A DNA stretch of 64,000 nucleotides from Rahnella victoriana. GTDB lineage: Bacteria > Pseudomonadota > Gammaproteobacteria > Enterobacterales > Enterobacteriaceae. The translations under genes were made by a program, and so were the position numbers. The DNA lies in assembly GCF_004330295.1 (NCBI RefSeq), contig NZ_SJOJ01000025.1, forward strand, positions 17,638 to 81,637, written 5' to 3'. Position 1 is the stretch's first letter, and every line of letters begins with the position of its first letter. This document shows positions 1-64,000 of this stretch, piece by piece. A model generated the notes under the pieces. It was not told the origin of the DNA. It saw only the letters and a list, made by a program, of their open reading frames with translations, and made no database searches.

Positions 1-720
1 TTTGCATTTCATCAGAGATACGATGAGAAACTCCTTTTTTTCCTCAAACCGCAGGGACGGCACGGCAACGGAGACAGCATACAACTCGCTCAGAGAAGAC
101 TGTATATGAACGCTGAGGCCGCATACACCCTGCGCATGTTCTTGATAATCTACCGCATGTCCCGCCTTTCGAACTTTGGCGACTTCATTAAGAATATCTT
201 CCACGCTGCTTAATGATTTTTGCGTCCTGATTTCAGGCGTATGGTTATAAAACGATACTATCTGCTCGTCTTCCAGACGGGCAAGCAGCGCTTTTCCCGG
301 AGCAGTACAGTGGCCAGGGAAAGCTGTTCCAACCGGTGAAATGACACGCAACTCCTGATCGGAAGCATACTGGCTGATGAGCAGCGCATGGGCACCACGC
401 ATAACGCTGAGATCGACGGTTTCCCGCGTCCGGCGTCCCAGCATTTCCATAGGCGTACGCGCCAGAGCAACCACATCCGTATGCGCTGAAGCCGCAAGTC
501 TTGTCAGCGCAGGACCCAGCCGGATAAAACCTGCCGTACTCAGTAAAAGTTCTTCAGCCTCCAGTGAACTGACCAGCCGGTGTACCGTCGTACGCGGCAT
601 TCCGGTATAACGCGACAAAGCGGCGATCGTCAGCCCGCGAGGATGTTCTTCAAGCGTCCGCAGCAGCAGAGCTGCCCGAACGATAACACTTGTACCTGAA
701 TCAGCAGATTTGGCCGGCAT
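1..720 (-). CDS. IclR-family transcriptional regulator (partial, C-terminus beyond left edge)
   Basis: Reading leftward from ATG at 720 there are 240 codons without a stop, so the gene runs off the left edge; IclR proteins are about 250 residues, so little is missing. An N-terminal winged helix-turn-helix (about residues 12-65, with LTIAALSRYTGMPRTTVHRL) precedes an IclR effector domain (about 85-240) with the family-typical CTAPGKALLA segment. It is transcribed divergently from the MFS gene at 838 across an intergenic stretch with two TCCGAAT-type palindromes, so it most likely controls that transporter in response to a small-molecule ligand. The ligand cannot be read from the sequence. Confidence 0.88.
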   Translation of the reverse strand, partial: MPAKSADSGTSVIVRAALLLRTLEEHPRGLTIAALSRYTGMPRTTVHRLVSSLEAEELLLSTAGFIRLGPALTRLAASAHTDVVALARTPMEMLGRRTRETVDLSVMRGAHALLISQYASDQELRVISPVGTAFPGHCTAPGKALLARLEDEQIVSFYNHTPEIRTQKSLSSVEDILNEVAKVRKAGHAVDYQEHAQGVCGLSVHIQSSLSELYAVSVAVPSLRFEEKKEFLIVSLMKCK

Positions 721-787
721 GGAGACTCCTTACTTTCAACTTACATTTTGCGCATTGACATCATCGGATAGAAGCCAGAATACTATA

Positions 788-821
788 TCCGAATGTCGGA
801 CGCTATCGTCCGAATATCGGT
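788..821. promoter_or_regulatory. Tandem 13-bp pseudo-palindromes, probable IclR operator
   Basis: TCCGAATGTCGGA (788-800) and TCCGAATATCGGT (809-821) are near-identical pseudo-palindromes 21 bp apart, two helical turns. The inner halves also form a perfect TCGGACG-CTAT-CGTCCGA palindrome (796-813). They lie between the divergent IclR gene and the MFS start at 838. IclR-family proteins bind such palindromes as dimers or tetramers. Assigning this site to the adjacent IclR protein is inference from position. Confidence 0.65.
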
Positions 822-837
822 CATTATGGAGCGATTT

Positions 838-1986
838 ATGTTACAGATAAATAAAATTGGGGGGGTTACGCTTCTGGCCGTGGCCTGCCTGACAATTATG
901 GTGGGATGCGTAATCGTGCCGGGACTGACCAGTATTTCTGATGCGCTGAACGTGAAAGGTGCAGAGAGCTGGCTTGTTACCCTACCGTCTCTGGGAGTGG
1001 TGCTGCTTGGACCACTTGCCGGTAAATTCATGGAACGGGCGGGGCTTTACAGGGCACTGTGCCTCGGGCTTTTCCTGTACGGCTTGTTAGGTTCAGCCGG
1101 TGCATTTCTTTCCGGTTACATTACAGTCTTTGCCGATCGCTTCCTGCTGGGAGGGGCGACGGCGCTGATCATGACTGCAGGAACGGGTCTGATTTCAGTA
1201 TTTTATAATGGGCCAGAACGTATGAAGATGATTGCGCGGCAGGGTATGTCGATTGAGCTGGGCGGCGTCATATTCCTGTTTATCGGTGGGTTACTTGCCG
1301 CTGCAGGGTGGCGCTGGCCGTTCGCGCTCTATTTATTTGCCTGGCTGATGCTGCTGATGGTACTGATGTTTGTTCCGCGACCTGACAACAGAGCGGAGTC
1401 TGAACAGATTAAAACGGATGTCAGCCACGGTGCCACTTCACCAGCCGTTCTGATGACCTGGGCAGCCGCGCTGATGTCCATGATTGTCTTCTTTACCGCC
1501 ATTGTTGTCTTACCCCTGCACCTGCACAAAATGGGAAACACCGAGTCTCAGACGGGATATTTTCTCTCATTTGTTTCTCTGGTTGCCGTCTGTGGGGCCT
1601 GGCTGATGCCCAAGCTGGTAAGCCGTTACAGTGATTTTTCAACCTTATCCATTGCTTTCGGCTTTTACGCGCTTGCTCATCTGATCTTTGCTTTTGCGAC
1701 TTCCATGCCTTTCCTTATCCCCGGGGGAATCGCACTGGGACTGGGATTCGGTTTTTCCGTTCCCCTGGTAAATCACCTTATTGTCGAACTCAGCAGTAAC
1801 GCTGTGCGCGGAAGAAATCTGGCACGGCTATCAATGGCTATCTTTCTTGGGCAGTTTTTGTCCGCGTTCATGGCTTATCTTCCGGGTACCACTTCAACCG
1901 TATTTTTATCCGCTGCGGTAATCGGTGCGTTATTTTCAGTGTTTATAAAATTTCGCGCGCCGGCCAGAGTCGCACCCTATACATAA
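838..1986 (+). CDS. MFS transporter
   Basis: A 382-residue integral membrane protein with about twelve hydrophobic segments and a hydrophilic central loop near residue 190, as in major facilitator exporters. An in-frame ATG at 793 would add 15 residues, but it overlaps the operator palindromes; ATG 838 has a GGAG at 828-831 with good spacing and is preferred. The GPLAGKFMERAGLYRAL stretch is the loop 2-3 signature in diverged form. It is divergent from the IclR-family gene. The substrate is unknown; a small organic compound taken up or expelled in response to the IclR ligand is the reasonable guess. Confidence 0.8.
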   Translation: MLQINKIGGVTLLAVACLTIMVGCVIVPGLTSISDALNVKGAESWLVTLPSLGVVLLGPLAGKFMERAGLYRALCLGLFLYGLLGSAGAFLSGYITVFADRFLLGGATALIMTAGTGLISVFYNGPERMKMIARQGMSIELGGVIFLFIGGLLAAAGWRWPFALYLFAWLMLLMVLMFVPRPDNRAESEQIKTDVSHGATSPAVLMTWAAALMSMIVFFTAIVVLPLHLHKMGNTESQTGYFLSFVSLVAVCGAWLMPKLVSRYSDFSTLSIAFGFYALAHLIFAFATSMPFLIPGGIALGLGFGFSVPLVNHLIVELSSNAVRGRNLARLSMAIFLGQFLSAFMAYLPGTTSTVFLSAAVIGALFSVFIKFRAPARVAPYT

Positions 1987-2000
1987 CTCACCGTCCGGCT

Positions 2001-2381
2001 TCATGTGCCGTCAATGTGGTTACTGATCCAGTCGGTCAGCCTTTCAATATGTGCCGCAGCCTCCCGTCCCGGAGCGGTGAGCGCATATTCAGTATGAGGC
2101 GGTAAAACGGGATAAACCTTTCTGTGGACCAGAGACGCGCTTTCGAGTTCCTGCAGCGTTTTTATCAACATCCTGTCGGTAATTCCGCCCATTTTACGTT
2201 TCAGCTCCCCAAAACGATGAGTACCATCCATGAGAGTTATCAGCGTCAGGGTTCCCCACCGGCTTGTCAGGTGACTGAGCAGCCTTCTGGAAGGACACGT
2301 CGCATCAAATGTTTCTCCGTTGCGTAACCGGGTCGCCAGCACATTTTTTTTTACATCAGCAGATTCAGAGAATACAGACAT
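2001..2381 (-). CDS. HxlR-family winged-helix regulator
   Basis: A 126-residue protein covering one HxlR domain: a CPSRR start with Cys29, RWGTLTLITLMDGTHRFGELKRK, and the closing wing and helix PPHTEYALTAPGREA. HxlR proteins often sense electrophiles, aldehydes or quinones through the N-terminal Cys and control neighbouring oxidoreductases. The gene is divergent from the alcohol-dehydrogenase/quinone-reductase-like gene at 2461 with 79 bp between starts, so it is probably that gene's regulator. It is convergent with the MFS gene ending at 1986, only 14 bp away. Confidence 0.88.
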   Translation of the reverse strand: MSVFSESADVKKNVLATRLRNGETFDATCPSRRLLSHLTSRWGTLTLITLMDGTHRFGELKRKMGGITDRMLIKTLQELESASLVHRKVYPVLPPHTEYALTAPGREAAAHIERLTDWISNHIDGT

Positions 2382-2460
2382 TTTTGTAGGTACTTATCCT
2401 GGACGTTAAAGAAGGCTAAAGTCATAGTTTACTCTATCGGATACGGGGAAAACCTTCACG

Positions 2461-3468
2461 ATGAAAGCTGTACTCCTTGGCAATGAAGCGGGCGTAGATA
2501 ATATCGCCTTTACAGACGTTACCGATCCGGGCCAGCCAGGCAAAGGTGAAATACGCGTCCGCATTCATAATGTCTCGCTTAACTTTCACGATTACAACGT
2601 CGCTGCGGGTATCCTGCCCGCGCAGGCGGGTCGTATCCTGATGTCTGACGGCGCTGGAACCATCGAAAGCGTCGGAGAAGGCGTCACAGATTTTCAACCC
2701 GGGGATGCGGTGGTATCAACATTTTTTCCGGATTGGGACAAAGGAGAGTGCCCACTCGCCGGTTTCAGCCGAACGCCCGGAGACGGCATTGATGGCTATG
2801 CCACGGAATACGTTGTCCGTCCCGCCCGTTTCTTCACGCATTCCCCCGCAGGATGGACGCATGCCGAGGCGTCAACGCTCCCTACCGCAGCACTGACGGC
2901 CTGGCGGGCTTTGATTACCGAAGGCAATCTGCGCCCGGGGGAAGATGTTCTTATTCTGGGCACCGGGGGCGTATCCGTTTTTGCCCTGCAGCTGGCAAAA
3001 ATGACCGGAGCCCGGGTCTGGGGCACGTCTTCCTCTGAAGAAAAAATGGCCTGGCTGCGTGATCAGGGTGTTGCCGGTGTAGTTAATTACCGTAAAGAGC
3101 CGCATTGGGGTAAAAAAGTCTTCGAGCTCACCGGTGGACGGGGGGTTGATCATGTCATTGAAATTGGCGGCCCCGGCACGCTGGCTCAGTCAATTGCCGC
3201 AGCGCGCATAGGCGGCCAGATTACGCTTATTGGCGTATTTACCGGCATTGCCGGAGAAGTCCCTACGGCGGCAATAATGGGCAAGCAGCTAACCGTCCGG
3301 GGCATCACCGTTGGAAGTCGTGAACATCAAAAAGAGATGATCCGCGCTTTTGAAGCCTCTGATGTACGTCCCGTTATTGATAAAGTTTTGCCGCTCGGGG
3401 AGCTGCAGGACGCATTCCGGCATCAGCTTGCCGGTAAGCACACGGGTAAAATTGTCATAGAGATTTAA
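2461..3468 (+). CDS. Medium-chain dehydrogenase/reductase (quinone oxidoreductase-like)
   Basis: A 335-residue MDR protein. An N-terminal GroES-like fold (about 1-125) is followed by a Rossmann domain with the cofactor motif LGTGGVSVFALQLAK (about 160-175). The usual catalytic zinc cysteine near residue 38 is absent (the region reads NFHDYNVAAG) and there is no four-cysteine structural zinc lobe, so a zinc-independent quinone oxidoreductase or enone reductase is more likely than an alcohol dehydrogenase. It is divergent from an HxlR regulator and followed by a strong terminator at 3477, so it is probably a single-gene unit induced by reactive carbonyls or quinones. Confidence 0.85.
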   Translation: MKAVLLGNEAGVDNIAFTDVTDPGQPGKGEIRVRIHNVSLNFHDYNVAAGILPAQAGRILMSDGAGTIESVGEGVTDFQPGDAVVSTFFPDWDKGECPLAGFSRTPGDGIDGYATEYVVRPARFFTHSPAGWTHAEASTLPTAALTAWRALITEGNLRPGEDVLILGTGGVSVFALQLAKMTGARVWGTSSSEEKMAWLRDQGVAGVVNYRKEPHWGKKVFELTGGRGVDHVIEIGGPGTLAQSIAAARIGGQITLIGVFTGIAGEVPTAAIMGKQLTVRGITVGSREHQKEMIRAFEASDVRPVIDKVLPLGELQDAFRHQLAGKHTGKIVIEI

Positions 3469-3476
3469 CAAGTCAG

Positions 3477-3501
3477 GCCAGCGGAAGCTGGCTTTTTTTT
3501 T
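3477..3501 (+). terminator. Rho-independent terminator after the MDR gene
   Basis: Perfect 6-bp stem GCCAGC/GCTGGC with a GGAA loop followed by nine T residues, starting 9 bases after the stop codon at 3468. Confidence 0.9.
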
Positions 3502-3570
3502 GCACAAAATGCGGTCTCGTCGTGTTCCGGCACCAAGCAGATTGACTTGTAGACAATGCGCTTTAAAATT

Positions 3571-3590
3571 AAATCATCAACTGATGATTT
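3571..3590. promoter_or_regulatory. 20-bp palindrome upstream of the CocE-like gene
   Basis: AAATCATCA-AC-TGATGATTT is a perfect 9-2-9 inverted repeat ending 12 bp before the start codon at 3603. Its form and size match TetR-family operators, and a TetR gene follows the hydrolase at 5638. That this TetR binds here is inference. Confidence 0.65.
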
Positions 3591-3602
3591 ATGGGGAGTG
3601 TG

Positions 3603-5588
3603 ATGAATAAAATGAAACCAGCTGGCCTGGAAGTTTCACGACGCTCGCTACTGGCGGGTGCAGTGGGAATGGCCGTGACACATATGATGTTGCCGCGACT
3701 GGCATTTGCTCAGAGCGGCAGTACAAACGGGAATCGTATCGTGCAAAATACAAAAATTTATGGCGACAGCGCTTATCCTGTCTGGTATCGGCGTCCGCTG
3801 CCTCTTAATGCTCCCCGCGCTCGCTATCCCGGTTTTGCTCCGGGCACGACTCTGCTCAAAAAAGGGACCGTCCGGCGTGAAGGGGCAAAACCACTGCCCT
3901 GCGACATCATCTTTGAGCAGGACGTGGCTCTTAAAATGCGTGATGGAACAACCATTTATACGGATGTTTTTCGGCCGGTAGCGGAAGGAAAATACCCGGC
4001 TCTGGTAGCATGGAGTCCCTATGGAAAAGAGATAGGCGGTCAGTGGCTGGATGATATACACGAGCGCTCCGGCGTGCCGCTGGAGTGGGTCTCAGAACTT
4101 CAGAAGTTTGAAGGCCCCGATCCGGCCTTCTGGGTCAATGAAGGTTACGTTATTCTGAATCCAGATCCACGTGGGGCTTATAAATCTGAAGGTGATATCT
4201 CTTACTGGGGGCGGCAGCTGGCTGAAGACGGTTATGATTTTATTGAATGGGCCGCGCAGCAGTCATGGTCAAGTGGAAAAGTGGGTATGGCGGGGAACTC
4301 CTGGCTTGCCGTCTCGCAGTGGTTTATTGCAGCCGAGCAGCCTCCCCATCTCACGGCTATCGCGCCGTGGGAAGGGTTTGTCGATCATTTCAGAGAAACG
4401 GGTAATCGCGGAGGAATACCTGCGCCGGCATTTCCTGAAGTCATACTGAAATCTTTCGCCGGCGAGAACCTTGTCGAAGATCAGCCCCGGATGATTATGG
4501 AAAAACAGCTGATGGATGGCTACTGGGAAGACAAAAAGGCAAAGCTTGAGCGTATCAGCATCCCGGCGTACGTTGTCGCAAGCTATACCAATCACGCTCA
4601 TACCCACGGATCGTTTGCCGGTTACCGTCAGATAGCTTCAGAAGAAAAATGGCTGCGGGTTAATAACACAAACGAATGGCTGGATTTTTATACGCCCGCC
4701 TATTCGCAGGAACTTCTGGCGTTTTTTGACCATTATCTCAAGGGCCAAAAAAACGGCTGGGAAAACACCCCCCGCGTGCGTATCTGCGTTCTGGATGATG
4801 GCGGTACAGATATTGTTGACCGGACTGAAGACAGTTGGCCACTGCCCCATACTCAGCTGAAAAAAATGTTTATTACTTCCGGCGCGCAGCTCAGCCCTCT
4901 GGGTCAGAACATACCGGCGTCTCTTTCCTATGACGTTTCAGGTGAAGGAAAAACGGAGCTTCACTTTACCTTCACGCAGGATACAGAGCTCACAGGCTAC
5001 ATGAAACTGAAGCTCTGGGTGGAAGCCCAGGGGGCTGATGATATGGAGCTTGAGATTGGCGTTGAGAAACGAAGTAAAGACGGAAAACCGTTTGAACGCC
5101 TGCTGGGAGAAGGCGTGAAAGGACCGGTGGTCGCATCAGGTCTACTGAGGGTTTCCCAGCGTGCGCTTGATCCCACGTTGTCAACTGAAACAGAGCCGTT
5201 CCACACGCACATCCGTGAAGAGAAGCTGCACGCTGGGGAGATTGTACCTGTGGAAATAGGTATCTGGCCGATGAGCATGCTTTATCATGCAGGTGAAAAA
5301 CTGGTGCTGACCATTGCCGCTCACCGCCCAATACCCACAAGTATTGACATGGGGTTTGGCTCTGCCGTCATTGAACTGCCAGCTTCCGGAGGAACCTTTA
5401 TGCCAGGTGAGAAAATTAAACGTATTTCCCTCGGCGGTCCGGCGTCAACGCTTCTGCCATTTGTCAGTGAACAGCAGGTAGCTACCCCGGTGAGCCGGAA
5501 TGCAGGCCGGCATATCATTCATTTTGGTGGAAAATATGACAGTTATCTTCAGATCCCGGTTGTGAGTAAAATGGGCATGGTATTTTGA
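3603..5588 (+). CDS. Exported CocE/NonD-family hydrolase with Tat signal
   Basis: A 661-residue protein. It begins with a twin-arginine signal (SRRSLLAG, Arg13-Arg14, then a hydrophobic stretch ending AFAQ), so it is folded in the cytoplasm and exported by Tat. The body is an X-Pro dipeptidyl-peptidase/cocaine-esterase-type alpha/beta hydrolase: RDGTTIYTDVFRP entry strand, DPRG, and the nucleophile elbow GNSW (Ser about 233), then a C-terminal jelly-roll domain. Expected activity is hydrolysis of an ester or amide. ATG 3603 is preferred over ATG 3591 because GGGGAG lies at 3593-3598. A palindrome precedes it and a TetR gene follows, probably in one unit. Confidence 0.87.
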   Translation: MNKMKPAGLEVSRRSLLAGAVGMAVTHMMLPRLAFAQSGSTNGNRIVQNTKIYGDSAYPVWYRRPLPLNAPRARYPGFAPGTTLLKKGTVRREGAKPLPCDIIFEQDVALKMRDGTTIYTDVFRPVAEGKYPALVAWSPYGKEIGGQWLDDIHERSGVPLEWVSELQKFEGPDPAFWVNEGYVILNPDPRGAYKSEGDISYWGRQLAEDGYDFIEWAAQQSWSSGKVGMAGNSWLAVSQWFIAAEQPPHLTAIAPWEGFVDHFRETGNRGGIPAPAFPEVILKSFAGENLVEDQPRMIMEKQLMDGYWEDKKAKLERISIPAYVVASYTNHAHTHGSFAGYRQIASEEKWLRVNNTNEWLDFYTPAYSQELLAFFDHYLKGQKNGWENTPRVRICVLDDGGTDIVDRTEDSWPLPHTQLKKMFITSGAQLSPLGQNIPASLSYDVSGEGKTELHFTFTQDTELTGYMKLKLWVEAQGADDMELEIGVEKRSKDGKPFERLLGEGVKGPVVASGLLRVSQRALDPTLSTETEPFHTHIREEKLHAGEIVPVEIGIWPMSMLYHAGEKLVLTIAAHRPIPTSIDMGFGSAVIELPASGGTFMPGEKIKRISLGGPASTLLPFVSEQQVATPVSRNAGRHIIHFGGKYDSYLQIPVVSKMGMVF

Positions 5589-5596
5589 TCAGTAAA

Positions 5597-5620
5597 AAGC
5601 ACCGGTCCGGTCCGGTGCTT
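5597..5620. repeat. 9-bp stem-loop between hydrolase and TetR genes
   Basis: AAGCACCGG - TCCGGT - CCGGTGCTT is a perfect inverted repeat 8 bases after the hydrolase stop. There is no T-run on either side, so it is a weak or Rho-assisted terminator or an mRNA-stabilising hairpin rather than a classical terminator. Confidence 0.5.
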
Positions 5621-5637
5621 ATCAAAAATGGAATCAC

Positions 5638-6285
5638 ATGAGCTCACAAGACAACAGACCTTCAGTACGGGGGCGCCGCCCCGGCGGGGCAGTTTCAGGG
5701 CGGGAAGCGCTTCTTCCCGTCGCTACACGTTTTTTTTCCCGAAACGGTTATGACGGCACATCTTTACGAAAAATCGCAGCTGAAGCCGGTGTGGATATGG
5801 CTCTGGTGGCGCGCCTTTTCGGTTCAAAATCCGATCTCTGGAATGCGGTTCTTGAACATCTGCTGGATAAGCAACGGCATCATCTTGAAGAAATCAGTGC
5901 AATTGAACACTCGTTCAGTATCAATCCTGCCGAAGGGTTTCGCCGGTTTATCCGCCACCTGACCGCTATCAGCGTGGAAATTCCAGAGTTTCCCTCGCTG
6001 CTGCTGAACGAGGCGGCGAGGGGCGACGAACGGCTTGAATACCTTCTCCTGCATCTGGTTACGCCGTTTCGTGACAGCTGCCTGCCTGTCATCAGACTGG
6101 CGATGGAGAAAGGCATCATCAGAAGTCATCAACCCTCACTGACTTTTGCTTTGATGATTTCAGCAATTTCGTTGCCTTTGATCACTCCCGGTCTGATCGA
6201 TCCGGATGCCCCTCAATCCACCTCTCTTTCCTCTGATATTGCTGATGAAGCTATACGTCTGTTCGTCGTCTCTGAACATTCCTGA
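5638..6285 (+). CDS. TetR/AcrR-family regulator
   Basis: A 215-residue TetR protein. The N-terminal helix-turn-helix (about residues 22-70) reads ALLPVATRFFSRNGYDGTSL then RKIAAEAGVDMALVARLFGSK; the C-terminal half is an all-helical ligand domain. It lies 49 bp downstream of the Tat-exported hydrolase in the same orientation and is the likely repressor acting at the 3571-3590 palindrome. The start follows a weak TGGA ribosome site. Confidence 0.87.
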   Translation: MSSQDNRPSVRGRRPGGAVSGREALLPVATRFFSRNGYDGTSLRKIAAEAGVDMALVARLFGSKSDLWNAVLEHLLDKQRHHLEEISAIEHSFSINPAEGFRRFIRHLTAISVEIPEFPSLLLNEAARGDERLEYLLLHLVTPFRDSCLPVIRLAMEKGIIRSHQPSLTFALMISAISLPLITPGLIDPDAPQSTSLSSDIADEAIRLFVVSEHS

Positions 6286-6393
6286 ACCAATGACCTGTTG
6301 CATAAGTGCAGCGGTTGCGCGCTATCGGCAGTTTATAGCCCATCCAGGGCTGCTGGAATCAAGCCTCTGGTGACGGTCTGCTCCTCGCTCAAT

Positions 6394-6422
6394 ACTGCCC
6401 TATCTGGTGCCAGGGCAGTTTT
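6394..6422 (+). terminator. Weak terminator-like hairpin
   Basis: ACTGCCCT (6394-6401) pairs with AGGGCAGT (6412-6419) and is followed by TTTT. It lies about 110 bases after the TetR stop at 6285 in an otherwise featureless gap. The T-run is short, so confidence is modest. Confidence 0.4.
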
Positions 6423-6531
6423 GTGCCAAAAGGGTACATTTTCAAATCACGCTTTATTCATAAATGGGTACCCGTTCTTTAACCCCCAAAGACTGTATTT
6501 TTCATTTTTATACCTGTTTTTAAGAAAACTG

Positions 6532-6560
6532 TTGACCATGAAGAACGATCGTTCTACCTT
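6532..6560 (+). promoter_or_regulatory. Promoter with 14-bp palindromic operator in the spacer
   Basis: TTGACC (6532-6537) as -35, then after 17 bp TACCTT (6555-6560) as a weak -10. The spacer is filled by the perfect palindrome AGAACGATCGTTCT (6542-6555), the classical position for TetR autorepression. Transcription would start at or very near the ATG at 6567, implying a leaderless mRNA. Element assignment is by inspection. Confidence 0.55.
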
Positions 6561-6566
6561 CATCTC

Positions 6567-7136
6567 ATGAACAAGAAGCCAACAGATACCCGCGAAAAAA
6601 TCCTGACTACCGCTGAGCAATTGATTTATCGGAATGGAATTCATGCCACAGGCATGGACCTTCTGGTCAAGACCTCAGGCGTAGCAAGGAAAAGTATTTA
6701 TCGCTATTTCGCGAACAAGGATGACGTGGCAGCCGCCGCGTTGAATGAACGTGATGAACGCTGGATGCACTGGTTCAGAACTGAATCTGATAAAGGTGAT
6801 ACTCCTCAGAAGCGCATTTTGAATATGTTCAGTGTGCTCAGGGGCTGGTTTGATTCAGAAGGCTTTCGTGGTTGTGCTTTTATAAATACAGCCGGAGAAG
6901 TTGGTGATCATAACGACCCCATTCGTCAGATAGCAAAGCTGCATAAACAAAAATTGCTGGATTACACGCTCGATCTCACGGAGCAATTAAACATTGAGCA
7001 ACCTGTCGTTCTGGCCAAACAGTTGCTGATTCTGATAGAGGGCGCAATCACCATAGCCTATGTGATGGGCGATAGCAGCTCCGCCGACAGTGCAAGGGAA
7101 GTTGCGGAACGTTTGCTGGAACAGGTCTCTCCTTAA
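6567..7136 (+). CDS. TetR/AcrR-family regulator (probably leaderless)
   Basis: A 189-residue TetR protein. The helix-turn-helix is at about residues 8-55 (TREKILTTAEQLIYRNGIHA, then VARKSIYRYFANKDDV); the C-terminal domain has the GFRGCAFINTAGE segment typical of one TetR subgroup. No ribosome-binding site precedes ATG 6567, and the candidate promoter places the mRNA start at the ATG. It is followed after 57 bp by the DUF1348 gene, likely co-transcribed, so it presumably represses itself and that gene. Confidence 0.88.
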   Translation: MNKKPTDTREKILTTAEQLIYRNGIHATGMDLLVKTSGVARKSIYRYFANKDDVAAAALNERDERWMHWFRTESDKGDTPQKRILNMFSVLRGWFDSEGFRGCAFINTAGEVGDHNDPIRQIAKLHKQKLLDYTLDLTEQLNIEQPVVLAKQLLILIEGAITIAYVMGDSSSADSAREVAERLLEQVSP

Positions 7137-7193
7137 GTCCTGAGTAACACAACTGTTTCTATTTATATATCCAATTCTACGGGAGGCTTTACC

Positions 7194-7670
7194 ATGTCCG
7201 ATACACACACTCGCCAGCCACTTCCACCTTTCACTTACGAATCGGCGACTGAGAAAGTTCGGCTCGCTGAAGATGGCTGGAACAGCCGCGATGCCGAAAA
7301 AGTATCGCTGGCGTACTCAATGGAGACCAAATGGCGTAACCGAACAGAGTTTGCCAATAATCGTGAAGAAGCCAAAGAATTCCTCACACGTAAGTGGAAC
7401 AAAGAACTTGAGTATCGTCTCATTAAAGAGTTGTGGACGTTCGGTAGCAACCGCATTGCTGTTCGCTACGCTTATGAATGGCGTGACGACTCAGGTAATT
7501 GGTTTCGTTCTTACGGGAATGAAAACTGGGAGTTTGAAGCAGATGGCCTGATGCACCGTCGCTTCGCCTGTATCAATGACATGCCTATCAAAGAAGGTGA
7601 CCGCAAGTTTCACTGGCCCCTGGGGCGTCGCCCGGATGACCATCCGGGTCTGTCGGAGCTGGGTCTGTAA
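7194..7670 (+). CDS. DUF1348 / NTF2-like small protein
   Basis: A 158-residue cytosolic protein matching the DUF1348 family along its whole length: LPPFT start, [24 protein letters not shown], then [20 protein letters not shown] and the strongly conserved tail [20 protein letters not shown]. The fold is SnoaL/NTF2-like, a cone-shaped pocket that binds small ligands; no enzymatic reaction is established for the family to my knowledge. A good GGGAGG ribosome site precedes ATG 7194. It follows a TetR gene in the same orientation, so it is probably ligand-induced. Confidence 0.85.
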
Positions 7671-8065
7671 ATTTGACGATTATCTCGCCAGAAGCCCAGG
7701 GCTACTGTCTTAGCTTGGGTTTTTTGACTCAAAAGCTATCCCGATTACCCCGGAAAATTCAATAAGTTAAACCCTGAGTAAAAACTATAATCAACGTTTT
7801 CATTACGTATTTCAGTGGACGTTCCCTATTCAGACCTGCACGAGACGCTTCAGCAACTCATGCAGGATGGACAAATAGGGTTACCGCATCACGTACAACT
7901 CCTGCTGCAATCTCAGCATTCTTTATTTTAAACTCACCGCTATTTATGCCTTGCTGAATAATCTGCTGAGCGGTTCAATCAGTGTGTTGCATCCATCGGT
8001 TGAACTCACAGCCAAAAGCAAAAGTTGAAAAATGAAGAGGAAAATAACCTTTTTCCGCTATGCCC
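7671..8065. other. 395-bp gap between convergent genes
   Basis: Between the DUF1348 gene and the leftward DJ-1-family gene. A CCCA...TGGG stem with TTTTTT near 7697-7727 could end the upstream unit. A short + strand frame near 7813-7931 is open for 38 codons from a GTG but has no recognised relative or ribosome site. I see nothing else. Confidence 0.4.
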
Positions 8066-8761
8066 TTATTTCTGAAGTCTGGCTGCTGCTTTTAAAGTTG
8101 CCTGCCGCCTTTTTTCAATAAATGGCGCAGCCTGTTCCTGTGCTTTTTTTAGCTGTTCTTCAGAGGCCGTGCGGGGTGAGCCACAGGTAAAGGGAGGTGC
8201 GGGGTCGTATTCCATATGCAGCTGAATATTCTGAGCGATATCACATCCGTAGATTTCTGACACGACGTTGAGAGCAAAATCGATACCTGAAGTCACACCT
8301 GCGCCAGTTATACGGTTTCGGTCACGAACTACACGCTCACTTACTGGCTCGGCACCTAACAAAGCGAGCTGATCCAGAGATGCCCAGTGCGTAGTGGCTT
8401 TGTATCCCTTCAGAAGCCCTGCTGCGCCCAACACAAGCGACCCGGTGCATACCGAAGTCACCAGCTTTGCATGTTGACTTTGAGTCCGGATAAACGAAAG
8501 GACTTCTTCGTCCTCCATCAGGTCAATCTGCCCTGGACCACCCGGGATACAAATGACATCCAGTTCGGGACATGCGTTGAATGTGGTTGTTGGCTGTATA
8601 GCCATACCACGATCAGAAACCACGAGGTCCAGGTTTTTCCAGATGAGATGAACCTTTGTGTTTGGCGCTCTTACGAAAACTTCATAAGGGCCGGTAAGAT
8701 CAAGCTGAGTAAGAGCCGGAAACAGGAGCAGCCCGATTGATGTGCATGCAGAATCACTCAT
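8066..8761 (-). CDS. DJ-1/PfpI-family protein (isonitrile hydratase-like)
   Basis: A 231-residue protein of the class I glutamine-amidotransferase-like superfamily. The nucleophile elbow LVTSVCTGSLVLG holds Cys105; the N-terminal LLLFPALTQLDLTGPYEVF and the IPGGPGQ loop match the isonitrile hydratase (InhA) and AraC-sensor-like DJ-1 branch. There is no C-terminal AraC helix-turn-helix, so it is a stand-alone enzyme or stress protein. Possible activities are isonitrile hydration or glyoxalase/deglycase-type chemistry; the sequence does not decide. A perfect 20-bp hairpin lies directly upstream. Confidence 0.83.
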   Translation of the reverse strand: MSDSACTSIGLLLFPALTQLDLTGPYEVFVRAPNTKVHLIWKNLDLVVSDRGMAIQPTTTFNACPELDVICIPGGPGQIDLMEDEEVLSFIRTQSQHAKLVTSVCTGSLVLGAAGLLKGYKATTHWASLDQLALLGAEPVSERVVRDRNRITGAGVTSGIDFALNVVSEIYGCDIAQNIQLHMEYDPAPPFTCGSPRTASEEQLKKAQEQAAPFIEKRRQATLKAAARLQK

Positions 8762-8791
8762 AAAATTCCTTTAACCTTAAAAGGATATAAT

Positions 8792-8835
8792 GTCTCTCCG
8801 TGCAACAAAGGCAACCCTTTGTTGCACGGAGAGAC
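8792..8835. repeat. Perfect 20-bp stem, 4-nt loop inverted repeat
   Basis: Bases 8792-8811 are the exact reverse complement of 8816-8835, with a CAAC loop. It sits between the stop of the OprD-like porin (8870, leftward) and the start of the DJ-1 gene (8761). No T-run follows on either strand, so it is not a standard terminator; it would fold as a very stable RNA hairpin at the 3' end of the porin mRNA. Confidence 0.8.
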
Positions 8836-8869
8836 GTGCACCTAGTCTTGCAGGCAAGCTGAGCGTTAT

Positions 8870-10147
8870 TTAAAAATCATATTCCAGCGCCAGACGGTTT
8901 TGCCAGAAGGATTTGTCGGAGGTGGAGGTGGTTTGCACACCGGCAAAGTCGGTCAGGCTCAGCCCTTTGAGCACGCCGCCGAAACTGTAGGTACCGTACA
9001 CCAGATATTCAGACTGATTGCTGCTTGAGGCACCTTTGGACGGGGTTAAATCCATAAAGGAATAACGGCTGCCCAGAGAGATGCTGTCGGTCGCGCTCCA
9101 GTTCAGATCGGTTGAATAGGCGTTGCCGCTGCCCAGATCCTGTGTGCTGGTGAAGAAGGGTTGCGCAAAGTACGGGCCGGAAGAGGTGTTATGTGCGTAA
9201 GGTGTCACCAGTGCGCCGTTGCCGTAAGCATCGCCATTGGCGGCAATATGGTTGTAATTCAGTGACCATTTCAGCACCGGCGTGAAATTCATCGCGAACT
9301 GCGCGCCGTAACTGGTGCTGTTCACGTTGCCCGCCAGCGCCTTGCCTTCGCTCACACCGCGAATAAACTGAATGCCGATCTTCGGCTGAGCAGGGCTGTC
9401 CGTCCACGACAGGAAACTGTCGGCGTACACCATTTTGGTGTAGTTGTGATACTCCTCGTACCACAACTGGCTGTTCAGTTTTTGGTTATCAAATTTAAGG
9501 GCGCGGCCGCCGCCAATCCCCCACATGCCGTTGGTGGTGCCGTCGGCGTCGGTATAAGCGGTGGTGTTCAGGAACTCATCGTCGCCCCACGGTTTATAAC
9601 GGGTGATTTTGGTGGCATGCAGGAAGTTGTCGCTGTCGCCGTAGCTGCTGTCGATACCCCGGAACAGGATCGGCGTGATGCGCCAGTCATAGTCGCCGAT
9701 GAACGGAATATTAATACGCTGGTCACCGGCGGTGATGCGGAAGTCCTGATAGTGGTAGCTCAGATAAGCTTCGCCCACGCCGGTCTGGTTAGAACCCAGT
9801 TCGGTGATCAGATGGTCGTCGTTGTGTGAAATTCCGCGCTGAAGAATACCGCTGACGCCCAGACTCAGGCCGTAATATTCCGCCGTGGCGTATTTCACGC
9901 TGCCGCCGTAGCTGACCGTGTCCTGAGAATAGCCCGGCACGAAATACGCGTTATGGGTGGAATAATACAGGGTGCGCAGGCTGCCGCTGACCGTGCCGCA
10001 GGTGAACATTTCGGTCAGGGAATCGGCTGCGCCTGTGCCGCAGTCAGACGTGACCGGTATGGCCGCCACCGCGTGGTTCATGAAGAACGCTTGTGACACG
10101 ACAATTGCGCTTAACGTGAGCGCAAAGTTGAAGGTGTTACTTTTCAT
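8870..10147 (-). CDS. OprD-family outer-membrane porin
   Basis: A 425-residue protein with a signal peptide (MKSNTFNFALTLSA..., cleavage after about residue 29, AVAA|IP), alternating beta-strand pattern and a C-terminal phenylalanine (LALEYDF) needed for outer-membrane assembly. The SGSLRTLYYSTHNAYF start and DWRITPILFRGID segment fit OprD/OpdX-type substrate-specific porins, common in Pseudomonas but sparse in enterics. As the last gene of the leftward cluster it probably admits the same small N-containing compound that the downstream-acting ABC importer and amidohydrolases handle. Confidence 0.85.
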   Translation of the reverse strand: MKSNTFNFALTLSAIVVSQAFFMNHAVAAIPVTSDCGTGAADSLTEMFTCGTVSGSLRTLYYSTHNAYFVPGYSQDTVSYGGSVKYATAEYYGLSLGVSGILQRGISHNDDHLITELGSNQTGVGEAYLSYHYQDFRITAGDQRINIPFIGDYDWRITPILFRGIDSSYGDSDNFLHATKITRYKPWGDDEFLNTTAYTDADGTTNGMWGIGGGRALKFDNQKLNSQLWYEEYHNYTKMVYADSFLSWTDSPAQPKIGIQFIRGVSEGKALAGNVNSTSYGAQFAMNFTPVLKWSLNYNHIAANGDAYGNGALVTPYAHNTSSGPYFAQPFFTSTQDLGSGNAYSTDLNWSATDSISLGSRYSFMDLTPSKGASSSNQSEYLVYGTYSFGGVLKGLSLTDFAGVQTTSTSDKSFWQNRLALEYDF

Positions 10148-10182
10148 TAATCTCTTCCTGTCAAAAATGTAATAAGTTTCTC

Positions 10183-10199
10183 CGGCAGCAAAACTGCCG
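10183..10199 (-). repeat. Small intergenic hairpin before the porin gene
   Basis: CGGCAG-CAAAA-CTGCCG, 6-bp perfect stem, in the 150-bp leader between the FAD oxidase and the porin. No T-run follows on the minus strand. It may mark mRNA processing, giving separate porin levels. Confidence 0.35.
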
Positions 10200-10297
10200 T
10201 TAATTGTTTTTATGAGGGCGCACGCAAACGGCTGCCTTCCCGTTTATTTTGTTGTTATCAATAAGCGGGGAGGATAATAGTTATTTTTATTTTACAG

Positions 10298-11704
10298 TCA
10301 ATATTTACCCGTCAATAAAAGAGGATCGCTGTCTAATTCCAGCGTGTCGCGCATATCCCAGCCGCGCAGCTTGCCGGGGTTAAGTAACCCGCTGGGATCA
10401 AGACATTTTTTGACGGAAACAACGTCGGGCTTTATTTCTCCCTGCTTGCCGTCTTCTATCTGAAAGACATGCGGGTTATTTATCTTTACGTCATTATCAC
10501 GGAAGGTCATCATTATTTCGTTCAGTCTTTCTTCGGTGGAATAACGTACTAATTGCAAACCGCTGGCAGTGATATTACCGTCATTGTCACGCAGGAATTC
10601 AATATGAGAAATAACCTCGTCGCCAAACATTTTAGCCATATCGATAATCTGCTGACGATAATGGGTATAATTAAACGCCGTTTGCAGATAGGTCAGCGTA
10701 CTGTCAATTTTCAGCGCGTGCAGCGTGGTGTGGTTCCAGCAATATTCCATCAGTGAGGCATTGGCCTCGCGTGCTTCACCGGCAAACTGACGCACCGCGC
10801 TGTGCCCGCGATATTTTTCCAGCAGAGGGGCGCAAAACCCTTCGCTTTCCTGCGCAATCACGCTGATTACCGCGTGCTGACTGGCAAGATAATGTCCGTT
10901 CAGATGGCTGAAATATGATGGGATCGGCGCGGCGAACAGCGCAAGCTGCCGTTTCACCAGCCCCGGCGAGCGGGCAAAGGCGTTGGCGTAATCCAGCGCA
11001 TCGGTGAAATCATCGAATACATCCAGCCGTTCAATCCACTGATGAACCGGTGCCAGCGCCAGTTCGACCTCAAGCACAATGCCGTTGCTGCCATAGGCGT
11101 GATGCAGTAACAGCGCCTGCGGAGCCGGAACGTGCAGAATGCGCGGTTCGGCTTCCATAGTCATGACCTTGACGCTGAGCACGTTGCCCGGCGCGCCGAG
11201 CGGACCGTAGTTGATCGAGCCGATGCCGCCAAAGCCGCCGCCGTACAGGCCGCCGAGGCTGGCGAGCCGGTAAGTTGACGGCATACAGCGCAGTTCCCAG
11301 CCCGCCGGACGGGTCAGGGTTTCAATCTCGGCCAGGCGGATCCCCGCCTGTGCCCGCACCACGCCATCAGCCATTTCACACACCTGATTAAACCCGGTCA
11401 TATCCACCAGAATTCCGCCTTCCAGCGGGACCAGCTGGCCGTAGTTGCCGGTCGCGCCGCCGCGTAAAATCAACGGTAACTGGTGTTTAACGCAGGCCTG
11501 CACCAGTAAACTCAGCTCTTCTTCACTGCGCGGTTTGACCACAGCGTCGGCCTGTTTATCTTCCAGTTGCCGCTTCAGCACCGGGCTGAACCAGTGAAAA
11601 TCGCGTGAGAGGCGTTTCACTTTGGGTGCCTGTAACGTCCAGTCGAGATCAGGGAGTGCCTGCTGTATCAGGGCAAGCGCGTGTTGACGTTGTTCACTGT
11701 CCAT
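10298..11704 (-). CDS. FAD-binding oxidoreductase (PCMH/GlcD-type)
   Basis: A 468-residue flavoprotein. The N-terminal FAD-binding PCMH domain carries LPLILRGGATGNYGQLVPLE (about residues 75-95) and GGIGSINYGPLG; the C-terminal domain ends with the family-typical DPSGLLNPGKLRGW. Relatives are glycolate/lactate dehydrogenases and other FAD-linked oxidases that oxidise alcohols or amines. There is no signal peptide and no Fe-S partner subunit next to it. It sits in the nine-gene leftward operon 26 bp after the ABC permease, so it probably oxidises an intermediate of the imported compound. Confidence 0.83.
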   Translation of the reverse strand: MDSEQRQHALALIQQALPDLDWTLQAPKVKRLSRDFHWFSPVLKRQLEDKQADAVVKPRSEEELSLLVQACVKHQLPLILRGGATGNYGQLVPLEGGILVDMTGFNQVCEMADGVVRAQAGIRLAEIETLTRPAGWELRCMPSTYRLASLGGLYGGGFGGIGSINYGPLGAPGNVLSVKVMTMEAEPRILHVPAPQALLLHHAYGSNGIVLEVELALAPVHQWIERLDVFDDFTDALDYANAFARSPGLVKRQLALFAAPIPSYFSHLNGHYLASQHAVISVIAQESEGFCAPLLEKYRGHSAVRQFAGEAREANASLMEYCWNHTTLHALKIDSTLTYLQTAFNYTHYRQQIIDMAKMFGDEVISHIEFLRDNDGNITASGLQLVRYSTEERLNEIMMTFRDNDVKINNPHVFQIEDGKQGEIKPDVVSVKKCLDPSGLLNPGKLRGWDMRDTLELDSDPLLLTGKY

Positions 11705-11730
11705 ATTTTTCCTGCCTGAGTTGAATGAGG

Positions 11731-12546
11731 TTAATGAGATTGCACGGCTTCGCTTTCATGCCAGGCGCTCAGGGCGCGGCGCGAAATCCACGACATCACG
11801 CCAAACAGCGCGATACCGGTGAGTGAAATCAGCAGCAGCGCTGCAAACATCAGCGGGATGTCCAGCTGATATCCGGCCTGCAATATCTGATAGGCCAGAC
11901 CGGTGTTATTGCCGCCGGTGCCCGCCACGAATTCAGCGACTACGGCACCGATCAGCGACAGGCCGCTGGAAATGCGCAGCGCGCCGAAAAAATACGGCAG
12001 GGCAGAAGGGATGCGTAAGCGGATCAGGATTTGCAGACGGCTGGCACGGTTAAGCTGGAAATAACTCAGCAGACCCGGCGATACGCTGCGCAGGCCCTGC
12101 GTGGTATTGGAAATGATTGGGAACACCGCCATCAGCGTTGAACACACCACCAGCGACAGCGTGGTGTCCTTGACCCAGATAATGATCAGCGGCGCGATGG
12201 CCACAATCGGCGTCACCTGCAAAAACACGATGTACGGGAACAGCGCGGTTTCGACAAAGCGGTTTTGCACCAGCACGAACGCCACGGCAGCGCCGATAAC
12301 AATCGAGAGTAAAAACGAAATCAGGGTGATTTTCAGCGTAAACAGCAGCGACATCATCAGCGAACCGAAATTGGTCCACAGGCTTTGCAGCATCACACCC
12401 GGCGAAGGCACCAGAAACTGGGGGATTTTGAAATAACTGACCCAGCCCTGCCACAGTAAAATCACCACCACGGCGACCACGGCCGGATACAGCACCTTGC
12501 GAAACGTGGGGTTATTGATCCACGGAACGGATTTTTGAGTTTGCAT
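11731..12546 (-). CDS. ABC transporter permease (SsuC/TauC/ThiX type)
   Basis: A 271-residue inner-membrane permease with about six hydrophobic segments and the binding-protein-dependent transport EAA-like loop (LNRASRLQILIRLRIPSALP) that contacts the ATPase. The chosen start, ATG 12546, lies 4 bp after the ATPase stop with GGAG in the ATPase end; a frame extends 20 codons further upstream inside the ATPase gene but with an implausible Cys/Arg-rich sequence. Partners are the ATPase at 12551 and the NMT1-type binding protein. Confidence 0.88.
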   Translation of the reverse strand: MQTQKSVPWINNPTFRKVLYPAVVAVVVILLWQGWVSYFKIPQFLVPSPGVMLQSLWTNFGSLMMSLLFTLKITLISFLLSIVIGAAVAFVLVQNRFVETALFPYIVFLQVTPIVAIAPLIIIWVKDTTLSLVVCSTLMAVFPIISNTTQGLRSVSPGLLSYFQLNRASRLQILIRLRIPSALPYFFGALRISSGLSLIGAVVAEFVAGTGGNNTGLAYQILQAGYQLDIPLMFAALLLISLTGIALFGVMSWISRRALSAWHESEAVQSH

Positions 12547-12550
12547 ACCG

Positions 12551-13378
12551 TTACTCCATACCTGATTGGCTGGCTTGCAGCAGGCTGTCCTGCAACTGCT
12601 TCGCATAACGTGAAAACGCCGGACTGACGCGGAAATCTTCGCTGCGCGGGAAAGGCTCAGTGATGGCGATATCTTCCACCACGCGTCCCGGACGGGCAGC
12701 CATCATGATCACCCGCTGCGACAGAAACACCGCTTCGTGGATCGAGTGCGTGACAAATACCACCGTCAGCCCCTGTTCCCGCCACAGGCGCAGCAGGTCG
12801 CTGTCGAGTTTATTGCGGGTGATTTCATCGAGTGCGCCAAAGGGTTCATCCATCAGCAACAGTTTCGGGCGCGTCACCAGCCCGCGGGCAATCGACACAC
12901 GCATCTGCATGCCGCCTGACAACTCGCGCGGCAGGACGTGGGCAAACTTCCCCAGCCCGACCAGTTCAAGCGCCTCGGTGACACGGGTGTTGGCTTCGGC
13001 ACGCGGCACGCCCGCCAGATCCAGCGGCAAACGCACGTTATTCTGCACATTGCTCCACGGCATCAGCGTGGCTTCCTGAAACACGAACGACAGCGGCATC
13101 TGTGTTTTTTCCCGGCTGTCGCGCCGCCACAGCACCAGCTTGCCGTCGCTGGGTTCTGTCAGCCCGGCGACCATTTTCAGCAGTGTACTTTTGCCACATC
13201 CTGACGGGCCGAGCAGGGTGACGAATTCCCCCTGGTTGATGGTCAGATTGACCGGCAAAAGGGCGCGGGTGCCGTTGCTGTAAATTTTCTCCGCCGACAG
13301 CACTTCAATAGCCGGAACCGGCGGAGGATTGGCTGAGCGGATATCGCTCATCACGGTCAGTTTCGGGGCTGAATTCAT
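12551..13378 (-). CDS. ABC transporter ATPase (SsuB/TauB type)
   Basis: A 275-residue nucleotide-binding protein. Walker A GPSGCGKST is at about residues 57-65, the Q-loop at FVFQEATLMPW, signature LSGGMQMR, Walker B LLLMDEPFGALDE and the switch His in THSIHEAVF. The start overlaps the stop of the binding-protein gene by the ATGA quartet, indicating translational coupling. Together with the permease and binding proteins it forms a nitrate/taurine/pyrimidine-class importer. Confidence 0.92.
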   Translation of the reverse strand: MNSAPKLTVMSDIRSANPPPVPAIEVLSAEKIYSNGTRALLPVNLTINQGEFVTLLGPSGCGKSTLLKMVAGLTEPSDGKLVLWRRDSREKTQMPLSFVFQEATLMPWSNVQNNVRLPLDLAGVPRAEANTRVTEALELVGLGKFAHVLPRELSGGMQMRVSIARGLVTRPKLLLMDEPFGALDEITRNKLDSDLLRLWREQGLTVVFVTHSIHEAVFLSQRVIMMAARPGRVVEDIAITEPFPRSEDFRVSPAFSRYAKQLQDSLLQASQSGME

Positions 13379-14358
13379 GGCATTACCTTCGCGTCTTTGA
13401 TCATGTCGAGGGTATAAGTCTGCTCAAACGGCACTTTGTCCGCGTCGATCAGCTTGTTTTTCACCAGCATGTCCCAGGTCTTTTTCAGACGCGGTTCAGT
13501 GATGATGCCGATACCACCGGTCTGTGCGTCGCCGCCGGTGACCAGCTCATACTTCTTCATCTGCGCGATGCCGAAAGCAATCTGATCGGCACCCATACGC
13601 GGGTTGTCTTTGGTGATAAGCGCGTTGCCCGCCGTCGGATCCTGCAGGTATTCCTTCCAGCCCTGCATCGAGGCTTTCACGAACGCAGCCACCGCCGCCG
13701 GGCGTTTTTTAACGGTGTCGGCCATACAAATAATCGAGTTGCCGTACGGCGGGTAACCCCAGTCGCTGAGCATGTAGACGTAGAACGGTTTGCCGCCTTT
13801 TTCGACAGAGAAAGGCTCGGAGGTGACATAACCCTGTTGCACCAGATTATTGTCCGCCAGGAAGGGTTGTACGCTGAAGGTGTACGGGCGGATTTTGGCG
13901 CTCGCCAGACCCAGTTCACTCTTCGCCCACGGCCAGAAAGAGGTGTACGCCTCGGTGGCCAGCAGGAAGGTTTTGTCTTTCAGCTCCTGACCTTTCTCCA
14001 CTTTGTCATGGCTGATAAACACCGTCGGCGAATGCTGGAACACCGTCGCGACGGTCACCGCATGTACGCCCGCCTGCCAGGTTTCCAGCGCCTGGCCGTT
14101 ATCGCCAAGCGTGCAGTCAGCCTGTCCGGCCGCCATCAGTTGCATCACGTTGACCTGCGGGCCGCCCATTTTGATGCTGACATCCAGACCGGCGGTTTTG
14201 TACAACCCTTTGGCCTGCGCCTCGTAAAAACCGCCATGCTCCGCCTGCGCGTACCAGTTGGTCAGGAAGGTAAATTTCTCTTCCGCCATGCTGGTGGTGG
14301 AAAATCCGGCCAGCAGCACGGCCAGCAGGCTGTAAGTGAAGGGACGCTGTGTTTTCAT
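13375..14358 (-). CDS. ABC substrate-binding protein, NMT1/ThiY-like
   Basis: A 327-residue periplasmic binding protein: Sec signal peptide (about 27 residues, ending SMA|EEK), then the NMT1 fold with FLTNWYAQAEHGGFYEAQAKGLY and LDVSIKMGGP. NMT1/ThiY-like proteins bind formylaminopyrimidine-type heterocycles, and the WYAQAEHGG segment is their pocket-lining start. ATG 14358 is chosen because the frame upstream is coding sequence of the creatininase gene read in another frame. It overlaps the ATPase gene and has a clear paralogue at 19410. Confidence 0.88.
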   Translation of the reverse strand: MKTQRPFTYSLLAVLLAGFSTTSMAEEKFTFLTNWYAQAEHGGFYEAQAKGLYKTAGLDVSIKMGGPQVNVMQLMAAGQADCTLGDNGQALETWQAGVHAVTVATVFQHSPTVFISHDKVEKGQELKDKTFLLATEAYTSFWPWAKSELGLASAKIRPYTFSVQPFLADNNLVQQGYVTSEPFSVEKGGKPFYVYMLSDWGYPPYGNSIICMADTVKKRPAAVAAFVKASMQGWKEYLQDPTAGNALITKDNPRMGADQIAFGIAQMKKYELVTGGDAQTGGIGIITEPRLKKTWDMLVKNKLIDADKVPFEQTYTLDMIKDAKVMP

Positions 14359-14371
14359 GGTGAGAATTCCT

Positions 14372-15253
14372 TTATTCAGAGGCCAGAGAAGACGAAGGAG
14401 GGGTGAAGCTGGTCTGCACGAAGCCGTTCCAGTGGTGTTTTCCCCAGGTCGGTTCGCTGCGGACTTTCCATTCCATATGATGGATTTCGGTGATGGCCTG
14501 CGCCCAGCTCGCCGCCAGCGAATCGAGGATCGCGTGGCCCTGTTCAGCGGTAGCGCCGGTCGGGTCGCCGATGACGCCACTCGGGCCAAAATCATAGGAC
14601 GCCCAGGCGGCGGCAGGACGACCCGATGACAGCGTCGGGCACGGGAATTCCGGCGGATAATTGGCGACCGCATGTTCGATGTGCACGCATTCGGGTGCCA
14701 GCGCCAGCATCACTGCGGTTTCGCTGTGACCGGCGTGCATCGCCATTTTTTGCTCCTGTGCGCTCAGGAACTGGTTTTCGACATTTGGCACACGGAATAC
14801 GTCGTGCGGGATCATGATCATGTCGCCGTGACGCAGGCGCATTTCACGCGAGGCCATTTGCAGCACCTGCGGCTGTCCGCCGTGACCGTTGATCATCAGC
14901 AGCTTGCGAAATCCGGCACGGTACAGGGATTCGGCAATTTCTAAAACGGTCTGCAACAGCGTGTCACCGGTTAAAGTCAGCGTGCCGGGGAAATTCAGAT
15001 GTTCGTCCGATTTGCCGTAAGTGATCGGAGGAATGGCGTAAGCCGGAATGTCTTTTGGCAAACGCGCCAGCGCATGACCCGCCACGCCGGAAGAGATCAC
15101 GCTGTCCACCGAGCACGGCAGATGCGGCCCGTGTTGCTCAATCGCGCCGGTCGGCAGGACGATCACGGTATTGGCTTTATCGGGCAGGGCAGCAATGGCT
15201 GTCCAGCTCAGGAAAGGGAGAAATCGGTCTGCGGGAAGATAGCCGTTAATCAT
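14372..15253 (-). CDS. Creatininase-family amidohydrolase
   Basis: A 293-residue protein with the creatininase metal-site pattern: TGAIEQHGPHLPCSVD (Glu39, His41, Asp50), NGHGGQ, and the His/Glu pair in AGHSETAV. The family opens cyclic amides: creatinine to creatine, and in archaeal riboflavin synthesis hydrolyses the formamide of a formamidopyrimidine (ArfB). Given the neighbouring deaminases, ring opening or deformylation of a purine-derived intermediate is more likely here than creatinine use; no creatinase gene is nearby. It lies 13 bp upstream of the binding-protein gene in one operon. Confidence 0.85.
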   Translation of the reverse strand: MINGYLPADRFLPFLSWTAIAALPDKANTVIVLPTGAIEQHGPHLPCSVDSVISSGVAGHALARLPKDIPAYAIPPITYGKSDEHLNFPGTLTLTGDTLLQTVLEIAESLYRAGFRKLLMINGHGGQPQVLQMASREMRLRHGDMIMIPHDVFRVPNVENQFLSAQEQKMAMHAGHSETAVMLALAPECVHIEHAVANYPPEFPCPTLSSGRPAAAWASYDFGPSGVIGDPTGATAEQGHAILDSLAASWAQAITEIHHMEWKVRSEPTWGKHHWNGFVQTSFTPPSSSLASE

Positions 15254-15274
15254 GCTGTGCCTCGTGGTCGGACA

Positions 15275-15745
15275 TTATTGGGTTAAGCGGGATTGCGGTA
15301 ACCAGGCCGTGGCTTCCACTTCAATCAGTACGTCGGCGCTGGGCAGCATCTCGCTGACCTGCACCACCGTGGAGACCGGCGGTTGCCCGGCGTAAAAGAG
15401 TTTTCTGACCCGGCTGTAATACGGGAAGTGATCAAGGTTGCGAAAATACTGCACCAGCTTGATCACATCGCTCATTTGCCCGCCCGCGTCTTCAATGGTG
15501 TGGCGGATGCTTTCGAGTACATACCAGCTCTGGGCGAGGATCGGCCCCTGTTTGGCGTCGGTGGAAAACTCACCGGTTTCGCCCAGCAGCAGACGCGCTT
15601 CGGCGGGAATGTCCTGAAAACCGCGCACGATGGTTGCCGTTTGCGGGTTGACGGGGATGATGCCGGAGAGAAACACGAAATCACCGGCGCGACGCCACGC
15701 GGCATATTTGGCGAGCGGTTTTCCCGCTCCCGCTTCAAGACTCAT
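15275..15745 (-). CDS. Rid-family protein lacking the catalytic arginine
   Basis: A 156-residue YjgF/YER057c/UK114-family protein: DFVFLSGIIP entry, then VSTVVQVSEMLPSADVLIEVEATAWLP at the C-terminus. In canonical RidA the segment before V-x-V carries an Arg that binds the imine acid's carboxylate; here that position reads Ser (PPVSTVVQV). It therefore belongs to a pathway-specific Rid subgroup rather than housekeeping RidA, perhaps hydrolysing an imine or aminoacrylate-like product of the cluster. Its start overlaps the end of the upstream amidohydrolase gene by 11 bp. Confidence 0.83.
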   Translation of the reverse strand: MSLEAGAGKPLAKYAAWRRAGDFVFLSGIIPVNPQTATIVRGFQDIPAEARLLLGETGEFSTDAKQGPILAQSWYVLESIRHTIEDAGGQMSDVIKLVQYFRNLDHFPYYSRVRKLFYAGQPPVSTVVQVSEMLPSADVLIEVEATAWLPQSRLTQ

Positions 15746-17015
15746 GGGATAACTCCTGATTCCAGGTACGTTGATGCGTCAGCCTGCCGTGGTGAATAAC
15801 CAGGCGGGCCGCGCTGTGTAAAGGCCAGGTCAGACTGTCGCTGCCGGGAAAGATCACCAGACTGGCGTCGCTGCCGGGGGCGAGCGGCAGTCCGCCCTGA
15901 TCATCACCGGTCAGGGCGGCGACATCGCAGATAAGCCGCGACTGCCGGTCAAAGACGTTATCAAGCTGAAGCGCGAACAGGGCGCAGGTCAGCGTATCCA
16001 GCGGGTCATAACTGCCTGCCGGACAAAAGGCGTCCTGCACGTTATCGCAGCCGAGCAGCAGCGGAACACCTGCCGTCTGCGCTTCTTTCAGCAGGGTGAT
16101 GCCCCGCTGGCGCGGCGTACGGCCGGTCACGGCATCCTGCAACAGCAGATTGGTCATCGGCAGGGCAATCAGCGTAACGCGCTGCGCCGCCAGCACACTC
16201 AGCACGTCCCGGGCCTGTTGTTCACTGCCGGAGGCCAGCGCACAGCCATGGCTGCAACAGATGTGACCGCTGAATGTATTCTCTGTCAGGTAATCCGCCA
16301 GCCAGCTCAGACCGTGTGCCACCGGGGAAAGCTCCTCGTCGATATGCAGATCCAGATTCAGCTGCCAGCGTGAGGCGCTGCGCATCAGATGGGTCATCGC
16401 CGTCGGATCCCAGTTTGAGGAGTGGATAAATCCACCCAGCAGGCAGTGTTTCCCGCTTTCTGCGACCGCACGGGCAATGCGGTCTGCCGCGTGTTCATCA
16501 GCAAAGATACTCAGGGGTGCCAGTGCGACGCGCTCCAGCGTGACGCCCGGCTGGTCAATATCGGCCAGCTCCCGCCAGGCCAGCGGCGGAACCATATCGA
16601 ACCAGTCAATGTGGGTGCGCAAATGGGTCACGCCGTTAGCCGACGCCCACGCCATGCCTTTTGCGGCGCGCTGGCGAAGATCATCGGCGGTCCAGTGCTG
16701 ACGGTCCTGATGCAGCGTTTCAATGGCGGCCAGCAGACCGGGTTTCGGCGGACGGCTGCGGTGGAGGGTGAAGGTTTTATCAAGATGCGCGTGGGGTTCC
16801 GTCAGCCCCGGCAATGCCAGCGCGCCGTGCGCGTTCCACAAATCATTTTGATCTGGCTGAGCAGGCGTCACGGATGCAATTTTGCCTGCGTCAAAACGCA
16901 GATCTGCCGTAACCGGTTCGCCTGCCTGCAAAGGCCATCCGGCGGGAAGCAGCCACGCGGGCAGACGAGCGTTGGCAATGCCGTTCAGCGGTGTGGTGGG
17001 ATCCGGTAGGTTCAT
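15735..17015 (-). CDS. Cytosine-deaminase-like amidohydrolase
   Basis: A 426-residue metal-dependent hydrolase. Motifs in order: LTEPHAHLDKTFT (HxH metal ligands, about residue 73), LHIDEELSPVAH, ICCSHGCALAS (metal His) and LLLGCDNVQDAFCPAG (catalytic Asp), as in CodA and AtzC. The expected reaction is hydrolytic deamination or dealkylation on a pyrimidine or triazine-like ring. ATG 17015 has GGAG at good spacing; an ATG at 17036 overlapping the reductase stop is possible. It lies between the reductase and Rid genes. Confidence 0.85.
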   Translation of the reverse strand: MNLPDPTTPLNGIANARLPAWLLPAGWPLQAGEPVTADLRFDAGKIASVTPAQPDQNDLWNAHGALALPGLTEPHAHLDKTFTLHRSRPPKPGLLAAIETLHQDRQHWTADDLRQRAAKGMAWASANGVTHLRTHIDWFDMVPPLAWRELADIDQPGVTLERVALAPLSIFADEHAADRIARAVAESGKHCLLGGFIHSSNWDPTAMTHLMRSASRWQLNLDLHIDEELSPVAHGLSWLADYLTENTFSGHICCSHGCALASGSEQQARDVLSVLAAQRVTLIALPMTNLLLQDAVTGRTPRQRGITLLKEAQTAGVPLLLGCDNVQDAFCPAGSYDPLDTLTCALFALQLDNVFDRQSRLICDVAALTGDDQGGLPLAPGSDASLVIFPGSDSLTWPLHSAARLVIHHGRLTHQRTWNQELSHES

Positions 17016-17035
17016 TGTGTCGCTCCGCGTTAACA

Positions 17036-18010
17036 TCACAGGTCGAGGACCAGAACAGGACTTTTGGATCGCGAACAGCACAGCGTTATCTGCGTATTCT
17101 CCGCTTTCTCTGCATCCGTTAGCACGCAGTCCCGGTGGTCGGGAATACCGTCTATCACATCGGTAATACAGGAGCCGCAAATACCCTGTTCGCACGACAG
17201 CATAATATCGACCCGGGCGCTTAATAAGACTTCGGCGATGGTCTGGTCGCGGCCCACTAAATAACGTTGGCCGGTAGAACTGAGCTGAATATGAAATTCA
17301 TTTCCGGCGGTGTCATTATTCATTCCCGTATTGCTGAACCGCTCGAAAGATAATTGATTTTCCTGCCAGTGATGGGTCCGCATAATTTCCTGCAGGCGTT
17401 GAATAAATCCGTCCGGGCCGCAGGCCATTACCCGCGTATTCTCATCCGGCTGACATAAGCTCAGCGGTGTGTGATGGCGCAGGGAATCGTTTGCGCCGCT
17501 GTCATGTATAAAGACATTTTTCGCTAAGGCAGGCGCCGTTAAGCGCGGCAGAAACGCGATCTGCTCACTGTCTGAAACAGAGTAATGCAGTTCAAATTCA
17601 ATACCCTGATGTGCAATCTGTTCCGCCATTGCCAGCAGCGGCGTGATGCCAATGCCACCGGCAAAGAACAGATATTTACCGGCGTCGGGCAACGGGAAAT
17701 GATTGCGCGGAGGCGAAATGGTCAGGTTATCGCCGGGGCGGAAATGATGGTGAATATAGTGTGAGCCACCGGTCGAATTATCCGCCAGTTTTACGCAGAT
17801 TTCATAATATTCGCCGTTGCTGTTTTCACTGCAAAGTGAATATTGCCGCGGGCCGGTTTCCGGAATGAAAACGTCAATGTGCGCGCCGGGTAAATAAGGC
17901 GGTAATAACCCGTTCTGCTGCGGAACAAGCTGCAATGAAATATTCCCTGTTCCGTTTATTTCCATTGATTTTATCGTGACAGGAATGGATCCGGCATCTT
18001 TCATCGTCAT
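17036..18010 (-). CDS. Flavin/[2Fe-2S] oxidoreductase (phthalate dioxygenase reductase/VanB type)
   Basis: A 324-residue electron-transfer protein in PDR order: flavin domain with RQYSLCSE (about 55-62), NAD-binding domain with FFAGGIGITPLLAMAE (about 113-128) and a C-terminal plant-type ferredoxin with CEQGICGSC and a final Cys about 30 residues on. Such reductases pass electrons from NAD(P)H to Rieske oxygenases, but no Rieske oxygenase is in this window. It is the first gene of the leftward operon. Candidate partners are the FAD oxidase or an oxygenase encoded elsewhere. Confidence 0.87.
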   Translation of the reverse strand: MTMKDAGSIPVTIKSMEINGTGNISLQLVPQQNGLLPPYLPGAHIDVFIPETGPRQYSLCSENSNGEYYEICVKLADNSTGGSHYIHHHFRPGDNLTISPPRNHFPLPDAGKYLFFAGGIGITPLLAMAEQIAHQGIEFELHYSVSDSEQIAFLPRLTAPALAKNVFIHDSGANDSLRHHTPLSLCQPDENTRVMACGPDGFIQRLQEIMRTHHWQENQLSFERFSNTGMNNDTAGNEFHIQLSSTGQRYLVGRDQTIAEVLLSARVDIMLSCEQGICGSCITDVIDGIPDHRDCVLTDAEKAENTQITLCCSRSKSPVLVLDL

Positions 18011-18044
18011 TTACCGTATTTGCTGAATGAGGCTTTCATAAAAA

Positions 18045-18056
18045 GGGGGATCCCCC
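18045..18056. promoter_or_regulatory. 12-bp palindrome in the divergent LysR/reductase region
   Basis: GGGGGATCCCCC, a perfect palindrome 34 bp upstream of the reductase start (18010) within the 213-bp region shared with the divergent LysR gene. It may be part of the regulator's site or an mRNA hairpin. Low confidence. Confidence 0.3.
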
Positions 18057-18223
18057 GGTTTGCCGCATAACACGCTGTCTTAACGCGTATTACTGCGCAG
18101 AGTCAGCCTGATGAGCGGTGAAACGATTGTTCCCGTTGCAATGAAAGCTACGTTATTGTTATAAAACTGTTGCGTCCAGCGCTTTGATTCGCACGTCCCG
18201 TTGCATAAAAGAGAGCACTCACT

Positions 18224-19147
18224 ATGTTCGCATTCTCCCGGTTTCTGCTGTACTTCACTGAGGTTGCCCGCCAGGGATCGTTTCGTAAGGCGTCCGAAAC
18301 CCTGCACGTTGCCGCATCGTCGATTGACCGGCAGATACTGCGGGTTGAAAAAGAACTCGCCATGCCGCTGTTTGAACGGCACCCCACCGGATTGCGGCTG
18401 ACGGCGGCCGGTGAGCTGTTGCTGCATGCCGCCAGTAACTGGAAAAAGGATTTTTCGCGTGTTCTGGAACAGCTCGATGATCTGCGCGGGCTGCGGCGCG
18501 GGCATGTGCGCATTGCCACCATCGACGCCATCAACCGGCAGTTTTTCTCGTCGATGCTCAAAAAGGTGCATCTCGATTACCCGAATATCTCGTTTACCCT
18601 GACGACCATGAACAACGTGGATATCCAGCAGGCGCTGATGTCGGGCGACGCCGACTTCGGGCTGATGTTAAATCCGCAAAGTTCCCGCGAGTTGCAGGTG
18701 CGCGCCTTTGCTGAAATCGAACTGGGGATTGTGGTGCCGAAAGGGCATCCGCTCGGGGACAGAAGCGGCGTGCGTTTTAATCAGTGCATGGAGTATCCGT
18801 TTATCCTGCCCGCTGCGCCCCTGATGCTGGCCGAGCCGGTGCAGGCGCTGATGAATATCAACGGTGACATGGTTCGCGAAGTCGCGGTATCCAATAACAT
18901 CCACATGATCCGCTCGCTGATTAAAGAGCAAATGGGCATCGGCATTCTGTGCTGGCTCGACATCATGGATGAGGTGGAAAGCGACGAGTTGCAGTTTATT
19001 CCGCTGACCGATCCGCAACTGAAAACCTTCACACTCTCCCTGTGCGTTGCCCCTTCACGCCAGCTTTCACTGGCAGCTTCGATGATGCTCAAACAGCTGG
19101 AGATGTTATTCAGCCAGATCCAAACGCCGGGCCACCAGCGCCACTGA
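18224..19147 (+). CDS. LysR-family regulator of the N-heterocycle cluster
   Basis: A 307-residue LysR protein. The N-terminal winged helix (about residues 5-62) reads FLLYFTEVARQGSFRKASET and ASSIDRQILRVEKELAMPLFER; the rest is a substrate-binding-protein-like effector domain. It sits exactly between the leftward nine-gene operon and the rightward three-gene operon, the usual arrangement for a pathway activator. The co-inducer is probably the imported heterocycle or a product. Confidence 0.9.
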   Translation: MFAFSRFLLYFTEVARQGSFRKASETLHVAASSIDRQILRVEKELAMPLFERHPTGLRLTAAGELLLHAASNWKKDFSRVLEQLDDLRGLRRGHVRIATIDAINRQFFSSMLKKVHLDYPNISFTLTTMNNVDIQQALMSGDADFGLMLNPQSSRELQVRAFAEIELGIVVPKGHPLGDRSGVRFNQCMEYPFILPAAPLMLAEPVQALMNINGDMVREVAVSNNIHMIRSLIKEQMGIGILCWLDIMDEVESDELQFIPLTDPQLKTFTLSLCVAPSRQLSLAASMMLKQLEMLFSQIQTPGHQRH

Positions 19148-19409
19148 TTTGCACCGATCTGGTGCGCAGCGCTCTGTGGTGAATCAAAGGTTGCAGAGCG
19201 CGAAGACAAGATCCCCCCGCAAAGCGCAGGGGGAGCGGCTCTGCGAAGTTGGCATCCTTTTTGTATAGATAAACGTGAGTAGAAGCGGTCAGTGCAGGCA
19301 ACTGCGCGGGACATTGCTCAGCAACCATTTCGCGGTTCATTTTGAGCCGGTCAGGGGGGCTGAGCCGCATTTGCTCGTCTTCCCTCCGGCGATGATTAGG
19401 AGAGGAGCA

Positions 19410-20399
19410 ATGAAGTCAATTTCCCGCATTCCCCTGTCTTGCTGTGTGCTGAGCACGCTGATCACTGGCGCTTTCTCACTGTCGGCGCAGGCCGATGAGA
19501 AAATCGCGCTGCTGACTTCCTGGTACGCGCAGGCTGAACAGGGCGGCTATTATCAGGCGCTGGCGACGGGCATCTACAAACGTTACGGGCTGGATGTCAG
19601 CATTCAGTCCGGCGGCCCGCAGATCAACGGCATGCAGTTGCTGTTATCAAAACGTGCCGACGTGATCATCGGTTATGACCTTCAGCTGCTCGAGTCAGTG
19701 CAGCGCGGATTTCAGGCCAAAGCCATCGCCGCCCCCTTCCAGTTCGACCCGCAGGGGTTACTGACCCACGCTTCTGTCACGTCACTCGACGGCCTGAAAG
19801 ACAAAACCATTCTGGTTTCCAGCTCCGGGCAATCGACCTGGTGGCCGTGGCTTAAGGCACGTTATCAGCTCAGCGATTCTCAGGTTCGCCCGTATACCTT
19901 CAACATTCAGCCCTTTGTCGCCGACGAGAACGTGGCGCAACAGGCGTACGTCAGCTCTGAAGTTTTTCAGGCACAAAAGGCGGGCGTGAAATCGAATTTC
20001 TTCCTGTTCTCTGAGCACGGCTATCCGCCTTATGGCGGCATTCTGATCACCCGTCCTGAGCTTATCAGCGGCCGCAAAGACGCGATGGCGAAATTTGTGC
20101 AGGCGTCGATGGAAGGCTGGGTGAGTTATCTGCAAAACCCGGCGGCGGGCAACGCGCTGATCAAAAAGGATAATCCGAAGATGACGGACGACCTGCTGGC
20201 CTGGGGCGTTCAGCAAATCAAAGAGCATCACCTGATTGACGGCGGCGATGCAGCGACGCAGGGCTGGGGCACCATGACTGAAGCGCGCTGGCAGAAAACC
20301 CGTGATTTCATGGTCAGCGCCAAACTGCTGAATGCGGATACCGACTGGAAGCAGGCGTATACCACCGAATTTGTTGACCACATGCAGGTTAAACCCTGA
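19410..20399 (+). CDS. Second NMT1-type substrate-binding protein
   Basis: A 329-residue periplasmic protein paralogous to the one at 13375: after a signal peptide ending AQA|DEK it has LLTSWYAQAEQGGYYQAL and LDVSIQSGGPQINGMQLL. ATG 19410 is preceded by AGGAGAGGAGC; the 45 codons open upstream are not signal-like. No second permease or ATPase accompanies it, so it probably feeds the leftward-encoded permease/ATPase pair, widening substrate range. It starts the three-gene rightward operon. Confidence 0.87.
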   Translation: MKSISRIPLSCCVLSTLITGAFSLSAQADEKIALLTSWYAQAEQGGYYQALATGIYKRYGLDVSIQSGGPQINGMQLLLSKRADVIIGYDLQLLESVQRGFQAKAIAAPFQFDPQGLLTHASVTSLDGLKDKTILVSSSGQSTWWPWLKARYQLSDSQVRPYTFNIQPFVADENVAQQAYVSSEVFQAQKAGVKSNFFLFSEHGYPPYGGILITRPELISGRKDAMAKFVQASMEGWVSYLQNPAAGNALIKKDNPKMTDDLLAWGVQQIKEHHLIDGGDAATQGWGTMTEARWQKTRDFMVSAKLLNADTDWKQAYTTEFVDHMQVKP

Positions 20400-20410
20400 G
20401 GAGCGTTGCG

Positions 20411-21838
20411 ATGTCATCTGACTCTTTACTGATTAAAAATGCACACGCCATCCTGACCGGTTTACCGGGAGACGAAGCGCGTCATGCCGGGCCGGATATC
20501 CGCGTCCGTCACGGCGTGATCGAGGCGATGGGCACCCTGACGGCGCTGCCCGACGAGCGGCTGATTGATGCCCGCGATTGTGTGGTCTATCCGGCCTGGG
20601 TCAATACTCACCATCATTTGTTTCAGTCATTGCTCAAAGGCGAGCCGCAGGGGCTGAACCAAAGCCTGACCGCGTGGTTAAGCGCCACGCCTTATCGCTT
20701 TCGCGCCACGTTCGATGAATCCACTTTTCGTCTCGCGGTGCGTATCGGCCTGACCGAACTGCTGCGTTCGGGTTGCGCCACGGTGGCGGATCACAACTAC
20801 CTTTACTGGCCGGATATGCCTTTCGATACGTCCGACATTCTGTTCAGTGAAGGGGAAGCGCTGGGCATGCGCATTGTCTTATGCCGCGGCGGTGCGACGC
20901 AGGGGCGGGCGATTGAAAAAGATTTGCCACAGGCACTGCGTCCGGAAAACTTCGACCATTACATGACGGACATGGAACGGCTGGTCGGGCGCTATCACGA
21001 TGCGAAACCGACGTCGCTGCGCCGCGTGGTGATGGCACCGACGACATTACTGCATTCGGCACCGGGTCCGCAGCTGCGCGAAATGGCGAAACTGGCGCGC
21101 AGTTTAGGGATCCGCCTGCACAGCCATTTATCCGAAACGGTGGATTATCTCGATGCGGCACGCGCTAAGTTCGACATGACGCCGGTGCAGTTTTGCGCGG
21201 AACACGACTGGCTGGGGGACGATGTGTGGTTCGCGCATCTGGTCAAACTGCTGCCGCAGGAGATTGCGATGCTCGGACAGACACGCACCGGCATTGCGCA
21301 CTGTCCGCAAAGCAACGGGCGTCTGGGCAGCGGTATCGCCGATCTGCTGGCGCTGGAACAGGCGGGCGTGCCGGTTTCGCTGGGCGTAGACGGTGCGGCA
21401 TCCAACGAGGCGGCCGATATGCAAAGTGAAGCGCATGCCGCGTGGCTGTTCCAGCGTGCCCGAAAAGGCATGCTGGCGACACCGCGCTATGACGGTGGCA
21501 CTTTTGAAGGCGGCGGAGACGCAGCATCCATTGAAGACGTGGTGCGCTGGGGCAGTGCGGGCGGGGCGCACATCCTCGGGCTGCAACAAAGCGGCAGCGT
21601 GCAGGTCGGTATGCTGGCGGATATCGCCATTTACCGGCTGGATGACCCGCGTTATTTCGGTTTGCATGACATGGCCATCGGCCCGGTGGCCTGCGGCGGT
21701 CGTGCCTCGCTGAAGGCGCTGATGATTAACGGCCGCGTGATCGTCGAAAACGATGTTATCCCCGGTCTCGATCTGGACGCCATGCGCCATGAGGCGATGT
21801 CAGCCGTCCGTACCCTGCAACAGCGCGCTGCGCGCTAA
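20411..21838 (+). CDS. 8-oxoguanine deaminase-like amidohydrolase
   Basis: A 475-residue ATZ/TRZ-type hydrolase. NTHHHLFQSLLKG holds the HxH metal pair, LHSHLSET and WFAHLVKL give further His ligands, and LGVDGAASNEAADMQ contains the catalytic Asp with the sequence style of 8-oxoguanine deaminases. The predicted reaction is hydrolytic loss of ammonia from 8-oxoguanine or a related amino-heterocycle to give urate-like products. It starts 11 bp after the second binding protein with GAGGAG as ribosome site. Confidence 0.85.
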   Translation: MSSDSLLIKNAHAILTGLPGDEARHAGPDIRVRHGVIEAMGTLTALPDERLIDARDCVVYPAWVNTHHHLFQSLLKGEPQGLNQSLTAWLSATPYRFRATFDESTFRLAVRIGLTELLRSGCATVADHNYLYWPDMPFDTSDILFSEGEALGMRIVLCRGGATQGRAIEKDLPQALRPENFDHYMTDMERLVGRYHDAKPTSLRRVVMAPTTLLHSAPGPQLREMAKLARSLGIRLHSHLSETVDYLDAARAKFDMTPVQFCAEHDWLGDDVWFAHLVKLLPQEIAMLGQTRTGIAHCPQSNGRLGSGIADLLALEQAGVPVSLGVDGAASNEAADMQSEAHAAWLFQRARKGMLATPRYDGGTFEGGGDAASIEDVVRWGSAGGAHILGLQQSGSVQVGMLADIAIYRLDDPRYFGLHDMAIGPVACGGRASLKALMINGRVIVENDVIPGLDLDAMRHEAMSAVRTLQQRAAR

Positions 21839-21865
21839 CCCCATTGATTAAGAAGGATAAAAATA

Positions 21866-22870
21866 ATGACGCCATCACCTCAGACACAGTCCGCTCAAAC
21901 AAAAAGCTATGCATTGCAGGAACTGGAAAAAGAAGCCGGAATGGGCGCGATGGGCGAAGAGACCTTTGCCCGCGAAGTGCGCTGTATTGACCTGTCAGAT
22001 TTTGAAAACCGTAAAAGTGAGATCGCCGACGAACTCTGGCGTGCAGCCGTCGAAATCGGCTTCTTTCAGGTCAGCAATCACGGTATCGCGTTGAGCGATA
22101 TCCGTCAGGCCTTCAGCATGACCGAGGATTTCTTCTCGCTGCCCGACGCGGTAAAAGCGCAGTATCCGCTGGCGCGTAACGCCGGATGGGAGAATAAATC
22201 GCAGGTGCGCCCGTCGACCCGAACGCCGGATCAGAAAGAGTCCTACCAGATCACCCGTCCGCTGATGGACACGCTGTGGCCAGACGAGCAGGAATTGCCC
22301 GCGTTTAAAAACACCATGCTGGGCTTTGAATCGCAGTGCTGGCAGTTGGGCATGAAATTGCTTTCCTGTTTTGCGCTCAGGCTGGGCTTTCCTGAGCATT
22401 TTTTCGAACAGGCGCACAATCCTGATCAGCAAACCTATCAGAGCACACTGCGCATGCTGCATTACTATGCCACCGAACAATCGGAGCAGGGGATGTGGCG
22501 TGCGGGCGCGCATACGGATTTTGACTGCCTGACGCTGCTTTTCCAGCGTCCGGGGCAGGGCGGATTGCAGGTTTGTCCGGGTAAAGACAGCGAAAGCCAG
22601 CAGTGGACCAGCATCGAACCGCGCGAAGAGGTGATCACCTGCAATATCGGCGACATGCTGATGCGCTGGAGCGATGACCAGCTGCCGTCAAATTTCCATC
22701 GGGTGAGAAGCCCGCTGCCCGGCGAATATCAGGGGGCGCGCTACAGTCTGGCGTTTTTCTGTCAGGCCAATAAAGACGTCGAGATTTTGGGGCCACAGGC
22801 GAAGTATCCGGCCATCAGCGCCGAAGATTATCTGCAACAGCGTATTCAGGCGAATTTCGCCAAAGGGTAA
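21866..22870 (+). CDS. Isopenicillin-N-synthase-family Fe(II)/2-oxoglutarate oxygenase
   Basis: A 334-residue oxygenase of the 2OG-Fe(II) superfamily. The iron ligands are visible as HTD (about residues 215-217) and His about 278 in NFHRVRSP; the co-substrate-binding R-x-S is in ARYSLAFF. The N-terminal DIOX_N-like region (VEIGFFQVSNHGI) is typical. Relatives occur in purine catabolic clusters with 8-oxoguanine deaminase. Hydroxylation or oxidative demethylation of the heterocycle is the likely role. It closes the rightward operon, 27 bp after the deaminase and before a strong terminator. Confidence 0.86.
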   Translation: MTPSPQTQSAQTKSYALQELEKEAGMGAMGEETFAREVRCIDLSDFENRKSEIADELWRAAVEIGFFQVSNHGIALSDIRQAFSMTEDFFSLPDAVKAQYPLARNAGWENKSQVRPSTRTPDQKESYQITRPLMDTLWPDEQELPAFKNTMLGFESQCWQLGMKLLSCFALRLGFPEHFFEQAHNPDQQTYQSTLRMLHYYATEQSEQGMWRAGAHTDFDCLTLLFQRPGQGGLQVCPGKDSESQQWTSIEPREEVITCNIGDMLMRWSDDQLPSNFHRVRSPLPGEYQGARYSLAFFCQANKDVEILGPQAKYPAISAEDYLQQRIQANFAKG

Positions 22871-22885
22871 GCGGTCATAAAAAAC

Positions 22886-22921
22886 AAAAAGCCCGCTGAG
22901 TGTGCTCACGCGGGCTTTTTT
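22886..22921. terminator. Bidirectional Rho-independent terminator
   Basis: A GCCCGC...GCGGGC stem with flanking AAAAA and TTTTTT lies between the oxygenase gene (+) and the convergent YjfB-like gene (-), serving both. Confidence 0.88.
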
Positions 22922-22928
22922 GTCTCTG

Positions 22929-23117
22929 TCAGGCGGTGGTATTGATATTGCGACCGATTGCCGGATTAGCCGGTAACGCGGGGATCGCGTCAATCATGCT
23001 GGTCACTGCCGTCTGCTGACTATCCAGCGACTTTTTCAGCAGGATGTTGTTGACCTGAGTGCTGGTATCCAGGCTATTAAGGCCGGTCGCCAGCGATGCA
23101 ATTTGCGAAACATCCAT
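22929..23117 (-). CDS. YjfB-type putative motility peptide
   Basis: A 62-residue protein starting MDVSQIASLATGLNS with QVNNILLKKSLDSQQTAV, matching the small YjfB/putative motility family (conserved MDVS start, VxxxLLKKxLD core and Pro-rich end). ATG 23117 has GGAG upstream; a longer frame begins at 23213 but lacks similarity. Function is not established; relatives are seen near flagellar genes, none of which is here. Confidence 0.75.
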   Translation of the reverse strand: MDVSQIASLATGLNSLDTSTQVNNILLKKSLDSQQTAVTSMIDAIPALPANPAIGRNINTTA

Positions 23118-23339
23118 TTTGTTCTCCTGTTCGGTACAACATAAAAGGAACTGATTACGGCCCGGAAATCGCCATTGCATTGTTATCGGCATATCAGGCA
23201 ATAACTTGAGCAATAAATGCAGTTCTGCGGCAGTCGGGCGGAGGAAGGGTGCCCCTGATATAACCGCTGGCGGATTATTGACTATATTAAGCTAAGTATC
23301 TCAGGAGAAAGAATCACATCACGCGATCAGGAGCGGAAC

Positions 23340-24386
23340 ATGAAATTCATACAGGGGACTTTTTCCTGCTTTATCGCTGTCGTTTTCTTACTGGTCATCA
23401 CACCCTCATTGGCTGCTGTTAATCTGACCGGCGCGGGGGGGACTTTTCCTGCGCCGATGTATGCGAAATGGGCCGATGCTTATTTTAAAAATACCGGTAA
23501 TCGGGTGAATTATCAGGGGATTGGTTCTTCCGGCGGTATAAGACAAGTTATCGCGAAAACCATCGATTTTGGTGGCACAGATATCCCCATGAGTGAAGAA
23601 GATTTGAACAGGAATGATTTGTTTCAGTTTCCGACCCTGACAGGCGGTATCGTCGTGGTTGTTAACATTCCAGGTATCGCTTCCGGGCAGCTGATTCTGG
23701 ATGGTGAAACACTGGGAGACATCTATCTCGGTAAGATTAAAAGATGGAATGACCCCGCAATCGTCAGACTGAACCCCGGACTCAATTTGCCTGGCATCAA
23801 TATCGCGGTAGTCAGGCGTTCTGACGGTGCGGGTTCGACGTATGTATTCACCCGTTATCTGGAAAAAGTGAACAGCAGATGGAAAGCAAACGTCGGCTCT
23901 GGTGCGACAGTCAGGTGGCCAACCGGCCTCGGGGGAAAAGGGAATGACGGTGTGGCAGCATTTGTACAACGTCTGCGCGGCTCAATAGGTTATGTCGAAT
24001 ACACCTATGCGAAGCCGGGTAATATGGCATACACCAGACTGGTCAATGCGGAAGGTAAAGCGATCAGCCCGAATGAAGCCTCATTCCGGGCGGCAGGCGA
24101 CGGGGCTGACTGGAGCCAAAGTTTCTCTCAGGATCTCACTAATCAGAAAGGGGATAACGCGTGGCCGGTCACTTCTGCGACGTTCATTTTGATTCCCAAA
24201 AAGCCGAGAAATATCGCTAAGGGAAAAGAAATCCTGAGGTTTTTTGACTGGGCCTTTAAAAATGGCGATAACCTTGCGACAGAACTGGATTTTGCGGCAC
24301 TGCCTGACCCGTTAGTAGAGAAAATCCGTACCGCCTGGCAAACCAATATTAAAGACAGCAGTGGAGAACACCCTTTATATCCTTAA
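23340..24386 (+). CDS. PstS-family phosphate-binding protein (orphan)
   Basis: A 348-residue periplasmic protein with a signal peptide (ending SLAA|VNL), [27 protein letters not shown] (phosphate loop), [10 protein letters not shown] and [13 protein letters not shown], the phosphate-contact motifs of PstS. Good GGAG ribosome site. No pstC, pstA, pstB or phoU is adjacent, so it is either a second phosphate-binding protein feeding the pst importer elsewhere or a variant with another role. Confidence 0.88.
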
Positions 24387-24561
24387 GAACTGCTTCCTCA
24401 CTTTACGGTTCCGGAGCGGCCGACACACATTCTTTACTTACCAGACAGACAAATAACACCTGCGCAAAGAAGCGTTGTCGGCTTCTCAATGGCGTCTTTT
24501 GGGGATGCGTTTTTTCCGGAAAATATCCCCGTCAGGCTCGATCAGATTTTTAACTTTGACA

Positions 24562-24585
24562 GTCCGTTCTTCGCTCATAGCGGAC
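24562..24585. repeat. Dispersed palindromic repeat, copy 1
   Basis: GTCCGTT...ATAGCGGAC, 24 bp, with core TTCGCTCATA. Related copies are at 32888 and 40089. Confidence 0.6.
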
Positions 24586-24602
24586 TATGCGTCCACGTCA
24601 GG

Positions 24603-24626
24603 CTGCTTTGTGCCAACAGCGGACAT
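24603..24626. repeat. Dispersed palindromic repeat, copy 2
   Basis: GCTTTGTGCCAACAGCGGA core, 18 of 19 bases identical to the copy at 39251. Confidence 0.6.
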
Positions 24627-24838
24627 TGCTCATGGTCAGTTATACCAACCAACGAAGATCAGGTCTGTTGCATTGAAGAATTTATGTCAACATAGAAACG
24701 CCTGAATACGTATTTCCCCCCTTATCAAACTCAGCGATGATCCGTTCTCCGGAAAATCATCCGGGCAACAACGCATAAAAGTTACGTTTCGCTATTTAAC
24801 TTTGTGAATTTCATCTGCAATGTTTCTAAGGGTATTCT

Positions 24839-26017
24839 ATGCAAAATAAAAGCACTCTGCTTTTACTGGCGCTGTCTGTGGCTGTTTTCGGGGTAATCAC
24901 CACCGAAATTGCCATCATCGGCTTACTGCCAAAACTGGTTTCTCAGCTCCACGTCACGCCCACCCAGGTCGGTTTTCTGGTCAGCATCTATGCCATTATC
25001 GTGGCCGTTACCGGGCCTTTTATCACGCTGATGCTGTCTGGCTTTAACAAGAAAACGGTTCTGCTGAGCATTCTTGTCGTCTTTATTGTGTCGAACCTGA
25101 TTTATGCCACCACTGACGTGTTCAACCTGATGTTGGTGTTTCGCATTCTGCCTGCGCTGGCTCATGCCGTCTTCTTTGCCGTTGCGCTGGTTGTGGCCGC
25201 TAATTCCGTACCGAAAGAAAAAGCCGCAGGCGCTGCAGCAAAAGTGTTTGCCGGAGTGGCCATTGGGCTGGTGCTGGGTGTCCCACTCAGCTCTCTGATT
25301 GCCGAGCATTTCTCTTTATCCGCAGCGTTTTACTTTGGTGCTGCAGCGTGCGTGCTGGCCTTCCTGGGCGTCCTGTTCCTGATGCCCTCAATGCCGACCC
25401 TGCATAAGGTTTCCTTTGCCAGCCAGCTTTCCGTACTGCGGAACGGTAAGCTGTGGCTGACCATCTCAACGGTAACGTTAATTTTCGCCGCAATGTTTTC
25501 CAGCTTTAGCTATGTTGCAGATTATCTTTCACGCGTTACTCACCTGAATAACAATTACATCAGCGCCATGCTAATCCTCTTTGGTGTCTGTGGTTTTGCT
25601 GGCAACTTCGTGTTCAGCAGTTTCCTGCAAAAGAACGTAGTTAAAACCACTCTGGTTTACCCGCTGCTGTTCACCTTGCTTCTGCTTTTGGTATGGTTCT
25701 TTGGCTTTTCACCGTTGGTGATGTGCCTGCTGACCGTGTTCTGGGGCGCATTCCACTCCTCCGGCCTGGTGGTCAGTCAGACCTGGTTGATGCGTGAAGC
25801 CAGCGAAGCGCCCGAGTTTGCAAACAGCCTTTATATGTCGTTCTCCAATCTGGGAATTACCCTCGGTTCACTGACGGGCGGATGGTTTATCGCCCGCCTG
25901 GGGACGCACTCGGTGGTACTGAGCAGCGTGATCTTCACTCTGCTGGCATTTGTCAGCATTCTGATTAAACACCGCTCTGATACTAAAGCAGTACCGGTTC
26001 AGGAAGAGATGGCCTGA
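24839..26017 (+). CDS. MFS drug/metabolite exporter (DHA1, AraJ/YdhP-like)
   Basis: A 392-residue membrane protein with about twelve hydrophobic helices. ITTEIAIIGLLPKLVSQLHV at the start and the PALAHAVFFAVALVVAANSV segment are typical of the AraJ/SotB/YdhP exporters of sugars, nucleosides or drugs. A short hydrophilic tail ends the protein. It opens a cluster of flavin reductases, so it may expel a toxic substrate or product of those enzymes. Confidence 0.83.
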   Translation: MQNKSTLLLLALSVAVFGVITTEIAIIGLLPKLVSQLHVTPTQVGFLVSIYAIIVAVTGPFITLMLSGFNKKTVLLSILVVFIVSNLIYATTDVFNLMLVFRILPALAHAVFFAVALVVAANSVPKEKAAGAAAKVFAGVAIGLVLGVPLSSLIAEHFSLSAAFYFGAAACVLAFLGVLFLMPSMPTLHKVSFASQLSVLRNGKLWLTISTVTLIFAAMFSSFSYVADYLSRVTHLNNNYISAMLILFGVCGFAGNFVFSSFLQKNVVKTTLVYPLLFTLLLLLVWFFGFSPLVMCLLTVFWGAFHSSGLVVSQTWLMREASEAPEFANSLYMSFSNLGITLGSLTGGWFIARLGTHSVVLSSVIFTLLAFVSILIKHRSDTKAVPVQEEMA

Positions 26018-26061
26018 AAAAATAAAGACGGATCGCTGCTCTAAGTAGAATCTATGGAACC

Positions 26062-26095
26062 TCTGTTCGGAACAGAACGGGGGTTTTATTCCCTC
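26062..26095 (+). terminator. Possible terminator/palindrome after the MFS gene
   Basis: TCTGTTC-G-GAACAGA followed by GGGGGTTTTATT. It lies 45 bp after the MFS stop and 65 bp before the next start, so it could instead be an operator for the reductase gene. Confidence 0.4.
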
Positions 26096-26140
26096 TTTCA
26101 GCACCGCATTATGGAGTTCAGTTATTAAAAGGAGTCTGTA

Positions 26141-27250
26141 ATGGAAAAGTTGTTTACTTCATACACCGTCGGCGACACGACAATTCAAACCCGTATTGTC
26201 ATGGCACCGATGACCCGTTCCCGGGCCAGAGAAGGGGATATTGCCGATAACCTCACCGCTAAATATTATCGTCAGCGCGCATCAGCAGGCCTTATCGTCA
26301 GCGAAGGCTCTCAAATTTCCGTTCAGGGGCAGGGGTATCTTTTTACGCCTGGTATCTACTCTGCTGCACAGGTAGAGGGATGGAAGAAAACGACTCAGGC
26401 GGTTCATCAGGCAGGCGGCAAAATATTCATCCAGCTCTGGCATGTTGGGCGAATTTCGCATGTCAGTCTGCAAAAGAATGGCGCCGCCCCCGTCAGCTCA
26501 GTTGCCGTCAGGGCTGAAAACTCGACGTGTTATGCCCGTGATGAAAATGGCATTGCTGGACCTGTTCCGGTTTCATTCCCGCGCGCTCTTTCAGCCAAAG
26601 AGATCGGTTTGGTCATTCAGGATTATGTAAAGGCCGCTGAAAATGCTATTGAAGCGGGTTTTGACGGCGTCGAAATCCACGCGGCAAACGGCTATCTGCT
26701 TGAACAGTTTATTAATGGCGCTCTGAACACGCGCAGCGATGAATACGGTGGTGAGAGAATTGAGAACCGACTGCGATTCGTGCTTGAAGTGACTGACGCT
26801 GTATCACGGGCGATCGGTGGAGGAAAAACCGGCATACGACTTGCGCCATTTGGTCGTCTGTTTGATATGCATGCATTCAGCGGTGAAGAACAAACCTGGC
26901 TGACGCTGGCAGAAGAGCTCACGACACGCCGGCTGGCCTATGTTCACCTGAGCGATCAACAGACTTTAGGTGAACAGGCTATTCCTGAAGGATTCATTGA
27001 GAAATTCCGAAAGGCCTACAGCGGCACGCTCATTATTGCAGGGGGATTCGATAAGCAACGAGCCGAAATTTACCTGCAGGAAGGAAAAGCGGATCTCATT
27101 GCTTTTGGCAGACCCTATATTGCCAATCCTGACCTCACAGAGCGGATGAAAAACAACTGGCCGCTGAATGAAGTTAACCGGGCAACAATGTATGGTGGGG
27201 CTGAGGAAGGCTATACCGATTATCCGTTCTGGCCAGACACAACGGCATAG
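26141..27250 (+). CDS. Old yellow enzyme-family ene-reductase (NemA-like), copy 1
   Basis: A 369-residue FMN-dependent TIM-barrel reductase. MAPMTRSRA, QLWHVGR, the catalytic His/Asn pair in VEIHAANGYLLEQF, LRF near NRLRFVLEV and AFGRPYIANPDL (phosphate-binding Arg) are all present, as in NemA, PETN reductase and morphinone reductase. These reduce activated C=C bonds, nitroaromatics or nitrate esters using NADPH. AGGAG ribosome site. It is convergent with a LysR gene 8 bp away and has a paralogue at 30143. Confidence 0.9.
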   Translation: MEKLFTSYTVGDTTIQTRIVMAPMTRSRAREGDIADNLTAKYYRQRASAGLIVSEGSQISVQGQGYLFTPGIYSAAQVEGWKKTTQAVHQAGGKIFIQLWHVGRISHVSLQKNGAAPVSSVAVRAENSTCYARDENGIAGPVPVSFPRALSAKEIGLVIQDYVKAAENAIEAGFDGVEIHAANGYLLEQFINGALNTRSDEYGGERIENRLRFVLEVTDAVSRAIGGGKTGIRLAPFGRLFDMHAFSGEEQTWLTLAEELTTRRLAYVHLSDQQTLGEQAIPEGFIEKFRKAYSGTLIIAGGFDKQRAEIYLQEGKADLIAFGRPYIANPDLTERMKNNWPLNEVNRATMYGGAEEGYTDYPFWPDTTA

Positions 27251-27258
27251 TCGTCCCA

Positions 27259-28170
27259 TCAGTCAAGTAAGCCGTCTTCTGCTGCCTTTATCAACGTGTC
27301 CACAACATAACGAATTTTAGGTAACAGTTGGCGGTTTTTAGGCCAGAGCGCACTGATGGGCATTTCTCCACCGGAATGTCCGACCAGAACCTCTTTCAGC
27401 TCCCCTGATTCAAGATATTTTCCAACCAGCCATAACGGCAGTTGTGAAAGCCCACAGCCCGCCAGCGTGGCCGATAACATCGCATCTCCGTCCGCAAACT
27501 CATGGGTCGGTGGCGGCGTATACCGCGAAATCTGACCATCATTTTCTTTGAGTAGCCAGGAGATCGGCTGATTCCGGCGAAACCCCACCACACACTGATG
27601 CTGGCTCAGTTCTTCAGATGAAACGGGTTCTCCACCGTACAGTAAATAGTCAGGAGAAGCGCAGATAACCAGTTTCTGCGTGGTCAGCCTTCTGGCAACC
27701 AGCCCACTGCTGTCGGCAAGTTCACCAATGCGGATGACAAGGTCAATACCCTCCTCAATGAGGTCGACAAATCGTTCGCTGAAAGTGACGGTCAATGCGA
27801 GTTCGGGATAACGGCGTGTAATCTGCAGCAGGATCGGCAAAATACGCTGTCTGCCAAAGGCTGCGGGTAAGTCCACCCGAAGCCGCCCTGAAGGCTGGCA
27901 GATATGAGAGGTCAACTCGGCTTCTGCCTGCTCAAGAATATCCATGGCATTTTGACAACTTATCAGGAAACGCTCACCATCCGGCGTCAGGCTCAGACGC
28001 CGCGTGGATCGCAGAAACAATTTAAGTCCCAGCCTGGCTTCAAGGCGACCCACACTTTTACCCACGGCTGATTTTGTCAGCCCGAGTCTCTCAGCCGCCG
28101 CGGTAAAACTTCCCTGCTGTGCAGTAGTGACAAAGGCGGTAATTCCGCCCAGGTGATCGGTATTTCGCAT
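27259..28170 (-). CDS. LysR-family regulator
   Basis: A 303-residue LysR protein. The HTH (about residues 8-63) reads AFVTTAQQGSFTAAAERLGL and SAVGKSVGRLEARLGLKLFLR, with the RSTRRLSLTPDG wing. It belongs to the CrgA/DmlR-like branch that often controls enone-reducing or stress enzymes. It follows the NTF2-like gene at 28193 by 22 bp in one leftward unit, flanked by the two ene-reductase genes, which it probably controls. Confidence 0.9.
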   Translation of the reverse strand: MRNTDHLGGITAFVTTAQQGSFTAAAERLGLTKSAVGKSVGRLEARLGLKLFLRSTRRLSLTPDGERFLISCQNAMDILEQAEAELTSHICQPSGRLRVDLPAAFGRQRILPILLQITRRYPELALTVTFSERFVDLIEEGIDLVIRIGELADSSGLVARRLTTQKLVICASPDYLLYGGEPVSSEELSQHQCVVGFRRNQPISWLLKENDGQISRYTPPPTHEFADGDAMLSATLAGCGLSQLPLWLVGKYLESGELKEVLVGHSGGEMPISALWPKNRQLLPKIRYVVDTLIKAAEDGLLD

Positions 28171-28192
28171 GTTGAATATTCCGTTAAGTGCT

Positions 28193-28927
28193 TCAGGACC
28201 AGTTTGCGTGACGAATGACGAGATAGCGGCCTCCCTCTTCAGCCAGTTCCAGGCTGAGTCTTCGTTCAGTACCGTCTACAGGGAGTAACAGGGTGCTCTT
28301 CATCGCCAGAATGTCTGTCTCTTCAATACTTATCCCGTCGGGATCGGCACTGCGTAAAAATGCGGGTAAATTCTGTCGTGTATTCTCATCGGCATTCCCG
28401 GAAACGATCGTTGAAACAGCCCCAGACCTTGCGGTCAGCATAAGCTGAAAGAAACGGGCTATAAACGAATGTACCCGGTTTTCACTGAATGACTCACGGA
28501 ATACCTTATCAGGGTTATGATATACGGGAGTTTTCTGCATGAAAGTAAAAAAAGCGTCCTCTCCCTCACCGAATAAGAGCGTTGTCCGGTATTCCGAAAG
28601 TGCCCCTCCCACCGTCAAATCACTTTCGACCCTCTGGTAGCCAATATCCATATTAACGGTTGCCTCGTTTTCCTGGCCGGGAATAAATTCAAAGCGCCGG
28701 ATAAAGTGCGAGCCCTTTTCGTATGGCAGGCTTTTCAACCAGCTATCCATTCCGTCTTTTCCCTCGGCCAGAAGATGCGTGCCGGCATGAACCAGCCTGA
28801 CGCACGGAGTGAAAATATCCAGATGCCGGCTGACCTCCTCTGTTTGTCCCTCAAAAAAAGCAAACCAGCGATGGGCAATATCACATGCCGAGTAATACCG
28901 GGCTTTCCAAATCTGCTCTTCAGTCAT
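28193..28927 (-). CDS. Uncharacterised protein, NTF2/SnoaL-like N-terminal half
   Basis: A 244-residue cytosolic protein with no signal or membrane segment. CDIAHRWFAFFEGQTEEVSRHLDIF and a following beta-rich stretch suggest a SnoaL/NTF2 fold in the first 130 residues; the C-terminal half (about 150-244) looks like a second such domain with VSTIVSGNADENTR and DILAMKSTLLLPVDG. I do not recognise a named family. It is divergent from the LLM gene at 29148 and co-transcribed with the LysR gene. Confidence 0.6.
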   Translation of the reverse strand: MTEEQIWKARYYSACDIAHRWFAFFEGQTEEVSRHLDIFTPCVRLVHAGTHLLAEGKDGMDSWLKSLPYEKGSHFIRRFEFIPGQENEATVNMDIGYQRVESDLTVGGALSEYRTTLLFGEGEDAFFTFMQKTPVYHNPDKVFRESFSENRVHSFIARFFQLMLTARSGAVSTIVSGNADENTRQNLPAFLRSADPDGISIEETDILAMKSTLLLPVDGTERRLSLELAEEGGRYLVIRHANWS

Positions 28928-29147
28928 GGTTTTTCCTTGTCTGTCGCGTCGTGTCGCAGGTGGTTTTGGTTTGTTGACGCAGAGTAAGACATCAAAGATA
29001 CCCCTAAAGAAGACACAGGATTGTAGAATCTAAGTCCGCATAGATGCGACCGAAACCCGATTTATCATCCGTGTAAAAACAATCATAGTAATTTCCGAAA
29101 TGATTAATTTACCTCCGGACGACTGTTCCGGCGATGTGGAGATAATG

Positions 29148-30143
29148 ATGAAAGAGAAAACAATCCCCCTGTCACTGCTTGACCTGGCACCCATTACCGA
29201 AGGCAATACCCTTTCTGACGCCATTACCAACAGCGTGCGGCTGGCGCAGGCGGCCGAAAAAGCCGGGTATCACCGTTTCTGGATGGCAGAGCATCACAAT
29301 ATGGTCGATATCGCCAGCGCGGCGACGGCGGTGATACTCAGCCATATCGGCGCAAAAACTGAAAAAATTCGTATTGGCTCGGGTGGCATTATGCTGCCAA
29401 ACCATGCACCGCTTGTTGTCGCTGAGCAGTTTGGCACGCTTGAGATTATGTATCCGGGCCGCGTTGATTTAGGACTGGGCCGTGCGCCGGGCACTGACCA
29501 GGAAACATTGCAGGCGCTGCGCCGTGAAACCCGCGCCAAGGGACTCGACTTCCCCGACATGCTGGATGAACTACAGCATTTTCTTGCGCCTGCACAACGC
29601 GGACAGCGTATTACGGCCGTGCCAGGTGCGGGACTCGATATTCCGTTGTGGCTGCTGGGTTCGAGTACCTTCAGTGCACAGCTGGCGGCGCAGAAAGGTT
29701 TGCCCCTTGTTTTTGCCTCTCACTTTGCGCCCGATGCCATGCTCGCTGCCATTGATACCTATCGTTCAGGCTTCCGCCCATCAGAATCGCTTGCCGAACC
29801 GTATGTGATGATTTGCGTCAACGTCGTCGCCGCTGAAAACCAGAGCGAAGCAGACTATCTGGCGACTACCGAACTGCAGAAGTTTGTAAATCTGGGGCGG
29901 GGCGTTGAGGTGAAATTACCGAAGCCGGTAGACGATATAAATGCGCTCTGGCATCCGGTAGAGGCTCAGCGCGTACTGACTCAGCTGCGTGAATCGGTGT
30001 GGGGCACAAAAGAGACCGTCCGGACCGGCCTGAATGACCTGGTCCGCCGTACCGGTGCGGATGAAATTATGGTGAATTCGTGGATACATGATGCCGATGC
30101 AAGGATCAGGTCACATCAGCTCATCGCGGAAGCCTGGAACTGA
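29148..30143 (+). CDS. LLM-class flavin-dependent oxidoreductase (YhbW-like)
   Basis: A luciferase-like protein of 331 residues from ATG 29148, chosen because GTGGAG lies 7-10 bp upstream; frames open from 29100 or 29145. [10 protein letters not shown] at the start, [26 protein letters not shown] and [14 protein letters not shown] are the hallmarks of the YhbW/MsnO8 subgroup, which uses reduced flavin and O2 or acts as a reductase. Its stop overlaps the next start (TGATG), coupling it to ene-reductase copy 2. Confidence 0.87.
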
Positions 30144-31237
30144 TGGCTATGAAAAAGCTATTTACCGGCTACAGGCTCGGCGATATCACGCTGAAAAACC
30201 GCTTTATCATGGCGCCCATGACGCGCTCCCGCGCACGGGACGAGCATGCTGATGCCTTAACGGCACTTTATTACGCACAACGTGCCAGCGCCGGATTAAT
30301 TATTTCTGAAGGTTTACCGGTCTCTCGCGAAGGCACTGGCTATCTCTTTAATCCGGGGATCTATCTCGACAGTCATGTTGAAGCCTGGCTGCCCGTCACA
30401 CAGGCCGTGCATAAGAAAGGAGGAAAAATATTTGCTCAGCTCTGGCATGTTGGACGGGTATCTCATACCAGCCTCCAGCCTGAGGGGCAGCCCCCTGTCA
30501 GCGCCGTCGCCGTTCAGGGTGGCAGCGCCTTTGCCTGGGATGAAAATGGTGAACCTGCAACGGTTACTGCAAGCCTGCCCCGCGCTCTGCTGACTGAAGA
30601 GATTAAGCAGATAGTCGCTGATTTTCGCAAGGCCGCTGCCAACGCCATTTCGGCGGGGTTTGATGGCGTGGAGGTGCATGGTGCCAATGGCTATCTCATT
30701 GAACAATTCATTAATCCTGTACTGAATACGCGCGATGACGGCTATGGCGGCGGAAGCCTGGCAAGCCGTACGCGCCTTCTTCTGGAAATTGTTGACGCCA
30801 TTTCAGATGAAATTGGTACAAGCCGGACGGGCGTGCGCCTTTCCCCCTGTAATCAGCTTCAGGACATGGCTCCTTACGCCGATACCTCAGAAACCTATCT
30901 TTATATCGGTAAGGAGCTTAGCCGCAGAGGGATAGCTTATGTCCACCTGATGGCCCAGGGGCCCGTGATGTTTAACGGCCTGTTGCGCGATTTCCGAAAG
31001 GTATGGCGTGGCACGCTTATCCTCGCCGGTGGCCTTACTCCCGCTCAGGCCGCGGCACTTATCGACGATGGGCTGACCGATCTTGCGGCTTTTGGCAGTC
31101 CGTTTATCGCCAATCCAGATTTTGTTGAGCGGGTCCGCAAGGGCTGGCCACTGACTATGGCCAGGCGAAGTTCCTATTACGGCGGGGGGGAAGAAGGCTA
31201 TACCGACTATCCCTTCCATGGTGAAGACCATAACTGA
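30143..31237 (+). CDS. Old yellow enzyme-family reductase, copy 2
   Basis: A 364-residue FMN TIM-barrel protein paralogous to copy 1 (KLFTGYRLGDITLKNR, MAPMTRSRARDE, QLWHVGRVSHTSLQ). The catalytic His/Asn are kept in VEVHGANGYLIEQF. In the C-terminal FMN-phosphate loop the usual FGR-P is FGSPFIANPDF, so the phosphate-binding Arg is Ser here, and RLSPCNQLQDM replaces the usual RLSP-FG. Cofactor affinity or substrate may differ from copy 1. It is translationally coupled to the LLM gene; a second ATG 6 bp on is also possible. Confidence 0.88.
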   Translation: MAMKKLFTGYRLGDITLKNRFIMAPMTRSRARDEHADALTALYYAQRASAGLIISEGLPVSREGTGYLFNPGIYLDSHVEAWLPVTQAVHKKGGKIFAQLWHVGRVSHTSLQPEGQPPVSAVAVQGGSAFAWDENGEPATVTASLPRALLTEEIKQIVADFRKAAANAISAGFDGVEVHGANGYLIEQFINPVLNTRDDGYGGGSLASRTRLLLEIVDAISDEIGTSRTGVRLSPCNQLQDMAPYADTSETYLYIGKELSRRGIAYVHLMAQGPVMFNGLLRDFRKVWRGTLILAGGLTPAQAAALIDDGLTDLAAFGSPFIANPDFVERVRKGWPLTMARRSSYYGGGEEGYTDYPFHGEDHN

Positions 31238-31389
31238 GGCGCAGCCAGTGAAATGTCCAGGCGCGGGCACATCAGGCAGCACTAACCTGCTGATGGTCAT
31301 GTAAATGGCATTGAGTCCAGATGCACCAGATTAATCAATAACACCTTTTCAAACAATGAATTGCAGGACACTGCACACAGGAGAACACG

Positions 31390-31716
31390 ATGACACCTTC
31401 AAACGGCTTCAAGCATGTGGGCTTTCTTATTCGTAAAAAAGGACAGAGCTTTGAAGACTTTGTTAAGCACTGGGATGAAGTACACACGGAAATCGCTCTG
31501 CGTTTGCCGGGATTACGGGGCTACGTTTTAAATCCCGTCGATCGGGAAAAATATCCGGATGCACCGGTAGATGGGTTTTCTGAATTATGGTTCGACTCCA
31601 TTGAAGATGCCGTGGCCGCCTTTGACTCGCCAGTTGGTCAGGAAGCCTTCCGGGATGTGCCGAACTTTGTCGATAGTGCCGCCATTACCTACATCACCGA
31701 AATCAGAAAACGTTAG
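31390..31716 (+). CDS. EthD-domain protein
   Basis: A 108-residue single-domain protein of the dimeric ferredoxin-like EthD family: FKHVGFLIRKKGQSFEDFVKHWDEVHTEIALRL contains the conserved W-x-x-x-H element, followed by LPGLRGYVLNPV and FSELWFDSIEDAVAAF. EthD proteins accompany ether and polyketide/aromatic degradation genes and may bind or isomerise the substrate. It has AGGAG upstream and follows ene-reductase copy 2 after 152 bp. Confidence 0.85.
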   Translation: MTPSNGFKHVGFLIRKKGQSFEDFVKHWDEVHTEIALRLPGLRGYVLNPVDREKYPDAPVDGFSELWFDSIEDAVAAFDSPVGQEAFRDVPNFVDSAAITYITEIRKR

Positions 31717-31730
31717 GACTTTACTCTTAG

Positions 31731-31746
31731 CCAGCGTTCGCGCTGG
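31731..31746. repeat. UUCG-loop hairpin after the EthD gene
   Basis: CCAGCG-TTCG-CGCTGG, 15 bases past the EthD stop, followed by TTAACACC without a T-run. It may be a processing or attenuation hairpin. Confidence 0.4.
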
Positions 31747-31824
31747 TTAACACCGGACCGTCAAAATGCCCACTTCAGACAGTGAAATATCGAAAACAGG
31801 CGCTGTACAGACAGGAGATATTCA

Positions 31825-32778
31825 ATGATTACCCCTCTTAGCCGCTCAGATGCACTCAGTTTTATGGAAACACTTCGCAAAAGCTGGGAATCCGGCCACT
31901 GGGCCGATACGGATTGCTCTGTGGCTGAAACGGTCAAACTCAAAAGCAGCCACAAAGGCATACTTCATGGTAAATCAGCATTAATCACAGCGTTACGTGA
32001 AGATACATCCTCTGAAAAGCATCTAAATCTGGTGACCTCTAATTTTTACGCGGCTGCGGACGGAGAAGGGACCGCCATGGTAAGCGCCTATCTGTATGGT
32101 GAGGTAGCACCAGGCGCAAAATATAATCCCGTTGCCCTGTTTGGCGCAGTGTTGCGACTGACGCTGAAAGCAGAGTCTGATGGCTGGAAGCTGACCGAAG
32201 TGCTTATAAACATCGGCTGGGCGGAAGGTGATACTGATTATCTGGTTAACTGGCGTCTGCCTCCTGGGCAACAGGGGTGGCGTCCGGGAGATGCGCCACC
32301 TGTTCTGGTCAGTGAGCTGGATTCCCCCTGGCATTGCATTGCGCAGAACCAGATAAAGGCGACTGAAGAAGAGCAAATTGAGGAGTCCTATTCACGTTAT
32401 TCGTGGGGGATCGACCAGAATGATTTTAGCCAGTTCCGGACCTGTTACACCTTAGATGCTTGCGGACAATTCCCTCCACTGGGACCATTAAAAGGTCTGC
32501 ACAGTATTGTAGGATCGCTTAAAGAGTTTCGTCGTCACTGGCCCTGGATGCAGCATTATGGTGTCCCACTAAAAATCACCCTCAGAACAGACGGTACAAC
32601 AGCTGAAATGTGGACGGGGCGCTTAATACCAGGACAGATAAAAAATAAGAATGGTGAGTGGATGTACGGTGCTCATTATCGAATTGAGCTTCGCAAAGAA
32701 GAGGGTTTGTGGAAGTTCAGCTGGAGCGAGTACGTTCCCGGCTGGTTCTCTGAAGAGAATCCTCCTTTTCTGAACTGA
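31825..32778 (+). CDS. Tandem SnoaL/NTF2-like protein
   Basis: A 317-residue cytosolic protein that appears to hold two SnoaL_4-type cone folds: residues about 5-130 (SFMETLRKSWESGHWADTD...) and about 165-310 (IEESYSRYSWGIDQNDFSQF...), the second with the family-like ARG-type helix and a closing W-K-F-S-W strand. SnoaL-like proteins act as hydrolases, cyclases, dehydratases or ligand binders in polyketide and aromatic pathways. It is the last gene of this cluster; a 10-bp inverted repeat follows at 32799. Confidence 0.7.
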   Translation: MITPLSRSDALSFMETLRKSWESGHWADTDCSVAETVKLKSSHKGILHGKSALITALREDTSSEKHLNLVTSNFYAAADGEGTAMVSAYLYGEVAPGAKYNPVALFGAVLRLTLKAESDGWKLTEVLINIGWAEGDTDYLVNWRLPPGQQGWRPGDAPPVLVSELDSPWHCIAQNQIKATEEEQIEESYSRYSWGIDQNDFSQFRTCYTLDACGQFPPLGPLKGLHSIVGSLKEFRRHWPWMQHYGVPLKITLRTDGTTAEMWTGRLIPGQIKNKNGEWMYGAHYRIELRKEEGLWKFSWSEYVPGWFSEENPPFLN

Positions 32779-32798
32779 AACTCTTCGCGCATTCTCTG

Positions 32799-32833
32799 GC
32801 AATTAAGCTTTCTGGTTATGAAGGCTTAATTGC
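32799..32833. repeat. 10-bp inverted repeat after the SnoaL-like gene
   Basis: GCAATTAAGC (32799-32808) and GCTTAATTGC (32824-32833) pair perfectly around a 15-nt loop, 21 bp after the stop. No T-run; possible Rho-assisted 3' end. Confidence 0.45.
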
Positions 32834-32887
32834 TGAGAAGTTGTTTGTTTGAGGTCCCCCCTCAACACCATACATTCCATAAACAAG

Positions 32888-32907
32888 GTCCGCTTTTCGC
32901 TCACAGC
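32888..32907. repeat. Dispersed palindromic repeat, copy 3 (half)
   Basis: GTCCGCTTTTCGCTCACAGC matches the left part and core of the copies at 24562 and 40089. It lies just upstream of the transposase remnant. Confidence 0.5.
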
Positions 32908-32934
32908 TGCCCTTGATCTTTGCATCGGGCTGCT

Positions 32935-33234
32935 TCGTGAGCATAACGGTAAAGTTGCATTGGCAGAAAGCGATCTGTGGTTGTGTTCAGATGGCTTCTC
33001 GTTCGGCTGTGATGACGACAGAAAAGGTTCGCACTGGACTGCTGCGACAGAGAAGCCATAGGGTGGGCTGCCAGTACAGGTGGTTACGACATCAGCACGG
33101 TACAGGATGTGATATTGGGTGCAATGGAAAAGCTGTTCGGTGATCCGTTACCGGAAAAATCGTTCGAGTCGCTGACGGACAACGGTTCTGCTTATGTCGT
33201 GCATGAAACCAGCAGATGCGCGACGGAATACTGA
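32935..33234 (+). pseudogene. IS3-family (IS2-like) transposase OrfB remnant
   Basis: Translation gives [17 protein letters not shown], then after a one-base frameshift near 33017 the next frame continues [35 protein letters not shown] and [15 protein letters not shown] before a stop at 33232. This is the middle of the IS2-type DDE transposase: the first Asp (CSDG) and second Asp (TDNG) are visible, but the catalytic Glu region and both ends are missing. No terminal repeats were found. It is a dead fragment. Confidence 0.85.
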
Positions 33235-33532
33235 GTCCGTTAGATGACAATGACTTACATATAAAAACAGTCTGGATATAGCGGGTCAAGATCATAGGGG
33301 TTTCACCAGAGTAATCATGCCTGTCTGTTTTGGTCACTCTTAGTAATACGAGTCAGTATATTATCTCAACTGCAACTGCTTCATTATATGAAGCAAAAAA
33401 TCATTTCAATTTTGATTCATCTCGCTATTCCAACAGTCCATCTCATCTCCCGAGATCTAATCAATATACTCGTCCTATACCTACTAAAAAGTCGTACCAA
33501 GACTGAGACCCTACCTACCCTCGGGAGTTGAT
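33235..33532. other. Upstream region of the sugar-acid operon
   Basis: About 300 bp, AT-rich, between the transposase remnant and the MHS transporter. It must hold the operon promoter. I see no strong hexamer pair or long palindrome; AGTC...GACT at 33490-33504 is a weak candidate operator. Confidence 0.35.
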
Positions 33533-34855
33533 ATGGACAATACAGAGACCCAATACGCCACAGACTACAGCGGGGCTAGAGAAAAAGTGCCAGCCCGGCG
33601 CACAGCTAAAATCATGCTGTCGGCCGGTATCGGTCATTTTATTGAATGGTTTGATTTTGGACTTTACGGAACATTAGCCACCATTATTGCGAGCAATTTT
33701 TTTGCCAGTAGCGACCCGGCAATTGCACTGCTTAAATCCTTTGCTGTTTTCGGTTCTGGCTTCTTGATGCGACCGCTTGGCGGGCTGTTCTTTGGCTCGA
33801 TGGGCGACCGTCTCGGACGGCGTAAAGTGCTGGTCACGGTCATTGTGATCACGTCAATTTCGACCTTTATAATGGGGCTTTTACCCACCTGGCACCAGGT
33901 AGGCATAATCGCGCCAGTCTTACTGGTATTCACCCGTCTGGTACAAGGGTTTGCCGCCGGTGGCGAAAGCTCTGGCGTGATTACTTATCTGGCGGAAAGC
34001 GCAAAGCCCCACCGCAGAGCCACCTTGACCTGCTGGAGTGAAAACTTCAGTTTTTTGGCCTTTGTCTGCGGTTCCGGGTTGGTTCTTTTTCTCACCCATA
34101 CCTTAGGTGAGGAAGTGATGAACGACTGGGGATGGCGCATTCCATTTCTGCTGGCAGCGCCATTAGGTCTGGGTGGCCTGTATATGCGCCGTAACATGGA
34201 GGACTCCGCTGAGTTTCATAAACTTAAAGCCGCCGGAAAGATTGAAAAATCACCTTTGCGCACATCTCTTTCAACCTCGATGTCTGCCCTTTTGTTCTGC
34301 ACAGGATTTGTGATTGTTAAAGCGGTAAGTAGCTGGGTTCTGCAATCTTTTATGCCCGGTTATCTCTCCACCTATTTGCATTACAGCCGTACCGACTCCT
34401 ATTTAATTACCACCCTCGGGCTGCTCAGCGTCGCAATTTGTATGCCACTCACCGGCTATCTATCTGATCGTTGGGGACGCAGGCCACTGATGCTGATGGG
34501 ATGTGGCGGATTCATGTTACTGACTTACCCGGCAATGCTGGTGATGAGTCAGGGATCAGTCGGCTCGTCCATTGCAGCGATGAGCATGCTCGGCGTCTTT
34601 GTCGCCATGTTTAATGGGGGCTGCGGCGCAGCTATGGTCGAACTGTTCCCGACCGCAATTCGTTACGGCAGTATTGCCATCGCCTATAACCTGACTGTCG
34701 CTGTCTTTGGCGGTGTAACACCATTGGCTTCAGCAAGCCTTATCACGCTAACCGGTGACCCCTTATCCCCTGCCTGGTATGTGATGATCACTGCCGCAAT
34801 CTCGTTTATCGCCGTCTGGTTTGCCAAAGAAACCGCTGGAAAAAATTTGGATTAA
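33533..34855 (+). CDS. MFS transporter, metabolite:H+ symporter (MHS) family
   Basis: A 440-residue symporter with about twelve helices. GHFIEWFDFGLYG in helix 1, GDRLGRRKVL in loop 2-3 and LVQGFAAGGESSG are the MHS signatures shared with KgtP, ShiA and ProP, which import carboxylates with protons. It heads an operon of sugar-acid enzymes, so uptake of an aldonate or similar acid is expected. GGGAG ribosome site. Confidence 0.87.
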   Translation: MDNTETQYATDYSGAREKVPARRTAKIMLSAGIGHFIEWFDFGLYGTLATIIASNFFASSDPAIALLKSFAVFGSGFLMRPLGGLFFGSMGDRLGRRKVLVTVIVITSISTFIMGLLPTWHQVGIIAPVLLVFTRLVQGFAAGGESSGVITYLAESAKPHRRATLTCWSENFSFLAFVCGSGLVLFLTHTLGEEVMNDWGWRIPFLLAAPLGLGGLYMRRNMEDSAEFHKLKAAGKIEKSPLRTSLSTSMSALLFCTGFVIVKAVSSWVLQSFMPGYLSTYLHYSRTDSYLITTLGLLSVAICMPLTGYLSDRWGRRPLMLMGCGGFMLLTYPAMLVMSQGSVGSSIAAMSMLGVFVAMFNGGCGAAMVELFPTAIRYGSIAIAYNLTVAVFGGVTPLASASLITLTGDPLSPAWYVMITAAISFIAVWFAKETAGKNLD

Positions 34856-34872
34856 TGTGCCCAGGAGTCGCA

Positions 34873-36036
34873 ATGAAGATAAGCCATATTGAATGTTTCC
34901 CGCTGAAAATTACGCCACAACAAGCCTATCTTGGAGGGAGTGTTGAAGGTCACAACAGCGATTATTACTATCGCCCGGAGTATCGCTGTGTCTATTCGCG
35001 AAAAATGGAAACGTGCCTGGTTAAGATCACGACCAATGAAGGGTATGTCGGTTGGGGAGAGGCGCTGGCACCGGTAGTACCTCAGGTGATCGCCGAATTA
35101 ATTAACCATCTTTTTGCCCCGTTACTGATTGGCCAGTCGCCGTTCGCCAGTGGGGTACTGAACTCTAAAATGTACGATGCCATGCGCGACCGTGGCCATA
35201 TTACTGGCTATCACATTGATGCTATCGCCGCGGTGGATATTGCCTTGTGGGATCTGAAAGGCAAGATCCTTCAACTCCCGGTCTATCAGTTACTCGGCGG
35301 CGCCTATCGCGAGACAATTCCTTGCTATGTCTCTGGGTTGCCCGAACCTGACCTGCCTACCCGCTGTCATCTGGCGAAGCAATGGCAAGACAAAGGTTTT
35401 AATGCCTTCAAACTGGCGTTGGGCTATGGGGTAAGGGAAGACATCGAAAACGTGAGCGGGATTCGTGAAACGTTGGGCAACGACGCTGATATTTTTCTCG
35501 ATGCCCACTGGAATTACAGTGTGGCGCAAGCCGCTGAATTGGCAGCAGCCTTGCATCCATTAGGAGTCGGTTTCCTTGAAGCCCCGCTCCTGCCTGAAGA
35601 TATTGCGGGTCACCGTGAATTGCGGGCGAAAAGTCCCGTCGCTATCGCGATCGGGGAAACCGAGCGCACCCGCTATCAGTTTAAGCCGTTCATCGAGCAA
35701 CGCGCTGCCGATATTCTGCAACCAGATGTTGGCCGTACCGGCATCAGTGAAATGATGCACATTGCTTCCATGGCAGAAGCCTGGAATCTACAGGTTGCGC
35801 CTCATCTTAGCGTCGGCTTAGGTCCCTGCATTGCCGCTTCAATCCAGGTTGCAGCCGCGATCCCTAACCTCTTTATGCTGGAGTACCAGCCGCCGGTTTT
35901 TGCCATTGCTAATCAGCTACTCAACACACCACTGGTGTGTGAGCAGGGACATTACCAAAGACCTGAAGGCCACGGTCTGGGTATTGAAATTAATGAAGAA
36001 CGTGTTCGTGAATATGTCATGGGGGCAACATGTTAA
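34873..36036 (+). CDS. Mandelate racemase/muconate lactonising (enolase-superfamily) sugar-acid dehydratase
   Basis: A 387-residue enolase-superfamily protein. After the N-terminal capping domain, the barrel shows KLALGYG, metal ligands in DAHWNYS, EAPLLPED and IGETERTR, and HLSVGLGPC near the C-terminal catalytic positions. The DAHWNY and PHLSVG style resembles D-galactonate dehydratase-like members. It should dehydrate an aldonate to a 2-keto-3-deoxy acid. ATG 34873 has GGAG in front; an ATG at 34855 overlaps the transporter stop. The exact sugar acid is not readable. Confidence 0.8.
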   Translation: MKISHIECFPLKITPQQAYLGGSVEGHNSDYYYRPEYRCVYSRKMETCLVKITTNEGYVGWGEALAPVVPQVIAELINHLFAPLLIGQSPFASGVLNSKMYDAMRDRGHITGYHIDAIAAVDIALWDLKGKILQLPVYQLLGGAYRETIPCYVSGLPEPDLPTRCHLAKQWQDKGFNAFKLALGYGVREDIENVSGIRETLGNDADIFLDAHWNYSVAQAAELAAALHPLGVGFLEAPLLPEDIAGHRELRAKSPVAIAIGETERTRYQFKPFIEQRAADILQPDVGRTGISEMMHIASMAEAWNLQVAPHLSVGLGPCIAASIQVAAAIPNLFMLEYQPPVFAIANQLLNTPLVCEQGHYQRPEGHGLGIEINEERVREYVMGATC

Positions 36037-36926
36037 AGGGTAATGTGCCAATTCTGGCAACGGCATTTGATAAGCTAGGTAACGTTGATTTCACTTCAAT
36101 TGAAAAACTGGTGCGGTTCTTGTTGAGCCAGGGTATTGACGGCCTGGCGCTGTTTGGCAATGCCTCAGAAGGCTATGCGCTAACCAGTGGAGAGAAAGAA
36201 GCGCTATTCCATTGTGTAAAACGACTGACCGGAAACTTGCCACTGGTCGCCGCTGCGGGAGGAGCCAGCTCAGCCGTTGCCATCGAGGATATTAATCGCG
36301 TTAAACAATGGGGCGCTCAGGTGGCGATGGTCAACCCACCCTCAGTGGTTAAACCCGGCCCGGATGAGATTTTCCATTTTTATCGCGACATCTGTCATGC
36401 CTGCGATATAGAGATAATGATCCAGGATGCGCCGATGATGACCGGGGTGACGATACCGGTCGCCACGCTGGTCAAACTCTGCCAGGCGTTTGCCGCGATC
36501 AAATACATTAAAGTTGAACAACCGCCGACGACTCTCAAAATCACAGCGCTCAAAAATGCCCTCGGTGATAGCGTCGGCTTGTTTGGTGGGCTGAATGCCG
36601 GCTTCTTGTATGAAGAGCTTCGACGCGGCGTGATTGGCACCATGCCTGCCTGCGAGTTCCCCGATGTGATCAATGCCATTCTGCGGGCCTTTCCGCGCAG
36701 TGAACTGGAAGCACAGGCGCAATTTTATCGCTATCTTCCCTTCCTGCGTTATGGGGTTCAACCGGGTATTGGCGTAGCCATCCACAAAACCGTTTTGCAT
36801 AAAGCTGGCATTTTTGCCACGGACTACGTTCGCGAACCGGCAAAACCGATAGATGATATCACACGGGATGAACTGCAAAATCTCACTGCTGCATTGCCAC
36901 TGGCAGTCTTCGGAGCGAGCCAATGA
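36030..36926 (+). CDS. DHDPS-family aldolase/dehydratase
   Basis: A 298-residue class I TIM-barrel enzyme. GNASEGYAL occupies the pyruvate-binding loop and the Schiff-base Lys is in YIKVEQPP. The usual Y-N-x-P tyrosine motif reads MIQDAPMMTG, so the proton-relay Tyr is replaced, a pattern I associate with sugar-acid dehydratase/aldolase branches rather than true DapA. It could cleave or further dehydrate the 2-keto-3-deoxy acid without phosphorylation. It overlaps the dehydratase gene by 7 bp and the kinase gene by 4. Confidence 0.8.
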   Translation: MLKGNVPILATAFDKLGNVDFTSIEKLVRFLLSQGIDGLALFGNASEGYALTSGEKEALFHCVKRLTGNLPLVAAAGGASSAVAIEDINRVKQWGAQVAMVNPPSVVKPGPDEIFHFYRDICHACDIEIMIQDAPMMTGVTIPVATLVKLCQAFAAIKYIKVEQPPTTLKITALKNALGDSVGLFGGLNAGFLYEELRRGVIGTMPACEFPDVINAILRAFPRSELEAQAQFYRYLPFLRYGVQPGIGVAIHKTVLHKAGIFATDYVREPAKPIDDITRDELQNLTAALPLAVFGASQ

Positions 36927-37816
36927 ACTACATTGCCGTAGATTGGGGTACCAGTAATTTTCGCGCGCTGAGTGTACGTAATGGCGTCGTCACACGCATG
37001 GTTGAAGACACGTGCGGGGTGGGAAAATGCCAGCGCGAGCAGTTGCCTGATATTCTTCGCCAGCAATTGCTGCGCCTAAAGGATGCCTGGGACGCACAGC
37101 TCCCGGTTATTCTGTGTGGCATGATTGGCAGCAATATCGGCATTGCCGATGCCGGATACCTGGAGTTGCCACTCAGTTTTGCCGCCTTACTTGGCAAAGG
37201 TCGCGAGCTCAAGGGGGTACTCTCCAATCCTCTCACTCTGCGCCCGGGTATATGCGACCGCCGCGTTAATGAAGTGTGCCGGGGTGAGGAGATGCAACTC
37301 GCGGGTGCATTAACGTTAACCGATGCCAGCCGCTTCGCTGCGGTGGGGACGCACAGTAAATGGATAACCGTTGATCGCTCGAAACAGCAGGTTGAGAGCT
37401 TACGCACCCTCATGACCGGTGAACTTTATCATTTCGTTGTTAACCATTCAGTGGTGGGTAAAGGTCTGCCCGAACAAATAGATTCCACTTCGGCATTTAT
37501 CGACGGGGTTAACACTGCGCAATCTTTTGATTACCCTGCCAGTGATATTATTACCGAGCTATTTCGTAGCCGCGGGCGATATATTCTTGGTGCCATAGAG
37601 CCACGCCATGCTGCAAGCTACCTTTCAGGTTTACTGATTGGCTACGAAATCCTGACCGGGCAGAAAGAGGGTGAAAGTATCTGCTTTATCGGCAATCGCA
37701 CCTTGTTGTCACTGTATCGCCAGGCCAGCGATGTGCTATCTGTCAGTTGCACCACCCTTGAAGCTGAAACCACAATCATTGCCGGACTGAATGAGGTTTT
37801 TCGCGATGATCAATAG
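36923..37816 (+). CDS. dgoK: 2-dehydro-3-deoxygalactonokinase
   Basis: A 297-residue sugar-acid kinase of the DgoK family: AVDWGTSNFRALSVRNG phosphate-1 motif, AVGTHSKWI and the acidic C-terminal CTTLEAETTIIAGL segment. It phosphorylates 2-dehydro-3-deoxy-D-galactonate (or an epimer) with ATP. ATGA overlap with the upstream lyase and a 11-bp overlap with dgoA show tight coupling. Confidence 0.87.
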   Translation: MNYIAVDWGTSNFRALSVRNGVVTRMVEDTCGVGKCQREQLPDILRQQLLRLKDAWDAQLPVILCGMIGSNIGIADAGYLELPLSFAALLGKGRELKGVLSNPLTLRPGICDRRVNEVCRGEEMQLAGALTLTDASRFAAVGTHSKWITVDRSKQQVESLRTLMTGELYHFVVNHSVVGKGLPEQIDSTSAFIDGVNTAQSFDYPASDIITELFRSRGRYILGAIEPRHAASYLSGLLIGYEILTGQKEGESICFIGNRTLLSLYRQASDVLSVSCTTLEAETTIIAGLNEVFRDDQ

Positions 37817-38402
37817 TGCAAAAGTCGTCGCCATTCTGCGGGGGATCACCGCAGAGGAGGCGATAGAACATGTCGCCTGTCTGCTGGAATATGGCATCAA
37901 TACGGTGGAGATCACCACCAACTCCCCTGGCTGGGATCAGAGTGTGCAACAGATTAGTCGCCAGTTTGGCGAACGGGTGCGAGTGGGAGCCGGGACGGTG
38001 CTCACGCCTGAGCAGGTGGAAACCAGTGCCTTACGCGGAGCAGGGTTTATTTTAACGCCCAATCTTGATTTCCGTGTTGTCACTGCTGCAAAGCGTCATG
38101 GTCTGGATGTCTGTGCCGGCGTTTTTACCAGTAGCGAAATTTTCTCGGCCTGTGAGATGGGAGTGGATGTGCTGAAAATTTTCCCTGCTGCGGCGCTGCC
38201 GGTTAACTATCCGCAATTGATCAAGGGCCCGCTATCACAAGCAAGCCACTTCTGCGCAGTGGGTGGTGTTGATATTGAAAATGCAGCCGATTATTTACAG
38301 TATTACGACAGCGTAGGAATCGGTTCTGCACTCTACCGTTGTGGGCAAAGTGTGGTGACTACGGCTGAACGCTGCCAGCAGTTACTACAGGATGGGAAAT
38401 GA
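37806..38402 (+). CDS. dgoA: 2-dehydro-3-deoxy-6-phosphogalactonate aldolase
   Basis: A 198-residue KDPG/KDPGal aldolase. VVAILRGITAEEA, VEITTNSP (catalytic Glu), RVGAGTVLT and the Schiff-base Lys in VLKIFPAAAL are all present. It cleaves the phosphorylated keto-deoxy acid to pyruvate and glyceraldehyde-3-phosphate. ATG 37806 is preferred (GAGG upstream) over ATG 37791. Its 3' end overlaps the convergent IclR gene by 18 bp. Confidence 0.9.
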   Translation: MINSAKVVAILRGITAEEAIEHVACLLEYGINTVEITTNSPGWDQSVQQISRQFGERVRVGAGTVLTPEQVETSALRGAGFILTPNLDFRVVTAAKRHGLDVCAGVFTSSEIFSACEMGVDVLKIFPAAALPVNYPQLIKGPLSQASHFCAVGGVDIENAADYLQYYDSVGIGSALYRCGQSVVTTAERCQQLLQDGK

Positions 38403-39074
38403 TTCTCTACTGATTTTCTGTGCTGCAGTCATTAAAAATTGGCGAAAACTATCAATATTGAGTTTGTCACCCTGAATATTAGACAATGCTATGGCTGCTT
38501 GCATGCCAGGAATAATACAGGCCAGTCGGTAATCTGTCTGGCTGTATACTTTTTCAAATACCTGATGTCGCCTTGCCTCTTGTATATCATTTTTCAACAA
38601 ATTGTGGTCATGGACACCAATGCGAGCGACTATTTCTTCATCACTCATGGCTGAGAGTAGTTTAATGCCAATGACTGAATCATGAATCGGATAGGACTCA
38701 TAATTCCCGATAGCACGGGCGATACTTTTCCCTCCACGGGTATGGATTAAATACGTCACATTCTTCCCGCTTAATATACCAACAACGATAGAAACAGAGT
38801 GACTACCAATTTCCTCTAGCATTCCCAACACTGCGCTATAAAAGGTTGAGTTATGTATCGCACGGGCAGAGAGCTGGTGGATACCCATCCCTAGACTATA
38901 TTTTTTTCGTATATCTTGCTCCACCATTTCCAGTGACAATAAAGTCTGCATCAACCGAGTGACTTTTGCTGAATCCAGTTCCAAAGTCCGCCCCATCTCC
39001 CTGATACCTAAAGCACGATTTCCGGAGGACAATAATTTCAAACAACGAAATGCATCATAAACTGTGTTGTTCAT
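38385..39074 (-). CDS. IclR-family regulator of the sugar-acid operon
   Basis: A 229-residue IclR-type protein: winged helix at about 5-60 (DAFRCLKLLSSGNRALGIRE, SAKVTRLMQTLLSLEMVEQ), effector domain after about residue 80 with IVVGILSGKNVTYL and GIKLLSAMSDEEI. ATG 39074 with GAGG is better than the upstream TTG at 39086. dgo operons usually carry a GntR regulator; here an IclR protein sits convergently at the operon end with 18 bp coding overlap. The gene is more AT-rich than dgoA-dgoK. Confidence 0.85.
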   Translation of the reverse strand: MNNTVYDAFRCLKLLSSGNRALGIREMGRTLELDSAKVTRLMQTLLSLEMVEQDIRKKYSLGMGIHQLSARAIHNSTFYSAVLGMLEEIGSHSVSIVVGILSGKNVTYLIHTRGGKSIARAIGNYESYPIHDSVIGIKLLSAMSDEEIVARIGVHDHNLLKNDIQEARRHQVFEKVYSQTDYRLACIIPGMQAAIALSNIQGDKLNIDSFRQFLMTAAQKISRESFPIL

Positions 39075-39250
39075 CTCATACCTCAATTATGGGAAAGTGA
39101 TATTTTTTCCCCCGTTTAAACAGTGCTAAATAGCTTCGCAAAATAGTAGATCACACTTAGAGGGGACTCAGCCCGGATTGTGCGATCTGGGGGCCGCTTG
39201 GAAAACGGAAAATATCCTACGCTAAGCCAGTGACTTAAGCAGGTATGACG

Positions 39251-39273
39251 GTCCGCTTTGTGCCAAAAGCGGA
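39251..39273. repeat. Dispersed palindromic repeat, copy 4
   Basis: TCCGCTTT-TGTGCCA-AAAGCGGA-type inverted repeat; 18 of 19 core bases match the copy at 24603. It lies in the 273-bp gap between the IclR gene and the membrane protein, which otherwise shows nothing. Confidence 0.6.
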
Positions 39274-39347
39274 AGTCACGAACAGTAAAGTGCGTTAATC
39301 AAAGGGGTGCAGGTCAGTGAGATGGGTTGGCAAACCGGTCAGCGAAT

Positions 39348-39854
39348 TCACCCACGAAGCATCTGAGCTGCTAGTCTAAGATATTTCATGTAAAAGCCCA
39401 GCGCTCGCCCACTGTAAAACCCAACACTCAGACCGGATGCAATCGCCAAGATTGTTAGTTGCATAAGAGATAGACTATGAGGATTAGCCATCGCCTCGGA
39501 GTACCCTAGATAATAACGCACCGCAAAATATAACAAAAAAACAATCAATACAGAAATTGTACCAGGTATGTTAATTGTATTAACTTTAGTTCCCAGACTT
39601 ACAGCCGCTTTTTGAGTAAATTTGAATATTATGAGTGCGCTTATTATAAAGGACGATAACCAATATACTGACATAGTTAATGGTAGCGGATGGTGCCATA
39701 TCGACCATAAAGAAAGGCTCAGGAAGATACAAGGTAACAAAATAAAGCTATGAATATCAACGTCCCTACGGTGGCGGGCTTTAAAACAGTAATATAGCGT
39801 GACAAAGAAAACGACAAATACCCAAGTAGGGGTATTCTCCAACGTTATCAACAT
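39348..39854 (-). CDS. Small multi-spanning membrane protein (DUF6622-like)
   Basis: A 168-residue protein with about five hydrophobic helices and a short N-terminus LENTPTWVFVVFFVTLYYCFKARHRR, the W/F-rich first helix followed by an Arg-rich turn seen in the DUF6622-type proteins. The gene is AT-rich compared with its neighbours and is flanked by gene-poor DNA. No function can be assigned. Confidence 0.65.
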   Translation of the reverse strand: MLITLENTPTWVFVVFFVTLYYCFKARHRRDVDIHSFILLPCIFLSLSLWSIWHHPLPLTMSVYWLSSFIISALIIFKFTQKAAVSLGTKVNTINIPGTISVLIVFLLYFAVRYYLGYSEAMANPHSLSLMQLTILAIASGLSVGFYSGRALGFYMKYLRLAAQMLRG

Positions 39855-40465
39855 AATAGGTCCATTTTAAGATTTAATAAAGGGGGAAGGGAAATAGTAT
39901 TCTCCAAAATTAAATAAATACAAGGTCATTTGAATGAATTTGGCTATAAGTAGATAAAACGGTCATCAAGGCTTGAAACCGTCATTCGTGCCTTCCCTGG
40001 TATTCTGCAACAACTCGATCCCCAGTCATTCATTATGACCTGCTCCCCATTGCTCAAGACGCCTCGATGTAAGTATACATTCCGAACTTCCGCTGTTCGC
40101 TCATACCGAACCTTCAGCGCCACGCACTCGTCCTCTTAGTACCCATGCGGACCCCGCTCATGTCCCTGCCATGTCGGTCAAATGTGAGCCGGTCACTTCG
40201 GGCGTACAGGCACCTGTTTACACAGCGCATGAGACATAACTAACGACGTGGTCACTGAACGATGAACGGCAAGGGCATCGACCATGGCCTCAAGAACAGT
40301 CGGTTGAGAAAACGCACAACGTACGGTTAAGCCGTCCTCTCCTGTCATCCCAGCACTATCTCCGCAAGTTGATCCGTTCGCCCCTCGCGCACCGAACTGT
40401 CCTATTCTGCCGTCCTCTGAACTCTCATTTCCTATACTGGTAGTTTGTGAAAAAAACGGGGAGGG
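39855..40465. other. 611-bp gene-poor region
   Basis: No frame with a plausible start, ribosome site or recognisable product. Composition changes from AT-rich (to about 39970) to mixed. It holds one dispersed repeat (40089) and, just before 40466, a GGGAGGG ribosome site for the MscS gene. Otherwise I see nothing in it. Confidence 0.45.
40089..40105. repeat. Dispersed palindromic repeat, copy 5 (half)
   Basis: TCCGCTGTTCGCTCATA, matching the core of the copies at 24562 and 32888. Confidence 0.5.
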
Positions 40466-40468
40466 ATG

Positions 40469-41575
40469 ATGGATTTCTTATCACGCTTTGATGTCATCGC
40501 ATTAGTGATGTCGCCGGTATTTTGGATCGGGGTGGCGACGATGTGTGTCGTGACGTTCGTGACCTACTGGCTGATTAACTGGTTGTTGTCGTTTCTGCGT
40601 AAGGGCGTCAGGACATGGGGAGATATGCATCCGGCGACCGACAGAATGCGGTTTATTCTCGGTGATATGCTTGACCGGACCAGCAGCCTGCTGATCTTTG
40701 TCGCGGCGTTCCTGTTCAGCCTGCGGTTCGTTAATTTACCCGATAATCTCTATAACACCATCAGTCACGCCTGGTTCCTGGTGCTGGCGTTGCAGATGGC
40801 GCTGTGGCTGGATCAGGGCGTTGTCTCGTGGCTTCGGCACATCATGCATCAGCCGGGAATGAATAAGAATCCGGTCACGCTGGTGATCACCGGACTGATA
40901 TTCCGCGCGGTGGTCTGGTCGGTGATGCTGTTGTCGATTCTGGCGAATGTGGGCGTCAATATTACCGCGCTGGTCGCCAGTCTGGGGGTCGGCGGTATCG
41001 CCATTGCACTGGCTATCCAGACCATTCTCAGCGATGTCTTCGCCTCACTTTCCATCGGCTTTGATAAGCCTTTCGAAATCGGTGATTTTGTGGTGTTCAA
41101 TGATGTCGCCGGGACCGTCGAACATATTGGTCTGAAAACCACCCGCATCCGCAGTTTAAGCGGGGAACAGATCGTCTGCGGCAATGCCATATTACTTCAG
41201 CAGACCTTGCACAATTACAAACGCATGCAGACCCGTCGTATCGTGTTTAATTTTGGGGTGGCGCTGAATACGCCGCCGGATAAGTTGCGCAATATTGGTG
41301 AAGCGTTGAAAGAGATTATTACCGAGATGGGCGAAACCAAATTCGACCGGGCGCATCTGCTGGGATTTGGCACTGACCGCCTTAATTTCGAAGTGGTGCA
41401 TATCGTCAATACCGCTGATTACAATAAATATATGGATATTCAGCAGGAAATTAATATCCGGATTATTGAGAAGTTAATGGAGAACGGCATCGAAATGGCA
41501 CTGCCAAATATGATTGTGAAAACGCCGGATGCCCGGATGCCGGGGGAGGCGCCGCAGCCTGCGGCGGAAGGGTGA
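40469..41575 (+). CDS. MscS-family mechanosensitive channel
   Basis: A 368-residue inner-membrane channel: three to four N-terminal hydrophobic segments (about 5-125), the pore-lining TM3 with GVNITALVASLGVGGIAIALAIQ (Gly/Ala packing), then the beta domain FDKPFEIGDFVVFNDVAGTVE and the C-terminal vestibule. It releases solutes during hypo-osmotic shock. Two adjacent ATGs (40466, 40469) follow GGGAGGG; the second gives better spacing. It stands alone. Confidence 0.9.
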   Translation: MDFLSRFDVIALVMSPVFWIGVATMCVVTFVTYWLINWLLSFLRKGVRTWGDMHPATDRMRFILGDMLDRTSSLLIFVAAFLFSLRFVNLPDNLYNTISHAWFLVLALQMALWLDQGVVSWLRHIMHQPGMNKNPVTLVITGLIFRAVVWSVMLLSILANVGVNITALVASLGVGGIAIALAIQTILSDVFASLSIGFDKPFEIGDFVVFNDVAGTVEHIGLKTTRIRSLSGEQIVCGNAILLQQTLHNYKRMQTRRIVFNFGVALNTPPDKLRNIGEALKEIITEMGETKFDRAHLLGFGTDRLNFEVVHIVNTADYNKYMDIQQEINIRIIEKLMENGIEMALPNMIVKTPDARMPGEAPQPAAEG

Positions 41576-41692
41576 TGTACCGTTTTCAGGCAATTCCGCC
41601 ATGCTTTGCTACGCTTTCTGAGCATTGAATTTTCTGAGCCTGACCCTGCATACCGTACTGTTTTCCCTTCAATTACCTGAGGAGTGCATACT

Positions 41693-42529
41693 ATGCCATT
41701 TGTTAAAACCCAAGACGGCGTCAATATTTTCTTCAAAGACTGGGGTTCCAAAAGCGCACAACCTGTTGTTTTTCATCATGGCTGGCCGTTAAGCGCCGAT
41801 GACTGGGATACACAAATGCTGTTCTTCCTGAAAGAAGGTTTTCGTGTGATCGCCATTGACCGCCGGGGCCACGGACGCTCAGATCAGACCAGCGAAGGCA
41901 ACGATATGGATCATTACGCGTCGGATGCTTCCGCCGTGGCCGAGCATCTTGATCTGCACGATGCGGTGCATATCGGGCATTCCACCGGTGGCGGGCAGGT
42001 GGCGCGGTATGTCGCGAAATTTGGACAGCCGCAGGGCCGGGTGGCGAAGGCGGTGTTGATCAGTGCCGTGCCGCCGCTGATGGTGAAAACAGACAGTAAT
42101 CCTGAGGGGACGCCGATTGAGGTGTTTGACGGTTTTCGCAGCGCGCTGGCGGCCAACCGTGCGCAGTTCTATTTAGACGTTGCCACCGGGCCGTTTTATG
42201 GGTTTAACCGCGACGGGGCGGAGGTCTCGCAGGGCACCATCAACAACTGGTGGCGTCAGGGCATGACAGGCAGCGCCAATGCGCATTACGAAGGCATTAA
42301 AGCGTTTTCAGAAACGGATCAGACAGAAGATCTTAAAGCGATCACGGTGCCGGTGCTGGTGTTGCAGGGCGATGACGATCAGGTGGTGCCGTATAAAGAT
42401 GCGTCACTGCTGCAGGATAAACTGCTCGCCGACAGCACCCTGAAAATCTATCCGGGTTATCCTCACGGTATGCACACCACCCATGCGGACGTGATAAACG
42501 CTGACATTCTGGCGTTTATCCGCAGTTAA
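41693..42529 (+). CDS. Alpha/beta hydrolase, non-haem chloroperoxidase-like
   Basis: A 278-residue hydrolase. The oxyanion loop HHGWPLSADDW, the nucleophile elbow GHSTGGGQVARY (Ser about 99), an acid in LQGDDDQVVP and the His in YPHGMHTTH form the triad of the cofactor-free haloperoxidase/arylesterase group. It likely hydrolyses small esters and shows perhydrolase activity. GAGGAG precedes ATG 41693; an in-frame ATG at 41684 is less well placed. A strong terminator follows. Confidence 0.9.
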   Translation: MPFVKTQDGVNIFFKDWGSKSAQPVVFHHGWPLSADDWDTQMLFFLKEGFRVIAIDRRGHGRSDQTSEGNDMDHYASDASAVAEHLDLHDAVHIGHSTGGGQVARYVAKFGQPQGRVAKAVLISAVPPLMVKTDSNPEGTPIEVFDGFRSALAANRAQFYLDVATGPFYGFNRDGAEVSQGTINNWWRQGMTGSANAHYEGIKAFSETDQTEDLKAITVPVLVLQGDDDQVVPYKDASLLQDKLLADSTLKIYPGYPHGMHTTHADVINADILAFIRS

Positions 42530-42554
42530 TGTCTGTGTCGTGTAGGTCTTTCAG

Positions 42555-42578
42555 AACCCGCCCGTGGCGGGTTTTTTT
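42555..42578 (+). terminator. Rho-independent terminator
   Basis: AACCCGCC-CGT-GGCGGGTT followed by a run of T, 25 bases after the hydrolase stop; the A-rich complement is short, so it mainly serves the + strand. Confidence 0.9.
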
Positions 42579-42588
42579 GTCTTTCATA

Positions 42589-42978
42589 TCAAATCAGCGG
42601 GCTGAGTTTTTGGTGTATCTCGTCCATCCCTTTGATGTCTTTTTCTGAATAATACACGGTATTCAGCGCGTCAAACTGTTCAAGACGGGACAGGGCGTTA
42701 AATGCCTGGGCGACATCCGTATGCGTATCAAATACCTCGTCGGTTCGGATCTTGTCTGTTCTGGCGGCTTTAATTTCCGCCCTGAGCCGGAGGATGATTA
42801 ACTGATTACTGAAATACTGGTTTTCTAAATCGCCGGAGGAAATTTTTGCTGTCACGCTGACCGGTTGCTCCGAAGTGCGCGCCGGAAAAGAGAGCGCATT
42901 TATTGACTGAATTGTCTGCGCTTCGGGTGAGCTGCATCCTGTCAAAATAAATGCCAGTAAAATCATGGTTTTCTTCAC
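42589..42978 (-). CDS. Small predicted lipoprotein
   Basis: A 129-residue protein from a GTG start at 42978 (AGGA upstream) with a lipoprotein signal: KKTMILLAFILTGCSS, lipobox LTGC with Cys15 as the lipidated residue, followed by SS (outer-membrane sorting expected). The mature part is hydrophilic and helical with no family I recognise. An ATG ten codons upstream would also work. Convergent with the hydrolase gene. Confidence 0.65.
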   Translation of the reverse strand: MKKTMILLAFILTGCSSPEAQTIQSINALSFPARTSEQPVSVTAKISSGDLENQYFSNQLIILRLRAEIKAARTDKIRTDEVFDTHTDVAQAFNALSRLEQFDALNTVYYSEKDIKGMDEIHQKLSPLI

Positions 42979-43154
42979 GCGTATTCCTGTCTGTTCTTTG
43001 AGTTTCAATCGTTGCGACGCATTTTAACAGGGCAAAACAGGGTGGCTGAACCGCGAGTTTGTTTAAATCTGGACGTAACAACGGTTGTTTTAAAACGTGA
43101 ATTACATTTTTCTGAAGCACTGACTGCACAGGCGCGGGAAGAAACAGACATGAA

Positions 43155-43181
43155 AAAACCCGTCAGGGGAAACGGGTTTTT
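43155..43181. terminator. Terminator-like hairpin
   Basis: AAAACCCGT (43155-43163) pairs with ACGGGTTTT (43172-43180), then T. Works in either orientation. Confidence 0.65.
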
Positions 43182-43330
43182 GTAGGTTACGAGGGGAACT
43201 CGCGAGGTATCTGTAGGTTGCTACAGAGAGGTTCACTATACACGTCATGTGTGACGAAATTGTGTAGGAGAATTCTGTATCTCACTCAACCTGAGCGCGG
43301 GAATTGCCCTTTCTTCAGGCAATAAAAAAG

Positions 43331-43340
43331 GCCCGAAGGC
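43331..43340. repeat. IS target-site duplication, left copy
   Basis: GCCCGAAGGC, identical to 44755-44764 on the other side of the IS element. Confidence 0.88.
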
Positions 43341-43377
43341 TAATGCTGGTCACTTAAGGTGACCAGCATTGTTTTTT
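43341..43377 (+). terminator. Inward hairpin at the IS left end
   Basis: AATGCTGGTCAC-TTAAG-GTGACCAGCATT (12-bp stem) followed by GTTTTTT on the + strand. It would stop transcription entering from the left and includes the last codons of the transposase. Confidence 0.75.
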
Positions 43378-44672
43378 AAGGGATATTTCGACCTTTTTTC
43401 TCTCACTTCCCTTGCATATTCACGCTCACGCCTCGGGGGGAGTTTTAGCATCGCTGCGTTGCTGTAAAAATGCTTCAGATGACCCGGGATGGCTCCCGCT
43501 GATGCCCACGGCAGCCCGATTAACAACCGTAATATCTCCGACACTGCACCGCTAAAACTCAGCTGATAAGGCAGATAATCTCCCTTCAGGCTGAATGCCA
43601 TCTTGATCATCTGGTAACGAACAAGGTTATAAGTCAGCAGGATACCCCACAGTTCCTGCCTGACCATTTCCGGCAGTTTGCTTCTCAACGCCCACCGGTT
43701 CCCCAGTAAAAACTGCTTAGCCTCCCGGTATCCTAACTCGATTTCCCAGCGATGCTTATAAAGCTCCGCCACGCTGGCGGCCGGATAACGCATCGCATCC
43801 GTCATTGACGTCACAACCTGCCGTTCAACGCCATTGACCTTCCGGCGGATAAGCCGCACGGTTATTTCTTCCGGCAGTCCTTCCCACTGTTTTCTGGCCT
43901 GCGGTGACGTTTTCAGCCGTATCAGCTCGTCCTGTTTGCCGAGCTTACACACCACCTCGTACTGCGTGTTCTTTTTCAGCGGCGTCAGCCAGTGGCGATT
44001 TTCGCCCGCATTATGCCAGTCATGTAGCAGTCCTAAAGAGTAAAAACCCTTATCAAACAGCGTAATACTGTTATCCGGCGCGCTGTCTGCCAGATGTGCC
44101 GCCAGGCGCATCTCGTTAACGTCGTAACTGTCCATCACACTGGCCCGCAGCAGGTGGCTGCTCAGTTCCATCAGGCATACCATGCGGACCTGAGGATATC
44201 CGCGTTCACCGTGCTGGTTAGAAGCCTTACCGAAGGCCTCTGCATTTTCAGGCGTGTCCTGCGTATGCCAGACTACGCCATCGACGGCATTGAGTGTCAG
44301 TCCGTGCCAGAGAGGATGTTTTACCTCTGCATGCCAGTGTTGCTGAGTGATATCAAACAGAACCCGGATGGCATCTTCACCTAACGTTTTTCTGCGGGCA
44401 ATAACGGAGCTGGGTACGGTGAATGAGCGTCCGGTTCGGTCAACAATATCCATCAGATTAACGATATGACTCATAGGCTTATTGTTGAATATGGCCATAG
44501 CGATAACCAGCCAGACCATGGACTCGAGGGGGAGTTTACGCTTGCGTAGGGTGACGGTGTCAGTAAGAGAAAAAGCTTGCTGAATGAGGTCAGGAGACAG
44601 GAGGTCAGCGAGGCTTTGAACTTCATCGGGGGCAGTAAGATTGATAATACCGAGAGCTTGTGAAAGTTCCAT
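43350..44672 (-). CDS. IS4-family transposase
   Basis: A 440-residue DDE transposase. Catalytic residues are visible as Asp in NAVDGVVWH, Asp in LFDKGFYS and Glu in the YREK-like motif ELGYREAKQF, the signature of IS4-family enzymes that act by hairpin cut-and-paste. The N-terminal AFSLTDTVTLRKRKLPLESM is typical of the IS4 group. The frame is complete, so the element is probably active. A hairpin just upstream of the start limits read-through expression. Confidence 0.95.
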   Translation of the reverse strand: MELSQALGIINLTAPDEVQSLADLLSPDLIQQAFSLTDTVTLRKRKLPLESMVWLVIAMAIFNNKPMSHIVNLMDIVDRTGRSFTVPSSVIARRKTLGEDAIRVLFDITQQHWHAEVKHPLWHGLTLNAVDGVVWHTQDTPENAEAFGKASNQHGERGYPQVRMVCLMELSSHLLRASVMDSYDVNEMRLAAHLADSAPDNSITLFDKGFYSLGLLHDWHNAGENRHWLTPLKKNTQYEVVCKLGKQDELIRLKTSPQARKQWEGLPEEITVRLIRRKVNGVERQVVTSMTDAMRYPAASVAELYKHRWEIELGYREAKQFLLGNRWALRSKLPEMVRQELWGILLTYNLVRYQMIKMAFSLKGDYLPYQLSFSGAVSEILRLLIGLPWASAGAIPGHLKHFYSNAAMLKLPPRREREYAREVREKRSKYPLKNNAGHLK

Positions 44673-44674
44673 TT

Positions 44675-44707
44675 AAAAAGGGTCCATGTTGAGCATGAAC
44701 CCTTTTT
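44675..44707 (-). promoter_or_regulatory. Hairpin masking transposase translation
   Basis: AAAAAGGGTCCATG (44675-44688) pairs with CATGAACCCTTTTT (44694-44707) with one mismatch, just upstream of the transposase start (44672). IS10 and IS50 use comparable hairpins to block translation of mRNA that enters from outside; the same role here is inference. Confidence 0.7.
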
Positions 44708-44754
44708 ACACGAGCCACCGGATCGGTCAACTGATCCTTAAACGATCGGCATTA

Positions 44755-44764
44755 GCCCGAAGGC
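44755..44764. repeat. IS target-site duplication, right copy
   Basis: GCCCGAAGGC, identical to 43331-43340. Joined without the IS it restores a GGCC-CGAA-GGCC hairpin flanked by A and T runs. Confidence 0.88.
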
Positions 44765-44786
44765 CTTTTTATCGGTACAAGACGGT

Positions 44787-45059
44787 TTACTTACGACCCA
44801 GCAGTAACCCGAGCACGACACCAATTGCGCCGGCCGCGATCAGACCTGACAGGGGATTTTCTTTGATTTTCTCCGCGACGTCAGACACGACTTCACAGGC
44901 CTGAGCCGAGTATTTACGTGCTGCGCCTTTAATCTGGTGCTTAGGAGAATCAACAAAATCGCCAAATTGTTTCTGCGCTTCACCGGCAAGCTGGTTGTCT
45001 TTGTCTTCGAGCTTATCTGCCAGATGGTTTGCATCTGCATCGATATCATGTGAGGACAT
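44787..45059 (-). CDS. DUF883 protein (ElaB/YqjD type, ribosome-associated inner-membrane)
   Basis: A 90-residue tail-anchored protein: helical hydrophilic N-terminus (about 1-65), then a C-terminal membrane helix NPLSGLIAAGAIGVVLGLLLGRK with the Gly-rich pattern of ElaB, YqjD and YgaM. In E. coli these bind ribosomes at the membrane in stationary phase. Its natural terminator 30 bases downstream has been split by the IS4-type element. A 14-bp palindrome AGATTTTAAAATCT lies 40 bp upstream (45100-45113). Confidence 0.85.
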   Translation of the reverse strand: MSSHDIDADANHLADKLEDKDNQLAGEAQKQFGDFVDSPKHQIKGAARKYSAQACEVVSDVAEKIKENPLSGLIAAGAIGVVLGLLLGRK

Positions 45060-45442
45060 ATCTCTATCTCCTTTAGTTAACCGTTATTAAGCGTAGTCGA
45101 GATTTTAAAATCTGGGTGTTAATACGGAATAAAAAACGGCCATGCTGTAAGAATATGTTAATAATACGGATTTCTCTTAATTAACTGCCCTGAGGAGATC
45201 GCGGTTTTTTTAGTGGGCCGTTTTATTTCAAATACAACATCAGCAGGTAATAAATAATCGCAAGTTACGTTAAATAATAATGTTGCCGTGAGATTATTCC
45301 TACAACGAATGTAATCCTCCTGACATATTTATTCACTTATTTACGTCATAGTTATTTCATCCTTCAGAGACCGCTATCCGGGTCCGACGGGAAGGAATAA
45401 AAGACGCTTATTTTAATTGATGTGCAGATGGATGATAGAATT
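45060..45442. other. 383-bp upstream region of the fimbrial operon
   Basis: Very AT-rich. It contains the palindrome at 45100-45113 (DUF883 side) and the shared-architecture promoter at 45299-45352 (fimbrial side). No gene seen. Confidence 0.5.
45299..45352 (+). promoter_or_regulatory. Shared promoter module C (fimbrial operon)
   Basis: CCTACA (45299-45304), 15 bp, CTGACA (45320-45325), 21 bp, CATAGT (45347-45352). Boxes and both spacings equal those of modules A (51466-51519) and B (55875-55928). With CATAGT as -10, transcription would start near 45359, 84 nt before the pilin ATG, and the other boxes lie near -57 and -36, as for an activator overlapping the -35. Confidence 0.7.
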
Positions 45443-46006
45443 ATGAAAAAATTAAATATTGCTTTCGCAGCGACCACATTGGCGCTGATTTTGGGTCAGC
45501 AGGCATACGCGGCAGATGGCACCATTACTTTTAATGGTGAAGTTACTGACGTGACCTGTATTGTTTCTGCGGGTACAGGTGCGGATACTACTATCAAGTT
45601 GCCTACCGTTGCGGTAAGCGCATTCGGCAGCCTGGCCAATACCACCGCGGGCGCAACGCCTTTTGCTATCTCTTTGACCGGTTGTGCGAGTACGGCTGGC
45701 GCGCTGGCACAGCCAAAAAGCGTAGCGGTGTATTTCGAGCCGGGTAGCAATGTTAATGCGGACGGGCGTTTGAACAACACCGTTACGACCGGTGGCGCAA
45801 CCAACGTTGATATTGCGCTCTATCAGGCTTCTGCGAATACCAAACCACTCGTATTAGGTCAGATCCCTTCTGCCGGATACTCCACTATTTCTAGCACTGC
45901 GCCTGCAACCACCATGAATTTCCTGGCGAAGTATTATTCCACAGATGTTGCTGTAACTTCCGGTTTAGTTTCTTCCAACGTCACTTATTCCATTGTTTAT
46001 CCATAA
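45443..46006 (+). CDS. Major fimbrial subunit
   Basis: A 187-residue pilin from ATG 45443 (the frame is open 7 codons upstream but the signal peptide begins MKKLNIAF). Sec signal cleaved after AYA (about 23), then FimA-like domain: GTITFNGEVTDVTCIVSAG, a second Cys in LTGCAS (disulfide pair), and the C-terminal TYSIVYP strand with penultimate Tyr for donor-strand/chaperone contact. It polymerises into the fimbrial shaft. First gene of a four-gene chaperone-usher operon; followed by a GC-rich hairpin. Confidence 0.9.
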   Translation: MKKLNIAFAATTLALILGQQAYAADGTITFNGEVTDVTCIVSAGTGADTTIKLPTVAVSAFGSLANTTAGATPFAISLTGCASTAGALAQPKSVAVYFEPGSNVNADGRLNNTVTTGGATNVDIALYQASANTKPLVLGQIPSAGYSTISSTAPATTMNFLAKYYSTDVAVTSGLVSSNVTYSIVYP

Positions 46007-46020
46007 GTATTGTTAGTTAA

Positions 46021-46042
46021 CCGCGCGGGTTTATCCGCGCGG
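46021..46042 (+). repeat. Hairpin between pilin and chaperone genes
   Basis: CCGCGCGG-GTTTAT-CCGCGCGG, 15 bases after the pilin stop, without a T-run. Such hairpins stabilise pilin mRNA or attenuate distal genes, giving excess shaft protein. Confidence 0.65.
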
Positions 46043-46069
46043 ATCTGTTATTAAAAAGGATTTTGTATC

Positions 46070-46807
46070 ATGACAAGGTTATTTCATGGCAAACGTATGC
46101 ACATTGCCGTGCTGCTCTTCAGCTTTTTTATTCTCCCTGTGACCGCGCAGGCCTCTGTCGTCGTGACAGGAACCCGGGTTATTTATCCTGAATCGGCCCG
46201 TGAAGTGACCGTAAAACTCAATAACGGAGGCAGTACTCCTGCTTTAATCCAATCATGGATTGATAACGGCGACCCGAAAGCCACGCCTGACGTTGCCAGT
46301 TCACCTTTTATTCTGACACCGCCTATCGCGCGCATCGACAGCCATAAAGGTCAGGTGTTACGCATTCGTTTTGACGACGATAAAACGCTTCCACAAGATA
46401 AAGAATCTATTTATTGGTTGAATATTTTAGAGTTGCCACCTTCCGTCGAGGACGGCTCGAATAAACTTAAAATCGCTGTGCGTACACGTCTCAAGATGTT
46501 TTACCGCCCTTCAGGATTACAAGGGGATGCGGATAAAATGGCGGGGAGTCTGGAGTGGACAATGGTGCGCAGCGGAAATAAAACCACACTGGATTGTTAT
46601 AATCCCGGTGCTTATTACGTGTCTTTAAATAGTGTAAAAGCGGGAGGTAAAAAAGTAGAATTAAATATGAATAATGGCACTATTGCACCAAAACAAACTC
46701 AGCATTTTGAAATGGATAACAATGCGACTCCCGGAGGTTCGATTAATTACACCACGATTAATGACTATGGTGCGGTTATGACATGGGATTCAACATTAAA
46801 AAATTAA
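46070..46807 (+). CDS. Fimbrial periplasmic chaperone (PapD-like)
   Basis: A 245-residue protein: signal peptide ending AQA|SVVV, then the two Ig-like domains. GTRVIYPESAREVTVKLNN is the first-domain signature, the subunit-anchoring Lys is in LKIAVRTRLKMFYRP and the SIYWLNILELPP strand is conserved. It folds and caps pilins by donor-strand complementation until they reach the usher. Confidence 0.93.
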   Translation: MTRLFHGKRMHIAVLLFSFFILPVTAQASVVVTGTRVIYPESAREVTVKLNNGGSTPALIQSWIDNGDPKATPDVASSPFILTPPIARIDSHKGQVLRIRFDDDKTLPQDKESIYWLNILELPPSVEDGSNKLKIAVRTRLKMFYRPSGLQGDADKMAGSLEWTMVRSGNKTTLDCYNPGAYYVSLNSVKAGGKKVELNMNNGTIAPKQTQHFEMDNNATPGGSINYTTINDYGAVMTWDSTLKN

Positions 46808-46870
46808 AATAATATTCCTCTCACAAAATATCTGAGAATTTTTCCTTGGTGGAAAAAGCGCGGGTTACTT

Positions 46871-49426
46871 ATGAATAAGCCAGTTTTTACCTTAAAAAGT
46901 CACTGCTGTATTAAATCTGACTGCCAACTTCATCCTCTGAAAGTTGCGGTTCTGATGGCGGCAGGTCTCTGGCAAATACCTTTCAGTGCTCATGCGCAAT
47001 CGGGTGCCGATATGCTCATCGCTAATTTTGATAAATCTATGCTGTGGGGTCAGGGAGCTCGCAGCATAGACCTGACGCGTTATGCCGAAGGAAATCCTGT
47101 TGAACAGGGGATCCAGACGCTCGACGTGACGATTAATACGCGCCAGGCTGGCATGTTTGACATCAAATTCAACGAGGGTGATCGTCCAGGGCACGCGAGA
47201 CCTTGCCTGAATACCACGTTGCTGGACAGTTTGGGTGTCAATCTTGAGAAATTAGCGACGGTCGCGGGTTCCATCAACAGCGAAGGATGTCTGGACTGGA
47301 CGAAAATTCCTGACGCGACTTACGAGGTCAGCACGGGTGATCAGTCGCTGACACTCAGCGTGCCACAAATCTATATGCGCACGGATCCGCATGGTTACGT
47401 CAGCCCTTCGCGCTGGGAAAATGGGGTGACTGCCGGTTTTATCGATTATGCCCTGAATGGTTATCAAAATAGCCGGACAGGCCACACTGACCAGAGCCTG
47501 TATGCCTCGGCCAATATGGGACTTAATTTCGGAGCCTGGCGCTTGCGTCAGCGTTCTTCCCTTAATTGGAACGACGAAAGCGGTCACAAGCTCGATGCTA
47601 TCAGCACCTATGTGCAGCGGGATATCGACGTGCTTCGCGCTCAGCTGACAATGGGTGACACATTCAGCGACGGAGATCTGTTTGATTCTGTTTCAGTCCG
47701 TGGCGTGCGACTTGCCTCAGATGATCGGATGTTGCCTTCTTCGCAAACGAGCTACGCGCCCGTGGTGCGCGGAATTGCGGCCACCAACGCGCGGGTCACT
47801 ATCCGTCAACGCGGTTATGTCATTTACGAAGCGACGGTTCCGCCGGGAAATTTTGAGATTTCAGATTTAAGCCCTGGTACTAACAATGGCGATCTGGATG
47901 TCACGGTGACGGAAGCGAATGGTGAAGAAAAACGCTTTATCGTGCCATTTTCTTCTATTGCACGTTCACTGCGTCCCGGCGTCTCACGCTTTACCACCAC
48001 AGCTGGCGTGGTCCGCAACCTTCAGTACAACAATCAGCCGCACCTTGTTCAGGGCACCTGGCAACACGGTTTAACGAACATGGTGACGCTCTACGGCGGG
48101 CTGACAGGATTTGAAGAATATAAAGCCGCCCTGGTCGGGATGGTGCTGGGTACCGAGTGGGGGGCAGTGGGGCTGGACGTTACTCAGGCCCATACCGACC
48201 TGGGACAACAGAGTTTCTCTGGCCAGTCCGTGCGTGTCAGTTATAACAAGATCCTCACGGATGTGGGCACCGACGTCACTCTGGCGGCTTACCGCTATTC
48301 AACGGATGGTTACTTCGGTCTCAGTGATGCCCTGACGGCGGTTGATCAGGTTAAGGCGCAGGGTGACGATACGGCTGACAATATCCGCCGTCTGAAAACC
48401 CGCAGTGAAGTCGTGATCAACCAGCGGCTTACCGACACGGATTATGTGTATTTCAGCGGTTCCCGGCAGGATTACTGGAATGGCAGCGGTTACGATAATC
48501 AGCTGCAGGCCGGTTATACCAGAACATGGAGCTGGGGAAATACCAACCTCAGCGTGGCTCGTGCTCAGGATCCTTATGGCAAAGACGATGACAACATTAT
48601 GTTGAGTGTCTCGGTTCCCTTTGGTGCATCAGGATACCTGACCAGTTCTGTCAGTCGGGATAGTGACGGGGGCGCTAATCTGCAAACGTCCTTTAATTCC
48701 AACGCCGGAGAAAATAGTCGCCTGAGCTATGGGCTCAGTGCCGCCTACGACAGAGCCAATGACGCCACCCGTAGCAAAAGCCTGAGCAGTAATGCGCAGT
48801 ACCGGACATCTTTCGGCACACTCAATGGTTCCCTCAGTGAAGGGACTGATTTCCGTCAGGTTTCAGCGGGTATGAGCGGTTCTGTGGTTGTGCATCCTAT
48901 GGGCGTGACCTTCGGGCAAAGTCTGGGTGACACCATCGGGATCATCAGCGCGCCGGGAGCCAAAGGGGCTCAGGTTCTGAATGCGCAAAATGTGTCACTG
49001 GATAGCAGTGGTCAGGCCGTGGTGCCTTATCTTTCAGCCTACCAGCGAAACGAAGTGGCACTTGACCCGAAAGGGTTGTCTGACGATATCGAACTGAAAA
49101 ATACCAGCCTTGAAGTCATACCTCGCAGCGGTGCCGTGATGCTTGTGCAATATGACACCCTCAACGGTCATGCCATTTTGATCCAAAGTCGTCGTGCCGA
49201 TGGTACGGCGTTGCCATTTGGTGCCAGCGTTTTCGATTCTACGGGGCAGGAAGTCGGAATCGTCGGACAGGGTGGGCGTATATTTGCCCGCCTGAAAGAA
49301 AATAGCGGAAAACTGTTTATTACCCTGGGAGATAAAGAAAAACCACTTTGCATAATTCCTTATCGCTTAAATCCACAGGATGAGAATAAAAAGAATATGG
49401 TGAAAATAAATGCCGTTTGTAACTGA
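46871..49426 (+). CDS. Fimbrial outer-membrane usher
   Basis: An 851-residue usher with the standard order: signal peptide (cut after about AHAQ, residue 43), N-terminal chaperone-binding domain with a Cys pair (about 110-130), 24-strand pore with the central plug RGIAATNARVTIRQRGYVIYE (about 300-385) and two C-terminal plug domains (AFGASVFDSTGQEVGIVGQGG) with Cys pair at the end. It secretes and assembles the pilus. 63 bp separate it from the chaperone gene. Confidence 0.95.
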   Translation: MNKPVFTLKSHCCIKSDCQLHPLKVAVLMAAGLWQIPFSAHAQSGADMLIANFDKSMLWGQGARSIDLTRYAEGNPVEQGIQTLDVTINTRQAGMFDIKFNEGDRPGHARPCLNTTLLDSLGVNLEKLATVAGSINSEGCLDWTKIPDATYEVSTGDQSLTLSVPQIYMRTDPHGYVSPSRWENGVTAGFIDYALNGYQNSRTGHTDQSLYASANMGLNFGAWRLRQRSSLNWNDESGHKLDAISTYVQRDIDVLRAQLTMGDTFSDGDLFDSVSVRGVRLASDDRMLPSSQTSYAPVVRGIAATNARVTIRQRGYVIYEATVPPGNFEISDLSPGTNNGDLDVTVTEANGEEKRFIVPFSSIARSLRPGVSRFTTTAGVVRNLQYNNQPHLVQGTWQHGLTNMVTLYGGLTGFEEYKAALVGMVLGTEWGAVGLDVTQAHTDLGQQSFSGQSVRVSYNKILTDVGTDVTLAAYRYSTDGYFGLSDALTAVDQVKAQGDDTADNIRRLKTRSEVVINQRLTDTDYVYFSGSRQDYWNGSGYDNQLQAGYTRTWSWGNTNLSVARAQDPYGKDDDNIMLSVSVPFGASGYLTSSVSRDSDGGANLQTSFNSNAGENSRLSYGLSAAYDRANDATRSKSLSSNAQYRTSFGTLNGSLSEGTDFRQVSAGMSGSVVVHPMGVTFGQSLGDTIGIISAPGAKGAQVLNAQNVSLDSSGQAVVPYLSAYQRNEVALDPKGLSDDIELKNTSLEVIPRSGAVMLVQYDTLNGHAILIQSRRADGTALPFGASVFDSTGQEVGIVGQGGRIFARLKENSGKLFITLGDKEKPLCIIPYRLNPQDENKKNMVKINAVCN

Positions 49427-49472
49427 TTACACTGGAGTTAATTCTTCTGGAAATAAAAGGTAATAAGTCATC

Positions 49473-50528
49473 ATGAAAGATTTATTGGCTCTGAAAGTAT
49501 TGCGGATCCTGCTGCTGGCACTGGCATCCTTATGGACGTTGCCCGTTATTGCAGGTGTGTCCTGTACGTCAAACCCTGCAACTGCCACTTTAACGGCCAC
49601 CATTCCGGCAGTCAGCACCGTGGTTACGGTCGGCAGCCCGGGGAATCGCTATTTAACGGACTGGTTTTCTGCACCCGCATCAGGCTACAGCAGTCTCTAC
49701 ACAGGATGTGTTGTAGGAAATATTACTCTGCAAGGGAAAATTGCATTGCAACCCGCCGGGAGTAGCATTGATGGTTATGCCATCTTCAAAACTAACGTTG
49801 ATGGGATAGGCATTATTGTTCAGGGGCGTAACCGTAACAACACGGGGCCAGCGCTAGGTACAGATTGGGTTGATATCATTACAGGAAGTACCAGCTACTG
49901 GGATGGAAGTTTTACAGCACGGCTGGTTTCAACAACAACAACCATTCAGTCAGGCTCGGTGACATTACCCGGAACAATCGGTTACTTACGCATCGTCGAT
50001 AAAAATGATGTGGCGGGCAGCAGCACTATCATTCCGGTCAATCTTGTGGTCAGCGGGAGTATGACATTTACGTCGCAAACCTGCACTGTGAGCGCGAACT
50101 CTAAAAACATTGGGGTGTCCTTAGGCAAAGTGAACAGCAACGCGATCACCACCGGCGGGAGTTCTCTGGTCCATTCACCCTTCACGATTAATCTGGACTC
50201 CTGTTCTGTCACGTCAGGCTTAAGCGTCAATATGACGTTCACGGACAATAACAATCCGGCCAATACCAGTAATATCCTTTCGCTGACGAATGATGGTAAG
50301 CAGGCGACCGGTCTTGGGATCCGCATTATCAATCAGGCCACCCAGCAACCCGTTAGTTATGGTCCTGATAGCGCGGTAGTCGGAAATCCCGGGCAATTCA
50401 GGGTGACGACAACCACCGGCGGAAGTCTGTCTATTCCCTTTATGGCGACCTATATTAAATCAGGCTCAGAGCCGATTGTCGGAGGAACGGCAAATGGTGT
50501 GGCGACTTACACAATGAGTTATCAGTAA
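49473..50528 (+). CDS. Fimbrial tip adhesin / minor subunit
   Basis: A 351-residue protein: signal peptide ending VIAG|VSC, a receptor-binding-like N-terminal domain (about 25-190, Thr/Ser/Gly-rich, Cys pair), then a pilin domain (about 200-351) with TFTSQTCTVSANSKNIGVSLG, a matching Cys and the C-terminal YTMSYQ strand. Two-domain build and last position in the operon indicate the tip adhesin. The receptor is unknown. Confidence 0.87.
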   Translation: MKDLLALKVLRILLLALASLWTLPVIAGVSCTSNPATATLTATIPAVSTVVTVGSPGNRYLTDWFSAPASGYSSLYTGCVVGNITLQGKIALQPAGSSIDGYAIFKTNVDGIGIIVQGRNRNNTGPALGTDWVDIITGSTSYWDGSFTARLVSTTTTIQSGSVTLPGTIGYLRIVDKNDVAGSSTIIPVNLVVSGSMTFTSQTCTVSANSKNIGVSLGKVNSNAITTGGSSLVHSPFTINLDSCSVTSGLSVNMTFTDNNNPANTSNILSLTNDGKQATGLGIRIINQATQQPVSYGPDSAVVGNPGQFRVTTTTGGSLSIPFMATYIKSGSEPIVGGTANGVATYTMSYQ

Positions 50529-50581
50529 ACCGGTCCTTCGAAGATTGATGACTAAAACTGGGTGATACAAAGCGTGCAAGA

Positions 50582-50621
50582 ATAAATATTGAAGCTTAAT
50601 TATTAAGGCTTCAATATTTAT
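50582..50621 (+). terminator. Long AT-rich hairpin ending the fimbrial operon
   Basis: ATAAATATTGAAGC (50582-50595) pairs perfectly with GCTTCAATATTTAT (50608-50621), with further TTAA/TTAA pairing in the loop. No T-run; probably an mRNA 3' end shared with the convergent regulator gene. Confidence 0.6.
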
Positions 50622-50693
50622 CTGGAGGAGATTTTAAGGATGTCACTCGGAGGTCATTAATATGACATGTGGATATGAAATATTTGCAACAAC

Positions 50694-51317
50694 CTAAAAA
50701 TTTCGCGCCACAATCCCCGAAAGTTCAATCACATTCTTGGCATTCAGTTTTTGCATTAATCGCATTTTATAGGTGCTAACCGTTTTATTACTGATTAATA
50801 AGTCTCTGGCAATTTCTTTATTGCTTACGCCACGGGCAAGGTAACGCAGAACAGTGACTTCACGGTTGGATAACAAAGTTAATAATTCCTGTTCGCGAAG
50901 TTTTGTTCCGGGGCTGTGAAAGTGAAGAGAGTCTGTTGTCGGAAAACAGCTGAACCCCATCTGTACCGCCTTGATGGCCCCAATGAGTTTGTTCAGATCG
51001 TTGTTTTTACTGACGAAGCCATTAGCCCCGACACGAATGCAGCGCGCGATGTAAATATCCGGGTTAAGGCCGGTAAGAACAATCACCTTTGCGTCAAGGT
51101 TTGAATCCTTAAGACGCTTAATCACTTCAAAACCGTCTAACCCCGGCAGGTCGATATCCAGCACGATGATGTCGGGATGCAATTTTCGCGTCAACTCCAG
51201 TGCATTGATCCCATTGTTAGTTTCCCCCACCACCCGATATTTTTCCTTTTCCAGTAATATATTCAGAGCAAGGCGGATAATGGGTTGGGCGTCTACAATA
51301 AGAATATTACACATCAT
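50694..51317 (-). CDS. FimZ-like NarL-family response regulator
   Basis: A 207-residue receiver plus LuxR-type HTH protein. The receiver keeps the phospho-acceptor Asp54 (VLDIDLPG), a switch Thr (VIVLTG) and Lys (FVSKNND), but the second acid of the Mg-binding pair is Ala10 (VDAQP instead of VDDHP); FimZ has a similar change there. The HTH (about 150-205) reads LSNREVTVLRYLARGVSNKE and KTVSTYKMRLMQKL. ATG 51314 fits the AGGA site slightly better than 51317. It likely activates the adjacent fimbrial operon and is expressed from module A. Confidence 0.88.
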   Translation of the reverse strand: MMCNILIVDAQPIIRLALNILLEKEKYRVVGETNNGINALELTRKLHPDIIVLDIDLPGLDGFEVIKRLKDSNLDAKVIVLTGLNPDIYIARCIRVGANGFVSKNNDLNKLIGAIKAVQMGFSCFPTTDSLHFHSPGTKLREQELLTLLSNREVTVLRYLARGVSNKEIARDLLISNKTVSTYKMRLMQKLNAKNVIELSGIVARNF

Positions 51318-51640
51318 GGTTCCTAAGGTTTGGATTAATTTTTCTGACCTGCTAGGACTGATATCGTCCGGTGTGAATCTTCTAAAAGAATACTGCCCTG
51401 ATATCCCGCGTTAATCAGGGATAGACGTTATGTAGTAAAACCACATAAAAAATATTGATAAAACCAGTATGACAGTATTATTTGTAGGGGTATGTCAGGC
51501 TTGTCCTGAAAGCTGTAGGGCATTTCTGACGGCGCTGTCAGTTAAGTCAGAACAAGATTTCACTCATCTGCGCGGGCACTGGGTTCACAGCTATAATGTT
51601 TAAAGAAAATCTGAGCGGATCATGAAACGGGAGAAAGACG
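51318..51640. other. 323-bp divergent regulatory region between two response-regulator genes
   Basis: It contains promoter module A (51466-51519), directed leftward, and a perfect TATAAT (51592-51597) directed rightward without a good -35, 44 bp before the GTG start at 51641. No gene. Confidence 0.6.
51466..51519 (-). promoter_or_regulatory. Shared promoter module A (FimZ-like gene)
   Basis: Read leftward: CCTACA (51519-51514), 15 bp, CTGACA (51498-51493), 21 bp, CATACT (51471-51466) preceded by TGT as an extended -10. Same boxes and spacings as modules B and C. The start would be near 51459, about 140 nt upstream of the regulator. Downstream of CTGACA there is one extra CCTACA. Confidence 0.7.
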
Positions 51641-52270
51641 GTGAAAAGTGTTCTGATTGTCGATGACCACCCCATGATACGTTTCGCCGCCCGGTTACTG
51701 CTGGAGCAGCATGGTATGAAGGTAGTCGGTGAAACGGATAACGGTATTGAAGCCCTCAGCCTTGCCCGGACGATTCAACCGAATATCGTGATCCTTGATA
51801 TCGGTATACCCAAGCTCAATGGACTGGAAGTCATCGACCGCTTACGGGCACAGAATCCCGCGATTAAAGTGCTGGTTCTGACCTCCCTCAGTCCGGCGGT
51901 ATATGCGCATCGCTGTATCTTAGCGGGCGCGTCGGGCTTTGTGAGTAAAACTAATAACCTGAATGAACTGGCCAGCGCCACCAATGCTGTACTTTCCGGG
52001 TTCCGGTATTTCCCAGATACGACGAGGGTTACGCCTGACGCATTTACGGAGGCATCGCAGGAATTACCATTAATACATTCCCTTTCCGGGCGGGAAATCA
52101 CTGTGCTCAAGTATTTAACCGCAGGGCTGACAAATAAAGAAATTGCCCGTGAAATGCTGATCAGTGATAAAACGGTCAGTACTTATAAATCCCGCCTTCT
52201 TGTCAAGCTGAATGCCAGAACGCTGGTAGATCTCATTGAGTTTGCCAGCAGAAACAGCGCCAGCCTTTAA
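51641..52270 (+). CDS. EvgA/BvgA-like response regulator
   Basis: A 209-residue NarL-family protein starting at GTG 51641 (GGGAG upstream). The receiver is complete: Asp8-Asp9 (VDDHP), phospho-acceptor Asp53 (ILDIGIPKLNG), Thr in VLTS and Lys in FVSKTNN. HTH at about 150-205 (LSGREITVLKYLTAGLTNKE). It is clearly paralogous to the FimZ-like regulator on the other side. It precedes the hybrid kinase by 22 bp, forming a two-component pair. Confidence 0.92.
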   Translation: MKSVLIVDDHPMIRFAARLLLEQHGMKVVGETDNGIEALSLARTIQPNIVILDIGIPKLNGLEVIDRLRAQNPAIKVLVLTSLSPAVYAHRCILAGASGFVSKTNNLNELASATNAVLSGFRYFPDTTRVTPDAFTEASQELPLIHSLSGREITVLKYLTAGLTNKEIAREMLISDKTVSTYKSRLLVKLNARTLVDLIEFASRNSASL

Positions 52271-52291
52271 TGAATTTTGCATAGGATCGTA

Positions 52292-54352
52292 ATGCCAAAC
52301 CTTGAACAGTCCTTTCCCTGGGAAATCTGGCTCGCACTGGCACTGATATTATTTGTCAGCGTTGTCCTGTGGAACGGTTATCTGTTGCGACAAATACGTC
52401 TGCGTAAAAAGGCCGAAGATAAACTCGCTGAGCAGATGAACTTCCAGAAAGAATTTTTCAATATTATTCCCCATCCTGTTTATGTCCGCGATCGGGAAGG
52501 TCGATTAGTGACGGCCAACAGCTGTTTTTTTCAGGCGACGGGCGAACAGCAGGAAACTTTGCTGGGTAAGAAGATCACTGAAGTAAGCTGGTTTTCTGCA
52601 GAGGAAGGACCGTTTTATCAGACGCGGTATCTTGAGGCTTTAGCTGACGGAAAAAACATTCTGGAAGACCTCAGGTTAAAGATAAAAGACGAGTTCATTG
52701 ATGCAGAAGTCTGGCTAATACCCTACAAAAATGCGCAGGGCGAAATCTCAGGCATGATAGGTGGCTGGACAGATGTCACCGAGCGTTACCGGCTATTGAA
52801 CGAGGTGGAACATGCCAGACAACTGGCAGACGATGCCCGTGAACTGGCTATTCGCGCTAATCAAGCCAAAGGGATATTTCTGGCGACCATGAGCCATGAA
52901 ATTCGCACACCGGTCAGTGCCGTGCTGGGAATGCTTGAACTGACACTCAGGCAAGCAGAGAAAGGGCATCTGGAAAAAGAGGCGATTGAAACCGCTTACG
53001 ATTCGGCTAATTCGTTGCTGGTGTTATTGGGCGACGTTCTGGATCTGGCCAAAATTGAATCGGGACAATGGGTCTTATCCGCGCAAAGATGTAATCCCCT
53101 GCACCTCACGCAGTCAGTTATCAAAGTCTTTAGCGGGCTGGCCGGTGAAAAGAATATTTCATTAGCGTTCGTCACTGAAGGGCCTGTTGGCCACGATGTT
53201 CTGCTGGACGCCCAGCGTTTTCGGCAGGTACTCAATAATCTGATCAGCAATGCTGTAAAATTTACCGACACAGGTGGCGTCATCGTCACGTTAACGGCTG
53301 AGAAAGCTGATGAGGCGAATACCCTGCTGACTTTATGCGTGCAGGATACGGGAACAGGTATCGCGGTTGAAGATCAGGATAAGCTGTTTAAATCCTACAG
53401 CCAGCTTTACTCCGGCGCACAACAGCATCGCGGCGGCACGGGGCTGGGGCTGGTGATTTGCAAAGAAATCGTTGAGATGATGGGGGGTGACATCAAACTC
53501 ACCAGCCAGGCCGGAAAAGGCACACGCATCGATGTCACACTTAAGGCTCACTGTCCTGGATCTCCGGCGGAAGAAAATACCATTTTAGCTCCGCAGAACG
53601 ATGCGTCTGCCGATGGTTACCCGCTCAATGTCTTGGTGGTTGATGATCACCCTGCGAACCGTTTGCTGCTTCGAAAACAACTGGAATTCCTCGGGCATCA
53701 CGTATGGCTGGCGCAGGAAGGGGAGGAAGCGTTTTCACACTGGAAAAAACAGTCATTCGACGTGGTTATCACGGACTGCAATATGCCCGGCATAAACGGT
53801 TATCAGCTAACCCGGTGGATCCGTGATTCTGAGCGTGAGCAGGGCCAGAAAACTTGCGCTATTTTGGGGCTGACGGCCAACGCGCAATACGAAGAAGTCG
53901 AACGGTGTCAGCTGGCGGGAATGGATACCTGCTTATTTAAACCGTTAAATCTGCAACAGTTACGCCAGCAACTCGAAATCCTGCACAGCGATCCTTTGCC
54001 CGTTCCCTGCTGTGACCCCGACGGACTGGAAGCACTGACCGGGGGAAATCGTTCCGCCACGGTTCAGCTCATCAATGGGATCATCAAAGCAAATCGTGAC
54101 GACCTGAATAAAATCCGGCTCGCGGATGAGCAGGGGGATAGAGAAAAGGTGGCTGAAATCACTCATCGTATAAAGGGAATTGCGAATATGCTGACGGCTC
54201 AGCCCTTAGTGAGCCGGTGCGAGGAATTAGAATTGCAATGCGGCACCGCAGCAGACCTGACATCTGCAATTGCTTTACTGAGTGATGCGATGAACAATAT
54301 AGATGACACTCTGAACGCCTGGGTGAGCCAATATAAGCAGAACAACGAATAG
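52292..54352 (+). CDS. BvgS/EvgS-like hybrid sensor kinase without periplasmic domains
   Basis: A 686-residue kinase. ATG 52292 (AGGATCGTA upstream) is preferred over an in-frame TTG. Order: one TM helix (about 12-32), a BvgS-type linker and PAS (about 50-165, PHPVYVRDREGRLVTANS), HisKA with His202 (MSHEIRTP), HATPase (N-box NNLISNAVKF, G boxes DTGTGIA and GGTGLGL), receiver with Asp495 (ITDCNMPG) and Hpt with His625 (THRIKGIA). The BvgS/EvgS Venus-flytrap domains (normally about 500 residues) are absent. It signals by phosphorelay to the regulator at 51641. Confidence 0.92.
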   Translation: MPNLEQSFPWEIWLALALILFVSVVLWNGYLLRQIRLRKKAEDKLAEQMNFQKEFFNIIPHPVYVRDREGRLVTANSCFFQATGEQQETLLGKKITEVSWFSAEEGPFYQTRYLEALADGKNILEDLRLKIKDEFIDAEVWLIPYKNAQGEISGMIGGWTDVTERYRLLNEVEHARQLADDARELAIRANQAKGIFLATMSHEIRTPVSAVLGMLELTLRQAEKGHLEKEAIETAYDSANSLLVLLGDVLDLAKIESGQWVLSAQRCNPLHLTQSVIKVFSGLAGEKNISLAFVTEGPVGHDVLLDAQRFRQVLNNLISNAVKFTDTGGVIVTLTAEKADEANTLLTLCVQDTGTGIAVEDQDKLFKSYSQLYSGAQQHRGGTGLGLVICKEIVEMMGGDIKLTSQAGKGTRIDVTLKAHCPGSPAEENTILAPQNDASADGYPLNVLVVDDHPANRLLLRKQLEFLGHHVWLAQEGEEAFSHWKKQSFDVVITDCNMPGINGYQLTRWIRDSEREQGQKTCAILGLTANAQYEEVERCQLAGMDTCLFKPLNLQQLRQQLEILHSDPLPVPCCDPDGLEALTGGNRSATVQLINGIIKANRDDLNKIRLADEQGDREKVAEITHRIKGIANMLTAQPLVSRCEELELQCGTAADLTSAIALLSDAMNNIDDTLNAWVSQYKQNNE

Positions 54353-54371
54353 CGCGTTCAGTATCAGATGT

Positions 54372-54917
54372 TCATTTTACAGTGAAAAACCCCGCAAACC
54401 TGTTGAGTTCCTTCAGGTTTTTCACGCCGAATTTTCTGCACACGTAGTACCTCTGCGAATAAATAGTTTTGGCTGATCCGCCTAACTCACTGGCAATATG
54501 TCTGACACTTTTGCCTTTCAATGACTCATTAATAATGTAGTGCTGTTTATCTGAAATGACGACTGGTGGTGCTGGCAAACAGGTCACCGTATGAAGAGTT
54601 TCCAGAATATTTCCCAAAACATCTTTCACGGGTGCATGAATATCGAGGTAACTATAAATGCAGGATAAAGAAGGGCTTTTATTGTTGCCATCGCGACTCA
54701 TTGCGATAATTTTTGGGTGTCCATGACATTTCATTATCCTGATAACCGGTTCTGGTATTCTTTCCGAGGCATCAATGAGGATGATATCATTTTCAGTGAA
54801 CGGTATAATCCAGTCTTCATGCAGGAAGTTCATATCAGTGACATCCAGCCCCGCTGAGTTAAATAATAATTTAATACCATAATTTAAATAGTGGTTTCTG
54901 CTAATGAGATAAATCAT
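54372..54917 (-). CDS. LuxR-type HTH regulator with receiver-like N-terminus
   Basis: A 181-residue protein from ATG 54917 (GGGAG upstream; the frame extends 42 codons further but into the EAL gene). The C-terminal HTH (about 120-175) reads ESLKGKSVRHIASELGGSAKTIYSQRYYVC and KFGVKNLKEL. The N-terminal 115 residues resemble an inactive receiver (IILIDASERI at the Asp position region). It follows the EAL gene after 52 bp, so c-di-GMP breakdown and this regulator are co-expressed. Confidence 0.8.
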   Translation of the reverse strand: MIYLISRNHYLNYGIKLLFNSAGLDVTDMNFLHEDWIIPFTENDIILIDASERIPEPVIRIMKCHGHPKIIAMSRDGNNKSPSLSCIYSYLDIHAPVKDVLGNILETLHTVTCLPAPPVVISDKQHYIINESLKGKSVRHIASELGGSAKTIYSQRYYVCRKFGVKNLKELNRFAGFFTVK

Positions 54918-54969
54918 TTTTAAACTCCCATCCAAAATGGATAAAAACAGATGAATAAATTCATGCGGT

Positions 54970-55830
54970 TTACATTCCGATATAACGATGAATAAACTCG
55001 CTGACCTGCATAGGCTCTGCCAGATAATCGCCCTGCAATCCATTAATTCCTGCCTTGCGTAACAGCGGCATTTGTTCGTATGTCTCTATGCCATCAGCGG
55101 TAACAGAAACACCCAACCGGGAAGAAAGGGTCATAATTGCATCGATGACATTTTCATAAACCAACTGTCCGTTAATGGCCTGGGTGAGGTCTTTATCAAT
55201 CTTAAGGGCAGAAAGGCCGATGTTTTCTATATATTTCAGTGATAAGGAGCCCGCGCTAAAGTCATCAATGGCTAACCTGATGTCGTTTGCGACCAGGTGC
55301 TCAATGACCTGCATCGTCTTATCATCGAAATTCAACGCTGTTCTCTCAACCACTTCCAGCACAAGCGTGGCGGCATCCTTAAAAGTTCTGCTGAAATGAA
55401 GCGCTGCGTTGATCACGTCGTGTGAAGATATCTGCCCGGCAGTAATATTGAAGGAGAAATAAAAGTCCTCTGGCAGATAATTCATTATGTTTTCAAAAGA
55501 CTTTTCAATTTCCTGAAACAGATGACAGATAATATCATCCCTGTAGCGACTGGCTTCCATTTCATGAATATATAAAACCGGCGAGTTATAATTATTCTCA
55601 GACTTCACCCGCAGTAAAATCTCACATCCTTTCAGCGTGAAACCATCCGCGCTAAAAACAGGCTGGATAAACGGATGAAATTCATCGCGCTTAATTGTTT
55701 TTTGCAAAACCCTCTCCTCAGCCACGTGCTGTAAGTTTTTTTTATTTCTGGAAATGACGTCGGCCAGCGAAAGAAGCGCGTTATAAATAATCATTACAGA
55801 GGCCCTTAACTGACGATCTGACAGAGACAT
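54970..55830 (-). CDS. EAL-domain c-di-GMP phosphodiesterase
   Basis: A 286-residue stand-alone EAL protein without signal or GGDEF domain. Motifs: FIQPVF, GCEILLR (ExL as E-I-L), NITAGQ, EVVERT, IDDFSAG (Asp pair), LKIDK, DGIET and LQGDYLAEP; the metal- and base-forming residues appear kept, so activity is plausible. It would lower c-di-GMP, affecting the switch between adhesion and motility. Promoter module B lies 45-98 bp upstream. First gene of a two-gene unit. Confidence 0.9.
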   Translation of the reverse strand: MSLSDRQLRASVMIIYNALLSLADVISRNKKNLQHVAEERVLQKTIKRDEFHPFIQPVFSADGFTLKGCEILLRVKSENNYNSPVLYIHEMEASRYRDDIICHLFQEIEKSFENIMNYLPEDFYFSFNITAGQISSHDVINAALHFSRTFKDAATLVLEVVERTALNFDDKTMQVIEHLVANDIRLAIDDFSAGSLSLKYIENIGLSALKIDKDLTQAINGQLVYENVIDAIMTLSSRLGVSVTADGIETYEQMPLLRKAGINGLQGDYLAEPMQVSEFIHRYIGM

Positions 55831-55874
55831 TCATCTGTGAAGCTAATGACCACACAGACTTTGTTGGAAACAAG

Positions 55875-55928
55875 AGTATGGCAATATCGCTGAGAGAGAT
55901 ATGTCAGGGAGGGGCTAAAAGTTGTAGG
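55875..55928 (-). promoter_or_regulatory. Shared promoter module B (EAL operon)
   Basis: Read leftward: CCTACA (55928-55923), 15 bp, CTGACA (55907-55902), 21 bp, CATACT (55880-55875) preceded by TGC, an extended -10. Identical layout to modules A and C. The start would be near 55868, about 38 nt before the EAL ATG at 55830. Confidence 0.7.
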
Positions 55929-55983
55929 AAATTTCTGCACTAACATTTTTTCTATCTGAAAATGCCAGCGCAGGTCGTGGGAT

Positions 55984-58527
55984 TTATTTATCTGGATTGT
56001 TTTCAGTAAGACCGGACAAACTCAGCACTACCGGTTCATCACGCGGCCAGGTACTGAGATCTATCCTGTCGGTCGCACGGAGTTCCCTGCCACTGTGCAG
56101 GTCAGAATAGGTTCGGTTAGCCAGCGAAGCGGGCAGCAGTATCTGCATATCCCATCCGTCTTCAGTCTGATTAAAGTGAATTTTTTGCGCATCAAAAACC
56201 TGACGCGGTGCTGCGAAAATCACCGCATCGTTCCTGAAGGTTCGTGCAAATGCGATCACGTTTTTGGAGTGATCTCCCGCTGCGGTCAGCGCAACGTAAT
56301 CACCCTGCAAAAACAACGCAGGTTTTTGCTGGCGGTAACGGGCGAGTACCGCAACCACATGTTGCTTCAGTTGTCCGCTTGTCCAGGCGGTTTCGTTATC
56401 CCACACCGGTTTTTCTCCCTGAATCAGCAGCCTTTCCAGCCCGGCAAAATCCGGCAGGCGGCGGTTATCCGGATCCACCAGACTGAAGTTCAGCGCTTCG
56501 CTGCCCTGATAAATATCCGGCACGCCGGGAGCCAGCATTTTCAGCGCGGTCTGCGTCAGGCTGTTGACCAGTCCGGCGTGGATAAACGGCTGTATCGCGT
56601 CATGAAAATCTTGCAGAAAACGCCGGTTATCCGGCGACAGAAGATGACGGGCATAATCGAGCACCGCTTTCTCATAGTCTTCGTTGCTGTTATCCCAGTT
56701 GGTGCGCAGCTTGGCTTCCCGCAGGGCTTTCTCCACGAAACCCTGAAAACGTTCATCCAGTGCCTGTAAACCGGCCGCATCGTCGGGATTAAGCGTCACC
56801 GGCCACGCACCGGCCAGCGCCTGATACAGCATCCAGGTCAGTGCCGGACGCGGTGCCGGACCGTCCGGCAGCATGATCACGTTTGCCTCATTCATCTTGT
56901 GCCAGCGGCTGACACACGCCGCCCAGCGTTCCGGCGCTTCGGTCAGGGTGAACAGCCGCGCACGGGCATCTTCGCCGCGTTTGGTGTCGTGGGTGGAGGT
57001 GGCGGAAAGCGCGTCCGGTTGTTCCTCAAGGCGTTTACGCATCTCGTCATGGAAGCGATCCGGGGAGAAGGTGCGCGGCAGCGGTTCGGCTCCCACTTCG
57101 TTCAGGGCCAGATCCATGTTCTGCCGGAAGAACAGCGTGTCCTCCACCGATTTCGCCATCAGCGGGCCGGTCAGTTGCTGGAAGCGGGTGCGGAATACCG
57201 TGGCCTGTGCGGACGTGGCGGGCGAGGTGCGGGCATAGAGAATGCGCGCCAGAAAACTGAGCGTCTCCGGCGCAATAAACAGCGCCGTGCTTTTGACCTT
57301 TCTGATAATCCGGCACAACAGCGCCGCATCTTCCGGCGGCAGACCCTGCGCGGTGCCGTAGGTGCGATACACCGGAAAGGCGATCAGCAGTTCCCGCAGC
57401 GCCAGCCGGACGGCGTTGTCATCCGTACTGACGCCTTCGGTGGCGGCAATCTCCAGCGCCAGTTTTTGCAGCGTGGTGAATTCGCCCTCGAAATTCTTAT
57501 CGGTCATCATCAGTTTTGCCGCCCGCAATTCCTGTTGCATATCGACGGGCTGACCGACCACGTTGTCATAATGGTCGCGCAATACGGCAATGTGTTCGTC
57601 ATTCACCAGCACATCGGACAGCGAGGCAATAAACTCATAACCGGTGGTGCCGGAAACCGGCCAGTCCGGCGGCAAGCGCTCGCCTTTGCCCAAAATCTTC
57701 TCCACGGTGATGTAGCAGTCTGCCCCGGCTTTTTCCCGCAGACGCATCAGATAGGCTTTGGGATCGGCGAGGCCGTCCACGTGATCGACCCGCAGCCCGT
57801 CTGCCTTGCCGGATTTCACCAGTTCCAGAATCAGCCGGTGGGTGTCGTCAAACACCGCGTCATCCTCCACGCGCACCCCGGCGAGACCGGTGATTTCAAA
57901 AAAGCGGCGATAAGAAAGTTCACGCGGCGCATCGCGCCATGACATCAGGCGGTAAGGCTGGCGGGCATGCAGTTCTGCGATGCCGGTTTTGCTCAGCGTT
58001 TTTTCATCCGCCTCCAGCGTGCCGGGGGCAACGGGATAAAAGGTGTCGAAATAGGCGAGGGCAGGCTCGCCGGTTTCAGGATCGGGGGCAAGGCGGATAT
58101 CGCCTTTTGCCAGCGCGTCTTCAAAGGATTCGCCGAGAAAAGGCAGGGTCAGAGGCTGCGACCAGTCGATGTCAAAATGCCGCGCGTAACGGCTGTTTTC
58201 CCCGTGCTGCACCACATCGCGCCACCAGCGGTTTTCCAGCGAGGCCGCCATATGATTAGGCACGATATCGAGGATCAGCCCGAGTCCGGCGGCTTTCAGC
58301 GCCTGCGACAGGCGGTCAAACCCGGCCTGCCCGCCGAGCGCCGGGTCGATCTCATTGGCGTCGGTGATATCGTAACCGTGCTCAGACCCGGTGGTGGCGG
58401 TAAACACCGGCGAGGCGTACAGGTGGCTGATGCCGAGTTTTTTTAAATACGGGATCAGCGCCGTGGCGGTGTCAAACGTCAGCCCGTTACGGAACTGGAG
58501 CCGGTAGGTCGCAGTGGCTATCTTCAC
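55984..58527 (-). CDS. treY: Malto-oligosyltrehalose synthase
   Basis: An 847-residue GH13 enzyme that converts the reducing end of maltodextrin or glycogen chains to a trehalosyl unit by alpha-1,4 to alpha-1,1 isomerisation. RLQFRNGLTFDTA start, DIVPNHMA, DGLRVDHVDGLADP (nucleophile Asp), TVEKILG (acid Glu) and STHDTKRGEDAR are typical TreY motifs and full length. The GTG start overlaps the treZ stop (GTGA). It works in sequence with TreZ to make trehalose as an osmolyte. Confidence 0.95.
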   Translation of the reverse strand: MKIATATYRLQFRNGLTFDTATALIPYLKKLGISHLYASPVFTATTGSEHGYDITDANEIDPALGGQAGFDRLSQALKAAGLGLILDIVPNHMAASLENRWWRDVVQHGENSRYARHFDIDWSQPLTLPFLGESFEDALAKGDIRLAPDPETGEPALAYFDTFYPVAPGTLEADEKTLSKTGIAELHARQPYRLMSWRDAPRELSYRRFFEITGLAGVRVEDDAVFDDTHRLILELVKSGKADGLRVDHVDGLADPKAYLMRLREKAGADCYITVEKILGKGERLPPDWPVSGTTGYEFIASLSDVLVNDEHIAVLRDHYDNVVGQPVDMQQELRAAKLMMTDKNFEGEFTTLQKLALEIAATEGVSTDDNAVRLALRELLIAFPVYRTYGTAQGLPPEDAALLCRIIRKVKSTALFIAPETLSFLARILYARTSPATSAQATVFRTRFQQLTGPLMAKSVEDTLFFRQNMDLALNEVGAEPLPRTFSPDRFHDEMRKRLEEQPDALSATSTHDTKRGEDARARLFTLTEAPERWAACVSRWHKMNEANVIMLPDGPAPRPALTWMLYQALAGAWPVTLNPDDAAGLQALDERFQGFVEKALREAKLRTNWDNSNEDYEKAVLDYARHLLSPDNRRFLQDFHDAIQPFIHAGLVNSLTQTALKMLAPGVPDIYQGSEALNFSLVDPDNRRLPDFAGLERLLIQGEKPVWDNETAWTSGQLKQHVVAVLARYRQQKPALFLQGDYVALTAAGDHSKNVIAFARTFRNDAVIFAAPRQVFDAQKIHFNQTEDGWDMQILLPASLANRTYSDLHSGRELRATDRIDLSTWPRDEPVVLSLSGLTENNPDK

Positions 58528-60311
58528 GTTTTAGCTCCCGGAGAAAGACGAACAATCAGCGAACCCGGCGCGGAGGTCGCAGCATCCTGCGGCCAGGCAA
58601 AAAGTGTGTCACCCGTCAGCGTCGGGAGAAGGTGATTGTCATTGCCGATATTCAGCGTCATTGACAGGGTGCCGCGCGGGAACGTCCATCTGACGGAAAG
58701 AAAACCTTCAGACGTTTGCAGGATCTCGCCGACGTCGCCCTTGGCGGGCGTCAGTAACGGCACAATATATTTCTGCCGCAGCGCCAGCAGCGTGCGGGTC
58801 AGGGACAGGGCGTGCTGGCCTTTGGGGTCAGAACATGTCTGCCAGCGGAGTGTCGATTGTTCAAAAGTGCTGAGCGCGTTCGGATCCGGCACCGCGTCCT
58901 GATCGTATCCGCTGTGCCCGGCAAATTCCCGGGCGCGACCTTCGCGCACTGCCTGCGCCAGTTCCCCTTCAAAATCGGTGAAGAACAGGAACGGCCGGGT
59001 CTCGCCATATTCTTCGCCCATAAACAGCAGCGGGATATGCGGCGATAACAGTAACGCAGCGAGCAGCAGACGGGTACGCTCCGCGCCCGCCAGCGTGATC
59101 AGCCTTTCCCCGTGCGCACGGTTGCCGATCTGATCGTGATTCTGGATGAAATCCACAAAGGCGACCGGCGGCTGTCTGTGGCTGACCGCGCCGCGTGGCT
59201 TACCGGTTTGCGGTGACATCTCGCCCTGATACGCAAACCCCTCCGCCAGCGCGCGGGCGGCCAGTTGTTCGGGATGCGTGGCGAAATCCTGATAGTAGGC
59301 ATGGCTTTCGCCGGTGCTGAGCACATGGATCGCGTTATGGAAATCGTCATTCCATTCGGCGGTAAACAGCGGCACGTTGCCGTCGGCGTTGCGCGGGTGC
59401 AGAAACGTAACGTTGCGGCTGTCTTCGGTGGTCAGATGCACCGGGCGGTCGGTAATTTCTTCGCGGATACGCTCGGCGATCTCGATCAGGATATGCGGTT
59501 CTGAGACATCCTTCATCTGATCGACCGCGTCAAAACGCAGCCCGTCCAGGCGGTATTCCTGCAACCAGTAAAGCGGGGCGTCGAGAATATACTGCCGTGC
59601 GCCGTCAACCTGATAAGCGATGCCTGCGCCCCAGGCGGTCATGCGTTCGGGGTCGAAAAACGCCGGTGCCAGTCGCGGCAGATAATTGCCTTCCGGCCCG
59701 AAATGATTCAGCACGATATCCAGCACCACGGAGATGCCGACGCCGTGCGCGGCATCGACAAAGGCTTTGAACTCTTCCGGCGTGCCATAGGCTGAGTGCG
59801 GTGCGTAGAGCAACACGCCGTCATAGCCCCAGCCACGGTTGCCGCCGAACTGCGCCAGCGGCATCACTTCGATCATGGTGATGCCGGTTTCAGCCAGATA
59901 CGGCAGTTTTTCTGCTGCCGCCGTAAAAGTACCTTCGGGGGTGAATGTCCCGATATGCAGCTCATAAATCACGCTTTCTTCCCACGGACGGCCTTGCCAG
60001 CGGGTGTGTTGCCATTCATATTGCGTGGAAGAGACAACCCGCGACGGGCCGTTCACCTCCGCCGTTTGCGCGCGGGAGGCCGGATCAGGCAAGGCGGTGC
60101 CATCGGCCAGCACAAACTGATATTCCTCACCGGCAGAAACGCCGGTCACCCGCGTGTCAAACCAGCCGTCCTCCGACGCGGTCATTTCCCGGTCGGTGCC
60201 GGAAAGCCTCAGTGTGATCTGTTGCTGACCGGGCGCCCAGACACGAAAATGCACCGTCCCGTCGGCCACGAATCTGGCTCCCCAGCGTGTCGCAAATGCG
60301 GTGTGTGGCAT
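58524..60311 (-). CDS. treZ: Malto-oligosyltrehalose trehalohydrolase
   Basis: A 595-residue GH13 enzyme with an N-terminal CBM48-like domain (VHFRVWAPGQQQITLRL), then the barrel: DIVLNHFGPEGNYL, DGLRFDAVDQM (nucleophile), TTEDSRNV (acid/base Glu) and FIQNHDQIGN. It releases free trehalose from the product of TreY. ATG 60311 is chosen (GGAGGTAAAGAG upstream) over an ATG at 60326. The debranching enzyme TreX/GlgX is not in this operon. Confidence 0.95.
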   Translation of the reverse strand: MPHTAFATRWGARFVADGTVHFRVWAPGQQQITLRLSGTDREMTASEDGWFDTRVTGVSAGEEYQFVLADGTALPDPASRAQTAEVNGPSRVVSSTQYEWQHTRWQGRPWEESVIYELHIGTFTPEGTFTAAAEKLPYLAETGITMIEVMPLAQFGGNRGWGYDGVLLYAPHSAYGTPEEFKAFVDAAHGVGISVVLDIVLNHFGPEGNYLPRLAPAFFDPERMTAWGAGIAYQVDGARQYILDAPLYWLQEYRLDGLRFDAVDQMKDVSEPHILIEIAERIREEITDRPVHLTTEDSRNVTFLHPRNADGNVPLFTAEWNDDFHNAIHVLSTGESHAYYQDFATHPEQLAARALAEGFAYQGEMSPQTGKPRGAVSHRQPPVAFVDFIQNHDQIGNRAHGERLITLAGAERTRLLLAALLLSPHIPLLFMGEEYGETRPFLFFTDFEGELAQAVREGRAREFAGHSGYDQDAVPDPNALSTFEQSTLRWQTCSDPKGQHALSLTRTLLALRQKYIVPLLTPAKGDVGEILQTSEGFLSVRWTFPRGTLSMTLNIGNDNHLLPTLTGDTLFAWPQDAATSAPGSLIVRLSPGAKT

Positions 60312-60411
60312 CTCTTTACCTCCCAAACAAATGAGTGAGTAAGCAGGCAGTTAGCAAACGAATAATAATGATAGACGAGGATGAGCAGGAGGGGATCTTA
60401 TCTGACAGCAG

Positions 60412-60431
60412 GCCCCGGCAAATACCGGGGC
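60412..60431. repeat. GC-rich hairpin
   Basis: GCCCCGG-CAAATA-CCGGGGC, perfect 7-bp stem, between treZ's upstream region and the end of the small membrane protein. No T-run; possible 3' end of that leftward gene. Confidence 0.45.
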
Positions 60432-60455
60432 AGTGAGAGATGCGTTGATCAGATA

Positions 60456-60647
60456 TCAGGAAGAAGAGGTGAAAAACACGATGGATATAATGAAAGAGAC
60501 CACGGTCCCGATCAGCAACATGCAGTTGTGCGGGGTGAAGAACTTCTTGTTTGCATTGCCTTTATGCGCTTTCACCAATAACCACAGCATCATGATGCCA
60601 ACGATAATGAATATTACACCACCCGATAAACTCGCCACTGGCGCCAT
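60456..60647 (-). CDS. Small two-helix membrane protein
   Basis: A 63-residue protein with two hydrophobic helices (about 9-25 SGGVIFIIVGIMMLWLLV and 43-59 MLLIGTVVSFIISIVFF) separated by a basic loop KAHKGNANKK. AGGATACTTAT precedes the ATG at 60647, a good ribosome site. No named family recognised. It lies upstream of treZ in the same direction and may share stress-related expression, but they are 144 bp apart. Confidence 0.6.
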   Translation of the reverse strand: MAPVASLSGGVIFIIVGIMMLWLLVKAHKGNANKKFFTPHNCMLLIGTVVSFIISIVFFTSSS

Positions 60648-60943
60648 ATAAGTATCCTTCTCAGCAGGTAAATTTTAATTATAGCTCAACCTGCCGGACG
60701 GGGATGTGCAGGCCGGGCGCGCCCGCGCGGATACGCCTTTGCCAGAATGTGTTTTCCCCCGGTGAAATCGCCTTTCCACGGGATATTAGCGGTCGGGAAA
60801 ATATCTTGTGCTGGCGGCTGTATTTGAGCAATGATGAGGCCGCCGTAATGGGCTATTAAGCAGTCACTTAACGGCAATCAGACCGTCACAATAAAAATAA
60901 TCTCTGCCACAGAGAATAATCACACAATACCTAAGGGAATTAA

Positions 60944-62050
60944 ATGAAGTTACTTCATGGTTTACTTTTTATGTTGTCTGTCATGATGACCGGACAAGCC
61001 GCTGCCGCCAGCACCACCCTGACCGATGTCCTGGGAAATAAAATAACCTTAGATACCCCTGTTAAAAGAGCGGTATTAGGTTTCTATTTTGAAGATTATA
61101 TGGCGGTCGGCGGTGAACAGGCGTTTGACCATATTGTCGGCATCTCCCGCGAGGCCTGGCATGGCAAAGTACCGGCGAACTGGGATATGTATATTAAACA
61201 CCGTCCGTCCATCGCTGAAATTCCGGATATTGGCGAAATAGACCTGCACAACGTGTCACTGGAAAAGGTGATCAGCCTGAAGCCGGATGTGGTCATTCTG
61301 GCCAGCTGGCAATACGCCGCCCTGAAGTATGAAGTCACGCAACTTCAGAGCCTCAACATTCCGGTTGTCGTGCTCGATTACAACGACCAGACCGTGGAAA
61401 ACCATGTTAAATCAACGGAAATCATCGGGGTATTAACCGGCCAGACTGACCGTGCGCACGAACTGGCTCAGCTTTATAAAAATAACCTTACGCTGATTGA
61501 AGACCGGATCCGACAGGCAAATCTGCCCAAACCCAAAGTCTACATTGAGTTCGGTAATAAAGGTCCGGCAGAGTATTCATTTACCTACGGTGAAAATATG
61601 TGGGGCGTGATGCTGCGTCTCGCCGGGGGCGAAAATATCGCGGCGCCGTTTGTGAAACAGTGGGGCGAAATTAATCCTGAGCAATTACTGGTCGCTAAGC
61701 CCGATGTCATTTTTATTTCCGGCAGGGAAAACAATAAAGTCGATACGGCGGCTGAGATGGGTATCGGTGTGAATGAAGCCACGGCCAGAGCGAAACTCAA
61801 CGGATTTGCTCACCGCAACGGCTGGAGTTCATTACCGGCCATTCAAAATGACCGACTCTTCGGGGTTTATCAGGGGGCGTCCCGTACCCTTGTGGATTTC
61901 ACCATGGTGCAGTTTATCGCGAAATCCCTTTACCCTGATTTATTTAAGGATATTGATCCGGTAAAAAACTATCACGATTATTATATAAAATACCTGCCTG
62001 TCATGCCGGTGGGGACGTTTGCGTTATCGGCCAGTGGGGATAATCACTAA
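60944..62050 (+). CDS. Iron-complex-type (FepB/BtuF-like) substrate-binding protein, orphan
   Basis: A 368-residue periplasmic protein: signal peptide (ending QAAAA|ST), then Peripla_BP_2 fold with TLTDVLGNKITLDTPVKRAV, LEKVISLKPDVVILASW and the C-lobe NPEQLLVAKPDVIFISG. This class binds siderophores, haem or cobalamin for ABC import. No permease, ATPase or TonB-dependent receptor is next to it, so it must use a transporter elsewhere. ATG 60944 with a weak AAGGGA site. Confidence 0.87.
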   Translation: MKLLHGLLFMLSVMMTGQAAAASTTLTDVLGNKITLDTPVKRAVLGFYFEDYMAVGGEQAFDHIVGISREAWHGKVPANWDMYIKHRPSIAEIPDIGEIDLHNVSLEKVISLKPDVVILASWQYAALKYEVTQLQSLNIPVVVLDYNDQTVENHVKSTEIIGVLTGQTDRAHELAQLYKNNLTLIEDRIRQANLPKPKVYIEFGNKGPAEYSFTYGENMWGVMLRLAGGENIAAPFVKQWGEINPEQLLVAKPDVIFISGRENNKVDTAAEMGIGVNEATARAKLNGFAHRNGWSSLPAIQNDRLFGVYQGASRTLVDFTMVQFIAKSLYPDLFKDIDPVKNYHDYYIKYLPVMPVGTFALSASGDNH

Positions 62051-62424
62051 CATTTTTTATTATTAACCCCGCCAGAATAAATGAGCGGGAAACATCATGG
62101 CGGAGAAAATTCCTAAAAACGCCGGAATTGTCCCGATTTATGATTAATTTCCCGCTTACCTCCCGCGCTCTGCCGCACTATTTTTGTGACCTCCTTATTA
62201 TCTTGTGCTGATTTTTTTCAGTTTCAGGCTAATTTTCATGATTTAAATAATATTTCCCGCCGCAATCTGGCGTAAAAATCTTAATGTTTTGGTTATGCAA
62301 CTTATTATAGCGATATCAGGGAAGGTGTCAGTATATTGGTCTGGAATGAGAGGCATGTTCTCTCAGGTATAGCGAAAAATATCGCTTAACGTTTTTTTGC
62401 CAGTCAATATCTCAAGGATCTCCA
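62051..62424. other. 374-bp upstream region of the second fimbrial operon
   Basis: No gene. A TAGCGA...TCGCT stem followed by TTTTTTT (about 62371-62398) may be a leader attenuator. The three-box module found at the first fimbrial operon is not present here, suggesting different control. Confidence 0.45.
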
Positions 62425-63006
62425 ATGTTTAATGGAAACACTATTCCCTCTGCTGTCGCGTTAGCCATCTTTATATCCGGTACAGCATTTGCCGCTGACG
62501 ATCCCACGCCGCCGGTGGGATCCGATCAGGGTTCAGGCCGTATTCATTTCACCGGCACGGTGATTAATGCGCCTTGTTCTGTGGCCGCGGGCGATGAAGA
62601 CATTAATGTCAATATGGGGCAGGTGGCGAATAAGGTGCTGGAAACCGGCAGCAAATATTCGCAGAACGTCAGTTATACCATTCATTTGCAGGACTGCGAT
62701 CTGACCGCACAGACGGTCGGCACAGTGGCTTATCCTGTGGTGTCGAAAGTGGCGGTGTCCTTTAGCGGTACGCCTGACAGCAGCGCGTCGGAACTGCTGG
62801 CAAACACCGGCAGCGCAAAAGGTGCGGGCATCCGCCTGATTGACGCTAACGGCGATCTGCTGAAAGTCGGTGACACGTCTAAAGATATCAACCTGGTTAC
62901 CGGCAATAATGAACTGGTGTTTGCCGCGCGTGTGGAAGCCAACGCACAACCGGTCGCGACCGGTACCCTTGTTTCTCAGGCCACCTACGCCCTGAATTAC
63001 AAATAA
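62425..63006 (+). CDS. Fimbrial subunit of a second chaperone-usher locus
   Basis: A 193-residue type 1-like pilin: signal peptide cut after AFA (about 23), GRIHFTGTVINAPCSVAAGD, matching Cys in LQDCDL and the C-terminal TYALNYK beta strand with penultimate Tyr. AGGATCTCCA ribosome site. It shares little with the pilin at 45443, so it is a distinct fimbrial type. A hairpin with T-run follows, before the usher. Confidence 0.9.
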   Translation: MFNGNTIPSAVALAIFISGTAFAADDPTPPVGSDQGSGRIHFTGTVINAPCSVAAGDEDINVNMGQVANKVLETGSKYSQNVSYTIHLQDCDLTAQTVGTVAYPVVSKVAVSFSGTPDSSASELLANTGSAKGAGIRLIDANGDLLKVGDTSKDINLVTGNNELVFAARVEANAQPVATGTLVSQATYALNYK

Positions 63007-63020
63007 GTCTTGTCATTATC

Positions 63021-63042
63021 GGGGGGAGTTTCCCCCCCTTTT
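63021..63042 (+). terminator. Attenuator-like terminator between pilin and usher
   Basis: GGGGGGA-GTT-TCCCCCC followed by CTTTTT. It lies 14 bases after the pilin stop and within the presumed operon, so partial termination would give more pilin than usher. Confidence 0.75.
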
Positions 63043-63101
63043 TCTCTGTGCCAGTACCGGGTTTTCAATGTAATACCGTGCAAGAAACAAGTGATAATAT
63101 T

Positions 63102-64000
63102 ATGGCGTTGTTAAAGGAAGAAATATCAGCAGGGAAACGGCAGGCGGCTGGCATTATTATAATTATCTCCGGTTGCTTTATTTCCGACAGAAGCCTTGCG
63201 GTAGAATTTAACGTTAATTTCATCGATTCTGCCGATCGCAATAATGTCGATCTGTCACGATTTCAGGTAGCCCATTATATCGCGCCCGGTGAATACCTGC
63301 CGGATGTGGTGCTCAATGGCCGCACCCTCGGCGATCAAAGCCTGATTAAGTACATTCCCGCTGCAAATAACCCGGACAGCCGCCTTTGTCTGCCGCCCGC
63401 GCTGGTGGATAAATTCGACCTGACCCCGGTTGCCCGCGAGAAGCTGACGCTGTGGCATCAGGGCGAATGCACGTCGCTCGATCAGCAGAAAGAAGTGACC
63501 ACCCGCTACGATCAGGAAAAACAGACCCTTAATATCAGCATTCCGCAGGCGTGGCTGACCTTTCACGATGAAAACTGGGTGCCGCCGTCGCAGTGGGATG
63601 AGGGCGTGAACGGCGCACTGCTGGATTACAACCTGCTCGGCAGCAAATACATGCCGCAGTCCGGCGACAGCACCACCAGCTTCAGCAGCTACGGCACCAC
63701 CGGCGTCAACCTCGGGCCGTGGCGCGCCCGTGCCGATTATCAGTATGCTTCATCGCGCACTTCCGGCACCCCGGCCAGCGACAAATTCACCTGGACACAA
63801 ACCTATGTTTACCGCGCATTACCGTCCCTTGGCGCGCGCCTGACCGGCGGACAGACCTATTTCAGTTCGGATATTTTCGACTCATTCCGCTTTCTCGGCG
63901 TGTCGCTGAACAGCGACCAGCGCATGCTGCCGCCGTCGCTGCGTGGCTACGCGCCGCAGGTGACCGGCATCGCCAAAACCAACGCCAAAGTGAGCATCAG
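63102..64000 (+). CDS. Fimbrial usher, partial (runs off right edge)
   Basis: From ATG 63102 the frame stays open for 299 codons to the window end. After a signal-like hydrophobic stretch (GIIIIISGCFIS, then SLA|VEFN) comes the usher N-domain: FQVAHYIAPGEYLPDVVLNG, a Cys pair (SRLCLP, GECTS), then pore strands with LLDYNLLGSKY, GVNLGPWRARADYQ and the plug start RGYAPQVTGIAKTNAKVSI. No chaperone gene lies between pilin and usher, so it must be further right. Weak ribosome site before the ATG. Confidence 0.9.
   Translation, partial: MALLKEEISAGKRQAAGIIIIISGCFISDRSLAVEFNVNFIDSADRNNVDLSRFQVAHYIAPGEYLPDVVLNGRTLGDQSLIKYIPAANNPDSRLCLPPALVDKFDLTPVAREKLTLWHQGECTSLDQQKEVTTRYDQEKQTLNISIPQAWLTFHDENWVPPSQWDEGVNGALLDYNLLGSKYMPQSGDSTTSFSSYGTTGVNLGPWRARADYQYASSRTSGTPASDKFTWTQTYVYRALPSLGARLTGGQTYFSSDIFDSFRFLGVSLNSDQRMLPPSLRGYAPQVTGIAKTNAKVSI

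Follow-up and report, generated by a model that had tools for sequence, protein, structure and literature searches.

A repeated promoter pattern ahead of fimbrial, regulator and EAL genes of Rahnella victoriana points to a probable local BvgA/EvgA-type regulon

Results

A fimbrial gene cluster with two response regulators, a kinase and an EAL protein

The window, meaning the whole 64,000-nucleotide stretch of Rahnella victoriana DNA that was analysed, carries a fimbrial operon beside regulatory and EAL genes. These are listed with the evidence for each.

45443..46006, + strand: fimbrial major subunit, FimA family (Pfam PF16970; start as in the matching plasmid annotation)
46070..46807, + strand: fimbrial chaperone (PapD_N, PapD_C)
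46871..49426, + strand: outer membrane usher (Usher, PapC_N, PapC_C)
49473..50528, + strand: fimbrial tip protein, predicted adhesin (Fimbrial domain; weak MrkD receptor-binding match below cut-off)
50694..51317, - strand: RR1, receiver-GerE response regulator of the NarL type (EvgA-type recognition helix; pocket VDAQP instead of VDDHP)
51641..52270, + strand: RR2, receiver-GerE response regulator (EvgA-type recognition helix; intact VDDHP)
52277..54352, + strand: EvgS-like hybrid kinase adjoining RR2 (PAS, HisKA, HATPase, receiver, Hpt; no periplasmic half)
54372..54917, - strand: LuxR-type (GerE) protein (GerE; start as in the matching plasmid annotation)
54970..55794, - strand: EAL-domain protein (EAL; DGIET and DDFSAG variants; YahA alignment; start as in the matching plasmid annotation)

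RR1 and RR2 both have the recognition helix KTVSTYK, and the closest solved structure to each is E. coli EvgA. Both scored below the cut-offs of the curated EvgA model (NF007419, cut-off 251; RR1 172.2, RR2 174.1) and the curated FimZ model (NF007403, cut-off 271; RR1 177.7, RR2 163.6). FimZ membership was rejected for both, as they fall below the cut-off and regulators with the SAHK helix lack CCTACA upstream (0/14), and the label "FimZ-like" used in the preliminary description was dropped in favor of an EvgA-type helix. The acidic pair of the receiver is present in RR2 (VDDHP) and lost in RR1, where one aspartate is gone (VDAQP). The kinase scored below the curated EvgS cut-off and has no periplasmic Venus-flytrap sensor; in 6 of 8 comparisons with relatives, the alignment begins at their residue 519-550. 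The LuxR gene lies 52 bp after the EAL gene on the same strand, and the sole NCBIfam match of its product was a weak MctR hit. Active EAL phosphodiesterases carry the motifs ExLxR, N, E, DD, K and EGVE and the loop DDFGTG. Aligned with YahA, the EAL protein, which has no receiver domain, keeps the catalytic motifs except that EGVET is DGIET and DDFGTG is DDFSAG. Fimbriae had been proposed to be coupled to c-di-GMP breakdown; the EAL gene does carry the promoter pattern described below, but this coupling is uncertain, since two of the protein's catalytic motifs are altered.

Three identical sites precede the fimbrial, RR1 and EAL genes

Pattern search together with column and heptad comparison delimited three sites.

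45289..45352, + strand: site 1, ahead of the fimbrial operon; inverted heptad 45289-45302, CCTACA 45299-45304 holding its right arm, second box CTGACATA 45320-45327, -10-like CATAGT 45347-45352
51466..51529, - strand: site 2, ahead of RR1; inverted heptad 51529-51516, CCTACA 51519-51514, CTGACATA 51498-51491, extended -10-like TGTCATACT ending at 51466
55875..55938, - strand: site 3, ahead of the EAL-LuxR pair; inverted heptad 55938-55925, CCTACA 55928-55923, CTGACATA 55907-55900, extended -10-like TGCCATACT ending at 55875

With up to 3 mismatches allowed, the 54-bp pattern CCTACA-N15-CTGACA-N21-CATANT matched the window exactly three times, at 45299-45352 (+), 51519-51466 (-) and 55928-55875 (-), each with 0 mismatches. 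The same search of shuffled windows gave a mean of 0.15 matches and three matches in 0 of 100 shuffles, confirming the identical spacings first reported. Each site is oriented toward the gene start downstream of it. Leaders had been put at about 38-140 nt; the EAL leader is ~73 nt rather than 38 (taking the transcription start ~7 nt past CATANT) because the plasmid-annotated EAL start is at window position 55794, and the fimbrial start is at 45443.

When the sites were aligned on their CCTACA anchors, 22 of 74 downstream columns were identical in all three (shuffle mean 6.0, maximum 16 in 20,000) and the longest fully identical run was 9, CCTGACATA (shuffle maximum 5), so the shared motif is longer than first described. 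The full common motif is AGA-N5-CCTACA-N-C-N12-CCTGACATA-N17-G-N-CATA-N-T, and its conserved G ahead of CATA is compatible with an extended -10 (TGN). The step from CCTACA to CTGACA is 21 bp in all three sites, which upholds the helical phasing suggested earlier for these boxes. The regions of the three sites yielded no normally spaced sigma-70 promoter, a weak test as shuffles average 0.5-1.6.

The pattern is restricted to the cluster

At up to 2 mismatches, the own genome (5,309,719 bases in 85 contigs) contained the same three sites and one 2-mismatch match (C26:8013); exact copies of the full pattern in these 5.3 Mb were the three window sites only. Allowing up to 1 mismatch, the core CCTACA-N15-CTGACATA occurred only at the window sites in this genome and once, with 1 mismatch, in each of 3 of 13 other genus genomes, while a reversed control pattern of the core gave 10 matches over the 14 genus genomes. 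When 295 family genomes were searched for the full pattern at up to 1 mismatch, the own genome alone gave a match and the 294 others gave none. In the genome and family searches the pattern was cluster-restricted and not present at many unrelated genes, the outcome that the preliminary description had named as refuting its reading.

The three sites are identical in strain JZ-GX1, and a 723-kb Rahnella victoriana plasmid encodes RR1 at 100% identity. Thirteen orthologous proteins had 70-73% identity, and the four with an organism given were all from Buttiauxella. The DNA encoding these orthologues turned up in none of the collections searched: the genome contig collection gave 56 loci (best 37% over part only), 392 family genomes gave the own genome alone at E 1e-55, and 7 genomes from a single other genus gave 46% at best. 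Among plasmids, the Rahnella plasmid was the one record exceeding 60%; viral contigs gave 7 loci with HTH fragments, and E. coli genomes had no match. As a marker, the LuxR protein was found in 3 of 392 family genomes, two at 25-29% identity, and among 829 candidates at E 1e-20 the EAL protein had no relative except itself.

The first box follows the EvgA-type recognition helix

A set of 92 regulator genes was reduced to 76 by dropping duplicates and upstreams under 200 bp, and the window's own two regulators were excluded from the 7-mer and helix counts, leaving 74. For 28 EvgA-like regulator genes from loci outside the window, the most enriched upstream 7-mer was TCCTACA (10/28 against 0.38 expected), and CCTACA upstream of these genes was oriented forward in 11 cases and reverse in 3. 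CCTACA was present upstream of 12 of 39 regulators with the STYK (EvgA-type) helix as compared to 0 of 35 others (Fisher 2e-4). Collapsing similar upstreams left 11/38 and 0/23, respectively (0.004). The remaining 27 of 39 STYK regulators had no upstream CCTACA, and there is no forward CCTACA upstream of RR2. In E. coli K-12, CCTACA lies upstream of ydeP and safA and, in reverse orientation, between emrK and evgA; frc is preceded by the variant CTTACA. These K-12 sites and the TCCTACA enrichment bear out the resemblance to an EvgA box that had been noted for CCTACA. In related loci the box precedes fimbrial, autotransporter and transporter genes adjoining EvgA-type regulators, and usually stands ahead of the regulator in a regulator-kinase pair, unlike at RR2. 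No letters of an EvgA consensus were found among the literature matches listed, and the EvgA site is mentioned without letters in the available text of PMC4283999. On these counts the first box is a predicted EvgA-type element, family-wide.

CCTACA as the probable right arm of an inverted heptad

Judged by sequence symmetry, CCTACA is probably the right arm only of an inverted-heptad site whose left arm is AGA, the geometry published for Bordetella BvgA. The preliminary description had missed this left arm. Symmetry was measured in 19 sites of relatives hand-picked from the CCTACA matches. Matches inside coding regions were dropped except L160:8852, which sits in a doubtful ORF ahead of a regulator; L112:4506, L113:15450 and L170:13492 were also dropped. 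The 19 sites had inverted-heptad symmetry at exactly the BvgA centre (74/133, null 39.0, 0/4000), and the symmetry was absent at 10 coding-region CCTACA of relatives used as control. Adding back the three dropped sites gave 84/154 (0/4000). The three window sites alone gave a borderline 11/21, reached by 180/4000. PMC7250471 gives TAAGAAATTTCCTA as the primary site of BvgA; the window sites match it at 10, 11 and 12 of 14 positions and, outside CCTA, at 6, 7 and 8 of 10. BvgA dimers are reported to lie every 22 bp, the nearest abutting the -35 (PMC7250471).

A dimeric activator at the first two boxes, replacing the -35, had also been proposed. The second box is at the -35 position and CTGACA is invariant in the window sites, but in relatives it scored 2.0 of 6, the mean being 1.53 (sd 0.28; L166:10407 excluded as a near copy of L165), and its support outside the cluster is weak. 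A weight matrix from the relatives' boxes ranked the window sites 3, 8 and 12 in the window, with shuffled windows averaging 0.75, 4.55 and 8.85 places scoring at least as high; it was rejected as too weak for an independent site finder and is not counted as support.

Discussion

The cluster combines three identical, cluster-unique architectures, a first box whose heptad recurs at promoters of other EvgA-type regulators and of adhesin genes next to them, two regulators with EvgA-type helices and a kinase beside RR2. The three sites are probably activator-dependent promoters of one local BvgA/EvgA-type regulon, read by the cluster's own regulators. The best reading is a local BvgASR-like circuit, in which a regulator would drive the adhesin, itself and an EAL protein, and not a Salmonella FimZ regulon. 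The kinase, without a periplasmic sensor, would be PAS-driven and phosphorylate RR2. Phosphorylated RR2 would occupy the inverted heptad (centre about -63) and, where a -35 would otherwise be, a second and weaker site, CTGACATA (about -36), touching RNA polymerase at the extended -10, TGN-CATANT. Binding of the tandem dimer sites by RR2, then RR1, would turn on the fimbriae, RR1 and the EAL-LuxR pair. RR1 expressed from site 2 would add positive feedback. A delayed arm would consist of the LuxR protein and the EAL protein, the latter acting as an enzyme or as a BvgR-like c-di-GMP effector. As fimbriae, RR1 and EAL share the pattern, attachment would switch on together with its amplifier and a predicted c-di-GMP-linked brake.

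It is unlikely that the sites are read by an outside regulator, for example the EvgA-like protein that contig C57 of this genome encodes, or by another activator. This second EvgA-like regulator is 45% identical to RR2 and has CCTACA boxes ahead of its own gene and of a fimbrial gene run, and the half-sites by themselves are alike, yet CTGACATA at 21 bp is absent from the C57 sites and the three-element pattern is confined to the window cluster. Copying of the three promoters from one within the cluster, their likeness being mostly shared ancestry, is quite unlikely; the second box and -10 then need not be regulator contacts. Likeness outside the 17 named columns favors copying for sites 2 and 3 (37/78, P 0.0002) and sites 1 and 2 (31/78, P 0.007). 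However, sites 1 and 3 have little extra likeness (27/78, P 0.10) although all three sites agree fully in the named columns, the extra likeness may also reflect a longer operator, and copying is compatible with joint regulation.

A Salmonella-type fim regulon of a FimZ orthologue, an STM0551-like EAL protein and a FimW-like LuxR protein is very improbable. The Salmonella genes (FimZ, FimY, STM0551, FimW) are comparable parts, a NarL-type activator with EAL and LuxR-type proteins near a fimbrial operon (PMC3487979, PMC11316696), STM0551 lies between fimY and fimW and reduces fimA and fimZ expression (PMC3487979), and FimZ is the best curated model for RR1 at 177.7 bits. RR1 is nevertheless far under the FimZ cut-off, SAHK-helix regulators lack the box, the LuxR protein matched only MctR, and the window cluster has a kinase whereas FimZ has none in its cluster and is called an orphan regulator (PMC11316696). 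Coincidence, with the true promoters elsewhere, is highly improbable: the pattern was chosen by eye after reading, but no shuffle reached three matches even at 3 mismatches, and all three sites aim at the downstream gene and share columns beyond those listed.

BvgA autoregulates bvgAS. In Bordetella a NarL-type regulator activates adhesin genes, including fimbriae, and the EAL-like bvgR, with an inverted-heptad site (PMC7250471, PMC12805831) that the window sites match at 10-12 of 14 positions. The window differs in having two regulators instead of one, a 21-bp step, a LuxR gene behind the EAL gene and a local cluster where BvgASR is a genome-wide regulon. As predicted from the encoded proteins, the departures from a BvgASR-like plan are a kinase without the periplasmic sensor half and an RR1 minus the acidic-pocket aspartate. 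E. coli EvgAS provides the closest solved structures of both regulators and shares the recognition helix, the EvgS-like kinase and the CCTACA half-site at EvgA-controlled promoters. In contrast, identity to E. coli evgA is 38%, the E. coli CCTACA is paired with a downstream TGTAAG arm where the window has mainly the upstream AGA arm, and EvgAS targets are acid and efflux genes with no fimbriae. In the Pseudomonas Roc (RocA1, RocA3, RocR) and RcsB-PvrR systems, EvgA-type regulators lie beside or act on chaperone-usher cup fimbriae, cupB and the RocA3 gene itself are both activated by RocA3, and EAL proteins oppose (PMC12051241, PMC2696094). Those EAL proteins are response regulators, unlike the receiver-less window protein, whose gene has the same promoter pattern as the fimbriae. 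Among the matches listed in the literature on Rahnella/Buttiauxella fimbriae, FimZ, EvgA and c-di-GMP, no title describes this circuit, and it is not mentioned in the available portion of the JZ-GX1 genome paper (PMC9020876).

A speculative extension of the BvgASR-like reading is a plasmid-borne, self-contained adhesion latch in which the sensor-stripped kinase would act through RR2 and its one promoter pattern on the three genes, and RR1, its acidic pocket broken, would be a phosphorylation-independent amplifier keeping the circuit on until the co-expressed EAL-LuxR brake accumulates. If true, phosphorylation would only start the response and promoter-level feedback would hold it.

The three-site pattern gives a candidate local regulon that can be tested. 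More widely, these data indicate a DNA code common to EvgA/BvgA-type regulators and recognisable by sequence, TCCTACA plus a left arm in inverted orientation. The code goes with the recognition helix and lies ahead of adhesin genes in several enterobacterial loci, and unannotated adhesin regulons could therefore be found with it. Control of an adhesin, a regulator and an EAL protein by a single promoter pattern would then be a design that recurs, in this cluster with a reduced kinase and a second regulator that is altered.

Three putative promoters with one spaced motif

We searched the window, the rest of the assembly and related genomes for CCTACA-N15-CTGACA-N21-CATANT, and the features concerned are as follows.

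45299-45352 (+), site 1, before the fimbrial operon
51519-51466 (-), site 2, before RR1
55928-55875 (-), site 3, before the EAL-LuxR pair
50694-51317 (-), RR1, receiver-GerE response regulator
51641-52270 (+), RR2, receiver-GerE response regulator
52277-54352 (+), EvgS-like hybrid kinase
54372-54917 (-), LuxR-type GerE protein of the EAL-LuxR pair
54970-55794 (-), EAL-domain protein of the EAL-LuxR pair

The three identically spaced sites claimed in the preliminary description are exact copies, and even with up to three mismatches allowed the window held exactly these three, a number reached in 0/100 shuffles. The search of the genome and relatives that it had proposed returned the same 3 sites and one 2-mismatch match to the full pattern in the whole 5.3-Mb assembly, and at one mismatch or fewer this genome was the sole match among 295 family genomes. 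The 14-letter core with one mismatch allowed gave only these 3 sites in the own genome and 3 one-mismatch matches across the 13 other genus genomes, while a reversed control pattern gave 10 matches over all 14. RR1 was 100% identical to a copy on plasmid NZ_CP089920.1 (722,843 bp) of strain JZ-GX1 and all three sites were identical there, and on sequence identity we take the cluster to be that of Rahnella victoriana; we infer a plasmid location for the window's own copy (assembly in 85 contigs).

The boxes and spacings first described stood and their extent did not, as the motif is longer: AGA lies 8 bases upstream of CCTACA in all three sites and 22/74 columns downstream of the CCTACA anchor are identical (shuffle mean 6.0, maximum 16, n=20,000). 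The unbroken identical run common to the sites is CCTGACATA, and a G two bases 5' of CATA suits an extended -10. No normal-spacing sigma-70 type promoter was found in the three regions, a weak result given that shuffles average only 0.5-1.6. With the 17 named columns set aside, sites 2 and 3 remained alike at 37/78 positions (P 0.0002), sites 1 and 2 less so at 31/78 (P 0.007) and sites 1 and 3 not clearly (27/78, P 0.10), so the likeness of the sites may stem in part from copying of one promoter.

Site 2 has two further features. A near-perfect inverted repeat, CTGACAGCGCCGTCAG (51526-51541, -), overlaps its left arm, and an extra CCTACA (51483-51488, -), absent from sites 1 and 3, lies inside it 31 bp downstream of the first.

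The first box and EvgA-type regulators

EvgA was the closest solved structure to the receiver-GerE proteins RR1 and RR2. Both scored under the FimZ and EvgA cut-offs, so that the earlier "FimZ-like" label was dropped, and membership of neither family was assigned. Upstream DNA was available for 76 regulator genes, the window's two being left out of the counts. K-mer counts over the 250-bp upstream regions of the 28 closest genes put TCCTACA first among 7-mers (10/28, expected 0.38), and TCCTAC and CCTACA ahead of all other 6-mers. CCTACA stood forward before 11 and reverse before 3 of these genes, before one in each orientation among the 28 next-closest and before none of 18 distant controls. 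It preceded 12/39 genes encoding the EvgA-type recognition helix STYK (absent from 27/39) vs 0/35 others (Fisher 2e-4), and 11/38 vs 0/23 after similar upstreams were collapsed (0.004). We assign the first box to a family of regulators. Escherichia coli K-12 carries the CCTACA half-site before ydeP and safA, CTTACA before frc and TGTAGG between emrK and evgA. Together with the k-mer ranking, the ydeP and safA half-sites bear out the resemblance to an EvgA-type box proposed earlier. According to PMC3720670, EvgA regulates ydeP, and what it binds at yfdX and yfdW (frc) are inverted repeats.

In 19 CCTACA sites of relatives the heptads flanking a centre at offset -3, shortly 5' of CCTACA, formed inverted repeats far more than expected by chance (74/133, null 39.0, 0/4000), as they did with three more sites (84/154, 0/4000) and with near copies removed (56/98, 0/4000), while ten coding-region CCTACA showed no such symmetry (700/4000). 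On these counts CCTACA is half of a putative inverted heptad, the geometry described for the Bordetella BvgA primary site TAAGAAATTTCCTA (PMC7250471), which the window sites matched at 10, 11 and 12 of 14 positions. Symmetry of the three window sites alone was borderline (180/4000), and a weight matrix of the relatives' sites ranked them 3, 8 and 12 without singling them out. Weaker symmetry in relatives at offset +8 (87/4000), the arrangement seen in E. coli, would fit monomers alternating along the DNA.

The second box

The step from the first box down to the second, CTGACATA, is 21 bp, close to the 22 bp reported between BvgA dimers (PMC7250471), and the CTGACA of the second box retains the C--ACA of CCTACA. 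One relative (G162) has a perfect second CCTACA at exactly 21 bp and four others have CTGAC, CTGTC or CTGCC at 22 bp. We regard the second box as probable rather than shown because the signal averaged over 18 relatives was small (2.0 of 6 vs 1.53, sd 0.28); the two-box spacing is known from three sites of one cluster.

The second-box word of the window, CCTGACA, also turns up upstream of sfmA in E. coli K-12, at a distance of about 240 bp; in TTTAAGAAATACCTGACAAT (L110:1960-1979) it comes after a left arm reading TAAGAAA. The cryptic sfm fimbriae adjoin fimZ.

A proposed circuit

In the circuit we propose, the kinase would signal to RR2 and RR2 would act on the three promoters, followed by RR1 feedback and then the EAL-LuxR arm. 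The kinase differs from those of relatives in lacking their ~520-residue periplasmic half, the alignment starting at residue 4-23 of the window kinase and at residue 519-550 of relatives in 6/8 comparisons, and NZ_CP089920.1 annotates it still shorter, from window position 52436. The RR1 receiver pocket reads VDAQP, also in strain JZ-GX1, whereas VDDHP is found in RR2 and in 12/12 relatives (70-73%) covering that position. Loss of this receiver aspartate would weaken metal binding. Because RR1 lacks it and RR2 has VDDHP, RR2 would be the likelier phospho-input. No forward box was found before RR2, which counts against the simple scheme. The EAL protein retains most catalytic positions, and c-di-GMP breakdown by it is unproven because DGIET and DDFSAG replace EGVET and DDFGTG; in the comparable Bordetella protein, BvgR, catalytic residues are reported to be missing (PMC12805831).

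By logic the nearest known system would be BvgASR, in which BvgA~P is described as activating adhesins and the EAL-like bvgR (PMC7250471, PMC12805831), followed by Roc and cupD of Pseudomonas (PMC12051241; PMC2696094). The Salmonella fim cluster, as described in PMC3487979 and PMC11316696, shares the parts list but differs in regulator type.

Putative linked targets at other loci

Boxes were found before the following genes.

Pantoea, L112:5695, FimA-family gene
Own genome, contig C57, L167:6372, CCTACACCTGTAG before the ORF heading a fimbrial gene run
G177, L115:6634, autotransporter gene with pertactin domain
G304, L169:13579, autotransporter gene
G253 and G024, EamA transporter gene

Contig C57 gives this genome another locus (L167, 1978-16421) in which fimbrial genes accompany an EvgA-like regulator and kinase, with CCTACACCTGTAG before the ORF at 6521; the EAL protein of this locus keeps EGVET and is 28% identical to that of the window. 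Upstream of a small lipoprotein-like ORF near an IS4-family transposase gene, the window itself has three CCTACA in 90 bp (43181-43268, -), at steps of 51 and 31 bp. Among the 11 loci with DNA fetched, L168 had no CCTACA among the matches listed and L170 had one among those listed, not before its regulator. Box, regulator and neighbouring target gene, mostly a surface gene, recur together.
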